Shown here: positions 1-64,000 of the stretch, in pieces | Position numbering within the stretch: position 1 is the first letter of the stretch | Layout: each line of letters starts with the position of its first letter | The notes under the pieces: generated by a model | Database searches by the model: none | The model's input: only the letters and a program-made list of their open reading frames with translations | What the model was told of the DNA's origin: nothing | NCBI RefSeq assembly: GCF_928381405.1 | Contig: NZ_CAKMSB010000005.1 | Location: 62,001-126,000 of the forward strand | DNA from: Rothia nasisuis | GTDB lineage: Bacteria; Actinomycetota; Actinomycetes; Actinomycetales; Micrococcaceae | DNA length: 64,000 nt | Direction: 5' to 3' | Position numbers and translations under genes: made by a program

Positions 1-240
1 GGCCGTGAGCAGGTAGCCGTAGTATTCGAGCCAGTCGCCACTCGGCCCGCCCGTGACGGCCTGCATAATGATGGAGCCGACCAGGTAAATAACCAAAAAG
101 GCCTCAAGCACAATGACGGAGCCCTGTGACCAGTCATCGGGGGCAGCACCGCGAAAGAAACGAATCAGGCAGATGACGAAAGAGGCTGTGCCAAGAAGGG
201 CACAAACCCAGAACCAAAGGTCAAGACCGGCAATCATCAT
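1..240 (-). CDS. Partial hypothetical membrane protein
   Basis: Reading leftward from an ATG at 240, an open frame runs off the window edge without a stop. The visible 80 residues contain two hydrophobic segments (about residues 2-25 and 38-60) separated by a short basic loop (IRFFRGAAPDDW), so it is probably an integral membrane protein. It begins only 6 bases after the truB stop, so it is probably the last or next gene of the same transcript. I do not recognise a named family. In related actinobacteria a small hypothetical gene often lies between truB and ribF, which fits this position. Confidence 0.6.
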   Translation of the reverse strand, partial: MMIAGLDLWFWVCALLGTASFVICLIRFFRGAAPDDWSQGSVIVLEAFLVIYLVGSIIMQAVTGGPSGDWLEYYGYLLTA

Positions 241-246
241 GGTGGG

Positions 247-1293
247 TCAGTCTTCCTTGAAAGTGGTGCCCGCCTCGAAAACGAGCACGGGGGTAGCTTG
301 CATGCAGCCACGGACGCGGGTGTTTTCAATCAGGGCGACCAGGGTGCCGTTAGGGGCGAAGGCGGCGCTGATTCCCGCGCTGGTGGGCTTATTACTCCCG
401 CCAGAGGAGCCAGTTTTCGTGCCCCTGGCAGCGGCCCCCGTTCCCTCGGTGGGGCTGATAGGCCTCCCGTTGGCTAGGTCGGTAGCCTCACAGGCGGTCA
501 GTTCGCGCACTTCGAAGAGCCTGCGGGCTGCTCCTTCAAGAGGTAGCAGGGGCGCGGGTGTTCCGGCCTCGCGACCGGCAACCAGCTCTTCGAGGGCGTG
601 GGCGTCCTCAGCGCCTATCTGACCAACGGCGGTGCGGCGCAGGGCGGTCAGGTGGGCACCGGTGCCCAGGGCGGACCCCAGATCTCGGGCCAGGGCACGA
701 ATGTAGGTACCGGCCGAGCAGACCACGGTCACATCAAGGTCAAGGACGTTCACCCCCACCTGACTCTCGCCCAGCAGGTAGGTGGCGTACCCCGGCCGCA
801 CATCGTGCACCTCAAAGGAGTACACGGTGACGGGGCGGGCTTCAAGTTCAACCTTTTCGCCCGAGCGCACCCGCGCGTAGGAGCGCACCCCGCCCACCTT
901 GATTGCTGAAACAGCAGAGGGGACCTGCATGATCTTCCCGGTGAAGGCCGCAACCTGCCGAGCTATAGCGTCCTCGCTCACAGCCGCCAGCGCCTGCGGC
1001 TCAGCGACCGCGGTAACCTCGCCGTCCGCGTCATCGGTCAGGGTTGAGACGCCCAGGCGGATGGTGGCGGTATAGGTCTTGGTCTCCCCCACCACGTAGG
1101 TCAGCAGACGAGTTGCCTTGTTGACGCCGAGGACGAGCACGCCGGTAGCCATGGGGTCCAGGGTACCGGCGTGCCCTACCTTACGGGTACCGGCAATCCA
1201 ACGAATCTTCGAGACGACGTCGTGGCTGGTCAACCCCGCAGGTTTATCAACGACAATCAGGCCAGAGGGGCCGCTAGCGGCTTTCTTAACCAT
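247..1293 (-). CDS. truB: tRNA pseudouridine(55) synthase TruB
   Basis: Converts uridine 55 in the T-loop of elongator tRNAs to pseudouridine. The N-terminal part has the family's motif I (GLIVVDKPAGLTSHDVV) and the catalytic motif GHAGTLDPMATGVLVLG, whose Asp is the nucleophile, followed by the YVVGETKTY and GTYIRALARDLG blocks. At 348 residues it is longer than E. coli TruB (about 314); the surplus is a Gly/Ser/Thr-rich low-complexity linker around residues 285-310, before the C-terminal PUA-like end. It starts 5 bases after the rbfA stop and is co-transcribed with it and infB, the usual rbfA-truB pairing. Confidence 0.96.
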   Translation of the reverse strand: MVKKAASGPSGLIVVDKPAGLTSHDVVSKIRWIAGTRKVGHAGTLDPMATGVLVLGVNKATRLLTYVVGETKTYTATIRLGVSTLTDDADGEVTAVAEPQALAAVSEDAIARQVAAFTGKIMQVPSAVSAIKVGGVRSYARVRSGEKVELEARPVTVYSFEVHDVRPGYATYLLGESQVGVNVLDLDVTVVCSAGTYIRALARDLGSALGTGAHLTALRRTAVGQIGAEDAHALEELVAGREAGTPAPLLPLEGAARRLFEVRELTACEATDLANGRPISPTEGTGAAARGTKTGSSGGSNKPTSAGISAAFAPNGTLVALIENTRVRGCMQATPVLVFEAGTTFKED

Positions 1294-1298
1294 GGGGT

Positions 1299-1736
1299 CT
1301 AGGCTTCGCCTTCTTCAGGCTCAGTACTCTTGTAGGCATCCTCACCGCCAGCATACTCGGCACCTTCGCGGGCAGCAGCCAGCTCGGCGTCACGCTCCTT
1401 GGTCTTGCGTAGCAAATCTTCAAGGTGAGCTGCGTTGACGGGCACCTCATCGGGAACAAAGGCAAGGGTGGGGGTCAGGCGGGCGGTGATGTTTTTCCCC
1501 ACCTCAGAACGTAAAATTCCCTTGGCTGACTCTAGAGCTACCCGGGTGGAGGCTTGCTCCTCCTCAGAGCCAAAAACTGTGTAGTAGATGGTTGCGTGTT
1601 GCAGGTCGTTAGTGACGCGGGCGTCGGTGACGGTGATAAAGCCTAGGCGGGGATCCTTGATACGGCGTTCGAGGGCCTGAGCGACAATAACCTTGATACG
1701 GTCGGCCAGGCGGGCGGCACGTGCCGGATCTGCCAT
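1299..1736 (-). CDS. rbfA: 30S ribosome-binding factor RbfA
   Basis: Small KH-fold protein that binds the immature 30S subunit and helps 5' maturation of 16S rRNA, important at low temperature. It is 145 residues; the family core is visible as VAQALERRIKDPRLGFITV near residues 18-36 and a C-terminal part RLTPTLAFVPDEVP. The last 40 residues are an acidic Glu/Ala-rich tail typical of actinobacterial forms. The ATG at 1736 is preceded by an AAGGAG-type ribosome site. It lies between infB and truB; a strong palindrome separates it from infB, so it may also have its own promoter in 1737-1920. Confidence 0.95.
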   Translation of the reverse strand: MADPARAARLADRIKVIVAQALERRIKDPRLGFITVTDARVTNDLQHATIYYTVFGSEEEQASTRVALESAKGILRSEVGKNITARLTPTLAFVPDEVPVNAAHLEDLLRKTKERDAELAAAREGAEYAGGEDAYKSTEPEEGEA

Positions 1737-1922
1737 GGTGTTCTCCTTAGTATAAATCTTGTGTGTTGGTCTGAAACCAGTCTATCTATTAAAAAGATTC
1801 GGGTGAGCCAGCAAAAACCAGCCCACCCGAAATAGCCTAGGGACAGCTAGGTTACTTACCCGGTATGTCGGCGGGGCCGGGTGCCCCCAGAACCGACTGG
1901 TCGGGTCTGGCCTTTAAGGGAT

Positions 1923-1952
1923 GCCGGCGGGTGGGGCGCCCCGCCCGCCGGC
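1923..1952 (-). terminator. 30-bp GC palindrome after infB
   Basis: Near-perfect self-complementary GC-rich block (only 1932/1943 form a T-G wobble) starting 27 bases past the infB stop. No T-run follows on the minus strand, so it may be a partial terminator or processing hairpin allowing some read-through into rbfA. An AAGGACGC octamer (minus strand, 1951-1958) leads into the stem. Confidence 0.55.
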
Positions 1953-1978
1953 GTCCTTAGTATCAGCCAGGTATAAAC

Positions 1979-4810
1979 CTAGACGCGGGGCTTCTCCTGC
2001 ATCTCCCAGGTCTCAATGACATCGCCTTCTTTGATGTCGTTGAAGGAGCCCAGACCGATACCGCACTCGTAGCCTTCACGGACCTCGGTGGCGTCGTCCT
2101 TGAAGCGGCGCAGCGACTCAATCGTGAGGCTGTCAGCCACAACTGCACCGTCGCGCACCAGGCGAGCCTTGGAGTTGCGCTTGATAATGCCAGACTTGAC
2201 GATGGAACCTGCAATGTTACCCCACTTGGAGGAGCGGAAGACTTCACGAATCTCGGCAGAGCCCAGTTCGACTTCTTCGTACTCGGGTTTGAGCATACCC
2301 TTGACGGCAGCCTCGACCTCTTCAATCGCACGGTAAATCACAGAGTAGAACTTCATTTCTACGCCCTCACGGTCGGCATACTCAGTGACACGCTCGGCGG
2401 GGCGAACGTTGAAGCCGATGATAATCGCGTTGTCCACGGTCGCCAGGTTAACGTCGTTCTGAGTAATTGCGCCCACACCGCGGTGGATAACGCGAATCTG
2501 AACCTCGTCGCCGCCAGCCTCAATCTTCATAAGTGACTCTTCCAGAGCTTCAACAGCACCGGAGACGTCGCCCTTAATAATCAGGTTGAGGGTGTCCATC
2601 TTGCCCTCAGCCACAGCGGCATCGAAGGATTCGAGGGTCACGCGCTTGCGGCGCTTAGCCAGCTGGGCGTTGCGGTCAGCGGCTTCACGCTTCTCAGCGA
2701 TCTGGCGGGCGGTGCGCTCTTCCTCGGTAGAGAGGAAGGTGTCACCCGCACGGGGAACAGTGTTCAGGCCCAGCACCTGCACAGGGCGTGAGGGGCCAGC
2801 CTCTTGAACAGCGTTGCCGTTCTCATCAAACATGGCGCGCACACGACCGTAGGCAGAACCTGCCACGATAGCGTCACCCACGTGCAGAGTACCGGACTGT
2901 ACTAGGACGGTTGCCACGGCACCGCGCCCCTTATCGAGGTTGGCTTCGATAGCTACACCGCGAGCCTCTTTGTTGGGGTTAGCCTTGAGTTCCAGAGCAC
3001 CGTCTGCGGTCAGGGTGACAGCCGCCAGCAGCTCCTCGATGTTTATACCCTGGCGGGCTGAAACGTCAACGAACATGGTGTCGCCACCGTATTCTTCGGG
3101 CACCAGGCCGTACTCGGTCAGCTGGCCGCGGATCTTATCGGGGTTGGCGCCTTCCTTATCAATCTTGTTGACGGCCACCACAATCGGCACGTTGGCGGCC
3201 TGGGCGTGGTTGAGCGCTTCAACGGTCTGCGGCATCACACCATCATCGGCGGCAACCACCAGAATGGCGATGTCGGTGACCTTGGCACCACGGGCACGCA
3301 TAGCGGTAAAAGCCTCGTGACCGGGGGTGTCAATAAAGGTCAGGTAGCGCTCTTCACCCTCAACCTCGGTGTGAATCTGGTAGGCGCCGATGTGCTGGGT
3401 AATGCCCCCTGCTTCACCCTCGATGACGTTGGTGTTACGGATAGCATCAAGCAGGCGGGTCTTACCATGATCAACGTGACCCATAACGGTCACAACGGGC
3501 GGGCGAATCTCAAGTACCTCGTCGTCCTCGGCCTCAGCCTCAGCGGCCAGGTTGATATCGAAAGACTCGAGTAGTTCGCGCTCCTCGTCCTCGGGCGAGA
3601 CAATCTTGACCACGTAGCCAAGCTCGGCACCCAACAGCTCGAAGGTCTCTTCGTCGAGGGACTGGGTCTGGGTTGCCATCTCGCCCAGGTGGATTAGTAC
3701 GGTCACCAGGGCCGCAGCATTTGCGCCAATCTTCTCAGCGAAGTCCATGAGTGAAGCACCGCGGCGCATACGGACCTCGGTAGTACCGTCACCGTGAGGT
3801 ACGGCTACGCCACCGATAGTAGGCTGACGTAGCTGCTCTTCACGGCGCAGAGCTGACTTGGTCTTGCCCTTCTTCTTTTTGCCGCCACCGCGACCGAATG
3901 CACCCTGGGCATTACCGCGGCCGCCGCCGGCGCCACCGCGGCCCGGGCCACGGTTGAAGCCGCCGCCGGGGCCACCTGATCCGCGGCGAGGGCCGCCACC
4001 GGAATTACCGGAGGACGCCCCAACATTGCCGCTCATCTTGGTGGGCATCATGTTGGGTGAGGGGCGGTTGCCACCTGCGGGGCGAGGCGCGCCACCATCG
4101 GCAGGGCGGGGGGCACCTGCACCAGCTGGGCGGGGAGCGTTATTGCGGCCGCCAGCAGGACGCGGGCCACCTGCACCACCGGGGCGGGGGCCACCGGAGC
4201 GGCCTTCACTGCGAGCGTTACGGCCACCTGCGGGGCGGGGGCCACCGGAGCGGCCTTCACCACCGCGCTCGGTGCGGTCAGCGCGTTTGCCCATCCCCTG
4301 AGAGGGGGCGAAGGGGTTATTGCCGGGGCGGGGCCCGGGCTTGGCGCCAGCAGGTTTGGGGGCAGCGGGCTTGGGCGCTACGGGCTTGGGCGCTGCCATG
4401 CCCTGAGTCGTCGAGAAGGGGTTATTGCCGGGGCGGGGGCCAGCGGGCTTAGCTGCCTCGGGCTTATCAGCCTTGGGGGCAGCGGGTTCGGGCTTCGCCT
4501 GGGGCGTTGCTGCGGGCTTAGTACCAGTAGCAGGGGCCGCCTGGGTAGACGCTCCTGGCTTGGGAGCTGAATCGGTTGAGGGCGCAGCAGGTGCCTTGGA
4601 GGCAGTCTTTTTCTGGGCAGGTTTGTCTGACACTGCCTCAGCGTTAGCTGCGGCATTGGGGAAGGCTGCGCGGAGCTTCTTCACCACGGGCGGTTCGAGG
4701 GTAGACGATGCACCCTTAACGAACTCACCGAGTTCCTGAAGCTTAGCGACAGCTTCTTTAGAGGGGATTCCGAGTTCTTTAGCGATCTCGTGAACGCGGG
4801 GCTTAGCCAC
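1979..4810 (-). CDS. infB: Translation initiation factor IF-2
   Basis: GTPase that places initiator fMet-tRNA on the 30S subunit and promotes subunit joining. The 943 residues divide into an IF2-N helical domain (1-52, [20 protein letters not shown]), a very long low-complexity region rich in Ala, Pro, Lys, then Gly/Arg (about 60-320), a second IF2-N domain (about 335-400), the G domain with [16 protein letters not shown] and NKID, and the C-terminal domains II-IV. The long Gly/Arg/Pro linker is usual in actinobacteria. It sits downstream of ylxR, as normal for the nusA-ylxR-infB operon. The ATG at 4810 is preceded by a ribosome site AGGAGAAAAG. Confidence 0.98.
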
Positions 4811-5045
4811 TTTTCTCCTGTTCTGGTTCGCACCGAACAGGGGCGAACCTTCAGTTTGTATGAGGGATCAGCTGATCTATAGCTGGGTTTTTGCCGGTGG
4901 GTGAGCACAGGAAAGTACTCATTGCGCGGCACTCATCGGGTTTCCATCAGTTTTCTGACTCGCTTTCGTACATAGTAAGTCGTCAAACTCGTTGACATGT
5001 TGGTTCGCCGGCTCATGGGCGAGCATACGAACCGGAGTCACAGCC

Positions 5046-5291
5046 CTATGCTGTGATCACCAGCTCGGCGGCATTGACCCGGGTTCTAAAGGCCCTGGCA
5101 AGCGCGTTTTTACTGAGCGCTTGAGCCAGGCATTCAGGTGTGCGGTGGAGCCAGGCTCCACGACCCGGGAGGTTCCTTGCCTCATCGAAGACCGCCCGAG
5201 GTGGTTCGGCCTGGATAAGGGCAACTCGTATGAGGTTAGGCGCGGGTGCAGTGGTTCGGCACCCTATGCAGGTACGGACGGGGGTGTGCAG
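5046..5291 (-). CDS. ylxR: YlxR family RNA-binding protein (CTG start)
   Basis: An 81-residue frame that is easy to miss because it has no ATG or GTG. It encodes the YlxR (DUF448) signature: N-terminal VRTCIGCRTTAP, then NLPGRGAWLHRTPECL, which carries the family's GRGAW motif. YlxR is a small RNA-binding or nucleoid-associated protein encoded between nusA and infB in most bacteria, exactly the position here. The frame opens after a TAG near 5321; the best start is CTG at 5291, with AGAAGGGAG 8 bases upstream, giving the N-terminus (f)MHTPVRTCIGC. No other start codon lies between the stop and the conserved VRTC motif. Identity is firm; the CTG start is an inference. Confidence 0.88.
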   Translation of the reverse strand: MHTPVRTCIGCRTTAPAPNLIRVALIQAEPPRAVFDEARNLPGRGAWLHRTPECLAQALSKNALARAFRTRVNAAELVITA

Positions 5292-5408
5292 CGTAGGCGC
5301 TCCCTTCTCGTCTTCCTTCTACTCCGGTCAGCCCCTCTGTGATTGGCCGGGCGGGTGCGCGCAAGCGGGTGCACACACGGTACCTGATTTTAACCTCTAG
5401 AGACCAGT

Positions 5409-5430
5409 TTAGCCCCCTTGCGGGGGCTAA
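5409..5430 (-). terminator. Hairpin between nusA and ylxR
   Basis: Inverted repeat TTAGCCCCC-TTGC-GGGGGCTAA, a 9-bp stem with 4-base loop, 24 bases past the nusA stop. No T-run follows, so it is more likely a partial terminator, antitermination target or processing site inside the operon than a full stop. NusA acts on such hairpins, but autoregulation here is only an idea. Confidence 0.5.
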
Positions 5431-5454
5431 CGGCAAATATGTTAGTCAGCTCTC

Positions 5455-6474
5455 TTATTCAGCTGGCTCATCTACGCTGGCGGCTTCGACTGCTGCCAGC
5501 GCTGCTTCATACTTGGACTCTGAGACAATGTCGATACGCCAGCCGGTGAGCTTGGCGGCCAGACGGGCGTTCTGCCCCTCCTTGCCGATAGCTAACGAAA
5601 GCTGGTCATCGGGTACGATGGCGCGGGCAGAGAAGGTCTTACGGTCAATGACGGTGACCTCCTTGACCTTGGCCGGGGAGAGCGCTGAGGAGATAAAAAT
5701 CTCGGGCTCTTCGGAGTGGTCAACAATGTCGATTTTCTCGTTGTTAAGTTCACCCATCACCGCCCGAACGCGGGTGCCCATCTCGCCGATGCAGGAGCCC
5801 TTGGGGTTGATTCCGGGCTTCGTGGCACGCACCGCGATTTTGGTGCGGTGACCAGCTTCACGTGCAACCGCCATGATTTCTACGGAACCGTCGGCAATCT
5901 CTGGCACCTCATGTTCAAAAAGGCGGCGCACCAGGTTGGGGTGCGAGCGCGACAGCACAATGGAGGGGCCCTTAGGGCCGCGCTTGGCTTCGAGCACATA
6001 GGCACGAATACGGGTGTTGTGACCGTAACGCTCGCCGGGTACCTGCTCGTTAGTGGGTAGCACAGCTTCAAGAGTGCCCAAATCGACGTGAATCATGCGA
6101 GGGTTGGGGCCCTGTTGAATAACGCCTGAGACGAGTTGCCCCTCACGATCCTTGTATTCACCCAGTACGGCTGAATCCTGGGCGTCACGCAAACGCTGCT
6201 GAATGACCTGGCGGGCGGTGGAAGCAGCGATACGACCAAAGTTGTTAGGCGTATCGTCAAACTCACCGATTTGCTCGTCGTTCTCGTCAAGCTCGGGAGC
6301 CCAGATAGTCACCGTGCCGCTGGTGCGATCGAGCTCTGCACGGGAGCCGCGAATAGCACCGGGCTGCTTCTGGTAGGCCAGCAGGATGGCGCTCTCAATC
6401 ATTGGGATTAGAGTGTCGATTGAGATGTCGCGCTCTTTTTCGAGCAGGCGAAGGTTGCTCAAATCAATGTCCAT
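5455..6474 (-). CDS. nusA: Transcription termination/antitermination factor NusA
   Basis: Binds RNA polymerase and nascent RNA and modulates pausing, termination and antitermination. The N-terminal polymerase-binding domain begins MDIDLSNLRLLEKERDIS; an S1 domain (about 120-185, GQLVSGVIQQG) and two KH domains follow (GSCIGEMGTRVRAVMGEL; LAIGKEGQNARLAAKLTGW). At 339 residues it lacks the acidic repeats of E. coli NusA, normal for actinobacteria. I start it at the ATG at 6474 because a GGAAGGG ribosome site lies 6 bases upstream; the frame stays open 16 codons further (6522) but that extension is not conserved-looking. It follows rimP by 131 bases. Confidence 0.97.
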   Translation of the reverse strand: MDIDLSNLRLLEKERDISIDTLIPMIESAILLAYQKQPGAIRGSRAELDRTSGTVTIWAPELDENDEQIGEFDDTPNNFGRIAASTARQVIQQRLRDAQDSAVLGEYKDREGQLVSGVIQQGPNPRMIHVDLGTLEAVLPTNEQVPGERYGHNTRIRAYVLEAKRGPKGPSIVLSRSHPNLVRRLFEHEVPEIADGSVEIMAVAREAGHRTKIAVRATKPGINPKGSCIGEMGTRVRAVMGELNNEKIDIVDHSEEPEIFISSALSPAKVKEVTVIDRKTFSARAIVPDDQLSLAIGKEGQNARLAAKLTGWRIDIVSESKYEAALAAVEAASVDEPAE

Positions 6475-6605
6475 GGTGGGCCCTTCCGTGTAATACGGTG
6501 CCGGGGCATCACGCTCCGGCACCGCTTTCGGTGTCTGTTCGCGCGCCCTGCGGCGCGTTGCCTCAAACGTATTGAGTTGTGGTCTTTCAGTGTCTCTATT
6601 CTAGC

Positions 6606-7205
6606 CTAGCGGTTGAATTCAATTTCTACCCTAGCAGCAGAAATCGTGCCCCAGGGTAGGGTGATGGGCTCCCGATAGCTTTCGGGCTGACCCTTCTTGG
6701 TCTCTTTTTTACGGCGGACGGTGGGGCCCTCCTCAGTCACGAAGTCGAGACGGGCCAAGTATTTCTCTCCGCTGGTTTCGGTAATTTCGACGAGGCGGTC
6801 GAGGGAGCGCTTCCAATGGCGGGGCTCGGTCAGAGGGCTGGTTACGCCACGGGAGGAGACCTCGAGCAAATAGGGCACCTCACCGTCATCAGCTGAGTCA
6901 AGAGCTGCTGAGAGTGCCTGGGAAAGTTCAGCGATAGTGTCAAGAGAAAGTGAGTCGGTGCGGTCCTCAGGGTAGTCCACCACAATTTCTAGGGTGCGGT
7001 TAGCGCCGCTCCCTTTGGCATGTAGCTCCTCGAGAACCAGCTTGAATTCGCCCTCAATCACCGCGGTCACGGCCTCACGCACGCGCTCAACGCTCACGAA
7101 ACTACCGGTAGGAGCTTTTTGGGTGATACCCTGTTGGGCTCGCGCTGCGGCGCGGCGTTCACGTGCGTTAGGGGTATCCTTTTTCGCAGACTTCGGTGCT
7201 GCCAT
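6606..7205 (-). CDS. rimP: Ribosome maturation factor RimP
   Basis: Required for maturation of the 30S subunit; binds near S12 assembly sites. The 199 residues show the RimP pattern: N-terminal domain with EFKLVLEELHAK and NRTLEIVVDYP, then DSLSLDTIAELSQALSAALD and the hallmark YLLEVSSRGVTSPLTEPRHW, and a C-terminal SH3-like part (KYLARLDFV...ARVEIEFN). The first 35 residues are a charged actinobacterial extension (KSAKKDTPNARERRAAARAQ). First gene of the leftward operon; its promoter should lie in 7206-7373, which it shares with the divergent gene at 7374. Confidence 0.95.
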   Translation of the reverse strand: MAAPKSAKKDTPNARERRAAARAQQGITQKAPTGSFVSVERVREAVTAVIEGEFKLVLEELHAKGSGANRTLEIVVDYPEDRTDSLSLDTIAELSQALSAALDSADDGEVPYLLEVSSRGVTSPLTEPRHWKRSLDRLVEITETSGEKYLARLDFVTEEGPTVRRKKETKKGQPESYREPITLPWGTISAARVEIEFNR

Positions 7206-7373
7206 GTCTGGTTCTCCCTCTACTGTCGTTGGGCGCGGTTCTCTAGCCCTTTAGCCTACCACCGGAGCACTGAACCAGAAGCTGCCTTCGATATTGGCAG
7301 GCGAGGCTACGGTGTTTTTGGCAAAATAGTACCTGAGGTAACAGCCTCTTGGTGTGTGTGAAAGGTTGATACC

Positions 7374-8225
7374 GTGTCTCGTTCTGCTCGTCTAATCCTG
7401 TTTGTGGTTGCTTCAACGCTGACTCTTGTGCTGGTGATCCTTCTGATGCTGGGCTCCAGGGGCGCACGCCAGGCTGAGCAAACCCGTGCCAAGCTGACCG
7501 ACCAAACCGCTATCGCAACCCAGCTTCTCTCGGTACAGCAGGCAGCCGAAGCTGAGGGCGAAACGGAGCTGGCGCAGGCAGCTGAGCAGGCCCTTGAGAA
7601 CCTTGCCCCGGCTGCCCGTACCCCCGCCCTGGATTCGGTACACCCCCTACCCCAGCAGCTGGATCTTAGTGCGGACGCCCTGGTTCAGCTAGGTCTTGAT
7701 ACGCAGAACCCCGGTGACCGGGCCCGAGCATTCACCGCTCTGAGCGATATCTGGAGTACCGCACAGAAAAGCGGAATAACGGAGGACGCCTACCCGGCAA
7801 CCCTCATCGAGGAGCTCGACCGGTTAGCTGGCACATCCTGCACCGCGCAGACACCGACTACCCAACCGGTTGAAGCGCTGACTGCCCTGCAGGAGAACAT
7901 CCACGCCATGCACTATGCCTCCACCGTCTACCTAGCCCGCGCGCAGCAGGGCTACGAGGCAGTCACCGAGCAAGCACAACAGGTGGCCCAAGAGGCTAGG
8001 GAATTACAAACCCTCACGACCCCCACCCTGGCTTGTGCCGGTCAGTTGCAGGCAGCGTCCGCGTCCTACGAGCTCGTGGAACCAGCAGAAGCCAGCGAGC
8101 AGCTGACCCAGCTGAGCCAGGGCGTCCGCGCCAATGCTTTAGCTGCTCTCTCAGAAGACGGTGTGAGCGCCGACGCCACCGACCTTGAGGTGGCAGCCCT
8201 GGCCCTGGCTCTGAGCGTGGGCTAG
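7374..8225 (+). CDS. Membrane-anchored, Ala/Gln-rich helical protein (DUF4439-like?)
   Basis: 283 residues starting at GTG 7374 with GAAAGG eight bases upstream. Residues 5-27 form one hydrophobic segment (LILFVVASTLTLVLVILLML) followed by an Arg-rich stop, so it is an anchored or exported protein. The rest is almost wholly helical, rich in Ala, Gln, Glu and Thr. A segment TALQENIHAMHYASTVYLAR (about 165-184) resembles the helix pair of the ferritin-like DUF4439 family, which in related actinobacteria is encoded next to rimP or proS; that assignment rests mainly on context. Its stop overlaps the convergent transporter gene's stop by four bases (CTAG). Confidence 0.75.
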   Translation: MSRSARLILFVVASTLTLVLVILLMLGSRGARQAEQTRAKLTDQTAIATQLLSVQQAAEAEGETELAQAAEQALENLAPAARTPALDSVHPLPQQLDLSADALVQLGLDTQNPGDRARAFTALSDIWSTAQKSGITEDAYPATLIEELDRLAGTSCTAQTPTTQPVEALTALQENIHAMHYASTVYLARAQQGYEAVTEQAQQVAQEARELQTLTTPTLACAGQLQAASASYELVEPAEASEQLTQLSQGVRANALAALSEDGVSADATDLEVAALALALSVG

Positions 8226-9058
8226 TTACCTAGCCAGATGTCAAGGCTCAGTTTAAGGATGAGGGCCGAGACAATCAGAACCATCATCCAGCGGATAAAT
8301 CCCGAGCCTCTGGCCAGTGCTGTGCGCGCACCCAGGTAGCCGCCAGCCATGTTGGCAACACCCAACATCAGACCCAGAACCCAGACCTGCTCACCGGCCA
8401 CCGCAAAAAGCACTAGGGCACCCAAATTGGTGGCCGCGTTAACAATTTTGGTTTGGGCGGTAGCCTGCAAAAAGCTATAACCCATGAGCGAAACCATGCC
8501 CAGCATTAAGAAGGAGCCGGTTCCGGGGCCCAGCACCCCGTCATAGAAGCCGATAGCGCCGCCTAAGGCCAGACCAACCATCAGGTGTTTGAGGCCGCCA
8601 TGTTTGAGCTGGGTGAGCTCCCCCAGCGCTGGTTTGAAGATTGTGTATATGAGTACGCCTAGCAGAGCGATGACGATAATGGGTTTGAAGAGTTCAGCTG
8701 GTAGCACGGTGGCTACGATGGCTCCCACCATGCTAGTCACAAAGGCTAGAGCGGCTGCCGGGAGGGTCGTGCGCACATCGACCGGGGTGCGCCGCAGGTA
8801 GGTGGCCGCACTGGCCAGTGTGCCGAAGACCGAGCCCAGCTTATTGACGGCTAAGGCCTGCACAGGCGAAAGCCCTGGTACCATCAGTAAGGCGGGGAGC
8901 TGAATCATGCCGCCTCCGCCAACAACGGCATCCACCCAGCCTGCGGCCAGAGCCGCCAGGAGCAGCAGAAGTAGCGTGGTCGGCTTTAGGCCGTGAGCAT
9001 CAAGACCAAGGGTTTCAAGCACATCGGGCACTTTCTGACGGGAGCGGTTAAACCACAA
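8222..9058 (-). CDS. TSUP family (TauE/SafE) membrane transporter
   Basis: Predicted anion or sulfonate/sulfite exporter of the TSUP (DUF81) family. Eight or so membrane helices are visible in 278 residues, with the family's signature GWVDAVVGGGGMIQLPAL near residue 40 and its second-half counterpart GFYDGVLGPGTGSFLML near 170, the internal repeat expected of TSUP proteins. The substrate cannot be read from sequence. The start is uncertain: the first possible codon is a TTG at 9058 that abuts a 61-bp palindrome and has no ribosome site; a GTG at 9031 is an alternative. Confidence 0.85.
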   Translation of the reverse strand: MWFNRSRQKVPDVLETLGLDAHGLKPTTLLLLLLAALAAGWVDAVVGGGGMIQLPALLMVPGLSPVQALAVNKLGSVFGTLASAATYLRRTPVDVRTTLPAAALAFVTSMVGAIVATVLPAELFKPIIVIALLGVLIYTIFKPALGELTQLKHGGLKHLMVGLALGGAIGFYDGVLGPGTGSFLMLGMVSLMGYSFLQATAQTKIVNAATNLGALVLFAVAGEQVWVLGLMLGVANMAGGYLGARTALARGSGFIRWMMVLIVSALILKLSLDIWLGN

Positions 9059-9120
9059 GGTACCATCTGAGTCAGAAAAGACCAGCTAGTTCGTGGTCTT
9101 TTCTGACTCAGATGGTACCT
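9058..9120. repeat. 61-bp palindromic repeat, copy 1
   Basis: Perfect 26-bp stem with a 9-base loop, beginning and ending GGTACC, between proS and the TSUP gene. The same 61-bp element, about six differences, occurs at 25027-25087. It may end proS transcription on the minus strand (the stem contains TTTTC), but the conserved sequence and length point to a dispersed repeat family. Confidence 0.85.
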
Positions 9121-9131
9121 ACCGGTGGGTG

Positions 9132-10931
9132 TTAGGACTGGACTTCAGACAGTAGCTCAGCCACGGCGTCCTCAAGGGCAACCTCGCGAGCCTCACCGGT
9201 ACGGCGGTCCTTAATCTCAATCAAACCGTTGGCAAAACCACGGCCAACCACCACAATGGTGGGCACGCCCAGTAGCTCAGCGTCGCCAAACTTCACACCC
9301 GGGGAAACCTTGGGGCGGTCATCGAACATGACGTCCAGGCCAGAGGCCTCAAGCTCGGCGACCAACTTCTCCGCACCGGCGGCGACCTCATCGCCCTTGC
9401 CCGTCATCACCACGTGCACATCGGCCGGAGCCAGATTGCGGGGCCAGATCAGGCCGCGCTCGTCGTGGTTACCCTCGGCAACAGCAGCCAGGGCACGGGT
9501 GACACCAACGCCATAGGAGCCCATGGTGACGGTCTGCAGCTTGCCGTTCTGGTCCAGCACCTTCAAGCCCAGAGCCTCAGCATACTTGCGCCCCAACGCA
9601 AAGATGTGGCCCATCTCAATACCCCGGGCGGCGATCAGGGGGCCGGAGCCATCCGGCGCGGGGTCACCTTCGCTTACCTCGCAGGCCTCAATCACACCGT
9701 CGGCTTCAAAATCGCGGCCCATCACCAGGTTATAGACGTGTTTTTGATCCTCGTTAGCGCCGGTAATCCAAGCAGAGCCAGGAACGATGCGGGGGTCAAC
9801 AAAGTAGGGAATACCGGTAGCTGACTCGGTGCCCAACAGCTTCTCACCCAGGGTCAGGCCGGGGCCAATGTAACCCTTGACCAGCTGAGGGAACGCCCTG
9901 AAATCCTCCTCAGAGGCAGCTTCAACCTCAACCTCGCCGCCAGCACCCAGCAGGGCACCCACGTTGACCTCAACCCGCCCCAGATCGACTCCGCGGTCGC
10001 CGGGAACGCCAATAGCGACCGGTTGGCGGGTGCCGTCAGGGAGAATGACGGCCAGTATCACGTTCTTGAGGGTGTCAGCTGCACTCCAGGGCTCACCCTG
10101 GCGCGGGTGCAGGGCGTTAGACTGGTCCACCAGGGACTCGATAGTCGGCGAGTCAGGCGTTTGCAAAACAGTAGCAGCCGGTGTGTTGGTAGCGTCCACG
10201 GGTTCGGGTACCACAGTGGTCACCGCCTCAACGTTGGCGGCGTACCCGCCCTCAGAACGCACGAAAGTATCTTCACCAATGGGGGTGGGGTGCAAAAATT
10301 CTTCGGAGCGTGAGCCTCCCATAGCGCCTGACTGTGCCTGAACAATCACAATCTCTAAGCCCAGGCGCTCAAAAATCTTGATGTAGGCTGCACGGTGGGC
10401 CTGGTAGGCCTCTTCCAGCCCTTCGTCGTCCACGGTGAACGAATAGGAGTCCTTCATCATGAACTCTCGGCCACGCAACAGGCCTGCGCGGGGGCGGGCC
10501 TCGTCACGATACTTAGTTTGAATCTGGTAGAGGTAAACCGGCAGATCCTTGTAAGAGGTGTAGAGGTCTTTGACGAGCAGGGTAAACATTTCCTCGTGAG
10601 TGGGGGCCAATAGCATGTCTGCCCCCTTACGGTCCTGCAGACGAAAGAGGTTGTCGCCGTACTCATTCCAGCGGTTGGTGGCCTCGTAGGGTTCACGAGG
10701 CAGCAGAGCAGGAAAGTGCACTTCTTGCGCACCGATGGCGTTCATTTCTTCACGCACAATGTTCTCAACCTTGCCCAGCACCTTCAGCCCCAGAGGCAAC
10801 CAGGTGTAGATGCCGGGGGCGGCGCGGCGGATGTAGCCCGCGCGCACCAGTAGCTTGTGGCTGGCGACTTCGGCGTCGACGGGGTCTTCGCGCAGGGTGC
10901 GCAGGAACAGGTGTGACAGGCGCTGGACCAC
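9132..10931 (-). CDS. proS: Prolyl-tRNA synthetase (bacterial type)
   Basis: Charges tRNA-Pro with proline. The 599 residues show class II synthetase motifs: motif 2 region [21 protein letters not shown] (read as [10 protein letters not shown]...GREFMMKD), and motif 3 near [16 protein letters not shown]. Between motifs 2 and 3, residues about 225-390 are the INS editing domain that hydrolyses Ala-tRNA-Pro, so this is the bacterial-type enzyme. The C-terminal anticodon-binding domain ([19 protein letters not shown]) follows. The GTG start at 10931 gives [16 protein letters not shown], which matches the family N-terminus. It appears monocistronic, ending before a 26-bp stem hairpin. Confidence 0.97.
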
Positions 10932-11126
10932 GTGGTTTCTCGCTATCTCTCGGGAACGGGCACACCTACCAGTTTAGCGCCCCGGGCAACAGAGGCGCGC
11001 CAGCCGCCTACATCTATGAACAGCTCATGTTCCAGATGGGTTTATTGGGTATGCTGCGGCATAAAAGAGTTCGGTAGGAATCTGGTACCCGGTGGAGAAA
11101 GTAGCTCTTGTACAGCACGGCATCAA

Positions 11127-11185
11127 TAAGGACGCCGCCGCGCTCCCCCATTCTTTGAGAGGGAAGTAGCGCGGCGGCGTCCTTA
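11127..11185. terminator. 18-bp stem hairpin with paired AAGGACGC
   Basis: Perfect inverted repeat TAAGGACGCCGCCGCGCT (11127-11144) and its complement (11168-11185), loop 23 bases, 26 bases past the stop of the secreted protein. It begins and ends with the AAGGACGC octamer that recurs between genes in this window. Likely intrinsic terminator. Confidence 0.7.
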
Positions 11186-11211
11186 CGGTGAACTATCTCT
11201 GGGAGGTGAAC

Positions 11212-12675
11212 TTAGAGACCCAGGGAGTTGTACCAGTCCAGCTTGGCCTTGCCCAGGTCATTGAGCTGGGGGCTCATAGACTCTGAACCCTTGGTCCAGA
11301 CCAGGGTACCGCCCTCAAATTCCTGGCTGACGGTGACGGTGCCGTCGTCAGCGGTTGCCTCGGTAGCAGCCGCAACGGGCGCACCCAACATGGTCATCTC
11401 ATTCCAGATGTTCCAGTTGCCGCCGTTTGCCCAATCATTGTAGGCAGAGAAGCGCCCGCGATCTGCTAGTTTCAGAGCCTCCGTCATAGCGGACGACTCA
11501 ACAGGCTTGGCACCGGCCAGGGGGTTACCGGCGGCGTCTGCCTTGATGTAGACCACCTTAGCGGCGTCAACGCGCAGTTCAAGAACCTGCTGCAGCGGGA
11601 TAAATTTAGCTGCTGACCAGTCGTAGGTAGCATCAATTTCGGTGCCTACAGCAGTGCGATCCATCAGGCCGGGGCCCCAGGCGATGGGGGATGCTACGGT
11701 CTGGTTATCCCAGTTGATGCAGGTTCCGTAGTCGTTGTACTGAATAAAGTAGTGGGAGATAACGGTGCCGCCCAGCGAGAAGAGCGCGTAGCCGTGGTCA
11801 TCCCCAGTGACCGGGGTTGAGCAGTTCTCGGCAGTGCTGTTGTAGAAGAGGGCCCGGAGCTCAAGGGCGCCGGTCTTCCAGTTCGTGGTGTACTCATTCT
11901 GGTAGAGGTACTGACCGTAGGTTGCGGGGTCAGCCAGGTAGGCCTTCAGCGCGTCCGTGTTAATCATGAGCGCGCGGTCCTGGGCCATGGAGTAAACCGC
12001 TGAGATGTTATCGCCGAAGTCCTGGGTGACCAGGTCGTCGGTTGCTTTGATTAGCTCACCACCGGTTTCTGCGACCTGGACGCCGTTAGCTAGGGCCGTT
12101 GCGCGAGCATCAGCGATCTTCTGGGCCGCATTGCCGTAGTTGACCTCATTAACGGGTTCAATGGGTGTTTCCACTGCGGCGTTATTGGTAAAGCAGGAGC
12201 GAGTTTTAGAACGCTCAGCCTGCCAAGCCTTAGCCTCTGCCGACTTCAAATCCAGGTAGGAGCCCGGCTGGGTCTGCTCATCGAGAACCACCAGCCAGCG
12301 AGTTTTAGAGTCGTAGGTGGTGACTGAAAGGCCACAGTAGCCGTGTTTCCAGGGAGCTGATTCAGCGTTTCCAAACTTTTCAGCACCGCCAGCGCTTACA
12401 AACGCTTGACCGGCCTTACCGGTGATAGCTTGCACTCCACCGTACTTGCCTTGGGTAACAACACCGTTTTCGAAAACCTGCTGGGTGGCCCCGTTAGCGA
12501 AAGTCTGCTGGTTACCGGTAGGTTGACCCAGGGCGTCCTGGTTATTCGACCAGTAGGTGCCAATGGCGGTTGTGGTGTCTACGGTGGGTGTGTCTACAGC
12601 GAAGGCGTTAGGTGCCATGGTCAGTGAAAGACCTACGAGCGCAGTAACGCCAAGAGATGTACGAAGACTCTTCAA
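11212..12675 (-). CDS. Secreted LGFP-repeat cell-wall protein
   Basis: 487 residues with a clear Sec signal peptide (MKSLRTSLGVTALVGLSLTM, cleavage after NAFA). The N-terminal part contains repeats like those of the LGFP family (ALGQPTGNQQTFANGATQQV then GKYGGVQAITGKAGQAFVS), and a related unit recurs near the C-terminus (MTMLGAPVAAATEATADDG...QEFEGGTLVWTKGS). LGFP repeats are found in actinobacterial envelope proteins and are thought to attach to the cell wall. The middle (about 130-400) has many Trp/Tyr residues and four Cys but matches no catalytic domain I know. Single-gene unit with its promoter in the AT-richer 12676-13066. Confidence 0.8.
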   Translation of the reverse strand: MKSLRTSLGVTALVGLSLTMAPNAFAVDTPTVDTTTAIGTYWSNNQDALGQPTGNQQTFANGATQQVFENGVVTQGKYGGVQAITGKAGQAFVSAGGAEKFGNAESAPWKHGYCGLSVTTYDSKTRWLVVLDEQTQPGSYLDLKSAEAKAWQAERSKTRSCFTNNAAVETPIEPVNEVNYGNAAQKIADARATALANGVQVAETGGELIKATDDLVTQDFGDNISAVYSMAQDRALMINTDALKAYLADPATYGQYLYQNEYTTNWKTGALELRALFYNSTAENCSTPVTGDDHGYALFSLGGTVISHYFIQYNDYGTCINWDNQTVASPIAWGPGLMDRTAVGTEIDATYDWSAAKFIPLQQVLELRVDAAKVVYIKADAAGNPLAGAKPVESSAMTEALKLADRGRFSAYNDWANGGNWNIWNEMTMLGAPVAAATEATADDGTVTVSQEFEGGTLVWTKGSESMSPQLNDLGKAKLDWYNSLGL

Positions 12676-13066
12676 TGCATTCCCTAAATGTTGTAGTGAT
12701 TAGGTGGCTTCTGCGCCTGAAGGTGGGCGGGTACAGACCTGCGATGCAGAAGTAATAAGTGTGCACCGCCCAATCTACCAGGCTTATTGCAGGTAGAAAA
12801 ATAGCCCCTTTAGGGGACAGGTGCGGTTTCACTGGGGAATATACCCCATTTTGAAGGTTAAGAGGTTTATTCAAAAGTAATCAGCAGACACAGAACCGTA
12901 GCGAAACTTCTGGCCTAGATGAAGTGCGCAGACTACCGCCCATTGAAGCCCGCAGATTCGGTTTCACGCACGCTCAACTGGTTCTGTCTGCGGACGTAGG
13001 CGAGCCACCTGGCTCCATCGCGCGAACCCGGGGTGCCGCACAAGAAGGGGCTTGTGATTAAGCCAC
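12676..13066. other. 391-bp intergenic region, no gene seen
   Basis: Contains two small inverted repeats, TAGCCCC-TTTA-GGGG around 12803-12818 and GGGGAATATACCCC around 12834-12848, and an AT-rich stretch. It should hold the promoter of the leftward secreted-protein gene and the end of the GNAT transcript. I compared it with riboswitches known upstream of actinobacterial cell-wall genes and saw no match. No convincing coding frame. Confidence 0.6.
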
Positions 13067-14242
13067 CTAGAATAGAACGGTGGCATAGGTTGCTCGTTGT
13101 TGCCACCCGGTCGCCTGGTAGAGAGCACGAGCTGGCGCGTTAAAGTCATTAACATACAGTGAAAGATGGGGGAAACGCGGGCGGATCAGCTGACAGGCCT
13201 GGGCAAGGAGCACCGGGGCCAGCCCCTGCCCACGGTAGGCCGGGTGCAGCCACACCCCCTGCAGCTGGCAGATAGAGCCGTGTGCCAGCCCCACATCAGT
13301 TTTAAAAATCACCACGTTCTCGCTATTGACAGCAACCAGGGTGCGGCCGGTGCGGGTGAGCTCATCGATGCGGCGAGAATAGCCTGCCGGGTCGCGGGTC
13401 ATGGGATCATAGCCAACTTCTTCGGTAAACATGGCTACGGACGCTCTGAGCAGGCTGGGCCGGTCATCGCTACGAGCCCAGCGCACCGGCTCAAGAATCG
13501 GCGGAACAGCCACCTCGGGGCGGGCCAGGCTACGAGCAGCCAGCTCTGCAAGGTTGGCTTTTGAAGGTAGCTCAAGCAGTAACTGGGTGTCGCGCACGTC
13601 GAATGGAGCAGGCATACGCCGGGCTAGATGCTCCCAGATACCTAGTACCGGGGCTCGGTGACCAAAAATAGATCCGATGCGCCGGTTGTGCCGCCAAATA
13701 TAGGTAGCAACCTGCCGATGATAGGTTGCGGGAACGGTGAGCGGGACGCAATTTGCACCCAGCCAGAAAGCCCCCACCAGCGCATAGCATCGCTCAGACT
13801 GGGCGCGCATCGGAGTGAGAGTTTCAGTCAGCCCCGGCATGGGAGTAGCCGCCCGGTCAACAGGTTCAGTACGGCGGGCCCTGGCTCCCAGTCGGGTTGT
13901 AGCCTTCGTCAGCAGGCCCGTGGCGGTAGTGCGGGCGCGGCCCGGCAGCCCCTCCCCCGCGGAGAGGGGAGGTGGCGCGCCCCTGCCGGGAGTGACGTCC
14001 TTGGGGCCCATCTCGCCCAGCATCTTACTCGGCACGAAAACCCCCACAAAGCCGTGCGGGGTTTTCAATGACGTGAGCGCGCTCGGGGCAGGGAGGCCAA
14101 AGTGAGCTAGGTGCTCGGCTGCGAAGAGGAAGCCCACCGGGTCCGAGGCAATCATGGTTTCAAGCTCGGCCCGATTATCGAGGGTGAGGGGGCGGATGAG
14201 AGCGTCATCGGCCCCGCGTGAGAGACGGGCAAGGACGGTCAC
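13067..14242 (-). CDS. GNAT acetyltransferase (DUF4081 + GNAT)
   Basis: 391-residue two-domain protein. The N-terminal two thirds match the actinobacterial DUF4081-type region (ASDPVGFLFAAEHLAHFGLP; SIFGHRAPVLGIWEHLARRM), and the C-terminal third is a GNAT fold with LQGVWLHPAYRGQGLAPVLL, whose QGxA loop binds acetyl-CoA, and DFNAPARALYQATGW. It corresponds by position and architecture to Mycobacterium tuberculosis Rv2867c, which lies directly after ispG. A Pro/Arg-rich insert (about 85-125) looks disordered. Start is GTG at 14242, 24 bases after ispG, so it is probably co-transcribed. The acceptor substrate is unknown. Confidence 0.88.
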   Translation of the reverse strand: MTVLARLSRGADDALIRPLTLDNRAELETMIASDPVGFLFAAEHLAHFGLPAPSALTSLKTPHGFVGVFVPSKMLGEMGPKDVTPGRGAPPPLSAGEGLPGRARTTATGLLTKATTRLGARARRTEPVDRAATPMPGLTETLTPMRAQSERCYALVGAFWLGANCVPLTVPATYHRQVATYIWRHNRRIGSIFGHRAPVLGIWEHLARRMPAPFDVRDTQLLLELPSKANLAELAARSLARPEVAVPPILEPVRWARSDDRPSLLRASVAMFTEEVGYDPMTRDPAGYSRRIDELTRTGRTLVAVNSENVVIFKTDVGLAHGSICQLQGVWLHPAYRGQGLAPVLLAQACQLIRPRFPHLSLYVNDFNAPARALYQATGWQQRATYATVLF

Positions 14243-14266
14243 GGTGGGCTTCTTCGATGATGAAGG

Positions 14267-15430
14267 CTAGGAGACCGAGACGGTGGGCTCGCCTGAGAGG
14301 TCGATTTCGCCGCGTTCTTCCATCTCGCGGGCGATGCGGTTAGCCTCTTCAATCAGGGTCTGCACTATCTCTTCCTCGGGTACGGTCTTGATAACCTCCC
14401 CCTTGACGAAGATTTGGCCCTTGCCGTTGCCTGAGGCAACACCCAGGTCGGCCTCGCGGGCTTCGCCGGGGCCGTTCACAACGCAGCCCATGACGGCCAC
14501 GCGCAGGGGCACCTTCATGCCCTCTAGACCCTTGGTGACGTTTTCGGCTAGTTCCCATACGTTGACCTGGGCCCGGCCGCAGGAGGGGCAGGAGACAATA
14601 TCGAGCTTGCGGGGGCGCAGGTTGAGGGATTCAAGAATCTGGGAACCGACCTTGACCTCCTCGACTGGAGGGGCTGAGAGGGAGACGCGGATGGTGTCAC
14701 CGATACCCTCTGAGAGCAGGGCACCGAAGGCAGTGGCTGACTTAATGGTGCCCTGGAAGGCCGGGCCTGCTTCGGTGACGCCCAGGTGTAGGGGCCAGTC
14801 ACCGGCAGCAGCCAGCTGGCGGTAGGCTTCAACCATGATGACGGGGTCGTTGTGCTTGACCGAAATTTTGAAGTCCTGGAAGCCGTGCTCTTCAAAGAGG
14901 GAGGCCTCCCAGACAGCTGATTCAACCAGGGCTTCGGGGGTGGCCTTGCCGTACTTTTCGAGTAGGCGCTTATCGAGTGAACCGGCGTTCACGCCGATGC
15001 GAATGGAGGTGCCGTGGTCTTTAGCGGCGGCAGCGATTTCTTTGACCTGGTCATCAAATTTTCGGATGTTGCCGGGGTTGACTCGCACAGCGCCGCAGCC
15101 AGCTTCGATGGCGGCGAAGACGTACTTGGGCTGGAAGTGGATATCAGCAATGACGGGTATCTGGGATTGCTTGGCAATGATCGGCAGGGCCTCAGCGTCC
15201 TTGTCGGTGGGGCAGGCCACGCGCACGATGTCGCACCCTGTAGCGGTCAGCTCAGCAATTTGTTGGAGGGTCGCGCCGATGTCGTGGGTTTTGGTGGTGG
15301 TCATGGACTGCACCGAGATTGGGGATTCAGACCCAACCCCGACGGAGCCAACCTTGAACTGGCGGGTTTTACGGCGCGGCGCAAGGACGGGCGGCGGGGC
15401 GGCAGGCATACCAAGAGCGACCGAGGTCAA
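14267..15430 (-). CDS. ispG: HMBPP synthase IspG (GcpE)
   Basis: Fe-S enzyme of the MEP isoprenoid pathway that reduces methylerythritol cyclodiphosphate to HMBPP. TIM-barrel N-terminus ([39 protein letters not shown]) and the C-terminal cluster region with [19 protein letters not shown] and a third Cys in [11 protein letters not shown], plus the usual Glu. I start at TTG 15430, because GGAGGA lies 5 bases upstream and the resulting [20 protein letters not shown] matches actinobacterial relatives; a TTG four codons earlier overlaps that ribosome site. 387 residues. Lies between rip1 and the GNAT gene, as in mycobacteria. Confidence 0.96.
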
Positions 15431-15517
15431 ATCTTCCTCCAAAATACGAAGTGTTTCTTCACCTATCTATTGTGCCACGCTTCTATGGGGACGGACGTTG
15501 AGCTGGCATATGCCGCG

Positions 15518-15570
15518 AGGGCTCAATTTTGTGTAGAAAAACACCCCATTTTTACACAAAATTGAGCCCT
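15518..15570. repeat. Long inverted repeat between rip1 and ispG
   Basis: Perfect 18-bp arms (AGGGCTCAATTTTGTGTA and complement) around a 17-base loop that itself can pair A-runs with T-runs; imperfect pairing extends outward (ATATGCC/GGCGTAT). It is inside the rip1-ispG interval on the transcribed strand, so it could attenuate or stabilise the message. It resembles no other hairpin in the window. Confidence 0.7.
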
Positions 15571-15577
15571 GGCGTAT

Positions 15578-16924
15578 TTATAGGACGTTCACCGGCTTGA
15601 AGATATCCGCCGCCACCAGAATCACGGTCATCAGCAGAAAGGCACCTGCAACCACATAGGTCAAAGGCAGAAGCTTGACGGGGTCGAAGGGGCCGGGGTC
15701 GCGGCGTCCGAGCAGGCGCGCGGTCTTGCGGCGGAACCCTTCCCAGAGGGCGCCAAGCACGTGCCCACCGTCCAGCGGCAGCAGCGGAATGAGGTTGAAG
15801 GCGAAAAGCATCAGGTTCATCTGCGCAATCAACGAGACCAGTGAGGCTGCCTTATCGCGCAGAATTATTTGATCATGGGCTGCAATTTCACCGGCGATAC
15901 GCCCCACCCCCACCACAGAAACCGGGCTGTTCACATCACGTTCACCGTTGGTGGCCAGCGTGACGGCCACGCCGTAAACGCGGGCGGGTAGCTTAATGAG
16001 GGTCGCACCGATGCGTTCCAGTGACTGGCCGACGGTGGGCACAACTTCTCCAACGGTACCCGGCGTGAGTTCGCTCGAAGGCCCGATGCCGATGAAGCCC
16101 ACCTCCTCGGTCTGGTATGAACCATCGCCGTTCACCTTATAGGTGCCGGTCAGCTCGTCGTAGACGGGGCGTACGGTCAGCATGGGGGTAATCGTCATCT
16201 CGAGGGTCTGGTTACCGCGTTGCACGGTCATAGGGACGGCACCTTCCGCGTTGGCGCGGATAAGCTCAGTGAGCTGGTCCCAGCTACTGATGTCCTGCCC
16301 GGCGAAGGAGGTAATGACGTCCCCGGGTTGTAGTCCCGCAGCGTTGGCAGGGGACTGCGGGTCTTCTGCCCCGCACTCGGTGGAGTTAGCTGTATTGGCG
16401 TTGGTGGCATCAACCGTTTGCACACACTGGGCAACGGTCTGGACGCTGGTGGTCGGCTGATAGGAGCCAAAACCGGTAACAAGCACCGCGGTTGCCACCA
16501 CACCAATGAGCAGGTTCATGAAAGGCCCACCCAGCATAATGATGATGCGCTTATAGACCGGTAGCTGGTAGAAGAGTCTGCCCTGATCAGCCTCGGTAAT
16601 ACGTTCAGCGTCCGCCGCCCTTGCTTCGCGGGCAAGCTGCTGTAGGGGGCTGGTGCCGCCGGCGCGTCCGTCCGCCCCCTCTTTGCCGGGCGGGTACATG
16701 CCAATCATGGAGATATAGCCGCCCAGGGGTAAAGCCTTAAAGCCGTATTCGGTTTCACCGCGCCGCCAGGAGAAGATGGTTTTGCCGAAACCGATCATGT
16801 ACTGGGGAACGCGCACGCCAAAAAGTTTGGCGGGCACCAGGTGCCCTACTTCGTGCAGGGCTATGGAGACAATAATGGCCAGGGCCATCAGCAGAACACC
16901 GGCAATGAATAGGAGGGCGGTCAC
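15578..16924 (-). CDS. rip1: Site-2 intramembrane metalloprotease (Rip1/RseP)
   Basis: M50 family protease that cuts membrane-anchored anti-sigma factors and other single-pass proteins. 448 residues with the zinc site HEVGH (residues 24-28) in the first helix, the conserved loop YMIGFGKTIFSWRRGETEYG and FKALPLGGYISMIGM, a PDZ domain (about 185-260, AAGLQPGDVITSFAGQDIS), and a C-terminal LDG motif NLIPLLPLDGGHVLGALWEG that supplies the third zinc ligand. The start is GTG at 16924. Upstream of ispG as in mycobacteria, but the usual preceding dxr is 5.7 kb away here. Confidence 0.95.
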   Translation of the reverse strand: MTALLFIAGVLLMALAIIVSIALHEVGHLVPAKLFGVRVPQYMIGFGKTIFSWRRGETEYGFKALPLGGYISMIGMYPPGKEGADGRAGGTSPLQQLAREARAADAERITEADQGRLFYQLPVYKRIIIMLGGPFMNLLIGVVATAVLVTGFGSYQPTTSVQTVAQCVQTVDATNANTANSTECGAEDPQSPANAAGLQPGDVITSFAGQDISSWDQLTELIRANAEGAVPMTVQRGNQTLEMTITPMLTVRPVYDELTGTYKVNGDGSYQTEEVGFIGIGPSSELTPGTVGEVVPTVGQSLERIGATLIKLPARVYGVAVTLATNGERDVNSPVSVVGVGRIAGEIAAHDQIILRDKAASLVSLIAQMNLMLFAFNLIPLLPLDGGHVLGALWEGFRRKTARLLGRRDPGPFDPVKLLPLTYVVAGAFLLMTVILVAADIFKPVNVL

Positions 16925-17354
16925 ATGTACTCCGAAGGCTAGGGTTACCTGCTTGCAACAGGCAGTCGGGACACCTGCCAGAGTACGCGATCAACCCCGC
17001 TAATGCACCCCGCCCACAGCTTAGAGTTTGCCCACACTGACAGGTTCGGGTGGGTTCTTTAAAATGAGTGGGTGCGGCTAACCCTTACTTTTAGGTCAGT
17101 TTGGCTCTAACGTCATATTCAGTCAAAGAGAGCTCCCCCCGGAGTTCTGTGGGCCACTCTTGGCGGCAAGAAAAGAACCCAGCACGCACATCATATGCGC
17201 GTGACCAGCACTTTCAGCCCAGCTTTACGGCCCAGGCAGATCTTTAGCATTGCAGATACCTCTTTTATTTTGGTGGGCAGACTAGGCAGAATAAAAGATG
17301 AAAGCGCCACCTCAGCAGAGGCGCCACCCCATCACTTCACGAGGAGCACTCATC
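16925..17354. promoter_or_regulatory. pflB upstream region with candidate operator
   Basis: 430 bases between the divergent rip1 and pflB starts, without a convincing gene. The clearest signal is a 21-bp near-palindrome at 17183-17203 (CACGCACAT-CAT-ATGCGCGTG, 8 of 9 positions paired), 152 bases before the pflB start. Its spacing would suit a redox or carbon regulator, but I do not recognise the Rex, Fnr or CRP/GlxR consensus. GAGGAG at 17341-17346 is the pflB ribosome site. Confidence 0.5.
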
Positions 17355-19472
17355 ATGACTGCACAGGTTGAAGCCCCCGCACCGGGAGTCTTTGTCAACG
17401 AACAATCCACCATCGCCTGGGAAGGCTTCGCCCCCGGCCCCTGGCAAGACAGCATCGACGTGCGCGGCTTCGTCCTCGCTAACTACACCCCCTACGAAGG
17501 CGATGCGGCCTTCCTCGCCGGGCCCACCGACAAGACCCTGCGCGTCTGGGACACCCTCGAAAAGAACTACCTCTCCGTCGAACGTAAAAACCGCGTCTAT
17601 GACGTAGACACCCACACCCCAGCAGAAATCGACGCCTTCCCCGCAGGCTACATCTCAGAGGACGACAACGTCATCGTCGGCCTGCAAACCGACGTTCCCC
17701 TCAAACGCGCCATGATGCCCAACGGCGGCTGGCGCATGGTTGAAACCGCTATTCGCGAAGCCGGTAAAGAACCCGATGAGAACATCAAGAAAATCTTCAC
17801 CGAATACCGCAAGACCCACAACGACGCCGTCTTCGATATCTACACCCCGCGTATTCGCGCAGCCCGTTCCTCCCACATCATCACCGGCCTGCCCGATGCC
17901 TACGGCCGTGGCCGCATCATCGGTGACTACCGCCGCGTGGCCCTCTACGGCGTTGACAACCTCATCGCCGATAAGGAACGCGCCAAGCACGCCGTAGGCG
18001 ACCAGGGCTTCTCAGAACACTGGGCCCGCTTCCGCGAAGAGCACTCAGAACAGATTAAGGCCCTCAAGCGCCTCAAGAAGATGGCAGCCCTCTACGGCTT
18101 CGATATTTCCGGCCCCGCCCGCACCGCCGCCGAAGCAGTCCAGTGGACCTATTTCGCCTACCTGGCCTCCGTCAAGTCCCAGGACGGCGCCGCCATGTCC
18201 ATCGGCCGCCTCTCCGGCTTCCTGGACGTCTACTTCGAACGTGACCTGGCCGCCGGCCTCATCACCGAAACCGACGCCCAGGAAATGATTGACGCCCTGG
18301 TCATCAAACTCCGCATCGTCCGTTTCCTGCGCACCATCGACTACGACCAGATCTTCTCCGGCGACCCCTACTGGGCCACCTGGTCAGACGGCGGCTTCGC
18401 CGATGACGGCCGCACCCTGGTCACCAAAACCTCCTTCCGCCTGCTGCAAACCCTGCGTAACCTAGGCCCCGCCCCCGAACCCAACATCACCATCTTCTGG
18501 GACGAAAACCTCCCCACCGGTTACAAGGAATTCTGCTCCGCCATCTCCATCGAAACCTCCTCCATCCAGTACGAATCCGACCCCCAGATTCGTGAACAGT
18601 GGGGCGACGACGTCGCCATCGCCTGCTGCGTCTCCCCCATGAAAATCGGCAAGCAGATGCAGTTCTTCGGCGCCCGCGTCAATGCCGCCAAAGCCCTGCT
18701 CTACGCCCTCAACGGCGGACGCGACGAAATGACCGGCAAACTCATCGTAGAAGGCTACGAACCCATCAAGGGCGACGGCCCCCTCGACTTCGACGAAGTC
18801 TGGCTCAAGTACGAAGAAATGCTCGACTGGGTCATCGCTACCTACGTCGAAGCCCTCAACATCATCCACTACAGCCACGACAAGTACGCCTACGAGTCCA
18901 TCGAAATGGCCCTGCATGACTCAGACATCATCCGAGCCATGGGTTGCGGCATCGCCGGCCTCTCCATCGTTGCTGATTCACTTTCAGCCATCAAGTACGC
19001 CACCGTCACCCCCGTGCGCGACGATACCGGCCTCATCGTCGACTACATCACCGAAGGCGACTTCCCCGCCTACGGCAACGACGACGACCGGGCCGACGAC
19101 ATCGCCGCCACCATCGTCCACACCGTCATGGAAAAGATTAAGGCAATCCCCCTCTACCGCGACGCCATCCCCACCCAGTCCGTCCTGACCATCACCTCCA
19201 ACGTGGTCTATGGCAAGGCAACCGGCAACTTCCCCTCCGGCCACCGCGCAGGCACCCCCTTCTCCCCTGGCGCCAACCCCGAAAACGGCATGGACACCCA
19301 CGGCATGGTCGCCTCCATGCTCTCCGTTGGCAAGCTGGACTACGAAGACGCCCTCGACGGCATCTCCCTGACCAACACCATCACCCCCACCGCCCTCGGC
19401 CGCACCAAGGAAGAACAGGTCACCAACCTGGTCGGAATCTTGGACGCAGGATTTATTCCTGAAGAGGACTAA
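17355..19472 (+). CDS. pflB: Pyruvate formate-lyase lacking the glycyl-radical domain
   Basis: Cleaves pyruvate with CoA to acetyl-CoA and formate in anaerobic metabolism. 705 residues from the ATG at 17355 (GAGGAG eight bases upstream; the frame opens 19 codons earlier). The catalytic Cys pair is present in IACCVSPMKIGKQMQFFGAR (about residues 423-424), and the N-terminus resembles E. coli PflB (WQDSIDVRGFVLANYTPYEG). It stops after ALGRTKEEQVTNLVGILDAG plus a few residues. E. coli PflB (760 residues) continues there for about 50 more residues carrying the radical Gly in RVSGYAV; here that segment is absent and is encoded by the next gene. Codon use is extremely C-ending, suggesting high expression. 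Confidence 0.97.
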   Translation: MTAQVEAPAPGVFVNEQSTIAWEGFAPGPWQDSIDVRGFVLANYTPYEGDAAFLAGPTDKTLRVWDTLEKNYLSVERKNRVYDVDTHTPAEIDAFPAGYISEDDNVIVGLQTDVPLKRAMMPNGGWRMVETAIREAGKEPDENIKKIFTEYRKTHNDAVFDIYTPRIRAARSSHIITGLPDAYGRGRIIGDYRRVALYGVDNLIADKERAKHAVGDQGFSEHWARFREEHSEQIKALKRLKKMAALYGFDISGPARTAAEAVQWTYFAYLASVKSQDGAAMSIGRLSGFLDVYFERDLAAGLITETDAQEMIDALVIKLRIVRFLRTIDYDQIFSGDPYWATWSDGGFADDGRTLVTKTSFRLLQTLRNLGPAPEPNITIFWDENLPTGYKEFCSAISIETSSIQYESDPQIREQWGDDVAIACCVSPMKIGKQMQFFGARVNAAKALLYALNGGRDEMTGKLIVEGYEPIKGDGPLDFDEVWLKYEEMLDWVIATYVEALNIIHYSHDKYAYESIEMALHDSDIIRAMGCGIAGLSIVADSLSAIKYATVTPVRDDTGLIVDYITEGDFPAYGNDDDRADDIAATIVHTVMEKIKAIPLYRDAIPTQSVLTITSNVVYGKATGNFPSGHRAGTPFSPGANPENGMDTHGMVASMLSVGKLDYEDALDGISLTNTITPTALGRTKEEQVTNLVGILDAGFIPEED

Positions 19473-19493
19473 AACTCAATAGATTCAGCAACA

Positions 19494-19563
19494 CCGGTAG
19501 AGGGGTGCCCACCAGCACCCTTAACGCCAGCCCCGAGCCAGCTGGCTGGCACCCCTCTACCGG
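19494..19563 (+). repeat. Hairpin between pflB and grcA
   Basis: Perfect 16-bp arms CCGGTAGAGGGGTGCC (19494-19509) and complement (19548-19563). The 38-base loop contains a further 12-bp palindrome AGCCAGCTGGCT (19536-19547). No T-run follows, so it is not an obvious terminator. It ends 38 bases before grcA and could protect either RNA from nucleases, letting the two PFL pieces be made in different amounts. Confidence 0.75.
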
Positions 19564-19601
19564 GATCGCAACCTCATTAACTCACCACTAAGGAGAACAT
19601 C

Positions 19602-19853
19602 ATGGCCGTCAAGACCTACGAAGAGCGCCTCGCATCCATGAAGGCAAACCGCGCCAACAAGACCGCCCCCAAGGGCCTCTACCACGCCAACATCAACGTC
19701 CTCAACCGCGAAACCCTTGAGGACGCCATGGAGAACCCCGACAAGTACCCCAACCTGACCGTCCGCGTCTCAGGCTACGCCGTCAACTTCGTGCGCCTGA
19801 CCCGCGAACAGCAGCTGGACGTACTCTCCCGCACCTTCCACCACGGAGCCTAG
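19602..19853 (+). CDS. grcA: Stand-alone glycyl-radical domain (GrcA-like)
   Basis: 83 residues equivalent to the missing C-terminus of Pfl[21 protein letters not shown] then [20 protein letters not shown] and DVLSRTFHH. Gly58 in RVSGYAV is the predicted radical site. In E. coli the 127-residue YfiD/GrcA carries a similar domain and rescues oxygen-broken PflB; here PflB has no such domain of its own, so this subunit should be needed for any activity. Residues 1-27 are a basic helical extension ([18 protein letters not shown]). It has its own AAGGAG ribosome site and lies between pflB and pflA, 9 bases before the latter. Confidence 0.95.
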
Positions 19854-19862
19854 TGATTCTTC

Positions 19863-20744
19863 ATGTCACTTGATATCTCTCACGAGATAACCGATACCGC
19901 CGGCGAGCTAGCATTTGCTCCGCCGGCGGACCGGCATTCCGGGGCCGGCACCTGGGGCCTGGGTGAGCTGACCGAACTAGAACGCTCCGCCCAGCTCAAG
20001 CTCATGCGCGAAGGCCAACTAGGGTCTGTGCACTCCTGGGAGCTGGTGACTGCCGTTGATGGGCCCGGCACCCGCATGACCATCTTCATGAACGGCTGCC
20101 CCCTGCGCTGCCTCTACTGCCACAACCCCGACACCTTCAACATGAAGGACGGCAAACCCGTCATGGCCGCCGACCTCATCAAAAAAATCAAGCGCATGCG
20201 CAAGGTCTTCAAAGCCACCGGCGGCGGCATCACCATCTCAGGCGGAGAAGTGCTCATGCAACGCCCCTTCGCCGAGAACATCCTCATGAGCGCCAAATCC
20301 CTGGGCATTCACACCTGCATCGACACCTCAGGGTTTCTCGGGGCCCAGGCTTCAGACGAATTCCTCGACAACGTTGATTTGGTGCTGCTCGATGTTAAAT
20401 CGGGTTCTGAGGAGGTCTACCGGCAGCTCACCGGCCGCGCCCTACAACCCACCATCGACTTCGGCGACAGGCTCTCAGCCCTGGGCAAGAAAATCTGGAT
20501 CCGCTTTGTGCTGGTACCCGGCTACACCGACGATCCCGACAATATCGAAAAGGTAGCCGATATCGTCTGCCGCTGGCGCAACGTCGTTGAACGGGTTGAG
20601 GTATTGCCCTTCCACCAGATGGGTACCGACAAGTGGGAGTCCCTGGGCTACGACTACAAGCTCAAGGGCGTGCACCCGCCCAGCCGTGAGGCCACCGAAG
20701 ATGCCCGCGACATCTTCCGCGCACGAGGCCTCACCGTCTTCTAG
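19863..20744 (+). CDS. pflA: Pyruvate formate-lyase activating enzyme (radical SAM)
   Basis: Installs the glycyl radical on PFL using S-adenosylmethionine and a 4Fe-4S cluster. The cluster motif CxxxCxxC is in FMNGCPLRCLYCHNPDTFNM, followed by the glycine-rich GGGITISGGEVLMQ segment and the C-terminal VLVPGYTDDPDNIEKVADI and LPFHQMGTDKWESLGY blocks. 293 residues, some 45 longer at the N-terminus than E. coli PflA (246); an internal ATG before REGQLGSVHSWEL would give the standard length. Its substrate here should be the small GrcA-like protein, not PflB. Ends the operon before a large hairpin. Confidence 0.96.
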   Translation: MSLDISHEITDTAGELAFAPPADRHSGAGTWGLGELTELERSAQLKLMREGQLGSVHSWELVTAVDGPGTRMTIFMNGCPLRCLYCHNPDTFNMKDGKPVMAADLIKKIKRMRKVFKATGGGITISGGEVLMQRPFAENILMSAKSLGIHTCIDTSGFLGAQASDEFLDNVDLVLLDVKSGSEEVYRQLTGRALQPTIDFGDRLSALGKKIWIRFVLVPGYTDDPDNIEKVADIVCRWRNVVERVEVLPFHQMGTDKWESLGYDYKLKGVHPPSREATEDARDIFRARGLTVF

Positions 20745-20760
20745 ACTCCATACATCAAAC

Positions 20761-20830
20761 GATGACCCCCTTGTTTCTCTCTTCACCCCATGGATTATCT
20801 CGGGGTGAAGAGAGAAACGAGGGGGTCATC
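20761..20830. terminator. 29-bp stem bidirectional hairpin
   Basis: GATGACCCCCTTGTTTCTC... (20761-20789) pairs with 20802-20830 with a single T-G wobble and an 11-base loop. It lies between the convergent ends of pflA and the GlxA-type regulator, 8 bases from the latter's stop, and likely ends both transcripts. Confidence 0.8.
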
Positions 20831-20838
20831 TGTTTCTT

Positions 20839-21783
20839 CTACCGGGTAAAGCGCTGTCGGTACGACAAGGGACTAGTGGCAAATGCTTTCACAAAGGCCT
20901 GCCTAAAGGTAGTTGTACTGTGAAACCCCGTTTGTTCAGATACCTGAGCAATACTCAGCTGAGTACTCTCAAGAAGCCGCCTGGCCGCGTCCAGCCTCCG
21001 TTGCTTCACCCACACAGCAGGCGTCACCCCGGTCACCTGCACAAAACGTCGCGTCAAATGCCGGCCACTCATAGCAACCCTCCTAGCCAAAGCATCCACA
21101 CTCAAGTCATGCTCTAGGTGGGTATCAATAAACTCCAGCAACTCAGAAATACGGTCGGGACTATCTGACTGAGGTAGCTGACGCACCACATGCTGGGTCT
21201 GATTTCCCTCCCGATGGGGCGCAATCACCAACTGTGCGGCTACCTGAGCCGCAATATCAGCCCCCAGCTCCCTCCGGACCAAATGCAAACAGGCATCAAG
21301 TGCAGCTGCCGTCCCGGCAGAGGTCATAACGTCCCCGTGGTCGATATACAGCGCTTCAGCCTTCACATCCACTGTGGGGAAGCGGCTTTGCAGTTCAGCC
21401 CCGCATGCCCAGTGGGTCGTCGCCGCCCGTCCGTCCAGTACCCCGGCCTTACACAGCACAAAAGCACCAAGGCACAGCCCCATCAGCATTGCACCGTCTG
21501 CCCACCGCTCCCGTAGAAAACGGGTGAGCTCCGCAGGTACTGGCGGAAGATCGTTACCCCAGGCAGGCACCATGTAGCAGTCAGCATCCAGCACATCTGC
21601 TAGCCGCCCCTGCACAGATACCCTGACCCCCTCGTCGGTGACGATATCTTCACCGGTTAAAGAACAGATAGTGGTAGCCCAGCCCCGCCCCGACCTTCGG
21701 ACCGCTACCTCACCCGCCACCAAAAGCGGGGTTGAGAGATGAAAGAGGGTCATTCCGTCAAAAGCAAGTACAGCAATCTTCAC
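20839..21783 (-). CDS. GlxA-type AraC family transcription regulator
   Basis: 314 residues. Residues 1-180 form a DJ-1/PfpI-like domain (MKIAVLAFDGMTLFHLSTPL; GAMLMGLCLGAFVLCKAGVL, with Cys at the nucleophile elbow), which in this family senses a small ligand rather than acting as an amidotransferase. The C-terminal 100 residues are a double AraC helix-turn-helix (VDALARRVAMSGRHLTRRFV and LSIAQVSEQTGFHSTTTFRQ). It is divergent from the isochorismatase-like hydrolase gene, 105 bases apart, and probably controls it. No link to pfl is implied; the two are separated by a terminator-like hairpin. Confidence 0.9.
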   Translation of the reverse strand: MKIAVLAFDGMTLFHLSTPLLVAGEVAVRRSGRGWATTICSLTGEDIVTDEGVRVSVQGRLADVLDADCYMVPAWGNDLPPVPAELTRFLRERWADGAMLMGLCLGAFVLCKAGVLDGRAATTHWACGAELQSRFPTVDVKAEALYIDHGDVMTSAGTAAALDACLHLVRRELGADIAAQVAAQLVIAPHREGNQTQHVVRQLPQSDSPDRISELLEFIDTHLEHDLSVDALARRVAMSGRHLTRRFVQVTGVTPAVWVKQRRLDAARRLLESTQLSIAQVSEQTGFHSTTTFRQAFVKAFATSPLSYRQRFTR

Positions 21784-21888
21784 ATTGTCCCTTTTTCATC
21801 GATAGTGGTCATATCTGACACTCACACTCCCCTCTTCCCCGGCTCTAGGCTGGTAGCACCATAGTAACCAAACATCGGAAGGACAACC

Positions 21889-22524
21889 ATGTCACCTACT
21901 CGCGCTCTTCTCATCATCGATGTTCAGGAAGAATACTTTAAGGGCCCTCTGGCCATCCAATACCCGGCCCGTGATACCTCAGAAGCCCAGATCAACCGCA
22001 GCATCGCGGCAGCCCAGCAGGCAGGACTTCCCCTTGCCCTAATCCAGCACGAGCTACCTGAAGGCGCCCCGGTCTTTGCCCGAGGCTCCGAGAGCCAGAA
22101 AAACCGCCCTAGCATTTCTGAGGCCCAGGACGACAGCTGGCTGGTATCTACCAAGGCCTTCTCCTCAGCGCTGGCCGATGACGCCCTGGTTCAGGGACTC
22201 AAAGATCGCGGAGTCGATACCCTGACCTTGGTGGGTTATATGACCAATAACTGTGTGCTGGCTACCGCAGCCCACGCTGAAACCCTGGGCTTTAAAGTTG
22301 AGGTTCTCTCTGACGCCACTGGAGCAATCCACATGAAGAACTCGGCTGGTGAAGCCTCAGCCCGGCAGGTTCATGAGACTCTGATGGTTCTTCTGAACTC
22401 TAACTGGGCAGCCGTTGCCTCGACGGCCGAGTGGCTTGAAGCCCTCGCCGCGGGCCAGGCTCTACAGGCAAGTGACCTGGGCTCCACCGCTGTTGCCGGT
22501 AGCCAGGTGTTCTCGGCTCAGTAG
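21889..22524 (+). CDS. Isochorismatase-like cysteine hydrolase
   Basis: 211 residues of the isochorismatase/nicotinamidase fold. Catalytic triad residues are recognisable: Asp in LLIIDVQEEYF, Lys in LVSTKAFSSAL, and Cys in GYMTNNCVLATAAHAETLGF, with the cis-peptide-type turn before it. Family members hydrolyse amides or vinyl ethers (nicotinamide, ureidoacrylate, isochorismate); the sequence does not reveal which. Divergently paired with the GlxA-type regulator, a common arrangement. Ribosome site GGAAGGA seven bases before ATG. Confidence 0.88.
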   Translation: MSPTRALLIIDVQEEYFKGPLAIQYPARDTSEAQINRSIAAAQQAGLPLALIQHELPEGAPVFARGSESQKNRPSISEAQDDSWLVSTKAFSSALADDALVQGLKDRGVDTLTLVGYMTNNCVLATAAHAETLGFKVEVLSDATGAIHMKNSAGEASARQVHETLMVLLNSNWAAVASTAEWLEALAAGQALQASDLGSTAVAGSQVFSAQ

Positions 22525-22552
22525 GCAGGCAAGCAAACCCTAGGTAAGAGAT

Positions 22553-22612
22553 TAAGGACGCCCCCTCCCACTTTCCTGCCTCAGGGCAGGGAGCCGGGGC
22601 GGGGCGTCCTTA
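22553..22612. terminator. Hairpin with paired AAGGACGC octamers
   Basis: TAAGGACGCCCC (22553-22564) pairs perfectly with GGGGCGTCCTTA (22601-22612); an inner CCTGCC-TCA-GGGCAGG hairpin sits in the loop. Lies between the convergent ends of the isochorismatase-like gene and dxr, so probably a bidirectional terminator. Confidence 0.75.
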
Positions 22613-22641
22613 TGCTCTATCGAAGCTAGGAGGCGAGCTAT

Positions 22642-23946
22642 CTAGGCCTGCCCCAGAATCTGGTTAGCGCGGGTGCGGGCCCAGCGCTCGGCCTCCAGCA
22701 CCGCCTCCAGGGTCAGGGAGCCAGACTCGGCCAGGGCTGAAGAACTAGCGTGCTCATCAAGCACCCGACCGGTTGCCTCAATCATGTCGGTAAAACGAAT
22801 GGCCCCGGCGTGGAAGGCCGCCACCGCCTCCTCGTTCGCCGCGTTGAAGACGGCCGGGAAGGTGCCACCCCGCTGGCCAGCCGCCTTAATCATCTCCACT
22901 GCCGGGAAGGCTTTATCATCCAGGGGTTCGAAGGTCCACTCGGTAGCCTGTGACCAGTCACAGGGCTGAGCGATACCCGGAATCCGGTGGGGCCAGGTTA
23001 GCCCTAAGGCAATGGGCAGCAGCATGGTGGGCGGGGAGGCCTGGGCCAGGGTGGAACCGTCCACAAACTGCACCATAGAATGAACCACCGACTGGCGGTG
23101 GACGGTGACGTCAATACGGTCCAAACCAATGCCGAAGAGGTGATGGGCCTCCAGCACCTCCAGAGCCTTATTAACCATAGAAGCCGAGTTAGTGGTCACC
23201 ACCAGGCCCATATCCCAGGTGGGGTGGGCCAGGGCCTGGGCCGGGGTGACCTCCCGCAACTGCTCATAGGTCATGCCCCTAAAGGGACCGCCCGAGGCAG
23301 TGAGCACCAGCCGGTCAATCTCTCGGTCGGTGCCCGAGGCCAGGGCCTGGGCCAGGGCCGAGTGCTCAGAATCCACCGGGATCATGGGCTGCTCCAGGGG
23401 CGAAGCGTCCACGGCAGCCTTGACCAGCTCACCGCCGGCAATCAGGGATTCCTTGTTCGCCAGAGCCACCTGGGAACCGGCCTGTAGAGCAGCCAGGGTG
23501 GGTTCCAGTCCGATAGAGCCGGTGATGCCGTTGAGGACGACGTCCGCTCCGGCCCGGGCAGCTGCGGTCGCGGCGTCCGCCCCCCACTCAATCTGGGGGC
23601 TGTAGCCCGGTGCCAGCTCAGCTAGCAGGGAGCGCAGGGTGGCCGCGTCCGCCTCGGTGCCACTGGTGGCGACCAGCTGCGGACGCAGGCGGGCAGCCTG
23701 CTCTGCCAGCAGGGGCAGGGAGCGGGCCCCGGCTGAGAGGGCAAGAAGGCGCACGGGAGCGTCCTTGCTTGCGGTTTCAGCCCCGGCCAGGGAGTTGAGG
23801 TGGTCAATGACCTGCACCCCCTGGGTGCCAATGGAGCCGGTAGAGCCGAGCAGGGTGACCGTCCGCCCATCTTTCAGGAAGTCTGCTAGCTGGTCGGTGA
23901 GAGTATCGCGGGAGATGCCAAAGCGCTGTGTTGAGCCAAATCGCAT
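22642..23946 (-). CDS. dxr: 1-deoxy-D-xylulose 5-phosphate reductoisomerase
   Basis: Second step of the MEP pathway: converts DXP to methylerythritol 4-phosphate using NADPH. 434 residues: nucleotide motif VTLLGSTGSIGTQGVQVID (about 30-48), the LANKESLIAGGELVK segment, the metal/substrate region PVDSEHSALAQAL, the flexible loop GGPFRGMTYEQL, and DVTVHRQSVVHSMVQFVDGS. It feeds the same pathway as ispG in this window. In mycobacteria dxr sits just before rip1-ispG; here other genes intervene, but strand and order (dxr, rip1, ispG) are kept. Confidence 0.96.
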   Translation of the reverse strand: MRFGSTQRFGISRDTLTDQLADFLKDGRTVTLLGSTGSIGTQGVQVIDHLNSLAGAETASKDAPVRLLALSAGARSLPLLAEQAARLRPQLVATSGTEADAATLRSLLAELAPGYSPQIEWGADAATAAARAGADVVLNGITGSIGLEPTLAALQAGSQVALANKESLIAGGELVKAAVDASPLEQPMIPVDSEHSALAQALASGTDREIDRLVLTASGGPFRGMTYEQLREVTPAQALAHPTWDMGLVVTTNSASMVNKALEVLEAHHLFGIGLDRIDVTVHRQSVVHSMVQFVDGSTLAQASPPTMLLPIALGLTWPHRIPGIAQPCDWSQATEWTFEPLDDKAFPAVEMIKAAGQRGGTFPAVFNAANEEAVAAFHAGAIRFTDMIEATGRVLDEHASSSALAESGSLTLEAVLEAERWARTRANQILGQA

Positions 23947-23986
23947 GTACCTATTTTCTCACAGGTCTGCCAACTGGCTTCGCCTC

Positions 23987-25003
23987 TTATTTCTCGAAGA
24001 AGTCCCGCAGGGCTGCGCGCTGGGCGGCTTCGAGTTCGCGGACGACCGGGGCATGGGGCTTCAGCCCCGGAGCATCGTGGTACATGCCCGGCACCTCGTA
24101 GAAGGTCGATTCGACCCCGGCCGCCAGCAGGCGCTGGTGGTAGGAGTGATCCTCGGAGTAGAAGAGGTCAATATCGCCCACCCCGATCCAGGCCGCCGGC
24201 AGGCCCTCCAGGTTCTGGCGGCGGGCAGGGGCGGCGTAGTCGGGCAGGGAAGCTGCGCCCGCACGTCCTCCCAGGTAATATGACCAGGCCAGTTTGTTAT
24301 CGAGGGCCGTCCAGAGCCAGCGGCCCTGGCCTGCCTGGGCGGGGCGGTCAGTGCGGTCATCGAGCATGGGGTAGATCAGCAGCTGGAAGCCCACCGGGTG
24401 GCCGGCATCCAGGGCTTTTTGCACCAGGGAAGCAGCCAGGCCGCCACCGGCGCTGGAGCCAGCTACCGCAATTTTGGCCGGGTTGATCTTGTAGTCCTTG
24501 GCCTGGGTTTGGAGCCAGCGCAGGGCGGCGTAGCAGTCGTCCAGGTCTGCGGGAAAGGGGGCTTCACCGGCATTGCGGTATTCAACGGAGAGAACGGGCA
24601 CGCCCAGGTCAGCGGCCAGCTGCGAGACTTTGGTCTGGTCGGGGCCTGCCGAACCGAGCACATGCCCGCCCCCGTGAATCCAGAGCACAGCCCCGTCGTA
24701 CTGACGTTGCTTGGGCAGGTTGAGGAAGCAGGGCAGGCCCCCGGGCAGGCCGGGCTGGGCAACATTGACCATCTCGACGCGGACGCCGGGGGCAGGGGGC
24801 GCGACCTGCTCAAAGTTGCGACGGGGCTCGCGCGAGTAGCGTCCTTTCAAGGCCATGTAGCCGGGGCGCGGGGCGATAAAGAGGCGCCAGTGGCGAAGTT
24901 CCGGGTGGACGTACTTATGCTGCTGGTAGCCCCAGAAAGCAAGGTGCCCGGCGGTGGCAAGGGCCAGGCCACCGGTCAGGGTTTTCACGGTCGAATTCTT
25001 CAT
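23987..25003 (-). CDS. Alpha/beta hydrolase, HSL (lipase/esterase) type
   Basis: 338 residues. An N-terminal hydrophobic segment (GGLALATAGHLAFWGYQQ) suggests membrane anchoring or export. The hydrolase domain has the HSL oxyanion motif LWIHGGGHVLG, the nucleophile elbow AVAGSSAGGGLAASL (Ser), an Asp in GVGDIDLFYSEDHSYHQRL and a His in VPGMYHDAPG. Members act on short-chain esters; the natural substrate is unknown. It is followed on the same strand by dxr after a 40-base gap. Confidence 0.9.
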   Translation of the reverse strand: MKNSTVKTLTGGLALATAGHLAFWGYQQHKYVHPELRHWRLFIAPRPGYMALKGRYSREPRRNFEQVAPPAPGVRVEMVNVAQPGLPGGLPCFLNLPKQRQYDGAVLWIHGGGHVLGSAGPDQTKVSQLAADLGVPVLSVEYRNAGEAPFPADLDDCYAALRWLQTQAKDYKINPAKIAVAGSSAGGGLAASLVQKALDAGHPVGFQLLIYPMLDDRTDRPAQAGQGRWLWTALDNKLAWSYYLGGRAGAASLPDYAAPARRQNLEGLPAAWIGVGDIDLFYSEDHSYHQRLLAAGVESTFYEVPGMYHDAPGLKPHAPVVRELEAAQRAALRDFFEK

Positions 25004-25023
25004 ACCTACAGTTCTACACCCCG

Positions 25024-25091
25024 GTAGGTACCATCTGAGTGAGAAAAACCCACCTGGTTCGTGGTCATTTCTGACTCAGATGGTACCTACC
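25024..25091. repeat. 61-bp palindromic repeat, copy 2
   Basis: Second copy of the element at 9059-9119, same length, starting and ending GGTACC (25027-25087), with outer pairing extended by three bases each side (GGTA/TACC). Its arms have four mismatches, so the palindrome has partly decayed. It lies between the ABC exporter stop and the hydrolase start, both leftward genes. Confidence 0.85.
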
Positions 25092-25094
25092 CGG

Positions 25095-26939
25095 CTAGCC
25101 GACGATGTCGAAGCTCTGCAGCTTCTTCTTGCTGGCCTTACCGCCCTCGGTCTGCAGGCCCAGCAGTTCGGCGTAGATACCGCCGGACGCCGCCAGCTCA
25201 GCCGGGGTACCCACCTCGTCAATGCGGCCGTCCTTGAGGGTAACGATCCTGTCAACCGTGGCAATAGTTGAGAGACGGTGGGCAATAATCAGGGAGGTTC
25301 GCCCCTCCATCAGCTCCTCCAGGCCCTTCTGCACAGCCCGCTCGGCCTTAGTATCTAGAGCACTGGTGGCCTCATCAAGAATCAGGATGGGCGCGTCCTT
25401 GAGCATGGCCCGGGCGATAGCGATGCGCTGTTTCTGCCCGCCCGACAGTTTGAGCCCGCGCTCGCCGATGAGCGAGTCGTAGCCGTCCGCAAACTTCGAG
25501 ATAAAGTCGTGGGCGTTAGCTTTCTGGGCTGCGTGAACGACTTCTTGCAAGGACGCGGACGGGCGGCCGTAGGCGATGTTCTCTGCAATGGTGCCTGAAA
25601 AGAGTGAGGCATCCTGAAAGACCATGCCGATGAGGGAGCGAACCTTTGCCAGATCACTACCGGCGATGTCCAGACCGTCAACCAGCACCCGCCCCTCGCG
25701 GGGGTCATAGAGTCCCTCCAACAGGGCCATGAGGGTGGATTTGCCACCACCTGACTCCCCTACAAAGGCGATGCGTTCACCGCGCTTCACGCTCAGGTCA
25801 ATGCCATGGAGCACATCACCCTCACCGTCATAACCGAAGGTCACCCCCTCAAAGCGCACCAGCTCAGCACCGGGCTCAGCAGACACAGCGGGAGATGGCG
25901 CGGCCCCACTATCTGTAGCAGCCGGACGCTCCGCCCCCGCTCCGGCGGTAATAGCCAGGGCGCGGGCGTCCGACTCCCGTTCCATGACCTCAAAGTAGTC
26001 CTTAGAGCCAGCGATAGCGCGCTGGGCTGTGTCAACAATCCAAGAGAGCGAATTGATGGGGGCAACAGCCATGGCCAGTAGCTGAATCAGCAGAACCATG
26101 TCACCGATAGTGAAATCACCGGCCAGGGTGCGCAGGAAAATCAGCAGGTAGAGGCAAAAGAAAATAAGGTTAAGAAAGCTCAGGCGGGCCACATCCATCG
26201 AGTGCCAGAACCGTGACTGGGCACGGGTCAGGCCTATGGTTTTCTCAAAGCGGCTGCCAAAGTCGGTGAGCTCTCGGCGCTCCCGGCCAAAGGATTTGAC
26301 CACGCGAATCTGCCCAATCACCTCAGCGAAGCGGCCCGAGGCGATATCAATGTTCTCGTTCTTTTCGCCCTCCCATACCTGCCACCGAGCGCTGGTTTTG
26401 CCGGTGAGCCAGAAGTAGACCGGAAAGATAATCACCAGCAGCAAACCGAGCGGCCAGTAGTAAATGGAGCTAATCACGATGACCGAAACCGTGGTGAGCA
26501 TCAGCGAGATAAAGGTGTTGCTCATGGTCTTGACGAAGTTGGTGACCTCGGTGATAGAACGGTTGAGCCGGGCAATGATGGTTCCGGTCAGCTCGGTGTC
26601 GAAGTAGGAAAGCGGCAGGCTGAGCAGTTTCTCGTAGTAGCGCGCTGAGAGGAGGGTGCGCATTCGCTGGCTCATTACGTCACCGATGTAGCCACCTACG
26701 TTGGTGGTGAGCACACTGAAAAGCTGGGCTGCTAGGTAGGCGGCGGCAAACCAGGCGATGGTTGCCCCGGTGGTGGGTTCTGAGCCGTTGAGATGGCCCA
26801 CTACGGTGTCTGCTGCACCGGAGATGATGAAGGGAGCAAGCAGAGAGGTGGCGCTGGTGAGCACCGCACAGACGATAATTCCAACGAAATAGGGCGTGAG
26901 TTCCCGTGATGCCCTCAGTATTCTGGCGATGCTTTTCAT
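25095..26939 (-). CDS. ABC exporter, fused membrane and ATPase domains
   Basis: 614-residue half transporter that should work as a homodimer. Six-helix type I exporter domain (about 1-310, starting ILRASRELTPYFVGIIVCAV), a Pro/Ala-rich linker, then the ATPase with Walker A GESGGGKST, Q-loop VFQDASLFSG, signature LSGGQKQRIAIARAML, Walker B LILDEATSALD and H-loop IAHRLSTI. Substrate unknown; multidrug or lipid export is typical. I use the ATG at 26939 (GAGGGACGG upstream); a GTG 13 codons earlier is possible. Single gene between two hairpins. Confidence 0.92.
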   Translation of the reverse strand: MKSIARILRASRELTPYFVGIIVCAVLTSATSLLAPFIISGAADTVVGHLNGSEPTTGATIAWFAAAYLAAQLFSVLTTNVGGYIGDVMSQRMRTLLSARYYEKLLSLPLSYFDTELTGTIIARLNRSITEVTNFVKTMSNTFISLMLTTVSVIVISSIYYWPLGLLLVIIFPVYFWLTGKTSARWQVWEGEKNENIDIASGRFAEVIGQIRVVKSFGRERRELTDFGSRFEKTIGLTRAQSRFWHSMDVARLSFLNLIFFCLYLLIFLRTLAGDFTIGDMVLLIQLLAMAVAPINSLSWIVDTAQRAIAGSKDYFEVMERESDARALAITAGAGAERPAATDSGAAPSPAVSAEPGAELVRFEGVTFGYDGEGDVLHGIDLSVKRGERIAFVGESGGGKSTLMALLEGLYDPREGRVLVDGLDIAGSDLAKVRSLIGMVFQDASLFSGTIAENIAYGRPSASLQEVVHAAQKANAHDFISKFADGYDSLIGERGLKLSGGQKQRIAIARAMLKDAPILILDEATSALDTKAERAVQKGLEELMEGRTSLIIAHRLSTIATVDRIVTLKDGRIDEVGTPAELAASGGIYAELLGLQTEGGKASKKKLQSFDIVG

Positions 26940-27056
26940 GTTTACCGTCCGTCCCTCTGCTGTGTCTGTGTTGCCCACAACCCTACCGGCGGTGCCCCGC
27001 TATAGGCAGCAGGGTTGTGTGTTCTCTTGCCCACGCGCCCTGGTAGGGCATGAAAA

Positions 27057-27094
27057 ACGGCGGGCGCCCTTTGCAGTGAAAGGACGCCCGCCGT
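27057..27094 (-). terminator. Intrinsic terminator of the GlsB-family gene
   Basis: ACGGCGGGCG (27057-27066) pairs with 27085-27094 and the stem continues through CCTTT/AAAGG; on the minus strand it is followed by TTTTTC. The stem includes an AAGGACGC octamer. Confidence 0.85.
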
Positions 27095-27132
27095 CATGTT
27101 AAGCGGGGAGGCACTTGCGGGTGCCGGTTAGC

Positions 27133-27396
27133 TTAGGCCCTGTTCTTGGTGACCGCGCCGTAAATCCACAGCACAATCAGTGAGCCAACAACGGCGGTAA
27201 AGAGGGTGCCAATGCTGAAGCTCTGGATACCGTCTGAGAGGCCAGGGATGAAGCTACCGATGAAACCACCGAGCAGAGCACCGACGATGCCGAGAACCAT
27301 GGTGACGATAATACCGCCGCCCTGCTTACCGGGCATGATGAGCTTTGCAAGTGCACCGGCAATGAGGCCGAGAACAATCCAACCGAGGATAGACAT
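27133..27396 (-). CDS. GlsB/YeaQ/YmgE family small membrane protein
   Basis: 87 residues from the ATG at 27396 (GAAGGA six bases upstream; the frame opens earlier but lacks a ribosome site there). Three hydrophobic helices: ILGWIVLGLIAGALAKLIMP with the family's PGK turn, IIVTMVLGIVGALLGGFIGS, and FTAVVGSLIVLWIYGAV. This is the transglycosylase-associated or stress-response family, of unknown biochemistry, often induced by stress. Single-gene unit with its own terminator. Confidence 0.9.
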   Translation of the reverse strand: MSILGWIVLGLIAGALAKLIMPGKQGGGIIVTMVLGIVGALLGGFIGSFIPGLSDGIQSFSIGTLFTAVVGSLIVLWIYGAVTKNRA

Positions 27397-27576
27397 ATCA
27401 TCCTTCTTTCTGTATGTGTGCGCCTTGTTCGGGATCGGATTCACCCGAACAATCAGTACCCTTTGAGTATAGCTCAGATGCCGAGACAACACTAAGTAGG
27501 TTACAGATACTACTTCACCGCTCAAACAATCAGCTGGCTAGGGGACAAAGCGCGCACCCTCGGTTTCATGCAGATT

Positions 27577-29202
27577 TTAGTGGTCAATCGCACCTTCTGC
27601 ACCGACACCGGTGAGGGAGCGAACCTCCATCTCTGCCTGCTTAATCTCGTCTTCCTTCTCGCCACCGAGCGAACCCAAAAAGCCCAGCAGAAAGGCGGCC
27701 GGAATAGCCACAATACCGGGGTTGGCTAGGGGGAACCAGGCAAAGTCAGCAGCAGGAATCATGGACGATTCGGCTCCAGACATAACCGGTGAGAAGATAA
27801 TCAGAATCACCGAAATACTCAAACCGCCGTACATTGACCAGAGGGCCCCGCGCGTCTTGAACCCCTTCCAGAAAAGAGAGTAGACGATGGTGGGCAGGTT
27901 GGCAGAGGCGGCGACCGCAAAGGCGAGCGCCACCAGGAAGGCCACGTTCTGCCCCTGGGCACCGATGCCACCGGCAATGGAAAACAGGCCGATAACAACC
28001 ACGGTAGTCTTTGCCACCCGAATTTCCTTACGGGGGTCAGCCTTACCCTTGCAAATAACGTTGGTGTAGATGTCATGGGCAAACGAGGCGGATGCGGTGA
28101 TAGCAAGCCCCGCAACAACCGCAAGAATGGTTGCAAAGGCTACCGCGGCGATGACGCCCATGAGCAGGGAGCCACCAAGCTCGAAGGCCAGCAGTGGTGC
28201 TGCGGAGTTGACGCCACCGGGTGCTGCCGTAATAGCGTCCGCACCAACGAGCGCTGCTGCTCCGAAGCCCAGCACCAGAGTGAAGAGGTAGAAGAGGCCA
28301 ATGAGCACAATCGCCCAGACCACAGATTTACGGGCTTCTTTGGCAGTGGGAACCGTGTAGAAACGCATCAGCACGTGAGGCAGACCCGCTGCGCCGAAGA
28401 CCAGGGCCAGGGAGAGAGAAATAAAGTCGAGCTTGGTCAGGTCGTTGAGACCGTACTTAAGACCGGGTTCAAGGATGGCGGGGTTGCCGGAGGTTTCAAC
28501 GGCAGAACCTAGCATGGCAGAGAAGTTGAACCCATAGATAGCCAGGATCCATACGGTCATAATAGCTACGCCTGAAACCAGCAGCACAGCCTTAATAATC
28601 TGAACCCAGGTGGTGCCCTTCATGCCGCCGATAAGCACATAGACAATCATGAGCACGCCCACAATGATAATCACCAGCGACTGGCCCGCCTTGGAGCTAA
28701 TGCCCATGAGCAGGGAGACCAGCGCACCGGCACCTGCCATCTGAGCAAGCAGATAGAAGAGGGTGACGGCCAGGGTTGAAATACAGGCTGCGATGCGGAC
28801 GGGGCGCTGCCGTAGGCGGAAGGAAAGCACGTCTGCCATGGTGAACTTACCAGTATTGCGCAGAGGCTCAGCCACGAGGAGGAGCGCCACCAGCCAGGCT
28901 ACGAGAAAGCCGATGGAGTAGAGGAAGCCGTCGTAGCCCTGCAGGGCGATAGCGCCGACGATTCCCAGAAAGGAGGCTGCCGAGAGATAATCACCGGCAA
29001 TGGCCAAGCCATTTTGGGTTCCGCTGAAGGAGCGCCCGCCGGCGTAGTAGTCGGCAGCGGTTTTATTGTTCTTGGATGCACGCAGTACCACCACCATGGT
29101 GGCAAGGACGAAGGCCCCAAAAACGGCCATGTTGACCCAGGGGGTGCCTACGGTCTGAGCGCTCGCCTCAGCCGCAACGAGTGTTCCGTGTACAGAAGTC
29201 AA
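27577..29202 (-). CDS. actP: Acetate/solute:cation symporter (SSS family, ActP-like)
   Basis: 541 residues with about 13 membrane helices. N-terminal family signature AADYYAGGRSFSGTQNGLAI and GDYLSAASFLGIVGAIAL is typical of ActP; GGMKGTTWVQIIKAVLL and FGAAGLPHVLMRFYTVPTAKEARKS (read in parts) are further SSS landmarks. Takes up acetate and related short carboxylates with Na+ or H+. It is 15 bases after the DUF485 gene, the pairing seen as yjcH-actP elsewhere. In this genome it could reclaim acetate produced via PFL fermentation; that link is an inference. Confidence 0.93.
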   Translation of the reverse strand: MTSVHGTLVAAEASAQTVGTPWVNMAVFGAFVLATMVVVLRASKNNKTAADYYAGGRSFSGTQNGLAIAGDYLSAASFLGIVGAIALQGYDGFLYSIGFLVAWLVALLLVAEPLRNTGKFTMADVLSFRLRQRPVRIAACISTLAVTLFYLLAQMAGAGALVSLLMGISSKAGQSLVIIIVGVLMIVYVLIGGMKGTTWVQIIKAVLLVSGVAIMTVWILAIYGFNFSAMLGSAVETSGNPAILEPGLKYGLNDLTKLDFISLSLALVFGAAGLPHVLMRFYTVPTAKEARKSVVWAIVLIGLFYLFTLVLGFGAAALVGADAITAAPGGVNSAAPLLAFELGGSLLMGVIAAVAFATILAVVAGLAITASASFAHDIYTNVICKGKADPRKEIRVAKTTVVVIGLFSIAGGIGAQGQNVAFLVALAFAVAASANLPTIVYSLFWKGFKTRGALWSMYGGLSISVILIIFSPVMSGAESSMIPAADFAWFPLANPGIVAIPAAFLLGFLGSLGGEKEDEIKQAEMEVRSLTGVGAEGAIDH

Positions 29203-29217
29203 GTGAATGCCACCCCT

Positions 29218-29589
29218 TTAGTTGGTCTTGTGGGCGTAGCGCCCAGATTCAATGTCGTTGCGTAGACCGCTAGCTCGCGGGTCCAGCTTCTTATTAGCGA
29301 AAGCCACATACCAGCCGGTGATGGTAAAGGTGGTCACGAACTGGAGCAGACCGAAAATAATGCCCACGTTCACGTTGCCGAACGCTTTGGTTGCCATGAA
29401 GCCAGGGGCGTAAACCGCCAGAATGACGTACAGCAGGTACCAGACCAAAAAGGCTACGGTCATGGGAAAGACGAAAGAGCGGTGGGTTGACCGAAGCTCT
29501 GTGAACTCGTTGCTGCTTTGGGCTGCCTTAAAATCGACGTGCTCTGCGTCGATGATAGGCTGCTGAGATTCAGGTGATGCGTGTGCCAT
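29218..29589 (-). CDS. DUF485 membrane protein (YjcH-like)
   Basis: 123 residues starting at ATG 29589, six bases after a strong AAAGGAGG. Two membrane helices (FPMTVAFLVWYLLYVILAVY; VNVGIIFGLLQFVTTFTITG) followed by WYVAFANKKLDP match DUF485, a partner of ActP-type symporters of unknown exact role. The N-terminal 40 residues are polar (MAHASPESQQPIIDAEHVDF). First gene of the two-gene operon with actP. Confidence 0.92.
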   Translation of the reverse strand: MAHASPESQQPIIDAEHVDFKAAQSSNEFTELRSTHRSFVFPMTVAFLVWYLLYVILAVYAPGFMATKAFGNVNVGIIFGLLQFVTTFTITGWYVAFANKKLDPRASGLRNDIESGRYAHKTN

Positions 29590-29601
29590 CACTACCTCCT
29601 T

Positions 29602-29628
29602 TGTGTAACTGAACACACACTATACTGT
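29602..29628 (-). promoter_or_regulatory. DUF485-actP promoter with CRP/GlxR-like site
   Basis: A -10-like TATAGT lies at 29623-29628 (minus strand). Just downstream, 29602-29617 is the palindrome TGTGT-N6-ACACA, close to the CRP/GlxR pattern TGTGA-N6-TCACA of actinobacteria. Overlap with the expected start point would suit a repressor. Confidence 0.55.
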
Positions 29629-29660
29629 TGGGCAGATTACACACAAATTTGAGGCGTAAA

Positions 29661-29703
29661 AAAGAGGGTTTACCAGGAAAAAGTCCGGGCAACCCCCTCT
29701 TTA
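29661..29703 (-). terminator. Terminator after the DivIVA-repeat gene
   Basis: On the minus strand AAAGAGGGGGTT...AACCCTCTTTTTT: about 9 paired bases around a 23-base loop, ending in six Ts, 17 bases past the gene's stop. It ends the long rpsB-to-DivIVA transcript. Confidence 0.85.
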
Positions 29704-29719
29704 CCAGTAGAATTGTGCG

Positions 29720-30316
29720 TCACATAGGGCGCGTATCATTCAGATACTCGATGCAGCGGTCCAAGAAAGCATCAACCTGGGTTTCGTCATAGCTTATATT
29801 GCCTGTGGCTGCACTGAAAGCCGAGGCCCGCACCTCGCCGGGTGTCAGCTGGTGCTGCCCCTGCAGATGCCCCAGTATACGTTCGCACAGTTCATCGACT
29901 TCACGCACAAAATAGCCCTTGGTCAATCTCTTTGAGGGCCTGCGGAAGCGCTCCCCTGGCGGTCTGCGCAACCGGCCGAGCAGAAGCGTCCGTAGCTCCT
30001 CAACCGCCTCATTCCAAGCATGCTGCCCGTAACGGTTGATGAAGTAGGAACGTTCGAGCTCACTGAAACGGTCTTCAACGGTGTCGAGGGCCCTGTCAAC
30101 ATCCTGCGGCAGATAGCCGCCGAGCTCAGTAGGAAAAGAAGCCTCTCTCACGGTCCGTGAGGTATGCACGTCTGGCCCTAATTGGGCTCCGGTTATCATG
30201 AGTTCGTAGTCGTCGGCTAGCCGAGTGAAAAAAGCGTCTACCGCGGCGACCTTGTAGCCGCTCTGCTTGCCGTCGACGCGGCTGAACCCACCGCCAGATT
30301 TAGCCTGTTGGCTCAC
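29720..30316 (-). CDS. Protein of four DivIVA-type short repeats
   Basis: 198 residues. Four units of the pattern vR.a.F....GY...eVD.FLd....: about 11-33 (GYKVAAVDAFFTRL), 56-85 (VREASFPTELGGYLPQDVDR), 128-150 (GYFVREVDELCERI) and 162-192 (VRASAFSAATGNISYDETQV then DAFLDRC). This is the DivI1A/DivIVA N-terminal repeat seen in actinobacterial proteins; the coiled coil of true DivIVA is missing. True DivIVA binds curved membrane and directs polar growth; the role of repeat-only proteins is not known to me. It is 32 bases after cdsA and ends that operon. Confidence 0.8.
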   Translation of the reverse strand: MSQQAKSGGGFSRVDGKQSGYKVAAVDAFFTRLADDYELMITGAQLGPDVHTSRTVREASFPTELGGYLPQDVDRALDTVEDRFSELERSYFINRYGQHAWNEAVEELRTLLLGRLRRPPGERFRRPSKRLTKGYFVREVDELCERILGHLQGQHQLTPGEVRASAFSAATGNISYDETQVDAFLDRCIEYLNDTRPM

Positions 30317-30348
30317 AATCTACCTCCCAGATAGTGTGATGAGGGCAG

Positions 30349-31200
30349 CTAGGCCCCAAAGAGGGCGCCGAGCACCGAAAAAATAACATAGCCGATTGCA
30401 ATGGCAAAAACGATGGAGTCCAGGCGGTCCATCACACCGCCGTGGCCCGGCAAAATATTCGACATATCCTTGATACCGATTTCACGTTTGACCATTGACT
30501 CCCCCAGGTCTCCAGCAGTCGAGGCTATCACCAGGAAGATTGCAACGATCAGCCCGTGCCACCAGGGTTCACCGATAAAGAGTGAACAGATGGTACCCAC
30601 AAGAATGGAGCCCACCATTGACCCGGCGAAGCCCTCCCAGGTTTTTTTGGGTGAAATTTTTGGGGCCATAGGGGTCTTGCCCCATCTCACACCTGCAAGG
30701 TAACCCCAGGTGTCGTTACCGATGGCCATGAGTAGAATCATGAATACTTTACCGGCACCCGAGGGTTCCCGGTAGAGCATGAGCGCCAACGAGATCATGA
30801 AGGGCACCCACGACATCACGAAGATGGAGCCCATGATCGACATAATCATGCCGTCGCGCTCCCCCACCAGTCGCCAGCCGATGAGTAGTAGAATCGAGGC
30901 GACCACGGTAAATATGAGCCATTGGCCCCCACCGTAGTAGGCGGTGAACGGCATGATGAGGGCAGTAGTCACCGCAGGAATCACGGGGATTCCCATACCG
31001 CGTTTCTGATTGAGGCCGTGGCAGACTTCCCAGGTACCCACCGATGCTGCCGCAGCTGCCAGGAGCACTAGGACCAGGGGGATAAAGAACAAACCCACCG
31101 CCAACAGTGCGCCCAGCACGAGGCCGACGGTGATGGCGGCGGGTAGATTCCGGCCCGCTTTGGAGGCCCTGGGCGGCTGTTCTTGAGATTGAACAGTCAT
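30349..31200 (-). CDS. cdsA: Phosphatidate cytidylyltransferase CdsA
   Basis: Makes CDP-diacylglycerol from phosphatidate and CTP, the branch point of phospholipid synthesis. 283 residues with about eight membrane helices; the family signature near the C-terminus reads MVKREIGIKDMSNILPGHGG then VMDRLDS. The first 18 residues are polar (SQEQPPRASKAGRN). It starts six bases after the frr stop, completing the conserved rpsB-tsf-pyrH-frr-cdsA order. Confidence 0.95.
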   Translation of the reverse strand: MTVQSQEQPPRASKAGRNLPAAITVGLVLGALLAVGLFFIPLVLVLLAAAAASVGTWEVCHGLNQKRGMGIPVIPAVTTALIMPFTAYYGGGQWLIFTVVASILLLIGWRLVGERDGMIMSIMGSIFVMSWVPFMISLALMLYREPSGAGKVFMILLMAIGNDTWGYLAGVRWGKTPMAPKISPKKTWEGFAGSMVGSILVGTICSLFIGEPWWHGLIVAIFLVIASTAGDLGESMVKREIGIKDMSNILPGHGGVMDRLDSIVFAIAIGYVIFSVLGALFGA

Positions 31201-31206
31201 GGGGGT

Positions 31207-31764
31207 TTAGACCTCGAGCAGTTCCGCTTCCTTGGATTTGAGCAGGGCATCAATGGTGTCGATGTGCTTCTTGGTCACGGCGTCGAGTTCCTTTTCGCCG
31301 CGGGCGCCATCGTCCTCTCCGATGTCGCCATCCTTAACCAGCTTGTCGAGGGCGGTCTTGGCCTGACGGCGGGTATTACGTACCGCAACGCGGCTTTCTT
31401 CGGCCTTGTGACCGGCCAACTTGGTGTATTCCTTACGACGTTCCTCAGTCATTTCTGGCATAACAACACGAATGACGTTGCCGTCGTTAGCCGGGTTAGC
31501 GCCCAGGTCTGAGTCACGGATAGCTTTTTCGATTGCGGCGAGAGCGCCCTTGTCATAGGGGGTGATGAGCACGGTGCGCGCCTCAGGGGTTTGGAAGGAC
31601 GCCAGCTGCTGTAGCGGGGTGGGCGCACCGTAGTAATCTGCGGTGAGGTTGGCAAACAGTGAGGGGTTGGCACGGCCGGTGCGGATTGAGACGAACTCGT
31701 TCTTCAGGGCCTCAACGGACCTATCCATCTTCTCGCCAGCTTCGAGCAGGGTTTCTTCAACCAT
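31207..31764 (-). CDS. frr: Ribosome recycling factor
   Basis: Splits post-termination ribosomes together with EF-G. 185 residues from ATG 31764 (MVEETLLEAGEKMDRSVEAL); AAAGGAC lies about ten bases upstream. Conserved blocks visible: SIRTGRANPSLFANLTADYY, YDKGALAAIEKAIRDSDLG and RREYTKLAGHKAEESRVAVR-like sequence (KEYTKLAGHKAEESRVAVRN). The frame stays open 29 codons upstream, without family similarity. Confidence 0.97.
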   Translation of the reverse strand: MVEETLLEAGEKMDRSVEALKNEFVSIRTGRANPSLFANLTADYYGAPTPLQQLASFQTPEARTVLITPYDKGALAAIEKAIRDSDLGANPANDGNVIRVVMPEMTEERRKEYTKLAGHKAEESRVAVRNTRRQAKTALDKLVKDGDIGEDDGARGEKELDAVTKKHIDTIDALLKSKEAELLEV

Positions 31765-31890
31765 CTGTGTTGTGTCCTTTGTGTTGTGCCTGCCCTCAGC
31801 GGGGCAGGCGCTCTTCTTCATCCTTACCCAGTCTAGTGCCTGAGGTCGCACTATGCGGTAAGGAGGGTTTCGATTTTGTCGCCGATTGGA

Positions 31891-31928
31891 GCGTATTTTT
31901 TCGAGTAAGCGAGGAAATAATAATGCGC
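31891..31928 (-). repeat. Conserved-loop hairpin repeat, copy A
   Basis: Minus-strand hairpin with 6 of 7 arm bases paired (GCGCATT/AATACGC) around a loop containing TATTATTTCCTCGC...CTCG. The loop and a flanking GATTC are shared with 40017-40052 while the arms differ. It lies 20 bases past the pyrH stop, between pyrH and frr. Confidence 0.6.
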
Positions 31929-31948
31929 GGAATCATCCGAGGCGTATA

Positions 31949-32692
31949 TTACGCAGTGACGAGGGTTCCAATCTTATCGCCAAGGATGGCCCGGGCTACA
32001 TTCCCTTCACCCTGCATGCCAAAGACGCGCATGGTGACATTGTTGTCTTTGCAGAGCGAGAAAGCCGTCTGATCCATCACACGGATGTTGCGCTGCATTG
32101 CTTCGTCATAGGTGAGCTTGTAAAGACGTTCGGCGTTAGGGTCCTTGTTGGGGTCGGCGGTGTAAATGCCGTCAACGCCGTTCTTAGCTACCAGCACCTC
32201 GTCCGCGTGGATTTCGAGGGCTCGTTGAGCTGAGACGGTATCGGTAGAGAAGTAGGGTAGCCCTGCGCCTGCTCCGAAAATGACCACGCGGTCTTTTTGC
32301 ATGTGACGGATGGCGCGGCGGGGTATGTAGTTCTCGGCGACCTGCTGCATGGAAATGGCTGACTGCACGCGGGTGTCGATGCCTGCTTGCTCCAGAAAAT
32401 CCTGGAGAGCCAGGGAGTTCATAACGGTACCCAGCATGCCGATGTTATCGGCGCGGGAGCGGTCCATGCCTGCTTCAGAGAGTTCGGCCCCGCGAAAGAA
32501 GTTGCCACCGCCAACAACCACAGCGACCTCGACCCGACCAATGGTTGAGGCGATCTGCTCGGCTATGCCGCGCACAACTTCGGTGGAGATACCCACTTCG
32601 CCGCCGCCAAAAACTTCCCCAGAAAGTTTGAGTAGGACGCGGCGACGGCCGGTGTCGTCGCGGTGGATGGTTCGGGCTGACTCTACTGACAT
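31949..32692 (-). CDS. pyrH: UMP kinase
   Basis: Phosphorylates UMP to UDP, the first step towards UTP and CTP. 247 residues of the amino-acid-kinase fold: [20 protein letters not shown], the nucleotide loop [39 protein letters not shown], and [20 protein letters not shown] with the phosphate-binding GAGxGxPxFxTD. The bacterial hexameric enzyme is normally activated by GTP and inhibited by UTP. Downstream of tsf by 144 bases with a hairpin between. Confidence 0.97.
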
Positions 32693-32766
32693 GGGGCCTC
32701 CTGAAACTGTGATCGTCTACGCCCCGGTGGGGTGCGTACTGTGTCTCTAGGTCTCTAGCATACGGC

Positions 32767-32797
32767 AAAGGGGAGTCCCTCACGGGGGCTCCCCTTT
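32767..32797 (-). terminator. Hairpin between tsf and pyrH
   Basis: AAAGGGGAG (32767-32775) pairs with CTCCCCTTT (32789-32797); inner CCC/GGG pairing lengthens the stem. No clear T-run after it on the minus strand, so probably partial termination between tsf and pyrH. Confidence 0.6.
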
Positions 32798-32836
32798 GTT
32801 CTTAGCGTTTTTGGTGCTCAATCACACCCGGGCCTT

Positions 32837-33667
32837 TTAGGCGCCGACGCGGAAACGCTCGAAAGCGGTTGCGGTTGCGCCGTTCTCTTTCAGAACAGCG
32901 GCAACGGACTTGGAGGAGTCCTTGGCGAAGTCCTGGTCGAGCAGGGTGTTCTCCTTGTAGAAGGCCTTGAGCTTACCCTCAACAATCTTGGGGATAATCT
33001 GCTCGGGCTTGCCCTCACCGCGAGCGGTTTCTTCAGCAACGCGCTTCTCAGCCTCGATGTCCTCAGCTGAGATAGAGTCTGAGTTGAGGTACTTGGGGCT
33101 CATAGCTGCGATGTGGACGGCTACGTCGTGAGCGACCTCGTCGGTGTTCTCGCCGGTTACTGCGAGTAGAACGCCAACCTGCGCGGGCAGGTCCTTGGAG
33201 GTCTTGTGCAGGTAGACTGCAACGTTGTCGCCTTCAACGCGGGCTACACGACGAACGACAATTTTTTCACCCAGCAGTGCGCCTGCCTCGGTGGTCAGCT
33301 CGTCAACGGTCTTGCCTTCAAAAGATGCGGCCTTCAGTTCTTCCAGGGTAGAAGCGTTAGCGGCAACTGCGGCTTCGAGCACGTCGGTGCCGAACTTAAT
33401 GAAGGGCTCGGACTTAGCAACGAAGTCGGTCTCCGAGTTAACTTCGATCATAAAGCCAACGCCGTTTTCAACGCGTGCAGCAACGAGGCCTTCTGCGGTG
33501 GCGCGGCCTTCGCGCTTGGTGACGCCCTTGAGGCCCTTGACGCGGATGATTTCCATTGCCTTCTGCTGGTCGCCGTTAGCCTCATCGAGGGCCTTCTTGA
33601 CGTCGAGCATGCCTGCGCCGGTCTTTTCACGCAGAGCCTTGATATCGGCTGCGGTGTAGTTCGCCAT
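32837..33667 (-). CDS. tsf: Elongation factor Ts
   Basis: Nucleotide exchange factor that reloads EF-Tu with GTP. 276 residues: N-terminal UBA-like domain with MANYTAADIKALREKTGAGM then LDVKKALDEANGD, the EF-Tu contact motif MIEVNSETDFVAK (about 80-92), and two core subdomains ending LDQDFAKDSSKSVAAVLKEN. Follows rpsB by 117 bases that contain a hairpin. ATG at 33667 has AGGAG upstream. Confidence 0.98.
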   Translation of the reverse strand: MANYTAADIKALREKTGAGMLDVKKALDEANGDQQKAMEIIRVKGLKGVTKREGRATAEGLVAARVENGVGFMIEVNSETDFVAKSEPFIKFGTDVLEAAVAANASTLEELKAASFEGKTVDELTTEAGALLGEKIVVRRVARVEGDNVAVYLHKTSKDLPAQVGVLLAVTGENTDEVAHDVAVHIAAMSPKYLNSDSISAEDIEAEKRVAEETARGEGKPEQIIPKIVEGKLKAFYKENTLLDQDFAKDSSKSVAAVLKENGATATAFERFRVGA

Positions 33668-33738
33668 GGTGAACTCCTAGTCTTGTGAACAGATTGGGGT
33701 AAATCTATTGGTTTCCTGCCGTGGTGGTGCAGGTTGAG

Positions 33739-33771
33739 AACGGCACCCACCGAATGTGGGCGGGTGCCGTT
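33739..33771 (-). terminator. Hairpin between rpsB and tsf
   Basis: AACGGCACCC (33739-33748) pairs with GGGTGCCGTT (33762-33771), with CCCAC/GTGGG able to pair in the loop. On the minus strand no T-run follows, so probably an attenuator or processing hairpin between rpsB and tsf. Confidence 0.6.
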
Positions 33772-33784
33772 ACTCTATGATGCT

Positions 33785-34594
33785 TTACTTAGCTTCTTCA
33801 GCGGGTGCTTCAGCCTTGGCAGCTTCGTGCTGTTCGAGCAGTTCGCGCTCCCACTCAGCCATGGGCTCTTCAGAAGCGTTAGCTGACTTGCCAGCCTTCT
33901 TGTTTTCGCGTTCCAGCAGGCCTTCGGCTACTGCGTCCGCGATGACGCGGGTGAGCAGGTTGACGGAGCGGATTGCGTCGTCGTTGCCGGGGATGGGGAA
34001 GGAAACTTCGTCGGGGTCGCAGTTGGTGTCGAGGATAGCAACTACGGGGATGCCGAGCTTCTGGGCTTCGTCAACAGCCAGGTGTTCCTTCTTGGTGTCA
34101 ACAACCCAGACCAGGGAGGGAGCCTTGGTCAGGTTACGGATACCACCGAGGGTCTTCTCAAGCTTCTCGTGCTCGCGACGCAGAAGCAGCAGTTCCTTCT
34201 TGGTGAACTGTGAGCCTGCGACGTCGTCAAAGTCAATCTGCTCAAGTTCCTTCATGCGGTCAATTCGCTTGGAAACGGTTGAGAAGTTGGTGAGCATACC
34301 ACCGAGCCAGCGGTGGTTGACGTAGGGCATGTTAACGCGGGTGGCCTGTTCAGCGATGGCTTCCTGAGCCTGCTTCTTGGTGCCAACGAACAGCACGGTG
34401 CCACCGTGGGCGACGGTTGCCTTAACAGCCTCGTAGGCCTGATCGATGAAGGCCAGTGACTGCTGCAGGTCGATGATGTAGATGCCGTTGCGCTCGGTGA
34501 GGATGAAGCGCTTCATCTTGGGGTTCCAGCGGCGGGTCTGATGACCGAAGTGGACACCTGAATCGAGAAGCTGGCGCATAGTTACGACGGGCAT
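33785..34594 (-). CDS. rpsB: 30S ribosomal protein S2
   Basis: Peripheral 30S protein needed for mRNA binding and recruitment of S1-like functions. 269 residues: [77 protein letters not shown] and [20 protein letters not shown] are all canonical. The C-terminal 40 residues are a Glu/Ala/Lys tail. ATG at 34594 has AAGGAGACGAC upstream. First gene of the rpsB-tsf-pyrH-frr-cdsA operon. Confidence 0.98.
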
Positions 34595-35095
34595 GTCGTC
34601 TCCTTATATAATGTGGTGCCGGGCGGGCCCCTGATTCCAGGCTAGCTCCGCCGCGCGCATAGTAGTTATCGGTTTACATGTGGAGCTTTGAGGTTGCCCT
34701 CGCTCCCCTGGTAGCGCTCAGACTTTTCCGCTGGAGTGGCGGTGTGTAGTCTCAGACCTTGACCGGCAGGTGCGCCGGACCGAAAGTTCCTTATCAGCTG
34801 GGTGCCAGCTACTTCGCGCTACGCGATGTCAGACCCTTGGAGTGGCACCTGCCCGCAAGCAGGTGGTGTACGTCAAGGAGGGGTTTCTATGTAAGAGGAT
34901 TCCCCATGCACCGATTCGGCCTATTTATGGGCACGAATCAGGGCAAACTGCAATCATCTACTATACAGCATGTTTGGCTCTTTAATCACCGGGATTTTGA
35001 GTCTTGTGGTGGCAGGTTTCCAGTGGTAAAAGTGGAGGTACTTCGCGGGAGCACCACCGATGGGTAAGGGGTGAGTGACGACCGGGAGGTTTCTC
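34595..35095. promoter_or_regulatory. 501-bp divergent intergenic region with multibranch RNA fold
   Basis: Lies between divergent rpsB and the M23 peptidase gene; no convincing gene. 34765-34773 (GGCAGGTGC) pairs with 34845-34853, enclosing AGCTGG-GTG-CCAGCT (34796-34810) and CGCG-CTA-CGCG (about 34814-34824), which looks like a small folded RNA about 170 bases upstream of rpsB. It could be an rpsB leader, or on the other strand part of the M23 leader. GATAACTACTATG on the minus strand near 34655-34670 may hold the -10 of rpsB. Confidence 0.5.
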
Positions 35096-35707
35096 GTGCC
35101 CTCTATACACACAGCAGCCCCTATGACGGTGCCCCGATGGGTGCCTATTTCCCTGCTACACACTGGCCTATGGTGGGGGTTGCTCTGCACTCTCATCTGC
35201 CTTTCCCTGAGCACCTCCCCCACCGCGGATGCGGTGAGTAGTTCTGCTCTGTGGAAGGCACCGGTTGGCCAGAACCTTGAGGTGCTCCGGCCCTTTGAGC
35301 AACCCGCGGCTAAGTGGTCTGCCGGGCACCGCGGCGTTGACCTTGCGCTGGAGGCGGGAGGGAGCGTTCTTGCACCTTATGAAGGTGAGGTAGTTTTTGC
35401 CGGAACCGTGGTGGATCGGCAGGTTATGACGGTGCAGCACCCGGATGGGCGGCTCTCGTCCTTTGAGCCGGTGACGGACCCGCTGCCGGTGGGTACACAC
35501 GTGGTAGCCGGGGATGTACTCGCCCACCTAGACCCTGCCGTGCAGCACTGTACCTCCGAGCACTGCCTGCACTGGGGCGTGCGCCAGCCTACCGGCGGGA
35601 GCACTGGTACAGCAGGAAAGGGGTTCGATTACATCAATCCCCTGCTCTTACTGGGGCTCGAAGGCCCGAGTGTGCTCCTACCTATTGGTGATGACTTTGC
35701 AGCTTAA
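35096..35707 (+). CDS. Secreted M23 (LytM-like) peptidase
   Basis: 203 residues from GTG 35096 (GGGAGG six bases upstream). A signal peptide or N-terminal anchor covers about 20-45 (LLHTGLWWGLLCTLICLSLS). The M23 fold shows HRGVDLALEAGGSVLAPYEG with the metal ligands His and Asp, and SEHCLHWGVRQPT with the second His pair, then a DYINPLLLLGL end. M23 enzymes cut peptidoglycan peptide bridges, though some are inactive regulators. The gene next to rpsB, divergent, is common in relatives. An alternative GTG start lies at 35075. Confidence 0.85.
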   Translation: MPSIHTAAPMTVPRWVPISLLHTGLWWGLLCTLICLSLSTSPTADAVSSSALWKAPVGQNLEVLRPFEQPAAKWSAGHRGVDLALEAGGSVLAPYEGEVVFAGTVVDRQVMTVQHPDGRLSSFEPVTDPLPVGTHVVAGDVLAHLDPAVQHCTSEHCLHWGVRQPTGGSTGTAGKGFDYINPLLLLGLEGPSVLLPIGDDFAA

Positions 35708-35771
35708 GCCCCGCAAACAAAAACACGGGGGTGCTCATGGGTAGCCCGCCCGGTTTACAGGGTAAGAAAAT

Positions 35772-35809
35772 AACCCCACCTCCCTAGTTTTAACCGGTGA
35801 GATGGGGTT
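35772..35809. terminator. Hairpin between M23 gene and tRNA-Ile2
   Basis: AACCCCA (35772-35778) pairs with TGGGGTT (35803-35809), with CACC/GGT pairing inside. On the minus strand it follows the tRNA by four bases and precedes ATTTTC; on the plus strand it is 65 bases after the M23 stop. Likely serves both. Confidence 0.7.
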
Positions 35810-35812
35810 TGC

Positions 35813-35889
<77 letters not shown>

Positions 35890-36021
35890 ACAGCACCAGC
35901 CTATCAACTGGCACTGTCTCTAAGAATACCCAAAAAGTAGGGGCCTACCAAACCCTCCTTCGATCCCGGAGAACCCGGGCGACAAAAGGGGCCGGGAACC
36001 TGCTAGTTCCACCGGTGCACC

Positions 36022-37230
36022 CTAGCGGCGTTCAGCCACAAAGCGGTCATACAGCTCATCAGAGCGGTAGAGCGATTCAAAGATTTGCCAAGTTTTACCT
36101 GCGGCATGACGTTCTACCATACGGTGTGAGTGCTCCCCCATAGCCCGCCGCTCATCCTCAGGCAGGCTCAATACATCAGTCAGGCGGGCCGCTAGCTGAT
36201 CGGTATCACCTGGTTCAAACAGGTAGCCGTTCTTGCCCTGCTCAACCAGGTGAGGCAGGGCCAGCGCGTCTGCTAGGACCACAGGCTTGGAGGCACTCAT
36301 AGCTTCAAGGGTCACCAGCGACTGCAGCTCAGCGGTTCCGGGCTGGCAGAACACGTCAGCGCGCAGGTACCCTTCACGGAGCTGTTCATCTGAAATGTAC
36401 CCCAGAAAATGCACACGGTCAGCCACGCCGCAGTCCTGTGCCTTGGTTTTCAGGTCGGCAAGAACTTCACCGGACCCGGCTATCTCGAGCACCGTGCGCT
36501 CACGCAAACTCTCGGGCAGTTTAGAAAAGCCCTCAATCAACACGTCAATATTTTTTTCAACGGCCAGTCGCCCTGCAAAGAAAATATTAAACTGCCCGGG
36601 TGTTTTCTCAATGTTCTCCCCGGGGGCCAGCTCGTAGTCAGAGGACTGGATTCCGTTCGACACCGGCATCACGGGGCGGCTGAATTTACCTGCGACTTCC
36701 ATGGTGTCAGCCCCAATCTGTGTAGGTGTAGTGACCACAGCAGCCCGAGACAGCACCCTGCGCATATCGCCCCAGGAGGCCCTGACAATGAGATCATTGC
36801 CTCTCTTGCCGAAGGGAAGAAAGGGGGTGATGTTTTCGGGCATCACGTGGTTAGTCGCCACCACGCGCACCCCCCGCTTGCGCCCTACTCGAGCCAGCAC
36901 GCGCCCTACAATCCAGTGGCACTGAATATGAATCACGTCCGGCTGAATTTCTTGTACCAGCCGGTCAGCCTCGGCATAAATCTCCCACGGAAAATTCAGG
37001 CGCATATAAGGGTGGGTAATAACCCTGTGCGAGCGCATACGGTGTTCAATGATGCCGTCGCGCTCCTGCCTGCTGGTCACGCCTCTCTCTTGTTTGGGTG
37101 CCATGACGTGCACGGTGTGCCCGCGCTCCACTAGCGCGTGGGCCAGTCGCGACGAAAATTGGGCCGCTCCGTTGATGTCTGGCGGGTAGGTGTCTGCGCC
37201 AATCAGTACGGTCATGAGCTGGTTGGCCAT
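36022..37230 (-). CDS. GT4 family glycosyltransferase
   Basis: 402 residues with the GT-B fold of family 4. The N-terminal domain starts VLIGADTYPPDINGAAQFSS, with the glycine-rich acceptor loop, and continues IQPDVIHIQCHWIVGRVL. The C-terminal donor domain shows FNIFFAGRLAVEKNIDVLIE and the EX7E region PGTAELQSLVTLEAMSASKP. It resembles PimB-like mannosyltransferases of actinobacteria, which build glycolipids from GDP-mannose; donor and acceptor cannot be fixed here. Start at ATG 37230 (AAAGGGG upstream); ATG 37215 also possible. Monocistronic. Confidence 0.88.
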   Translation of the reverse strand: MANQLMTVLIGADTYPPDINGAAQFSSRLAHALVERGHTVHVMAPKQERGVTSRQERDGIIEHRMRSHRVITHPYMRLNFPWEIYAEADRLVQEIQPDVIHIQCHWIVGRVLARVGRKRGVRVVATNHVMPENITPFLPFGKRGNDLIVRASWGDMRRVLSRAAVVTTPTQIGADTMEVAGKFSRPVMPVSNGIQSSDYELAPGENIEKTPGQFNIFFAGRLAVEKNIDVLIEGFSKLPESLRERTVLEIAGSGEVLADLKTKAQDCGVADRVHFLGYISDEQLREGYLRADVFCQPGTAELQSLVTLEAMSASKPVVLADALALPHLVEQGKNGYLFEPGDTDQLAARLTDVLSLPEDERRAMGEHSHRMVERHAAGKTWQIFESLYRSDELYDRFVAERR

Positions 37231-37365
37231 GCGGCCCCTTTCAGTGGTCAATCTCTTATGGGTGTCACACTGACCTTACAGCATGCCCTGCGGGAGCGCA
37301 TCAGCCTACGGTCTGAACTGACGCAACCGGTGGCGTCCTTGCACACAGTGCCTTTGCATAAGAAA

Positions 37366-37394
37366 AGCCCGCCCCGGTGGTACCGGGGCGGGCT
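37366..37394 (-). terminator. Terminator after the holin-X gene
   Basis: 13-bp stem AGCCCGCCCCGGT with a 3-base loop, followed on the minus strand by TTTTC. It is itself bracketed by an inverted pair of AAGGACGC octamers (37333-37340 and 37401-37408). Confidence 0.9.
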
Positions 37395-37433
37395 GATTTC
37401 AAGGACGCTGGTGCCCTGTGGGGCTTTCGAGTT

Positions 37434-38300
37434 CTACTTGCGGCGGGTGATGAGCTTGCCGAGGAAGATTACAAATGCACCAAGCGAGGCCAGCAGGGCC
37501 GCAAAAGACTTCCAGCGGGCCTGCAGGGTCTCTGGGTTGCTTGCGTTAGCGGCGAGCTGCTTGCTGCCGTCTGCCGCAGTTGCGGGAGCGTTCTTAACGC
37601 TATTCTTGGCGTTGGTAACCAGCCCTTGCGCACCTGCCTGGACTTCGCGGGTGTAGGCATCAAGGTCGTCGCGCAAAGTCTTGAGGTGCTCGCGGCGCTG
37701 CTTGGTTCGCTGCAGTAGCTGTTCCTTGTTAGCCGGCGGTACAGCAGGCTCCTGCTGCTCGCCGCCGTCCTTCTGCTCCGCAGCTTTTTCGGCTTTCTTG
37801 GCCTCGGCTTTTTCTGCCTGCTCACGCTTGAGGCGCTTGGAGGTCATAGCTGATCCTTCCTTCAAAACGCCAAGGTCGTAGAGCACACCAAAGATTGCTG
37901 ACTCGGGTTTGAAGGGGAGCTGGGCCTTAATCATCTTGAAGCCCACGAGGCCAGTGATAGCGGCTAGTATGAGGAAGAGTACAACCAGCACTAGAGCAGC
38001 AGCCCAGTTGGGCATGAGGGCTGACAGGCCTACGTAGGCCAGAATCGTCAGTGCGATGGCCATCAAGAGAGCGAAGACTGCGGCTACAGCCGCAACGGCT
38101 GCACCCTTGCCGAGAGCGATGCCCTTCTCTTTGACCTCGAACTTGGCGATCTGGATTTCGTCTTTGAGCTGCTTAGGGGCAAGCTTGGTAAGGACTCGAC
38201 CGGCATCAGCCGCGTTGGTCACGCTAGCTTTGATGTTGGTGAAGCCAGCGCGCAGACCCTGGGCGCGGCGGGAGCCGTGCAGGCCGTTCGGAGTGGTCAT
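37434..38300 (-). CDS. Holin-X (DUF1469) family membrane protein
   Basis: 288 residues. Residues 25-60 are amphipathic (VLTKLAPKQLKDEIQIAKFE), then two adjacent membrane helices (AAVAAVFALLMAIALTILAY; AALVLVVLFLILAAITGLVG) typical of the actinobacterial holin-X superfamily III group, which despite its name is chromosomal and of unknown role. A long Lys/Glu/Ala coiled segment (about 155-215) and a last helix at the C-terminus (SFAALLASLGAFVIFLGKLI) followed by RRK make it longer than most. Monocistronic. Confidence 0.82.
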   Translation of the reverse strand: MTTPNGLHGSRRAQGLRAGFTNIKASVTNAADAGRVLTKLAPKQLKDEIQIAKFEVKEKGIALGKGAAVAAVAAVFALLMAIALTILAYVGLSALMPNWAAALVLVVLFLILAAITGLVGFKMIKAQLPFKPESAIFGVLYDLGVLKEGSAMTSKRLKREQAEKAEAKKAEKAAEQKDGGEQQEPAVPPANKEQLLQRTKQRREHLKTLRDDLDAYTREVQAGAQGLVTNAKNSVKNAPATAADGSKQLAANASNPETLQARWKSFAALLASLGAFVIFLGKLITRRK

Positions 38301-38420
38301 GTGCCACCTCTCTCTTTGTCAATAAGCGTGCTTGCGTATTACGTATACCAACTTATAAGTCTACCGGCTTTTAGGGGCTTGTGGCGACTGCGCCCCGTTT
38401 TGTGATGCGATTATTGGTTC

Positions 38421-39716
38421 TTAGTCTTGCGCTGTTTCGAGATGGGCCAGTGCAACCGCAAGATGCATTCGGACGCCGGTGATGAGGGCTTCATCATTAG
38501 CGTAGAAACGCGGTGAGTGATTGGGAGCAAAACCGCGTCCGCCGTCAACAGGTTCTGGCATTGCACCCGAGCCGAACTTCACGTCCTGCACACCGAGCAG
38601 GGCATACATACCGGTGTACCGGTTAATGAACTCAGAGACGTCATCGTACCCCAGCGACGCTGGCGCTGCAAAGACCTGATCCGGGTCTGCCGCTGCGCTT
38701 TCCAAAGCAGGGCGCAAGACTTCGACCGTTTCAGGCGCGTTAACCACAGCCGGAATTTGCTGCAAAAACTCAACGTTAGCTGTACAGTCATAGGCTTCTG
38801 CGATGTGGGTAGCTGTACGGGAAATCTTAGTGTTGACGGCGTCCATCAGTCCGTCTTTGAGACAGCGCACAGTGCCCCAGAGGGTTACCTTTTCGCCGAT
38901 GATGTTGAAACGCCCCTGATCTTCAACATGTCCAATGGAAATAGTAAACGCGTCTTTAGCATCTATCTGCCGGTAGATTTGCCCCATGGCACTGATGATG
39001 TCCGCAGCCGCTGGCATCGGATCTCGTCCCGCCCACGGCGATGAACCGTGCACCTGCTCACCGCACACAGTTATCTTGACCATTTCAGATGAAGCGTGCT
39101 GCACACCCGAGGACCAACCCACATAGCCACTTGGTGCAGGAATCACATGCATCCCAAAGGCCAGAGTTGGCTGGGGGTCAAGTGAGTCAAAGGCCGCATC
39201 CGTTAGCATGTAGGCAGCGCCGCCCTCTTCTTCCACCGGGGCGCCCTCTTCAGCTGGCTGGAAGACGAAGAAGATGGTTCCGGCGAGTTCCTCCCGATGC
39301 TCTGTGAAAGCACGCGCTGCGCCCAACAGCATGGCGACGTGGCAGTCGTGGCCACAGGCATGGGCAACGGGGAAGGGACCACCGGGGTATTTTTCATCTA
39401 CTGCTTCAGAGGCATAGGGCAGATCGGTTTCTTCTTTGACGGGCAGGCCGTCCATGTCCGCCCGTAATAGAACGGCCTTTTCGGAGGGGGCGCCCCCTCG
39501 CAGGGTGGCGATGATTCCGGTTCCGCCGATGTTCTGTTGTATGTCAGTATCTGCGAAGCCCATATCCTTGAGGCGTTCAACAATGTAAGCCGCTGTTTTG
39601 GTCTCGCGGTTTGAAAGTTCTGGGTGCTGGTGAAGGTGGTGACGCCAGGTGATGGCGTCTTTTTCGTTTCGAGCGGCGGTGGCGTAGAGGTCGTTTAGAA
39701 GTTGCTGGTCAGACAT
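38421..39716 (-). CDS. M20 family amidohydrolase
   Basis: 431-residue zinc hydrolase of the M20D group (hippurate, N-acyl amino acid or IAA-conjugate hydrolases). Metal ligands and catalytic residues are visible: LLRADMDGLPVKEETDLPY, HACGHDCHVAMLLGAARAF, FVFQPAEEGAPVEEEGG, and a C-terminal His in GGRGFAPNHSPRFYANDEAL. The lid/dimerisation domain spans about 195-310. Likely cytosolic, recycling acylated amino acids or peptides. Alone in its transcription unit. Confidence 0.92.
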   Translation of the reverse strand: MSDQQLLNDLYATAARNEKDAITWRHHLHQHPELSNRETKTAAYIVERLKDMGFADTDIQQNIGGTGIIATLRGGAPSEKAVLLRADMDGLPVKEETDLPYASEAVDEKYPGGPFPVAHACGHDCHVAMLLGAARAFTEHREELAGTIFFVFQPAEEGAPVEEEGGAAYMLTDAAFDSLDPQPTLAFGMHVIPAPSGYVGWSSGVQHASSEMVKITVCGEQVHGSSPWAGRDPMPAAADIISAMGQIYRQIDAKDAFTISIGHVEDQGRFNIIGEKVTLWGTVRCLKDGLMDAVNTKISRTATHIAEAYDCTANVEFLQQIPAVVNAPETVEVLRPALESAAADPDQVFAAPASLGYDDVSEFINRYTGMYALLGVQDVKFGSGAMPEPVDGGRGFAPNHSPRFYANDEALITGVRMHLAVALAHLETAQD

Positions 39717-40126
39717 TTTCTATTCCTTCATCTATGAACTATGGAACAGTTCACATGCTACACCCCTTCAGGCAAAGCCACCACCCTTAGTGAACAGAAG
39801 ACAAGACTTCAGCAAGTGTGGCGCTGATTCCCAGATGTGACAGTGGCGCCGCCACATATGGAGAGCGTAAGCATACAAAAAGCCCGGCCATAAGACCGGG
39901 CCGTTTATTTGCTCCCCCGATGAGCCAGCGGGTCACCGCGCGTGGTGACGCAAGAGCTGGCGAATAACAAAGGCGTGAGCGGAGCGAGCTCATCAATGAC
40001 TCGAACCAGATGAGGTGAACTTTTCCGAGCGCGCGAGGAAATAATAAAGTTCAGCGAATCCTGAGCGAAGCGAGGGGTTGCTGGTTAGATACGGAAAGAC
40101 CCGGTCTGATGACCGGGTTTTGTGTG
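39717..40126. other. 410-bp intergenic region with hairpins and repeat copy B
   Basis: No gene seen. Contains a hairpin GCCCGG...CCGGGC near 39882-39901 followed by TGCTCCCCCGA (39910-39920), an exact 11-base match to the 3' end region of tRNA-Asn further right. Then come GGAGCGAGCTC and GAGCGAAGCGAG repeats, and at 40017-40052 a hairpin with 7-bp arms (GAACTTT/AAAGTTC) whose loop matches the one at 31891-31928. On the minus strand this all lies after tRNA-Asn. Confidence 0.6.
40098..40121 (-). terminator. Terminator of tRNA-Asn
   Basis: AACCCGGTC-ATCA-GACCGGGTC on the minus strand, about 8 paired bases with a 4-base loop, followed by TTTCC, starting a few bases after the tRNA. Confidence 0.8.
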
Positions 40127-40199
40127 CTCCCCCGACTGGACTCGAACCAGTAACCCTTCGATTAACAGTCGAATGCTCTGCCAATTGAGCTACGGGGGA
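40127..40199 (-). tRNA. tRNA-Asn (GUU)
   Basis: 73 bases, CCA not encoded. Acceptor TCCCCCG/CGGGGGA with discriminator G, D-stem GCTC/GAGC, anticodon stem TTCGA/TCGAA with loop CTGTTAA (GTT), T-stem ACTGG/CCAGT. All four arms pair perfectly. Sole tRNA in this transcript, downstream of dnaG on the same strand. Confidence 0.95.
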
Positions 40200-40306
40200 A
40201 TATTGTTCACGGTGATGGCACCGTTACAACGAGTTATAACTCTACCCTTGGTTGTAGGTGGGCGCAAATTGAGTCTAAGTTAGCTCAGTCACATTGCGTG
40301 CCTGTT

Positions 40307-42208
40307 CTAGTCTTGCCCTTGCATAAGTGTGCGCCGGTGGTGTTCGAGGGTGAGGAGTTCTTGCTGGATGTTGCGGTAGGCGGCGGTGTCGGTGAGGGGG
40401 TTGATGCGTTGAAGTTGCATGAGCAGGTTGGATTTTTGCCGTGTAACTTCCTGTTCGAACAGTCGGTTGAGAATGTCGCGTACGTATCGTTGAAGCTGTT
40501 CTTCGGTGCGGGCCGGTATGGGCGCTACGGTTAGTTCTGCCAGTAGCCCGTGGACGGGTTCGGGCGTGTGTGCACGCACTGTGTTGACCCAGGTGGCGCC
40601 CGCGGTGGGGGCTATTGAAGCAGCTGCCCCGACGATGCCCTGCGCGATTCCGCTGTGAGCACCGTAGCGGTAGTGCACGGTGGCTAGCTGTTGCCACTGG
40701 TCAACCGAGAGGTATTGCGGGTATTGCAGCACAATTTCGAGGGCTTCACGTTCGGTGCGGGCTGCGGGGTCGCGCAGGTCTGGGGTTTCATAGGGGTCTG
40801 GTTCGGGAGCGCTGACGGTTGCTTCTGCGGCACGGGCGGCGCGTTCGGCTTCTGCTGCTTCTTGCTTTTGGGTGGCTGTCATACGGGGGTGGGCGGCGGC
40901 AGCGCTCACAGCTCTTTGCACTTCTGCGGCATCGAGACCCAGTTGCCCGGCAACCTGCCGTACATAGGCTGGGCGTAGGGCGGCGTCCTTGATTCCAGCG
41001 ATAATGGGGGCGATAGCGCGCATACCGCGCACTCGCCCTTCAAGGGTGGTGAGGTCGTAGCCTGCGAGGGTAGCGTCGATAGCAAATTCGAAGAGCGGAC
41101 GCCGGGAGGCGATGAGTGAGCGCACGGCAGCGTCACCTCGGGTTAGGCGTAGATCGCAGGGGTCCATGCCGTCCTTAGCGACGGCTACGAAGGTTTGGGC
41201 GACGAAACGCTGGTCTTCGGCGAAGGCAGCCAGGGCTGCTTTTTGGCCTGCGGCGTCACCGTCGAAGGTGAAGATGACTTCGCCGCCGGTACCGTCATCA
41301 GAGATGAGGCGGCGCACGATTTTGATGTGGTCGGTACCGAAAGCGGTGCCGCAGGTGGCTACTGCGGTGTCGATACCGGCCAGGTGGGCAGCCATCACGT
41401 CGGTGTAGCCCTCGACCACCACGATCTGCTTCTTTTTGGAAACCGGTCGTTTGGCTAGGTCAAGGCCGTAGAGAACCTGGGATTTCTTGTAGAGGGTGGT
41501 CTCTGGAGTGTTCAGGTACTTGGGCCCCTGGTCGTCATCGAAGAGGCGGCGGGCACCAAAGCCGATAGTCTCTCCTGTGATATTGCGGATAGGCCAGATG
41601 ATGCGGCCGCGGAAGCGATCGTAAAGACCGCGCTGCCCTTCAGAGAACATACCGGTCTCGCGTAGCTCCTCGGTGGTGAAGCCTTTATTCATCAGATACT
41701 TGAGCAGATTATCCCAGCCGCGTGGGGCGAAGCCGACCCCAAATTTTTGGGTAGCGGCCGGGTCAAAGCCGCGAGCACCCAGAAACTTCTGGGCCTGCAC
41801 AGCGGCGGGGGTGTATAGGTTCTTCTGAAAGAACTCGGTAGCGATTTTGTGAGCATCAAGAAGACGCTGACGGCGTCCCACTTCTTCGCGGCTCATGCCA
41901 GAGCCCTGCTCGTAGTGTAGCTCGTATCCTATGCGGGCCGCTAACTTTTCAACTGTTTCAGTGAAGGAGGTGTGATCCATCTCCATGAGGAAGCTGATGA
42001 CGTCACCGGATTCGCCGCAACCGAAACAGTGGTAGGTGCCCATTTGGGGGCGCACGTGGAAGCTCGGAGTGCGCTCGTCGTGGAAGGGGCACAGGCCCTT
42101 GAAAGAGCCAATACCAGCGGATTTAAGGGTCACATACCCTTCGACGATTTCGCGTATATCGGTGCGGGAGCGCACCTCGTCGATATCTTCTCGTTTGATT
42201 AAGCCTGC
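40307..42208 (-). CDS. dnaG: DNA primase DnaG
   Basis: Makes RNA primers for replication. 633 residues: N-terminal zinc ribbon with GLCPFHDERTPSFHV and YHCFGCGESGD (CHC2 type), the RNA-polymerase core with ERGLYDRFRGRIIWPI-like QRGLYDRFRGRIIWPIRNI, and TOPRIM motifs VVVEGYTDVMA and IFTFDGDAAGQKAA; the C-terminal helicase-binding domain is about 480-633. I prefer GTG 42208, giving MAGLIKREDIDEVRSRTDIR as in relatives; a TTG ten codons earlier is open. Third gene after dgt and a small membrane protein. Confidence 0.96.
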   Translation of the reverse strand, partial: AGLIKREDIDEVRSRTDIREIVEGYVTLKSAGIGSFKGLCPFHDERTPSFHVRPQMGTYHCFGCGESGDVISFLMEMDHTSFTETVEKLAARIGYELHYEQGSGMSREEVGRRQRLLDAHKIATEFFQKNLYTPAAVQAQKFLGARGFDPAATQKFGVGFAPRGWDNLLKYLMNKGFTTEELRETGMFSEGQRGLYDRFRGRIIWPIRNITGETIGFGARRLFDDDQGPKYLNTPETTLYKKSQVLYGLDLAKRPVSKKKQIVVVEGYTDVMAAHLAGIDTAVATCGTAFGTDHIKIVRRLISDDGTGGEVIFTFDGDAAGQKAALAAFAEDQRFVAQTFVAVAKDGMDPCDLRLTRGDAAVRSLIASRRPLFEFAIDATLAGYDLTTLEGRVRGMRAIAPIIAGIKDAALRPAYVRQVAGQLGLDAAEVQRAVSAAAAHPRMTATQKQEAAEAERAARAAEATVSAPEPDPYETPDLRDPAARTEREALEIVLQYPQYLSVDQWQQLATVHYRYGAHSGIAQGIVGAAASIAPTAGATWVNTVRAHTPEPVHGLLAELTVAPIPARTEEQLQRYVRDILNRLFEQEVTRQKSNLLMQLQRINPLTDTAAYRNIQQELLTLEHHRRTLMQGQD

Positions 42209-42280
42209 CACGGGTTCAATTCTAGTCGGGGGCGTCAAGCCGGAGCTAAGTGGTTTTTAGGGTCTATGGGCGCTGAGCAT

Positions 42281-42481
42281 TTAGCTGTAGTCGTCGTCGA
42301 GCGGCCCCGGCCGGGTACGGCCCAGCCCAAACGATTCCGGGGAGAGCGCAATCAGCAGGGTCACAATAAAAGAGCCCACGCCAACAATCCAGAGGCCGGT
42401 AAGCGATCCGGCTAACAGGCCGATGAGTAAGCTGGCGAGAGCCGCCGTCAAGATTTGTTGAAAGGGTTTTTTGTATCTCAT
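42281..42481 (-). CDS. Small two-helix membrane protein
   Basis: 66 residues from ATG 42481, with AGGAGA six bases upstream. Basic N-terminus (MRYKKPFQQ), two hydrophobic stretches (ILTAALASLLIGLLAGSLTG; VGVGSFIVTLLIALS) and an acidic tail (RPGPLDDDYS). No family recognised. It sits 25 bases after dgt and 72 bases before dnaG, so it is almost surely part of that transcript. Confidence 0.75.
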   Translation of the reverse strand: MRYKKPFQQILTAALASLLIGLLAGSLTGLWIVGVGSFIVTLLIALSPESFGLGRTRPGPLDDDYS

Positions 42482-42506
42482 GTGTTGTCTCCTGAGTCTT
42501 GTGGCG

Positions 42507-43862
42507 CTACCACAGTGGCTTATCACCGACCGACCATTGGGTTCCTGTAATCCGCTTAAACAGGGCCAGAGCGGAACGGTCGGTCAGGCAGGCCACCTGA
42601 TCGATAACCAGGCGCAGTTTGGCAGCGTCATCGTTGCGTCCTAGCTCGCGCAGATCAGCGGCAAAGACAGGTTCGAGGTATTCAGGGTTATCAAGTAGCG
42701 CCGCTACCAGGAACTCCAGGATTTCTTTCTGATTTTCGTAGTGCGGCTGGGCGTCACGAGGGGTCATCACAAAGGTGGTGGCAATACCCTTGAGCACGGC
42801 AATCTCATGCTCAGTTTCTTGGGGCACCACCAACTGGGCGCTGTAGCGAGTCAAATCTCCATCACCATAGACTTCGCGGGTGGCATTCATGGCCGAGGCG
42901 GCAAACCTGCCAATAAGTTTTGAGGTTAGTGCCTTGAAAGCGGCATGCGAACTACGGGTACCGCTCATAAAAGGCACCCAGCGTTCCAGGTTTTCGAGGC
43001 GATTTAGGGCGGCGTCGAGGGTGCTATCGTCAGCCCCCGGCAGATACCACTGGCGGGTTTTTTCAAACAGAATCTCACGGGTACTGGGGCTCTTGAGGTC
43101 ATCCAGCTGTACGTGTCCGCCAAAGACAGCGTCCTCAACGTCATGCACCGAGTAGGAGATGTCATCGGCAAGATCCATGACCTGCGCTTCGATACATTTT
43201 TGGGTGGGTGCCGCTCCGGCCTCTACAGCACCGGCTCGTAGCCAGGTGAAGACCGGCAGGTCATCGGCATAGACACCGAACTTACGGTTGGGCTTGCCGT
43301 CTGGCCGCGGCGGAGCATCCGTATACCCCCATGGGTACTTGCAGGTGGCATCTAGGGACGCCCGGGTCAGGTTGAGACCGGCACTGCCGCCATCATGCCG
43401 CATCACCTTGGGTTCGATACGAGTGAGCAAGCGCAGGGTTTGCGCGTTGCCCTCAAACCCGCCGGCGTCTGCAGCTAGTTTGTCCAGGGCTGTTTCGCCG
43501 TTGTGCCCAAAAGGCGGGTGACCCAGGTCGTGAGAAAGGCAGGCGGCATCAACCACATCGGGGTCACACCCCAGCATTCTGCCCACTTCACGCCCAATCT
43601 GGGCAACTTCTAGGGAGTGAGTGAGACGGGTGCGCACGAAGTCATCGGTATCCGGGTCAACCACCTGCGTTTTAGCCCCCAGACGGCGCAGGGCGGCCGA
43701 GTGCAACACACGAGCGCGATCGCGTTCAAAGGGCGACCGGTAAACAAACTTATGGTGCTCGGGCACCCAGCGGGCGGCGTCCGCCTCGGTATAGCCGGGG
43801 CTGGGCGCGGGCTCACTGGGTGAGTTTTCAATCAGTTGTTGTGCACTTGGGGTGGTCTTCAT
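42507..43862 (-). CDS. dgt: dGTP triphosphohydrolase-like protein
   Basis: Hydrolyses dGTP or other dNTPs to deoxynucleoside and triphosphate, tuning dNTP pools. 451 residues with the HD-domain metal site: RTRLTHSLEVAQIGREVGR and ACLSHDLGHPPFGHNGETAL (HD pair), then LADDISYSVHDVEDAVFGG with the last Asp. The N-terminus carries FVYRSPFERDRARVLHSAAL, typical of Dgt. Upstream of dnaG as in many actinobacteria. Start at ATG 43862. Confidence 0.94.
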   Translation of the reverse strand: MKTTPSAQQLIENSPSEPAPSPGYTEADAARWVPEHHKFVYRSPFERDRARVLHSAALRRLGAKTQVVDPDTDDFVRTRLTHSLEVAQIGREVGRMLGCDPDVVDAACLSHDLGHPPFGHNGETALDKLAADAGGFEGNAQTLRLLTRIEPKVMRHDGGSAGLNLTRASLDATCKYPWGYTDAPPRPDGKPNRKFGVYADDLPVFTWLRAGAVEAGAAPTQKCIEAQVMDLADDISYSVHDVEDAVFGGHVQLDDLKSPSTREILFEKTRQWYLPGADDSTLDAALNRLENLERWVPFMSGTRSSHAAFKALTSKLIGRFAASAMNATREVYGDGDLTRYSAQLVVPQETEHEIAVLKGIATTFVMTPRDAQPHYENQKEILEFLVAALLDNPEYLEPVFAADLRELGRNDDAAKLRLVIDQVACLTDRSALALFKRITGTQWSVGDKPLW

Positions 43863-43927
43863 GGTTTAAGTCTAGTAGCCCCTGTCCAGCTGACAGCAGC
43901 ACATCAAAATCTGCCGACTCCAGCTTT

Positions 43928-44626
43928 CTAGAACAAGTCGAGCCTATTCACAGCATTCATAGCCAACCACACCCCCACAATAGCCGCAACCCAGAGGATG
44001 GTTACTTTGGCTTCGTATTCTAAACGCGGCATTATTTTGAAGATTTTTTCAAAGGCACGGTCACCCCACATGCGCGCACAGCAACCGATGAGAGCCGCCG
44101 GTGCCACCATCACCAGGCAATAGAGAGCCAGCACCACCAGCTGCGCTCCGAAAGATACTTCTAACGATTGAATAATGCCAATAGCAGCCAGGTAGGGCAG
44201 CATGGTTGCCGTCTCTAAAACAGCCGCCCCAACAGCCAGGCTCATAACCCCTAACAAACCGGTTCCCTTCCGAGCCGTAAGGTTAGTCTGGCTGGCGCGA
44301 GCGTCCATGATCTCATCTGCTGTTTTCTTCACGGGGTTCGGTGAGAAAACTCCAAAGATGAACAGAGCTACACCCAGTACCAGCGTTATCCAGCTGAACC
44401 ATACGGTGGTTGCTACCTGGCTGAAGGCTTCTATCACCCATCGCATCCCAAAGAAAAGAGCGACACCAATCAGAAGATAAGAGACGGATATTGTGGCCAG
44501 GTAGGTGCCGTATGGGAGTACCCGCACCCGCCCCCATTTGAGAAGCAGGACTATAGGAATCACCAGGGTCCCCAGGCTGAGGCTATCAATTAACGCCAGC
44601 CCAAAGAGTGAAAAGTAATTGGTCAT
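43928..44626 (-). CDS. GAP family (Sap-like) membrane protein
   Basis: 232 residues from ATG 44626 (GAAGGAGCG eight bases upstream). Six membrane helices, with LGLALIDSLSLGTLVIPIVL-like start (FGLALIDSLSLGTLVIPIVL) and an internal second half (LGVMSLAVGAAVLETATMLP) that mirrors it. This is the GAP/sulfolipid-1-addressing protein family of actinobacteria, implicated in moving lipids in mycobacteria; other substrates are likely here. It faces a broken tetR gene with two TetR-type operators between them, so it was probably repressed by that protein and may now be constitutive. Confidence 0.85.
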   Translation of the reverse strand: MTNYFSLFGLALIDSLSLGTLVIPIVLLLKWGRVRVLPYGTYLATISVSYLLIGVALFFGMRWVIEAFSQVATTVWFSWITLVLGVALFIFGVFSPNPVKKTADEIMDARASQTNLTARKGTGLLGVMSLAVGAAVLETATMLPYLAAIGIIQSLEVSFGAQLVVLALYCLVMVAPAALIGCCARMWGDRAFEKIFKIMPRLEYEAKVTILWVAAIVGVWLAMNAVNRLDLF

Positions 44627-44639
44627 AACCCGCTCCTTC

Positions 44640-44675
44640 ATACGATCGTATAAGACATTACCATACGAACGTATG
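44640..44675. promoter_or_regulatory. Twin TetR-type operators
   Basis: ATACGATCGTAT (44640-44651, perfect palindrome) and CATACGAACGTATG (44662-44675), sharing the half-site ATACG/CGTAT, with centres 23 bp apart. They lie just upstream of the GAP-family ATG and before the divergent tetR fragment, the classic layout of an autoregulated TetR repressor and its target. Confidence 0.8.
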
Positions 44676-44717
44676 AGAAAATAGGGTTAAGGCCTCTTCG
44701 TTGATCAAAGTGCATAT

Positions 44718-44855
44718 ATGTCTGATACATCTGCTCAAGAAACCTCCATAAGTGATGCGGCAATCCGCGTGATTGTCACACAAGGTTTTGATGTAGTGAG
44801 TGTGCGAAAAGTAGCCCAAGAAGCAGGCCTTGCCCACGGCGCCGTCCAGTACTGA
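44718..44855 (+). pseudogene. TetR family repressor, truncated by IS
   Basis: 45 codons from ATG 44718, encoding the TetR helix-turn-helix (AAIRVIVTQGFDVVSVRKVA then QEAGLAHGAVQY). The normal continuation after VQY is Y-F-plus a 130-residue ligand domain. Here the insertion sequence begins at 44854 and its first bases create the TGA stop. Sequence right of the IS (45756 on) does not resume the TetR frame, so the rest has been lost, perhaps by deletion next to the IS. The fragment cannot dimerise and should be inactive. Confidence 0.88.
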
Positions 44856-45755
44856 GGCTTATTCATAAGGGGTGCCCCGCAGCCAAAAAACCAACCCCGC
44901 ACCAGAAGAAAACACCCGCCCATACCAGCCCAGCGGGCGCCTGAACCCGGTATGAAGAATCCGCCAGGTCTTGACCTGAGCTTTTCACCCGCTCCACCAC
45001 CGACCGCAAACGATTGAGCACCCTGTTATTCTTCTTCTGCTCCCGACTAAGCCGTTGCCCCGGCCTGCGTTTGGTAGGGGTAGCTAGGTTCAAGCCAACA
45101 TAACCCTTATCAGCCAGAGTCGAAACATCTAGCAGTTGATCTAACCCGTGAGCTTTGAAGGCATGGGCATCATGTCTGGCACCCGGTAGCGGGTCGGTGA
45201 TGGCCAGGAGTTTGCCGTCGAGGGTGCAGATGACTTGGTGGTTGAATCCTGCGCGTTTGTGCTTGCCCGAGAAGTTTATCTTACCTTGTGAACGCCAGTT
45301 CCAGATGGGAACTAAAGTGCCATCCACCACGAGGGAACCAGGTACTTTCAGGCTCTCTTTGAGAGGTCGGGTCAGAGGGGTAAGGACTTTCTCTAAGGCT
45401 CTTTCGATGGTGCTGATGGTCCTTGAAATGGTTGGTTGTGAGACCTCAAAGAGGTGGGCGAGGGCTTCTTGGGTGAGGTTGTGTCGGTAGCTGATGGGGG
45501 TGATTTTTAGGGCTTGGGTCAGGGTGAGTCTGCGGGGTTTCTCGGCTGGTTTGATCCAGGTGAGGTGGGTGTTGAGGGCTGTGATGAGTATGGCGAATTG
45601 CGTGGCGGTGAGGCCGGTTGTACGCTGGTGGTGCAACGGTCTTTCCTGGTGTGGCTTGAGAATATTTTTGGCGATTTATCCTCATGTTTACTGTCTGGTG
45701 GGGCCGTTGTTTCTTGGTGGGGGTTGGGGTGTGGACTCCCTTATGAATAAGCCTC
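44854..45755. mobile_element. IS5-family insertion sequence, 902 bp
   Basis: Bounded by perfect 18-bp inverted ends GAGGCTTATTCATAAGGG (left) and its complement (45738-45755), enclosing one transposase gene on the minus strand. The ends and transposase type fit the IS5 family (IS427/IS1031-like groups). I see no clear target duplication: flanks are CAGTACT and ACCGCTC. It disrupts the tetR gene to its left, and an AT-rich foreign block begins on its right. Confidence 0.9.
44863..45636 (-). CDS. IS5-family transposase (DDE_Tnp_4 type)
   Basis: 257 residues from TTG 45636, with AGGAAAGACCG upstream. N-terminal HTH_Tnp_4 domain (LTQEALAHLFEVSQPTISRT) and the DDE catalytic domain: first Asp in GSLVVDGTLVPIWNWRSQG, second in PLPGARHDAHAFKAHG, Glu in VLNRLRSVVERVKSSGQ. 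The hydrophobic end GLVWAGVFFWCGVGFLAAG reaches almost into the left terminal repeat. It appears intact, so the element may still move. Confidence 0.9.
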   Translation of the reverse strand: MHHQRTTGLTATQFAILITALNTHLTWIKPAEKPRRLTLTQALKITPISYRHNLTQEALAHLFEVSQPTISRTISTIERALEKVLTPLTRPLKESLKVPGSLVVDGTLVPIWNWRSQGKINFSGKHKRAGFNHQVICTLDGKLLAITDPLPGARHDAHAFKAHGLDQLLDVSTLADKGYVGLNLATPTKRRPGQRLSREQKKNNRVLNRLRSVVERVKSSGQDLADSSYRVQAPAGLVWAGVFFWCGVGFLAAGHPL

Positions 45756-45900
45756 ACCGCTCTTCCAGTTCTTTATTTTATTGAGGACTTCTTTAATACT
45801 ACAGTGCCTTGAGCTTGGCCATGTCTATGTGTTAGCCGACTAGACTTCGCACCTGAATATATCTATGGAAAACTATAGCATTTCCACCGAAATTTTTATA

Positions 45901-46188
45901 TCATTTATTTTTCATATCTATACACACCGCCACACTCCACAAAATAAGGATTATTGGGATTAGTAAACTCATGTATTGTGGACCGCTAGATGCTGTAACC
46001 CCAGACTCCAAAACCCATTCACAGGTCTGTCCAGGGGGAAATAACGACCATCCTGATTTACCGAATATAGAGTCAGAACTAGTGGGACACCCTATTGAAA
46101 TACTGTAATTTATATAACTTATAACTATAGAGGTTATCCATGCAACCCAACCAGTTATACATAACCATAGGGATATATTTTTTTTCAT
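45901..46188 (-). CDS. Small two-helix membrane protein (possible immunity partner)
   Basis: 95 residues from ATG 46188, 33 bases after the DUF6973 gene's stop and on the same strand. One helix near the start (ISLWLCITGWVAWITSIVIS), an external-looking loop with two Cys (ISIGCPTSSDSIFGKSGWSL; PPGQTCEWVLESG), and a second helix before the C-terminus (SLLIPIILILWSVAVCIDM). I know no family for it. Codon use is AT-rich like its partner and unlike the rest of the window, which points to transfer. Pairing with a toxin-like secreted protein suggests an immunity function, purely by context. Confidence 0.7.
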   Translation of the reverse strand: MKKNISLWLCITGWVAWITSIVISYINYSISIGCPTSSDSIFGKSGWSLFPPGQTCEWVLESGVTASSGPQYMSLLIPIILILWSVAVCIDMKNK

Positions 46189-46221
46189 AATTTTACCCAA
46201 TCCTTACATAGCTCCCTCACA

Positions 46222-46884
46222 TTAGGGGCTAAGCTGGAGACGGCCATCATTAACGGCATCTACACATCCGTTTTTTGCAGCTTCTTCATTGGGTGAACTC
46301 TCACCAATCCCTCGACCAACTTCGTTATTTTTATAATCCATCTTATTCTCAGCTTCTGGACCATTAGAGATTTCCTCATGGTTATCTGCAACAATCTTTG
46401 CCTGGTCCTTATTAATGTGTATGGTCATCAATGCATTCCAATAACAATGCCTGAACGCATCACCAGGGCCATTATGCAAGCTATCCGGATAAAGTTCTTC
46501 AGCGGTCGCGTAGGCAGTATTTGCGTCATTTCTTGCAGTATAGCAATCAATCGGCCCTACCTGGAAGACACATCTAACACCCTCTGTAAACTTAGCTACA
46601 TTTGGAGATCCTGATGCAGAACGAAACTTTCCAAGTGAAGATATCTCGCCACCCTCTACCGAGTATTTTTGAGATAGCTCCAAAGACTTGTAATATGCAG
46701 CTAGTTGCTCTTCTGTAGCTTGATTTAATATCTCTTCACTGGGACCTGTCGGATCCATAATATGTATTTTTTCTTCAGGAAATAAGTTCTCAGATGCATA
46801 TGCAGTCGCATTAATACTAGAAAAAATTCCAAAAGTAAAAACACCAGCGACAACACCAGTTGAAATTTTCTTTACGAGGGCCAT
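46222..46884 (-). CDS. Secreted DUF6973 protein, toxin-like
   Basis: 220 residues with a Sec signal peptide (VKKISTGVVAGVFTFGIFSS, cleavage near ATAYA). The C-terminal half has the DUF6973 pattern: SLHNGPGDAFRHCYWNALMT, AKIVADNHEEISNGPEAENK, then MDYKNNEVGRGIGE. This domain occurs at the C-termini of polymorphic and contact-type toxins and in WapA-like proteins; activity is not established to my knowledge. Four Cys (in RCVFQ, DCYTA, HCYWN, NGCVD) could form disulfides after export. AT-rich, with an ATG at 46884 preceded by GGAATAAC. Foreign origin is likely. Confidence 0.8.
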   Translation of the reverse strand: MALVKKISTGVVAGVFTFGIFSSINATAYASENLFPEEKIHIMDPTGPSEEILNQATEEQLAAYYKSLELSQKYSVEGGEISSLGKFRSASGSPNVAKFTEGVRCVFQVGPIDCYTARNDANTAYATAEELYPDSLHNGPGDAFRHCYWNALMTIHINKDQAKIVADNHEEISNGPEAENKMDYKNNEVGRGIGESSPNEEAAKNGCVDAVNDGRLQLSP

Positions 46885-47691
46885 TGTTATTCCTTTCGTC
46901 CCAGAGCATCTTCACCCTGGTGATTGGCGACACTTAAACCCAATCACACACGCTTTAAATAAGTCAACTTGCTATATTGCGATTTGATAACAAACCCACT
47001 AAACCCCCTAGTCAGCACACTCTCAAAAAATCTACGTAACACCCCTACCGGCAGGGTGCTAGGCGGCAACGTCACCCAACCGGCATCCAAACTACCCCGC
47101 CGAGCCCTGACGGAGCACCACCCCACCCAACCACCAATCCCCCACCCCAAATGCCCAGCGCAGCACCCCGAAAACTTCGGGATTCACCAGGCAAAAAGCC
47201 ATTTACGTAACGTAAATGTATAGCTTGCTCCGCCGGGACTTTGTGGTGATTTCTTATTGAGAACAATTCCGAATGCAACTTCCTGAGTCATTGGATGCAT
47301 GAGGTGTGACGAAAAATCAGAGCACAAAACCGACCGACGGACTGACCTTTTTTCGCTCAGCTAAGACCACAACGAAACACGATTTTCCGTAACAGCCCGT
47401 TACGGTAGTGCATTTCAATGCCACAGGTGTGTAGATTTTCCGTAGATTTTCCCCACGCACTTTCTAAGGCAACAGCAAGCTGGGGAGACCTCCCTGCTTC
47501 TCTGCCTGTTTCTGCTTTTGGTTCCTGGGGTGCCTGCTGCTCTTAGCTGAGGACGAAGGTTTGGGCGGGGCTGGGGTCCTTGGAGTGGGTTTCTTGGGTA
47601 GCTCGGGAGGTGCTACCGGAGGCAGGGGGGGGTCTGTGAAGGGTCGGAAACCGTAATACCCTGATTAAGCTTCGTAAATGATACCTGCGGG
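46885..47691. other. 807-bp non-coding block with palindromes, plasmid-like
   Basis: No convincing gene on either strand. It holds ATTTACGT-A-ACGTAAAT (47202-47218), CCGTAAC-AGCCC-GTTACGG near 47386-47405, and a tandem GATTTTCCGTAGATTTTCC near 47430-47450, plus C-rich and G-rich tracts. Together with the Rep remnant just right of it, this looks like the non-coding or origin part of a former plasmid. The promoter of the DUF6973 gene should be near 46900-46960. Confidence 0.5.
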
Positions 47692-48050
47692 CTAGTTCCA
47701 GCCGCGCTTCACGGTAGCGATACCCAGACCCGTCTTTTCGGCAACTTCTCGTTGCTTATAGCCGGCTTCTTTGAGCGCCTGAATCTGTGCCCTACGACCG
47801 ATAGCCTGAGCACCCCGCACAGCCCTAGAAGCCTGGGTCGCTTTCATAAGGTTCTGTTTTTGCTTCTCGGTCTTTCGGCTCCCGCCCTTACCTCCGATTT
47901 CAGCCATGAACTCACGCACAGCTTCAGGGGCAGGCTCACGCCCCTGCGCACCTGTTTTCGGGGTGTACTTCTCACGCATGAACTTCTCAACACTCCTGAC
48001 GATTCCAGCAACCTCAGACAAGGGTAAGGGCGGTACCCACTCCCCTGCCC
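47692..48050 (-). pseudogene. C-terminal remnant of a plasmid replication initiator (Rep)
   Basis: The recoverable protein, EWVPPLPLSEVAGIVRSVEKF onwards in short, resembles the PriCT-type end of actinobacterial plasmid Rep proteins (WxPPLPxSEVxxIxRSV). It continues through GGKGGSRKTEKQKQNLMKAT and ends with a helix-turn-helix GYKQREVAEKTGLGIATVKR. The rest of Rep, some 250 or more residues, is missing. The frame joins the acetyltransferase fragment at about 48030-48050, in another reading frame, so this is a recombination junction, not a natural gene. Whether the fragment is expressed is unknown. Confidence 0.7.
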
Positions 48051-48316
48051 TGATAGTCGGGGTGGACGGCCAGCGGCGCAAGGGCATAGGCGGGCCAGGA
48101 GCCTACCCAGCAACGACTGATGAGAACGTAGCCGACGAGGGCACCGGTGGTGGCGTCACGGGCGGTGAGGGAGATTCCCGGCTCCCAGGCATTGGGGTTG
48201 CCGCGTAGGGCTTCCACCAGATCAGCTTCATAGCTGGTATCAAAGGCTGCCAGGAGCAAATCGCGGATCTCTGCGGTATCGGCCGGGGTTTCGGGGCTGA
48301 GGGTGTGGGTTCTCAT
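48014..48316 (-). pseudogene. GNAT acetyltransferase truncated at the plasmid junction
   Basis: 100 residues starting at ATG 48316 (MRTHTLSPETPADTAEIRDL). It has the first half of a GNAT fold, ending at the acetyl-CoA loop: LAPLAVHPDYQGRGVGTALT followed by LV and a stop. A full member would continue for about 60 more residues. The break coincides with the start of the plasmid Rep remnant, so it was cut by integration or deletion. The first part also resembles the yhbS-like acetyltransferases. Probably non-functional. Confidence 0.75.
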
Positions 48317-48390
48317 GCCTTTAAGTCTAGAGGCTAGGCCCAAGCTGGGGCGGGGCGCCCCTCGCCTACCTCCCTGACTTGCAGCGGGAA

Positions 48391-48445
48391 GGCGGACGCG
48401 TCCGCCTGGCCTGCGGCTGGTAGAGTGAAAATATGCATTCACTCT
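48391..48445 (+). promoter_or_regulatory. Palindromes around the VOC gene start
   Basis: GGCGGACGCGTCCGCC (48391-48406) is a perfect 16-bp palindrome. AGAGTGAA-N8-TTCACTCT (48422-48445) places the ATG of the next gene (48433-48435) inside the 8-base spacer. It could be an operator overlapping the start, or an RNA hairpin hiding the start codon; no ribosome site is evident. Confidence 0.5.
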
Positions 48446-48813
48446 GGTTTAATATCGGCGTAGCCGACCTTGATCGTTCTGCTCGTTTCTTTACCGCTCT
48501 TGGTTTTGAGCAGGACTCGCATATGCCCGAGGCTATGCGCCGGGTGGCTCTGCCCGATGATAGCTACATTATGCTCTTTCCGCATGAGGCTATGGAGCAG
48601 TTTTTACCGGTTTCTTACGAGAACTCTCGAACCGAGGTGCTGATTAGTATCGGTGTTAAGAGCCGGGATGAGGTTGCTGAGATTATGGCTAAGGTTGAGG
48701 CAGCCGGTGGTGCAGTCACCGCTCCCCCGATGGAGTTTAATGGTTTCTACGGCGCTGGCTTTACCGACCCCGACGGCCACCACTTCAACCTGCTGGTCGT
48801 GCCCAAGGGCTAG
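48433..48813 (+). CDS. VOC family (glyoxalase-like) protein
   Basis: 126 residues of the vicinal oxygen chelate fold: two beta-alpha-beta modules, LWFNIGVADLDRSARFFTAL and EVLISIGVKSRDEVAEIMAK, ending GFTDPDGHHFNLLVV. The C-terminal part PMEFNGFYGAGFTDPDGH is typical of the extradiol-dioxygenase/PhnB-like group encoded in many actinobacteria. A lone metal site (Glu/His) may be present, but function cannot be assigned. Stands alone, ending before a 12-bp stem terminator. Confidence 0.85.
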   Translation: MHSLWFNIGVADLDRSARFFTALGFEQDSHMPEAMRRVALPDDSYIMLFPHEAMEQFLPVSYENSRTEVLISIGVKSRDEVAEIMAKVEAAGGAVTAPPMEFNGFYGAGFTDPDGHHFNLLVVPKG

Positions 48814-48856
48814 TGGGGGCAGGGCATCCGCTTTCTTTATCGGCCCGCTGCTGACA

Positions 48857-48901
48857 AGAATCGCGCAGCGTCCACACACGGCGTGGGCACTGCGCGATTC
48901 T
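48857..48901. terminator. Bidirectional hairpin between VOC gene and dusB
   Basis: AGAATCGCGCAG (48857-48868) pairs perfectly with CTGCGCGATTCT (48890-48901). Lies between convergent gene ends; no long T-run on either side. Confidence 0.75.
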
Positions 48902-48993
48902 GGTAAGCACTCAATGTAACCTGTGGAAAGACAAAACTCCCACCGACCCACCGCCGCCCGATATGGATTAGGCGGGCCCGGCCGTCCGCATCT

Positions 48994-50190
48994 TTAGCCG
49001 CCGCTAATATCCAGTTCGGCCTCCACCAGTCCCAGACGCTCTGCGTCCCCCAGGACGCGGGAGTTCAGCCAGCCGTCGGGTAGGTGGGGCTTCTTGGGGT
49101 TGCCAGCTCGGCCACGGGGGCCCTCAACAGCGGCACCGGGGTAGCCGATGGAGTGATCCAGTTCGGCCAGGTACTCGCGGAAGGCCTCCAGGGTGGGCAC
49201 GGTAGACATCTTGGCGCGCAGTTTGCCGCCCACCGGGTAGCCGTGGAAGTACCAGGCCACGTGCTTGCGGATTTCACGCAGACCGCGGTGCTCATCACCA
49301 AAGGTCTCAACTAACAGTTCCGCGTGGCGATAAATCATATCCGCTACCTCAGAAACAGAAGGGCGGTGGCGCTCTTCGGAGCCCTCAAAGGCGTTTTGCA
49401 GGTCGCCAAAGAGCCAGGGCCGGCCCTGGCAACCGCGGCCGACCACGATGCCGTCCACCCCTGTCTGCTCAACCATGGCGACGGCGTCCTCGGCCGAGAA
49501 AATATCGCCGTTGCCCAGAATTGGCACATCGGGGATAGCTTCGCGCAGGCGGGCAATGGAGTCCCAGTCAGCCTTACCCGAATAGTGCTGGGCGGCGGTG
49601 CGGCCGTGCAGGGCCATAGCTGCAACCCCGGCGTCGCGGGCGATTTTGGCTGATTCCAGGTAGGTCAGGTGGTCCTCGTCTATGCCCTTACGCATTTTGA
49701 TGGTCAGGGGCACGTCCCCGCGGGAAGCCTCGCGCACGGCGGTCTGGACGATGGCGGTAAAGAGGTCGGTCTTCCAGGGCAGGGCTGAGCCGCCGCCCAG
49801 CTTGGTCACCTTGGGGACGGGGCAGCCGAAGTTCAGGTCGATATGGTCGGCGCGGTCTTCTTCGACCACCAGGCGGATTGCCTTACCCACGTTGACGGCG
49901 TCCACCCCGTAAATCTGGATGGAGCGGATTTTTTCGTCGCCGTCATGGTCAATAATGCGCAGGGACTCGGGGTTGCGTTCCACCAGGGACCGTGCGGTGA
50001 CCATCTCGGTGACGTAGAGCCCGCCACCGTAGTCGCGGCAGAGCCGACGGAAGGCCTTGTTAGTCACGCCAGCCATGGGCGCCAGAACCACCGGGGTGTC
50101 GATGGTGTGCTTGCCCAGGGTAAGGGGCGGGAGCTTGAGTTGCTTGGCGCGGACCGGGGCCTGGCCGGTTCCTGGGGTCTCTTGTGTCAT
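48994..50190 (-). CDS. dusB: tRNA-dihydrouridine synthase (DusB type)
   Basis: FMN enzyme reducing uridines in tRNA D-loops. 398 residues: VVLAPMAGVTNKAFRRLCRD at the start of the TIM barrel, catalytic Cys in DLNFGCPVPKVTKLGGGSAL, PLTIKMRKGIDEDHLTYLES, GVAAMALHGRTAAQHYSGKA and GIVVGRGCQGRPWLFGDLQ. The C-terminal helical domain follows (HVAWYFHGYPVGGKLRAKMS). ATG at 50190 with GGAAGG upstream. Actinobacterial DusB/Dus forms of this length are usual. Apparently monocistronic. Confidence 0.95.
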   Translation of the reverse strand: MTQETPGTGQAPVRAKQLKLPPLTLGKHTIDTPVVLAPMAGVTNKAFRRLCRDYGGGLYVTEMVTARSLVERNPESLRIIDHDGDEKIRSIQIYGVDAVNVGKAIRLVVEEDRADHIDLNFGCPVPKVTKLGGGSALPWKTDLFTAIVQTAVREASRGDVPLTIKMRKGIDEDHLTYLESAKIARDAGVAAMALHGRTAAQHYSGKADWDSIARLREAIPDVPILGNGDIFSAEDAVAMVEQTGVDGIVVGRGCQGRPWLFGDLQNAFEGSEERHRPSVSEVADMIYRHAELLVETFGDEHRGLREIRKHVAWYFHGYPVGGKLRAKMSTVPTLEAFREYLAELDHSIGYPGAAVEGPRGRAGNPKKPHLPDGWLNSRVLGDAERLGLVEAELDISGG

Positions 50191-50265
50191 AACCTTCCAA
50201 TTTTGTCATAAGGACGCGGTGGGCGCAGTTACCGCTACCACGGCGGGCCGGGGCGGCTCAGCGTC

Positions 50266-50330
50266 GAATGTGCCACTTATTCCCGAGCGTGCCACTCTTA
50301 CTGCCCCACTCGGGAGTAAAAGCCACATTC
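50266..50330. repeat. Imperfect long inverted repeat upstream of dusB
   Basis: Outer GAATGTG (50266-50272) pairs with CACATTC (50324-50330); inner TCCCGAG (50281-50287) pairs with CTCGGGA (50309-50315), with TTA/TAA between. Lies between the divergent dusB and HTH genes; role unknown. Confidence 0.55.
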
Positions 50331-50342
50331 AAAAAAGGAAAA

Positions 50343-50407
50343 GTCAAAGAATCTTGACAGGCCCACATAAAACCCACCATACTCGTGATAAGTCAACCTA
50401 TATTGAC
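50343..50407 (+). promoter_or_regulatory. Twin operators and promoter of the HTH-membrane pair
   Basis: GTCAA-N6-TTGAC occurs at 50343-50358 and again at 50392-50407, centres 49 bp apart; both read AGTCAA...TTGACA. The first copy's right half is also the likely -35 box TTGACA (50354-50359), with CATACT about 18 bases on as -10, so the second site lies just after the start point. This suggests autoregulation by the HTH protein that follows. Confidence 0.7.
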
Positions 50408-50430
50408 ATCGCCCACATGGAGGAGGTTCT

Positions 50431-50970
50431 ATGGATTCGACCGACCCCCGAATCACCGCCGTCCGCACCGCTAATGAGCAGGTTAGCCAGGCAACCCGTG
50501 CGCTTGAGGACGCCGTGCAGGCGGCTCGCGCAGGCGGCGCCACCTGGCAGCTCATCGGCTCGGCTATCGGAGTGACTAAGCAGGCTGCTGCCCAGCGCTT
50601 TTCAGAGACCGTCTACAACGCCCGGTCTCTCTCGCAGATTCAGGTGGAACTGGAACAAGTCACCGAGGCCCTCTTCGCCGCACTTGCCCACGAAGACATT
50701 GAGCATGTACACAGCCACATGACCTATACCACCACCCGGTTACTGTCTAAACGCAAGATTCTGAAAACCTGGCAGCAGGTGCTTGAGGCAAATGGCCCCT
50801 TTGTCGAAGTCAAGAAAACGGTAGTGGAACAGGCAGGCTCCGGCTTTACCCTCACCTACCGGCTGCGCCACGAACATGGAGAGCCGGTCGGCCAACTCTC
50901 ATTCAACTCAGCCCGCAAAGTAACAGGATTGGTGATCTTCAATGACGATTCGACGCCCCTCCCCTGGTAA
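50431..50970 (+). CDS. HTH protein with C-terminal DUF3887-like domain
   Basis: 179 residues after a strong GGAGGAGG. The N-terminal helix-turn-helix GATWQLIGSAIGVTKQAAAQ then RF is of the GASWxxIGxALGVTRQAAxxRF type common in actinobacterial regulators. Residues 75-175 resemble DUF3887: a helical part (EALFAALAHEDIEHVHSHMT), LLSKRKILKTWQQVLEANGP, then beta strands ending GQLSFNSARKVTGLVIFNDD. DUF3887 is usually extracellular, so its fusion to a DNA-binding domain suggests ligand sensing. It overlaps the next gene by 29 bases. Confidence 0.8.
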   Translation: MDSTDPRITAVRTANEQVSQATRALEDAVQAARAGGATWQLIGSAIGVTKQAAAQRFSETVYNARSLSQIQVELEQVTEALFAALAHEDIEHVHSHMTYTTTRLLSKRKILKTWQQVLEANGPFVEVKKTVVEQAGSGFTLTYRLRHEHGEPVGQLSFNSARKVTGLVIFNDDSTPLPW

Positions 50971-51325
50971 CAGTATCTACGCACCCCTCATCATGGTGGG
51001 GCTGTGGGGTCTCCACGGTTGTATCACCTGGTACCTCAGCCGAGAACTAGCTATCACCTTGTGGGCGATTGGCCTCGTGGCTGTTGGTACGGTGCTCACT
51101 CAGTGGTTCCTACGCCCCAGGGGAAGCCGCACGATGGTATGGCGACCGGGACTCTTTGCCTGGGCGCTTACTATTACCTGGGTTCTCTGGGCAATTCTCA
51201 ATATCTTTTGGGATATGCAAGCTCAGAACGCTGCAATCTGGCCGTTGATCGGGTACATCGGTTCAAGCAGTAGCGCCCGGGAGGCTTCAGCTCAGAGACG
51301 TAGGGCCCGCGACATCGGCGTATAG
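50942..51325 (+). CDS. Small membrane protein coupled to the HTH gene
   Basis: 127 residues whose ATG lies within the end of the HTH gene, so the two are translationally coupled. Four hydrophobic stretches: YAPLIMVGLWGLHGCITWYL, ELAITLWAIGLVAVGTVLTQ, LFAWALTITWVLWAILNIFW and AAIWPLIGYIGSS; the C-terminus is basic (AQRRRARD). No family recognised. Probably works with, or is the target of, the HTH/DUF3887 protein. Confidence 0.75.
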   Translation: MTIRRPSPGNSIYAPLIMVGLWGLHGCITWYLSRELAITLWAIGLVAVGTVLTQWFLRPRGSRTMVWRPGLFAWALTITWVLWAILNIFWDMQAQNAAIWPLIGYIGSSSSAREASAQRRRARDIGV

Positions 51326-51333
51326 CCTCCCTT

Positions 51334-51675
51334 TTATGCCCGCCCCTCCCCCAGCTCAGCTAACCGCTGGGCAGAGAGACGAGCCAGGGCGTCCGCGTCC
51401 ATACGGGCAGCGCCCAGAGCGACCCGCCCCGTGCTGGTAAGCGGGGTGCCCTCGTCCTGCCAATGGGAGTACGCCTGCTCTAGGTGCCCCGGTATCTCAC
51501 CGCGGGCATTGCAGACCCGCCACCAGGGAACATTCGATCCCCAGGTCGCCAGCACGCGCCCCACCAGCCGGGGCGATTCCCCGGTGACCGCGCCGACGTC
51601 CCCGTAGGTAGCAACCTGCCCGGCAGGCAGGCACTCGACCACACGCAAGATTCTCTCTACACGTGTATCGTCCAT
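51334..51675 (-). CDS. Alkyltransferase-like (ATL) DNA repair protein
   Basis: 113 residues of the MGMT C-terminal fold: RVVECLPAGQVATYGDVGAV, SPRLVGRVLATWGSNVPWWR, VCNARGEIPGH. The methyl-acceptor PCHR of true MGMT is replaced by PWWRV, the hallmark of ATL proteins, which bind O6-alkylguanine, flip it out and recruit nucleotide excision repair. Located seven bases after the larger GNAT gene on the same strand, so possibly co-transcribed. Confidence 0.92.
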   Translation of the reverse strand: MDDTRVERILRVVECLPAGQVATYGDVGAVTGESPRLVGRVLATWGSNVPWWRVCNARGEIPGHLEQAYSHWQDEGTPLTSTGRVALGAARMDADALARLSAQRLAELGEGRA

Positions 51676-51681
51676 GGCTGC

Positions 51682-52656
51682 TTAACCGTCCACCAGCACC
51701 AGGGTTTCACTGGTGACAAAAGCAGCGTCCATCTTCACCAGCTGGTCAATCAGCACGGCCAGATCCTCCATAGAGTCATCGACCTCGATCTGCACAGGGT
51801 AGGAGGCGGTCAGCACCGAGAGCAGCTGCATGATGGCCTCGCGGGCACCGGGGTGGCCCACCCGGTAGCCGATGGTAATTTCGGTGGCATCATCCTCAGA
51901 GACGGGCATCTGGCCAGCATCTACCTCGATGGGGCGGTAGCTCACAGCAAAGGCGATAATGTCGCCCTTCTTCCCGTTGGCCTGGGCGCGCAACACATCG
52001 TCGCGCAGCACGACGGCGCCCAGGGCTTCAGCCTCATCAGAGAGGAAGAGACGGTTAATGCGGCCTATGGGGAGGTCGGCGGGTTCGTCCCAGGTGTGCA
52101 CGGCCCGGTAGAAGTCCCAGAAGTTCTGGGTGAGTTCGACTGACCCGGTGGCTAGGTCCTCGATGGCCTGGGTGATGCGTTCGGAGTCGTCCTGGCGCAG
52201 GGGTACGGACGGCACCGCCCCGGCTTCAATGCGCACCATGCGCGAGCGCTGGGCAGCCGTGAAACCGCGGGCTAAGGCGAAGTTTAGGCCGGTGGATTCC
52301 GGCTCCACCTTGGTACGCAAGGCTGAGATTCCGCTGGGGGCTGAGGCGGCTGCGTCCTTGAGGGCCTGCAGGATTAGAGTGCCCAGCCCGGTACGGCGGT
52401 GATCAGGGGCCACTTCAATGTAGCACCAGAGGCGGTTCGGGTGCAGGTCGGTCTCGTAGATAGCGCCCGCTGCCACGGGCACCCCCTGGTGCTCAGCGAC
52501 CAGAGTACGTGAGAAAGGGGACTCCGAGCCAGAAGTAAAAGACGAGCGGAAAGCAGCTACCTGCCGGTTTTCGGGGTCGTTCCAGTACTCTAGCAGGGCA
52601 AGGGTGTCACCCTCATGCCAGGGGCGCAGGGTGTAGGTGGTCTCGGCGGTGCTCAT
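51682..52656 (-). CDS. GNAT acetyltransferase, two-domain
   Basis: 324 residues from ATG 52656 (MSTAETTYTLRPWHEGDTLA). The N-terminal GNAT domain has CYIEVAPDHRRTGLGTLILQ with the acetyl-CoA loop RRTGLG and the ALKDAAASAPSGISALRTKV helix. The second half repeats the fold in degenerate form (IGRINRLFLSDEAEALGAVV; TEITIGYRVGHPGAREAIMQ). Two-domain GNATs of this shape occur in actinobacteria (MshD- or Eis-like architectures); the substrate is unknown. The frame opens 14 codons earlier. Confidence 0.85.
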   Translation of the reverse strand: MSTAETTYTLRPWHEGDTLALLEYWNDPENRQVAAFRSSFTSGSESPFSRTLVAEHQGVPVAAGAIYETDLHPNRLWCYIEVAPDHRRTGLGTLILQALKDAAASAPSGISALRTKVEPESTGLNFALARGFTAAQRSRMVRIEAGAVPSVPLRQDDSERITQAIEDLATGSVELTQNFWDFYRAVHTWDEPADLPIGRINRLFLSDEAEALGAVVLRDDVLRAQANGKKGDIIAFAVSYRPIEVDAGQMPVSEDDATEITIGYRVGHPGAREAIMQLLSVLTASYPVQIEVDDSMEDLAVLIDQLVKMDAAFVTSETLVLVDG

Positions 52657-52855
52657 CGGATTCGTCTCTTTCAGTAAGGTCAGCGGGGGCGTACCCATCT
52701 ACTTTAGCGCCCTTACCCAGCGGTGGGCGTGCTTGCCCAAGAGACAGCTCATGCTGAGCGTGAACCTACCTCACGGTGTTGAGTTCATTTGCCTGTTACC
52801 GGCTAAAATTGAAGGGCTAAAAGTTCATTTGACTCTATATACATAGCGTGGTGTT

Positions 52856-53476
52856 ATGACTTCTCCCCTTGCCCACAAGCCCACTCTCGTAGGTTCCCGT
52901 ATTGAGTTGCGCCCCTTTGACGCTGATGCTATTGATGCCATGATTAGCATTCTTCAGGAGCCAGAGGTGCTGATTAAGACCGGCACAGTCCACTCCCGGT
53001 CAACTGAGGCCCATCCCTTCGACGAGGCTAAGACTCGGGAGTGGTACGCCCGCCGCAACGATAAGATGAACCGCCTTGACCTGGCGATTTATGCGCTGGA
53101 TCAGCAGAAGTATGTAGGCGAGGTGGCTTTCAACGAGTACGACCCCGATAACGGGTCGGTTAACTACCGGATTGCGATTGGCCAGGCTGGCCAGAATAAA
53201 GGGTATGGTACCGAGGCTACTAAGCTCATGGTGGATTACGCCTTTGAGAAGCTGGATTTGCACCGCATTGAGTTGGAGGTGCTGGACTTCAACGAGCGCG
53301 CCAAGCACGTCTACACCTCCTGCGGGTTTGTAGCAGAAGGACGCCGCCGCGAGGCTTTCCTGATTGACGGCCAGTACCACGACGCGGTACTGAAAGCTGT
53401 GCTGCGTAGCGACTGGGAGGCAGCCCGCTCAGTGGCAGGCCACCTGACCCTCGACTTGAAGCGGGTAGAAATCTAG
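52856..53476 (+). CDS. GNAT acetyltransferase, RimJ/RimL type
   Basis: 206 residues: GSRIELRPFDADAIDAMISI at the start, LAIYALDQQKYVGEVAFNEY, then VNYRIAIGQAGQNKGYGTEA with the acetyl-CoA loop QNKGYG, LDLHRIELEVLDFNERAKHV and CGFVAEGRRREAFLIDGQYH near the end. RimJ/RimL-type enzymes acetylate N-termini of ribosomal proteins or small amines and antibiotics. A promoter TTGAGT...TAAAAT is plausible near 52781-52810. Convergent with glyS across a large compound hairpin. Confidence 0.9.
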   Translation: MTSPLAHKPTLVGSRIELRPFDADAIDAMISILQEPEVLIKTGTVHSRSTEAHPFDEAKTREWYARRNDKMNRLDLAIYALDQQKYVGEVAFNEYDPDNGSVNYRIAIGQAGQNKGYGTEATKLMVDYAFEKLDLHRIELEVLDFNERAKHVYTSCGFVAEGRRREAFLIDGQYHDAVLKAVLRSDWEAARSVAGHLTLDLKRVEI

Positions 53477-53506
53477 CGTCGCAGGTGCTGGAGGTATAGG
53501 AAAAGG

Positions 53507-53604
53507 CGGACGTGCAGAGAGCCCGCTGGCTCGGGGCTGGCGTGAATTGGGGTGAGCGCCCCAACGCGAGCCCCAAGAGGGTCAGCAGGCTCTCCGCACG
53601 TCCG
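53507..53604. terminator. Compound branched hairpin between convergent genes
   Basis: Outer arms CGGACGTGCAGAGAGCCCGC... (53507-53530) and 53581-53604 pair at 21 of 24 positions; within, GGGGCTGGCG pairs with CGCGAGCCCC and TTGGGG-N6-CCCCAA forms an inner tip. On the plus strand CCTTTTG follows. Bidirectional terminator of unusual size, about 98 bases. Confidence 0.75.
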
Positions 53605-53630
53605 TCCTTTTGTCTATCTAAACTAGCTTC

Positions 53631-55013
53631 TTACTTGGTCAGCTTGGCTGCCAGGTAGGCGGTGACCTGATCCAGGGCTACACGCTCCTGGGTCATGGTG
53701 TCGCGCTCGCGGATGGTCACTGCCTGGTCTTCCAGGGTGTCGAAGTCGACGGTGATGCAGAAGGGGGTGCCGATTTCGTCCTGGCGGCGGTAGCGGCGGC
53801 CGATGGCACCGGCGTCGTCGTAGTCGATGTTCCAGGCCCGGCGCAGCTCGTCGGCCAGGTTCTTGGCGGTGGGAACGAGGTCTTCCTTCTTAGAGAGGGG
53901 CAGCACGGCGGCCTTGACGGGGGCCAGGCGGGGGTCGAGCTTAAGCACGGTGCGCTTGTCGACGCCGCCCTTGGTGTTGGGAGCTTCGTCTTCCACGTAG
54001 GCATCCACCAGGAAGGCCATCATGGAGCGGGTCAGGCCGAAGGAGGGTTCGATGACGTAGGGCACGTAGCGTTCGCCGGTGCCCTGGTCGAAGTATTCGA
54101 GCCTAGCGTTGGAGTGTTCATTGTGCACGCCCAGGTCGTAGTTGGTGCGGTTGGCAACGCCCATGAGTTCGCCCCATTCGGAGCCCGTAAAGCCGAAGCG
54201 GTATTCGAGGTCCATGGTACCGGCTGAGTAGTGGGCGCGGTCGTCTTCGGGGACGTCGAACTTGCGCATGTTGTCGGGGTTGATGCCCAGGTCTACGAAC
54301 CAGTTCCAGCAGTCTTCAATCCACTGGTCGTAGTAGAAGGGGGCGTCGTCGGGGTGCACGAAGTATTCGATTTCCATCTGTTCGAACTCGCGGGTTCGGA
54401 AGATGAAGTTGCCGGGGGTGATTTCGTTGCGGAAGGCCTTGCCGATCTGGCCGATGCCGAAGGGTGGGCGCTTGCGGGCGGCGGTGACGACGTTGTTGAA
54501 GTTAACGAAGATGCCCTGGGCGGTTTCGGGGCGCATGTAGTGCAGGCCCTCTTCGTTATCGACGGGGCCCAGATAGGTTTTCATGAGTCCTGAGAAGTTC
54601 TGGGGCTCGGTCCACTGGCCCTTGGTGCCGCACTTGGGGCAGACGATGTCTGCCATGCCGTTTTCGGGGGCGCGGCCCTTCTTGGCTTCGAAGGCTTCGA
54701 TCAGGTGGTCCTGGCGGTGGCGGGAGTGGCAGGAGAGGCATTCAACCAGGGGGTCGGTGAAGGTGGCGACGTGGCCTGAAGCTTCCCAGACTGCCTTAGG
54801 CAGGATAATGGAGGAGTCGAGGCCCACCATGTCTTCGCGTCCGCGTACGAAGGTCTGCCACCACTGCTGGCGGATGTTTTCTTTGAGTTCGGCACCGAGC
54901 GGGCCGTAGTCCCAGGCTGAGCGGGATCCACCGTAGATTTCGCCTGCTTGGAAGACGAATCCGCGGCGCTTGGCCAGTGAAATAACGTTGTCGAGTGTGG
55001 ACTTCGGTGCCAT
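53631..55013 (-). CDS. glyS: Glycyl-tRNA synthetase (single-chain, alpha2 type)
   Basis: Charges tRNA-Gly. 460 residues, class [22 protein letters not shown], a Cys-rich insert [13 protein letters not shown]...[12 protein letters not shown] that may bind zinc, motif 2 [26 protein letters not shown]-type motif 3 as [17 protein letters not shown], and an anticodon-binding domain ([20 protein letters not shown]). This is the eukaryote/archaeal-like dimeric form used by actinobacteria rather than the alpha2beta2 GlyQS of E. coli. Confidence 0.96.
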
Positions 55014-55138
55014 GTGTTTTGGTTTCTCCTATGAGCCTGCGCCACCGGTTGTGGCGTGCTTGGATGGTTGTGCGCCGGTTTGCGCGCCTTTAAGACTACC
55101 GCACGGGTGGCTGATGGGGTGCCGGTAAAGTGATAGGT

Positions 55139-55357
55139 ATGAGTATTGAGTCTGTTGTGATTCGTGATGAGATGATTCGCCTGGGCCAGTTTTTGAAGCT
55201 GGCTAGCCTGGTGGAGAATGGGGTACATGCCCGGCAGGTGATTCAGGACGGCCTGGTCAAGGTCAACGGGGAGATTTGTGAACAACGTGGGCGGCAGCTA
55301 CATGCTGGCGATACCGTTGAGCTGAACGGTCTGACGGTGCAGGTGGAGACCGAGTAA
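55139..55357 (+). CDS. S4-domain RNA-binding protein (YbcJ-like)
   Basis: 72 residues from ATG 55139 (GTG 55130 also in frame). Consists of an S4 fold only: IRDEMIRLGQFLKLASLVEN, then ARQVIQDGLVKVNGEICEQR and HAGDTVELNGLTVQVE. Such proteins bind structured RNA; YbcJ-type proteins are linked to ribosomes but poorly characterised. Divergent from glyS, 125 bases apart. Confidence 0.88.
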   Translation: MSIESVVIRDEMIRLGQFLKLASLVENGVHARQVIQDGLVKVNGEICEQRGRQLHAGDTVELNGLTVQVETE

Positions 55358-55380
55358 GCTAACTGCTCTTACCACCTGGG

Positions 55381-56067
55381 TTAAGCAGACAGTACCTTCT
55401 CTTTGAGGAACCCCGCGACGTGGGTGAGTTCTGCTGCTGCAACCCCGTGCCCGATGTTGGGGTAGGTCTGGGCGGTGAGAGCGGTGTGGTCGGCTGCCCA
55501 CTCCTGGGTGTAAGTAATTTTGTCGGAGGTGATGATGGGGTCAGCTTGGTCGCGCCCCCAGAAGAGGGGCAGGGGTGTAGCTGCCAGCTGGGCGTCCTTG
55601 AAGTAGTGCTCTCCCCCGGCCACGGCGTAGCCGGAGAGCCCTACCACGGCCTTGATAAGGTCGGGGCGGGCACGGGCTACCGAGGTAGCAAGAGCCATGC
55701 CCTGGGAGAAGCCCAGCAGGGTCACGCTTTCGTAGTCGGCGGCGATGGGTTCCAGCCAGCCCAGCAGGTAGTCCACGGCTAGTTCGATTGCGGTGAAGCC
55801 TACGGTTTCAAGCTGCTGGTTAAGGGGCCACCATTGGTAGCCCATGGCGGAGCCTTGGATGTAGGCGGAGCCTGCGTCTGCTGGTAGCTGGTAGCCAACG
55901 GGCTGGGGCGCGCGGACGGACGCGTAGGTCACCTTCTCGCTGGGCAGGTAGGGGGTGAGCCCCAGCAGGTCACGCTCGTGGGAGCCGTAGCCGTGTAGGA
56001 GGACGACCAGGTGGGTGCCCTGGCGGAAGGGCTCTGCCTTGGAATATTCAACAAGGTACTGGTTCAT
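55381..56067 (-). CDS. Alpha/beta hydrolase (carboxylesterase/phospholipase type)
   Basis: 228 residues, the short esterase family of YpfH/Est type. HLVVLLHGYGSHERDLLGLT (oxyanion HG), SVTLLGFSQGMALATSVARA (Ser nucleophile in GFSQG), Asp in LFWGRDQADPIITSDK and His in YPNIGHGVAAAELTHVAGF. Cytosolic; likely acts on small esters or acyl-proteins. Start ambiguous between ATG 56067 and TTG 56076. Ends close to the convergent S4 gene (23 bases). Confidence 0.9.
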   Translation of the reverse strand: MNQYLVEYSKAEPFRQGTHLVVLLHGYGSHERDLLGLTPYLPSEKVTYASVRAPQPVGYQLPADAGSAYIQGSAMGYQWWPLNQQLETVGFTAIELAVDYLLGWLEPIAADYESVTLLGFSQGMALATSVARARPDLIKAVVGLSGYAVAGGEHYFKDAQLAATPLPLFWGRDQADPIITSDKITYTQEWAADHTALTAQTYPNIGHGVAAAELTHVAGFLKEKVLSA

Positions 56068-56097
56068 AACTCCCAACTTACCACCGGCAGAGCCAGC

Positions 56098-57324
56098 CTA
56101 GGCCACTGCCCACAGGTGTTTGCGCCCCCGCGGTTGTGCTTCGTCGGCGGCATCCTGGGCTTCAATGCTGGTGGCAAGAATCCTCTCAAGTTGTCCGTGT
56201 TCGATGAGGAAGCCATCGTGGCCGCAGGGCGAGTGAATCACGGCAGGTTCTACGGGGTTGGGCAGGGCTGCTGCCAGGATTTGTGAATCGGAGGGGAAGA
56301 AGAGACGGTCGGAGTCGACGTAGGCGATAGTCCAGTTGCAGGTGGTGCGGGCGAGGGCTTTGTCGAGGCCGCCGCGGTCACGCCCGAGATCGTGGGAGAG
56401 CAGAGCTTCGTTGATGGCCAGGTAGGAGTTGGCGTCAAAGCGGTTGGTGAGTTTGGTGCCGTGATGATCCAGGTAGTTTTCGACCTGGTAGCGGCCACGT
56501 TCTGCGGTGAGGGGGTGCAGGACGTTGTGGCCGTCCTGGGCGTCGCGGCCAAAGCGGAAGTGGAGTTCGGCGGCTGAGCGGTAGGTGGTGTGGGCGATAC
56601 GGCGGGCCAGGGCGAGGCCGGTGACGGGGCCGGGGCCCGGGTAGTAGTCACCGCCTGCAAACCCCGGATCCTGGCGGATAGCCAGGTTTTGCATATGGCC
56701 CCATGCAATCTGCTCGGCGGTGGCTGCGGGTCCGGAGGCAATCACGGCGCAGGAGCGGACGAGGCCGGGGTAGGTGACGGCCCATTCAGCGGCGCGGGCC
56801 CCGCCTAAGGAGCCGCCGATGACGTGGTGCAGAGATTTGACGCCCAGCGCATCGAGCAGGCGTTTTTCGGCGTGCACGCTGTCGCGGATGGTAACCAGGG
56901 GGAAGCGGGAACCCCAGGGTCTACCCTCCGGGTCAGCCGAGGCAGGCGCCGGTGACGAGGGCCCGGTTGACCCATAGCATCCTCCCACCATGTTGGGGGA
57001 AATAACGAAGTATTTGTCGGTGTCGATGACGCGGCCGGGGCCGACGGCGGTAGGCCACCAGCCGGCAGCCTCAGCGGCCTCGCGGTCCTGCTCACTGGCG
57101 CCAGCCCCTACGCGCCCTGCCGAGACGTGGGTGTCTCCGGTCAGGGCGTGCAGAATCAGAATGGCGTTGTCGCCCGCCTCGTTGAGGGCTCCCCAGGTTT
57201 CGTAGCCGATGGTGACGTCGGGGAGCAATGCGCCTGATTCGAGGGGCAGGTCACCAACCTGGGCGTAGGTGAGCACGCCGTCGGTACGGGTGGGGGTGGT
57301 GTCAGCGGGGCGGGCGGTCGTCAT
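56098..57324 (-). CDS. metX: Homoserine O-acetyltransferase MetX
   Basis: Activates homoserine with acetyl-CoA for methionine synthesis. 408 residues, alpha/beta hydrolase fold: TIGYETWGALNEAGDNAILI, LHALTGDTHVSAG, VISPNMVGGCYGSTGPSSPA, nucleophile Ser in VIGGSLGGARAAEWAV (Met is more common than Leu here), RFDANSYLAINEALLSHDLG, YVDSDRLFFPSDSQILAAAL (Asp) and HSPCGHDGFLIEHGQLE (His). It follows metY by four bases, so the two steps are made together under the SAM-IV riboswitch. Confidence 0.96.
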   Translation of the reverse strand: MTTARPADTTPTRTDGVLTYAQVGDLPLESGALLPDVTIGYETWGALNEAGDNAILILHALTGDTHVSAGRVGAGASEQDREAAEAAGWWPTAVGPGRVIDTDKYFVISPNMVGGCYGSTGPSSPAPASADPEGRPWGSRFPLVTIRDSVHAEKRLLDALGVKSLHHVIGGSLGGARAAEWAVTYPGLVRSCAVIASGPAATAEQIAWGHMQNLAIRQDPGFAGGDYYPGPGPVTGLALARRIAHTTYRSAAELHFRFGRDAQDGHNVLHPLTAERGRYQVENYLDHHGTKLTNRFDANSYLAINEALLSHDLGRDRGGLDKALARTTCNWTIAYVDSDRLFFPSDSQILAAALPNPVEPAVIHSPCGHDGFLIEHGQLERILATSIEAQDAADEAQPRGRKHLWAVA

Positions 57325-57328
57325 TGAA

Positions 57329-58684
57329 CTACCTTTCCTGAGCGATGGCGGTGAAGCCGAGTTCGAGGTCAGCGAGGATATCGTCGATGTGCTCTATACC
57401 TACCGAGAGGCGAATGAAGGCGGGGTTGATGCCGATGGCTTCAAGCTCTTCGGTGGTGGACTGACTGTGGGTGGTGGAGGCCGGATGTACAGCGAGCGAG
57501 CGCACGTCGCCGATATTGACCAGCAGGGAGTGCAGGGAGAGGGAGTCCACGAATTTCTGGGCGGTTGCGGCGTCGGCCTCCTTGAGGGTGAAGCCGAGGA
57601 CGGCACCGGCCCCCTTGGGTAGGTATTTTTGAGCCAGTTGGTAGTAGGGGGAATCGGGTAGGCCGGAGTAGGTGACCGATTCGACCTGGGGGTGGTCCTT
57701 GAGGAAGTCGGCAACCTTGCGGGCGTTCTCTACGTGGCGTTCGACGCGCAGGGAGAGGGTTTCAAGACCGATGGCGATGTTGAAGGCGTTGGTCGGTGAG
57801 ATGGATGAGCCCAGGTCGCGCAACAGGGAGACGCGGGCTTTGAGGATGTAGGAGAGGTTAACTCCGAAGACACCGTCCGCGCCGAGGTCACGGGCGTAGA
57901 TCAGGCCGTGGTAGCTTTCGTCGGGCTGGTTGAAGAGGGGGTACTTGTCGGGGTAGGCGCCGTAGTCGAAGTTGCCGGAGTCGACGATGACGCCGCCGAC
58001 CGAGGTACCGTGACCACCCAGGTATTTGGTGGCTGAGTGGATGACCACGTCAGCGCCGTACTTGATGGGGTTGAGCAGGTAGGGGGTGGCTACGGTGTTG
58101 TCAACAATCAGCGGTACCCCCACCTCATGGGCTACGCCTGAGACGGCTTCAATGTCGAGCACGTCGCCGCGGGGGTTGGGCAGGGTTTCTGCGTAGAAGG
58201 CCTTGGTGTTCTCGCGGGCGGCAGCTCGCCAGGATTCAGGGTCGGCAGGATCATCAACGAAGGTGGTTTCAATGCCCAGGTTCTTAAGGGTGTACTTGAG
58301 CAGGTTGAAGCTGCCACCGTAGAGGGAGGGGGAGGCAACGATGTGGTCACCGGCCCCCGCAATGTTCAGAATCGCGAAGGTGGAGGCTGCCTGGCCGCTG
58401 GCGAGTAGCAGAGCTCCGACGCCGCCTTCGAGAGCCGCGATACGGTTTTCGACCGCTTCTTGGGTTGGGTTGTTAATGCGGGAGTAGATGGGGCCAAGTT
58501 CTGAGAGGGCGAAGCGGCCAGCTGCCTGGGCGGAGTCCTTGAAGACAAAGGACGTGGTCTGGTAGATGGGCAGGGCACGGGCACCGGTTGCCGCATCGGG
58601 CTCCTGGCCTGCGTGAATCTGCTGGGTTTCGAACTTCCAGCCTGTGGGGTTGGAGGGGGTGGGAAGGGTGTTCTCGGTGGTCAT
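57329..58684 (-). CDS. metY: O-acetylhomoserine sulfhydrylase MetY
   Basis: PLP enzyme joining sulfide to O-acetylhomoserine to give homocysteine. 451 residues of the Cys/Met-metabolism family: FETQQIHAGQEPDAATGARA, LPIYQTTSFVFKDSAQAAG, YSRINNPTQEAVENRIAALE, GVPLIVDNTVATPYLLNPIK and the PLP lysine in VIHSATKYLGGHGTSVGGVI. C-terminal substrate motif in SLAVHPASTTHSQSTTEELE. First gene of the operon, downstream of the riboswitch; sulfide is taken directly, without transsulfuration. Confidence 0.96.
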   Translation of the reverse strand: MTTENTLPTPSNPTGWKFETQQIHAGQEPDAATGARALPIYQTTSFVFKDSAQAAGRFALSELGPIYSRINNPTQEAVENRIAALEGGVGALLLASGQAASTFAILNIAGAGDHIVASPSLYGGSFNLLKYTLKNLGIETTFVDDPADPESWRAAARENTKAFYAETLPNPRGDVLDIEAVSGVAHEVGVPLIVDNTVATPYLLNPIKYGADVVIHSATKYLGGHGTSVGGVIVDSGNFDYGAYPDKYPLFNQPDESYHGLIYARDLGADGVFGVNLSYILKARVSLLRDLGSSISPTNAFNIAIGLETLSLRVERHVENARKVADFLKDHPQVESVTYSGLPDSPYYQLAQKYLPKGAGAVLGFTLKEADAATAQKFVDSLSLHSLLVNIGDVRSLAVHPASTTHSQSTTEELEAIGINPAFIRLSVGIEHIDDILADLELGFTAIAQER

Positions 58685-58818
58685 GCGGTTACTCCTAGGG
58701 AGGTAGTGGTGTTTCAGTGTTCAGTTGAAACGGGCCGCATGCCGTATCTTCCGCCCGGGTAAGGAGGAAAAGAATCTGATGCCCTCGCAGAAGATAGAGG
58801 CACATCGGTCCCGCGCTT

Positions 58819-58928
58819 GCGTACCTGGTTCTCGATGGGTACGCCAGGTCTTCACCCAGGGCACCCCACCGCGAGTGGAGGGTTGCCGACCAGCTAGCTG
58901 GGGCTTAGTGCTGGCTCTCTTGACCTGG
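58819..58928 (-). promoter_or_regulatory. SAM-IV riboswitch upstream of metY-metX
   Basis: Minus-strand RNA. P1 is CCAGGTC (58922-58928) with GACCTGG (58844-58850). Between them are the SAM-I/IV-type core AGAGAGCCAGC, AGCCCCAGCTAGCTGG, CGGCAACCCTCC and GGTGGGGTGCCCTGGGTGAA. P5 after P1, GCGTACC/GGTACGC (58819-58844), is what marks SAM-IV, found mostly in actinobacteria. SAM binding is expected to reduce metY-metX expression, here possibly by sequestering the ribosome site 80-130 bases on. Confidence 0.9.
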
Positions 58929-59068
58929 TTCAAGTCTGCACAGAAGGGGCTGGTAGCGTCAAGAGCAGGTTGGAAGATTTCAGCATGTGTCGTTCTATTG
59001 CGCAGGTTACGTAACGGGGGCGTCCTTTAGAATAAGGGGAGGTTAAGTTTTCTGTGAAAGGGCTGATG

Positions 59069-61240
59069 ATGTCTCTGACTCCTCCTCTTGCCAAGCGCGT
59101 ACCCGTTGAGCGCACTCATCACGGCGATACTTTTGTTGACCACTACGAGTGGTTGCGCGATAAGGGGAGCAGCGAGGTTTTAGAGCATCTGCGGGCTGAG
59201 AACGCCTTTACCGAAACCGTCACGGCAGACCAGCAGCCCCTGCGTGACGCTATCTTTGAGGAGATTAAGGGGCGTACCCAGCTGACCGACATGTCGGTGC
59301 CCTCGCGCCGCGGGGCCTGGTGGTACTTTAACCGCACGGTTGCCGGTGAGCAGTACCCGGTCATGTGCCGCGTCCCCGCCCTGACGGAGGGCAGCGTGGA
59401 AGAGCGCTACCGGCCACCGGTCGTGCGCCCCGGTGAGCCGCTTGACGGCGAGCAGGTGGTACTGGACTGCAACGAGTTTGCCCGGGATATGGCCTTTTTC
59501 TCACTAGGCTCCTTCCAGGTCACCCGTGATGGTTCCCTGCTGACTTTCGGGGTCGATGACTCTGGCGACGAACGCTACACCCAGTATTTTAAAGACCTAA
59601 ACACCGGCGAGATTCTGGAAGAAAAGATTGAGGACGTCGTCGCTGGGGCTTTCTTTGCCTCGGGGGCCAAGCACCTGATTTACTCGGTGGCCGATGAATC
59701 CTGGCGGCCCTACGAAGTGCGCGCCCACGCTATCGGCACTGGTTCTTCCCAGGACCTGGTGCTCTATCATGAGGCAGATCAGGGCATGTGGCTTGACGCT
59801 GGTATGTCCTCTTCGCGCACCCACCTGGTGATTTCGTCGAGCAACTCTGAGTACAGTGAAACCTACGTCATCAATATCCATGAGCTGGGCCAGCTAGAAC
59901 CCACCCTCGTTATGAGCCGGGAACACAAGATCGCCCACTCCACTGACATTATTGATGTCGAGGGCACCGGCTACCTGGTCTTGGGCCATAACAAGGACGC
60001 CCCCAACATGGAGCTTGTGATGCTCCCCCTGCAGGACGAGCACCGCCCCCTGGAAGATATGATGCAGGAGTGGGTACCCCTGGTGCCCCACCGCGCGGAC
60101 GTCCGCCTGGAATCGGTTAAGTTCTCCCGCAACCACCTGGTCCTGATGGCCCGGGAGAACACCACCGTCAAGGTGTTTGTGGCCCCGCGTACCGCACTGG
60201 CTGAGCAGGTTGCTGCGGCCCACCCCCAGGGAATTGAGCTACATGAGCCCGGTGGATTTACCGAAGAGCTCTACACCTCGGCTTTCTCGGGCGTGAATAT
60301 CATGTCCCCGGTCATCCGCCTGAACTACACCTCCTACCTAATCCCCAACAGCGTCTACGACTACTTCCCCGACACTGACGACCTGGTACTACGCCGCCGC
60401 ACCCCCGTGCTTGGCTACGAGCCTGAGAACTACACCGCCTACCGCATGTGGGCACCGGCAGCCGACGGGGCCATGATTCCGCTTTCCGTTATGCACCGCG
60501 CTGACCTCGACAAGTCGCAGGAAAACCCCGTCATCCAGTACGGCTACGGCTCCTATGAGTCCTCTATGGACCCCTACTTCTCTACCGCCCGCCTGAGCGT
60601 GCTGGACCGCGGCGTCATTTTCGTCGTTGCCCATATTCGCGGCGGCGGTGAAATGGGCCGGGCCTGGTACACCGAGGGTAAGAAGCTGGCTAAGAAAAAT
60701 ACCTTCACCGATTTCATCGATGCAACTGACTTCTTAGCCTCCCAGACCTGGGTAAACGCCACCCGTATCGGCATTATGGGCGGTTCGGCCGGTGGCCTGC
60801 TCATGGGTGCTGTGGTCAACATGGCTCCTGAAAAGTACGCAGTCTGTGTAGCCCAGGTTCCCTTTGTGGATGCTCTCACCACCATTCTTGACCCCGAGCT
60901 GCCGCTCTCGGCCCTGGAGTGGGAAGAATGGGGCAACCCCCTCACCGATCGGGAGGTCTACGACTACATGAAGTCCTACACCCCCTACGAGAACATCCGC
61001 CCAGTCAAGTACCCGGCCATCGCGGCGGTCACCTCCCTCAACGACACCCGCGTCTACTACGTCGAACCGGCCAAGTGGGTTGCAGCCCTGCGTGAGACCA
61101 TCGACCCGGCCTCCCCCACTCCCCTGCTCAAAATTGAGATGGACGGCGGCCACGGCGGTGGCTCAGGCCGCTACACCGCCTGGCGCGAAATCGCCTGGGA
61201 CTACTCCTTCCTGCTCACCCACCTGGGTATCACCTCCTAA
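59069..61240 (+). CDS. ptrB: Oligopeptidase B (S9A serine peptidase)
   Basis: Cleaves short peptides after Arg or Lys. 723 residues: N-terminal PVERTHHGDTFVDHYEWLRD, a seven-bladed propeller (about 75-410) that admits only short peptides, then the hydrolase domain with Ser in IGIMGGSAGGLLMGAV (about 572), Asp in VTSLNDTRVYYVEPAKW (about 657) and His in MDGGHGGGSGRYTAWRE (about 693). AAAGGG upstream supports ATG 59069; ATG 59066 and GTG 59054 are also in frame. No signal peptide. Divergent from metY. Confidence 0.93.
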   Translation: MSLTPPLAKRVPVERTHHGDTFVDHYEWLRDKGSSEVLEHLRAENAFTETVTADQQPLRDAIFEEIKGRTQLTDMSVPSRRGAWWYFNRTVAGEQYPVMCRVPALTEGSVEERYRPPVVRPGEPLDGEQVVLDCNEFARDMAFFSLGSFQVTRDGSLLTFGVDDSGDERYTQYFKDLNTGEILEEKIEDVVAGAFFASGAKHLIYSVADESWRPYEVRAHAIGTGSSQDLVLYHEADQGMWLDAGMSSSRTHLVISSSNSEYSETYVINIHELGQLEPTLVMSREHKIAHSTDIIDVEGTGYLVLGHNKDAPNMELVMLPLQDEHRPLEDMMQEWVPLVPHRADVRLESVKFSRNHLVLMARENTTVKVFVAPRTALAEQVAAAHPQGIELHEPGGFTEELYTSAFSGVNIMSPVIRLNYTSYLIPNSVYDYFPDTDDLVLRRRTPVLGYEPENYTAYRMWAPAADGAMIPLSVMHRADLDKSQENPVIQYGYGSYESSMDPYFSTARLSVLDRGVIFVVAHIRGGGEMGRAWYTEGKKLAKKNTFTDFIDATDFLASQTWVNATRIGIMGGSAGGLLMGAVVNMAPEKYAVCVAQVPFVDALTTILDPELPLSALEWEEWGNPLTDREVYDYMKSYTPYENIRPVKYPAIAAVTSLNDTRVYYVEPAKWVAALRETIDPASPTPLLKIEMDGGHGGGSGRYTAWREIAWDYSFLLTHLGITS

Positions 61241-61293
61241 CCACCCCCTGATGCCCTCTGGCAAGGGCCCTCACATGACTCATGACCAGAGAA

Positions 61294-61336
61294 AAGCCGC
61301 CTGTACCGGGGCTGTCTGCCCCGCCACAGGCGGCTT
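61294..61336. terminator. Terminator between ptrB and gatB
   Basis: AAGCCGCCTGT (61294-61304) pairs with ACAGGCGGCTT (61326-61336), with GGGGC-TGTCT-GCCCC inside. On the minus strand TTTTC follows, serving gatB; on the plus strand it can serve ptrB. Confidence 0.85.
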
Positions 61337-61359
61337 AGTGCTGGTTTAAGAGCTGTACT

Positions 61360-62865
61360 TTAGCCCTCAACCCCCAGCTTTTCGAGAATGAGCTCGCGCA
61401 CGCGTCCGGCATCCGCCTGGCCCCGGGTAGCCTTCATCACCTGGCCGACCACAGCACCGGCGGCCTGGACCTTACCGGCACGAATCTTGTCGGCAACGTC
61501 GGGCATTGCAGCCAGGGCCTCGTCGATAGCGGCGGTCAGAGCTGAATCATCAGAGACAACGGCCAGGCCGCGCTTTTCCACAATCTCAGCCGGGGTGCCT
61601 TCACCGTCGATCACCAAGCCCAGCACCTGGCGGGCAATCTTATCGTTGATTTTCTTACCCTCAATGAGCTGGTTAAGCTCGACGATGGTAGCTGCGGTGG
61701 CCCCGGTTTCGGTCAGCTCAACCTCGCGCTCCTTGGCAATACGGGCAATCTCGCCCATCCACCACTTACGGGCAACAGAGGCAGGAGCACCGGCGGCTAC
61801 GGTCTCTTCAATGGCGTCCATGGCACCGGCGTTGACCACGTCGCGGAACTCTTCGTCGGTAAAGCCCCAGTCGGCCTTCAGTCGGCGGCGTCGCTCGGCG
61901 GGAGGTTCGGGCAGCTCGGCGCGCAGGCGCTCAATCCACTCTTCGTCGGTGACCACGGGAACCAGGTCGGGCTCGGGGAAGTAGCGGTAGTCATCGGCGT
62001 CGGACTTGGGGCGGCCGCTGGTGGTCTCGCGGGTGTCCTCGTGCCAGTGGCGGGTTTCCTGAACAATCTTTTCGCCAGCTTCAAGCACGGCCGCGTGACG
62101 CTGAATCTCGTAGCGCACCGCGCGCTCAACTGAGCGCAGGGAGTTGACGTTCTTGGTCTCTGAGCGGGTACCGAACTCGGTAGAACCCTTGGGCATGAGC
62201 GAGACGTTGGCGTCGCAACGCACGTTACCGCGCTCCATGCGGGCATCCGAAATACCCAGGTTCTTGACGATTTCGCGGATAGCGGCCACGTAGGCACGGG
62301 CCAGCTCGGGAGCACGCCCCCCTGCACCCACGATGGGGCGGGTCACAATTTCAATCAGGGGCACACCGGCACGATTGTAGTCGACCAGGGAGAAGTCCGC
62401 GCCCTGAATACGGCCAGCGGTGCCGCCCTTGTGGGTGAGCTTACCGGCGTCCTCTTCCATGTGGGCCCGCTCAATGTCGATGGTGAAGACGGTGCCGTCC
62501 TCCAGCTCAACATCCAGGGACCCGTTGGCGGCGATAGGCTCGTCGTACTGGGAGGTCTGGAAGTTCTTGGGGGTGTCGGGGTAGAAGTAGTTCTTGCGGG
62601 CGAAGTGGCTGACGGGTGCAATCTCGCAGCCCAGAGCCAGGCCCAGCTTGATAGCAGACTCAACGGCCTTACCGTTGACCACCGGCAACACGCCGGGCAG
62701 GCCCAGGGAGACGGGGGTGACGTTGGTGTTGGGGGTGTCGCCGAACTCGTTGGGAGCGGCGTCGAACATCTTGGTTGCGGTGTTGAGTTCTACGTGAACC
62801 TCGAAGCCGAGTACGGGGTCGTACTTCTCCATGGCTTCCTCAAAGGACAGGATTTGGTCAGACAT
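61360..62865 (-). CDS. gatB: Asp/Glu-tRNA amidotransferase subunit B
   Basis: Kinase-amidase partner that converts Glu-tRNA-Gln (and Asp-tRNA-Asn) to the amide form. 501 residues: [91 protein letters not shown] and [20 protein letters not shown], then the helical GatB/YqeY tail. Start directly follows the gatA stop (TAAATG). GatC presumably lies upstream of gatA outside the window. Confidence 0.97.
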
Positions 62866-64000
62866 TTACTTAGCTCCTTCGAAGTCGAAGTCACGAATCA
62901 GGGCTGCGGTATCGGGCAGCTGCTCGTGCAAGTAGCCGCCCCACTTGGCGGTCAGCAGGGCTTCTAGGCCAGCACCGGCGCGGTAGAGGCGGGCGTCCTC
63001 GTGGGCGGGGGCGGTGAACTGGATGCCGACGGGCAGGCCGTCCTCATCTGCCAGGCCACCGGGCAGCGACAGGGAGGGCACACCGGCTAAGTTGGTGGGG
63101 ACGGTGGCGATATCGCCCTTGTACATAGCCATGGGATCGCCGGAGGTCTTCTCACCCAGCTTGTAGGCGGTGGTGGGGGCGGTGGGGCTAATCAGTACGT
63201 CAGCAACCTCAAAGGCCTTGGCGTAGTCGCGCTGAATCAGGGTGCGCACCTTCTGGGCTGAACCGTAGTAGGCGTCGTAGTAGCCAGCTGACAGGGCGTA
63301 GGTGCCCAGGATGATGCGGCGCTTGGCTTCTGAACCGAAACCGGCTGCACGGGAGGCTGCCATGACGCGCTCGATGGTGACGTTGCCTTCTTCGGGCAGC
63401 TTGCGCAGACCGAAGCGGACGCCGTCGTACTTGGCCAGGTTGGAGGAAACCTCGGAAGACATAATCAGGTAGTAGGCCCCGATCGCTTCCTTGACGGAGG
63501 GCAGGGAGACCTCAACGATCTCTGCACCGGCTTCTTTGAGCAGTTCCAGGGATTCGTTGAAGCGGGCCATGACGCCGGGCTGGAAGCCCTCGCCGGTCAG
63601 TTCCTTGATGACGCCAACGCGCAGCCCTTTCAGGCCACCGTCAGCAGCCCCGGCGCGGGCGGCGTCCGCGTAGGCGGGGACGGGCTCGTTCAGGGAGGTG
63701 GAATCCTTGGGGTCGTGGCCACCGATGACCTCGTGCAGCAGGGCGGTATCGAGGACGGTGCGGGCGCAGGGGCCGACCTGGTCCAGGGAAGAGGCCATGG
63801 CGATGACGCCGTAGCGGGAGACAGAACCGTAGGTGGGCTTGACGCCGACCGAGCCTGTGACTGCTGCGGGCTGACGGATAGAGCCACCTGTGTCGGTGCC
63901 CAGGGCCAGGGGAGCCTGGAAGGCTGCCACCGCTACAGCAGAGCCACCGCCGGAACCACCGGGAATACGGTCTAGGGCCCAGGGGTTGCGGGTAACACCG
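62866..64000 (-). CDS. gatA: Asp/Glu-tRNA amidotransferase subunit A, partial
   Basis: C-terminal 377 or so residues; the N-terminus lies beyond the window. Supplies ammonia from glutamine to GatB. The visible start reads [20 protein letters not shown] then [20 protein letters not shown] and [20 protein letters not shown], including the amidase Ser-rich signature (actinobacterial form GGSGGGS). Further blocks: [19 protein letters not shown] and [19 protein letters not shown]. Reads leftward into gatB with no gap. Confidence 0.96.

Follow-up and report, generated by a model that had tools for sequence, protein, structure and literature searches.

A pyruvate formate-lyase of Rothia nasisuis very probably built from two obligate pieces, with the glycyl radical on a separate small subunit

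Pyruvate formate-lyase (PFL) is a main route by which sugars are metabolized without oxygen, and the glycyl-radical domain is the weak point of the enzyme in air. In a study on Escherichia coli, the small protein YfiD (also GrcA) is reported to activate oxygen-cleaved PFL and to duplicate a beta strand that is retained by the cleaved enzyme (PMC8683613). The same study describes an artificial E. coli PFL consisting of residues 1-695, for which binding of YfiD was undetectable and radical installation was 32-fold lower, while its activity, once activated, equaled that of the wild type (PMC8683613). By analogy, a body cut at this point would not automatically work in trans. In addition, E. coli with the radical-dead PflB variant G734A is reported to produce formate with GrcA and none without it (PMC12338860). 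Curators have noticed small radical-domain proteins of this kind, as the NCBIfam models GrcA2 and GrcA3 exist. No description of a naturally split PFL was found among the open-access titles and abstract openings listed, a scope outside which most subscription journals and bioRxiv lie, and passages of PMC11528403 and PMC12288474 contain nothing on it; split PFL has possibly been described in the literature already.

The window analyzed here is a stretch of 64,000 nucleotides from the actinobacterium Rothia nasisuis. A first-pass annotation, made from the letters of this DNA alone, had proposed that the catalytic body and the radical domain of PFL are encoded there by separate genes, which were found at the positions given in Table 1. 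PflB residues 14-701 align to residues 3-694 of E. coli PFL (1h16), with four residues beyond; the motif IACCVSPM lies inside, and the C-terminal end is NLVGILDAGFIPEED. The Cys-Cys motif is therefore kept, as had been noted, and the chain stops at the entry to the radical domain, with about 65 of the 759 residues missing rather than the about 50 that had been estimated. The next gene, which was correctly annotated with a ribosome site of its own, encodes this domain: GrcA2 residues 22-80 align to E. coli residues 698-756, and the glycine of the RVSGY motif is the one that had been named as the radical glycine. PflB and GrcA2 are thus complementary, and only about three E. coli residues between them are unaccounted for. 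The N-terminal extension of GrcA2 is net basic by our own count, in agreement with the annotation, and measures 21 residues in the E. coli alignment and 27 in the earlier count. The hairpin that had been seen in the spacer was also found to be strong (z -5.78; 0 of 200 shuffles as stable). By eye, an inverted repeat, nearly perfect and with arms of some 28 nt, lies at around 20762-20829, between pflA and a convergent gene on the minus strand (20839-21783) that has the look of an AraC-type regulator; this repeat is probably a two-way terminator.

Table 1. Features of the split PFL locus, in positions of the window
Feature	Position	Strand	Description
pflB	17355..19472	+	705 aa, PFL catalytic body; Cys-Cys motif present, glycyl radical absent
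spacer	19473..19601	+	129 nt; strong hairpin (16-bp outer stem), AAGGAG ribosome site
grcA2	19602..19853	+	83-aa glycyl-radical subunit; Gly58 in RVSGY; conserved N-terminal extension
pflA	19863..20744	+	293 aa, radical-SAM activating enzyme; TIGR02493 312.9 bits, cut-off 231.75

Profile comparisons agree with this division of the enzyme. PflB matches the Pfam PFL-like family (PF02901) with 649 bits (cut-off 24.3), and on its own scores 979.1 bits against the NCBIfam PFL model (TIGR01255), just below the cut-off of 994.2, as expected because the radical domain is absent from the body. The locus has the Cys-Cys pair and the cognate activase of a PFL, and the radical domain sits in the next gene instead of in the same chain. 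GrcA2 is a member of NCBIfam GrcA2 (NF008341; 164.3 bits, cut-off 145) and scores below the cut-offs of both GrcA/YfiD (TIGR04365; 87.8 bits, cut-off 170) and GrcA3 (NF038360; 95.3 bits, cut-off 158). The sense of its family name, a spare for an intact PFL, does not apply here, as no match to an intact PFL or another glycyl-radical enzyme was found in the genome. The long N-terminus of PflA also occurs in fused actinobacterial systems, and was for this reason ruled out as a split-specific partner.

The profile search of the host assembly (2.72 Mb, 99.98% complete) gave one PFL-like match and two half Gly_radical matches; at E <= 0.001, nothing further was found for PFL-like or Gly_radical, and nothing for NRDD. 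A second full-length pflB, for which the first-pass annotation had advised searching, was not found in this assembly. Within the genus, PFL is present in 19 of 35 genomes, exactly one in each, and the other 16 have no PFL match. Each of the 19 was inspected, and all are split, with a ribosome-site-like sequence before the small gene in every case. The spacers vary from 31 to 225 nt and place the two genes in frames 0, 1 and 2 relative to each other (7, 7 and 5 genomes, respectively). Fourteen of the 19 spacers fold at -20 kcal/mol or lower, the shuffle control being that of the window spacer only. Weak folding (-0.3 to -9.5 kcal/mol) was observed for the other five and for 9 of 10 site-1 spacers of other genomes (site 1 being the cut seen in the window), so the hairpin was rejected as an essential element because of the five weak genus spacers. 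Both genes are under purifying selection, with mean pN 0.056 and pS 0.429 for grcA2 (167 of 171 genus pairs, those with pS > 0.05) and pN 0.042 and pS 0.464 for pflB. All 27 site-1 pairs compared (19 of the genus including the window, and 8 others) have the Cys-Cys motif and RVSGYA. The GrcA2 N-terminal motif [ST][FY][ADE]ERL is likewise found in 27 of 27 split relatives, the same motif having been used by the script to place the starts. By the script's pattern, pflA was recognized in all but 1 of 19 site-1 loci, and several fused loci likewise yielded none.

The absence of a second PFL, Gly_radical or NRDD match, the purifying selection on both genes and the pflA gene that follows support the proposal of the annotation that this is an obligate two-subunit PFL, and pflB and grcA2 very probably encode one such enzyme. 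Binding of GrcA2 to PflB, activation and catalysis are the parts of this reading that are predicted from sequence. Since the genome search turned up no other radical domain, activity would depend on GrcA2. The pocket for the substrate and the pair of catalytic cysteines would lie in the 705-residue body, and GrcA2, most likely docking on it, would complete the barrel and bear the glycyl radical on Gly58. PflA would abstract the hydrogen from this glycine, probably with GrcA2 bound to or near the body, after which the radical would move from GrcA2 to the cysteine pair, as in one-chain PFL. As oxygen would cut the chain at the radical glycine, the body would be spared and the 83-residue subunit alone destroyed and replaceable. 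That the loss is indeed limited to a small subunit that can be replaced after oxygen is put forward tentatively, and it is plausible, as the annotation had proposed, that the splitting serves renewal of the radical after oxygen. Since binding of YfiD to the engineered 1-695 body was undetectable and the natural cut is at the same place, the two natural partners should fit each other better, for which the conserved GrcA2 N-terminus is a candidate source.

The site-1 split has also been observed outside the genus, in Dermabacter hominis, Actinomyces gaoshouyii, a Trueperella MAG and six Corynebacterium genomes. Eight of these nine were scanned with PF01228 (the one holding locus L057 was left out), and all eight have only two half Gly_radical matches. 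Two more genomes, one in the order of the window and one in its class (L025/L179, L199), carry this split as well. In the Trueperella MAG, the PFL body (L055:73-2241) is broken by an in-frame stop after NGGRD. The site-1 type is rare in even, overlapping samples: genomes above the GrcA2 cut-off numbered 3 of 394 in the class, 2 of 396 in the phylum and 5 of 149 in the family, all five belonging to the genus of the window. In the seven distinct genomes over this cut-off in the three group searches, the match always lies in a short frame of 90-129 residues. Among the lower-scoring matches listed for the class sample, the frames have at least 755 residues, except for one of 58 residues (G784). 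Fused relatives are frequent in the class, as all 16 newly fetched lower-scoring loci (L200-L215) are fused, and one fused PFL is present in the family (G036). Cellulomonas citrea has a fused PFL (L065) that shares 80% identity with the window body. It groups inside the split clade, apart from two other Cellulomonas, and represents a natural fused counterpart, which may have been gained by transfer.

A second type of split (GrcA3-type), common among Lachnospiraceae and in a different class of the phylum, has its cut about 13-16 residues upstream of site 1, at E. coli 681/682 versus 694. The site-2 body runs to GALGK, followed by a tail that is variable and often rich in cysteine, and DNLVSMLDGY falls in the small protein. 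The window body, cut about 13 E. coli residues later, is not of this type. Endings such as CSCC, CDCC, CGCC, CACCEPN and ACAIPNL were seen among the variable tails of L136, L138, L148, L150, L155, L158 and other site-2 bodies. Of five site-2 small proteins tested, three lie above the GrcA3 cut-off (158), and the remaining two, both from Lachnospiraceae, reach 157.5. In two families (f19 and f40) of another class of the phylum, presumably Coriobacteriia, the site-2 split was found in 21 of 21 loci (L032-L052). Of 200 genomes sampled in the family that includes the Acetatifactor genome, 69 exceed the GrcA3 cut-off, at least two of them (G675, G653) in a fused frame, and the 25 loci that were fetched all have a domain-less body upstream, once about 1 kb away. 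Given these 69 genomes, a split PFL appears to be widespread as an enzyme of the gut. A class-wide sample gave 15 of 291 genomes over the same cut-off. One genome of the Acetatifactor family (G733) has 25 matches to the GrcA3 model in 2.2 Mb, the most among the matches listed.

Taking all loci together, 127 are split, 107 are fused and one is fused with an additional stand-alone domain, counts in which the same genome can appear more than once and which, most loci having come from radical-domain searches, do not amount to random sampling. The state was read with two profile HMMs built from the sequences collected here. In all 127 split loci, the stand-alone domain shares the fetched locus with a domain-less body, the two being about 1 kb apart in L177. 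The single locus of the third kind, from Silvimonas terrae (L075:2678-5174), has an intact fused PFL with a 66-residue stand-alone radical domain directly after it, which is a candidate spare part. At least three genomes (G664, G698, G711) have a stand-alone GrcA3-type domain together with a GrcA3-like match in a frame of 754-768 residues, and in G664 the long-frame match is a fused PFL (L198). This genome thus carries a split site-2 PFL (L197) and a fused PFL of a different branch. Because these genomes also list the long-frame match, the obligate reading is weaker for site 2, and the obligate claim is therefore limited to site 1 and the window. Two PDB chains named formate acetyltransferase, 38la (687 residues) and 38lb (739 residues), match site-2 bodies better than E. 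coli PFL, and no match to the radical domain was found in either. 38lb has a tail rich in cysteines, as seen in split bodies from nature; the end of 38la coincides with the cut, and this chain may be either natural or a trimmed construct. Site-2-type bodies have probably been solved already by at least one group.

The two split types are independent. In a tree of 79 bodies, site 1 falls in a clade of actinobacterial PFLs, and site 2 forms a clade together with PFLs of Bacillus and Lachnospiraceae. This was a quick tree with SH-aLRT only, using 79 of 133 bodies (26 of 52 split and 53 of 81 fused) after well-represented groups had been thinned by hand; the split classes were assigned before the tree, and the AU tests were picked after seeing it. 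A single origin for both types was ruled out (AU p 0.000146), as was an all-split site-2 clade without fused members (AU p 0.0029). Site 1 as one clade is compatible with the data (AU p 0.175), so that the fused Cellulomonas citrea and Bifidobacterium PFLs may either fall outside the split clade or have been re-fused, and for C. citrea re-fusion is possible. A separate tree of 34 bodies, made by a careful method, needs four changes of state within site 2, three of which are forced by well supported branches; the clade is split at its base, and fused lineages arise inside it at two or three points. Parsimony by itself does not separate re-fusion from repeated splitting. The distance from ALGK to the radical domain is 46 residues in the fused L192 and 54 in the fused L076, versus 21-22 in L193-L195 and the Bacillus outgroup L124. 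As the extra stretch resembles a split-type body tail plus a small-subunit N-terminus, L192 and L076 apparently bear scars of re-fusion; such a scar is absent from the fused L193-L195.

Other explanations can be weighed against these results. The two genes might give one protein after all, the break being an assembly error or being bridged by recoding, and in the window the frames happen to be in phase. In the genus, however, the spacers are variable in length and fall in all three frames, each with a ribosome-site-like sequence, which rules out assembly error as well as programmed readthrough or frameshift and leaves this explanation with a negligible chance; the first-pass annotation had likewise considered a sequencing error unlikely, and all 19 PFL-bearing genus genomes bear this out. 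It is highly improbable that GrcA2 serves as a common spare in the manner of E. coli GrcA, beside a PflB that is decaying or dead. The NCBIfam name of the protein, an autonomous cofactor, would fit such a role, as would the 16 genus genomes without a PFL match, which make the enzyme dispensable. Against it, the genome search showed no intact PFL that such a spare could repair, and a role as spare for a second PFL or an NrdD was ruled out since no such match was found there; the catalytic motifs in all 27 split relatives, the selection on both genes and the 19 genomes alike also speak against decay.

A stronger contender accepts the two-piece enzyme as real and takes the split for neutral gene fission, without oxygen-related or regulatory benefit, so that the enzyme works like the fused form. 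The fused lineages nested in the site-2 clade, the closeness of the fused C. citrea PFL to the window body and the frequent fused relatives in the class, with one in the family, are all in line with it. Lachnospiraceae are mainly strict anaerobes, for which exposure to oxygen should be rare; the presence of the split there favors neutrality and argues against an oxygen benefit as the sole reason. On the other hand, two independent splits of the same enzyme at nearby sites (AU p 0.00015), their retention across genera and the conserved new N-terminal segment of GrcA2 suggest selected features, and neutral fission is regarded as quite possible without being favored. Separate dosing of the radical subunit, for instance by means of the hairpin in the spacer and the ribosome site of grcA2, may be another reason for the split. 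The strong hairpin of the window, the 14 genus spacers at -20 kcal/mol or lower (with the shuffle control for the window spacer only) and the ribosome-site-like sequences in all 19 would suit such a function, but the weak folding of five genus spacers and 9 of 10 others at site 1 makes it improbable.

Going further from the obligate two-piece enzyme, the PFL radical might be a detachable, consumable protein cofactor whose subunits exchange between bodies, are discarded after oxygen or use and are cheaply resupplied, with this modularity selected twice at two sites and reversible by fusion. This generalization is speculative and considered rather unlikely. A separate, apparently obligate radical subunit makes docking, exchange and recovery after oxygen testable. 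Splits of this kind, at two distinct points, are seen again in distantly related bacteria, and the window case is not unique.

Compared with known systems, the enzyme of the window belongs to the same family as E. coli PflB (1h16) over both the body and the radical domain, and has the Cys-Cys pair, the RVSGY glycine and a PflA-type activase in common with it; however, E. coli PflB is one chain of 759 residues, whereas the window enzyme is cut at 694/698 into two genes. E. coli GrcA/YfiD (6owr) is a stand-alone glycyl-radical domain like GrcA2, with a 73-bit match over the domain, and works in trans with a PFL body. It has 127 residues, aligns to GrcA2 over the radical domain only and acts as a spare for a PFL already equipped with a radical domain, whereas GrcA2 is the only radical domain found in its genome. 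GrcA2 is a clear member of an NCBIfam family (NF008341) whose name implies an autonomous cofactor, whereas its context points to an obligate subunit, and "autonomous cofactor" proteins of the GrcA2 and GrcA3 types should often be read as enzyme subunits. The GrcA3-type split PFL (NF038360) likewise consists of a domain-less body and a small radical protein, but differs from the window type in its cut at E. coli 681/682, its often cysteine-rich body tail and its separate clade. The artificial E. coli PFL 1-695 is engineered and has, within a few residues, the same cut as the natural site-1 split, so a comparison of the two should reveal what a stable two-piece interface needs.
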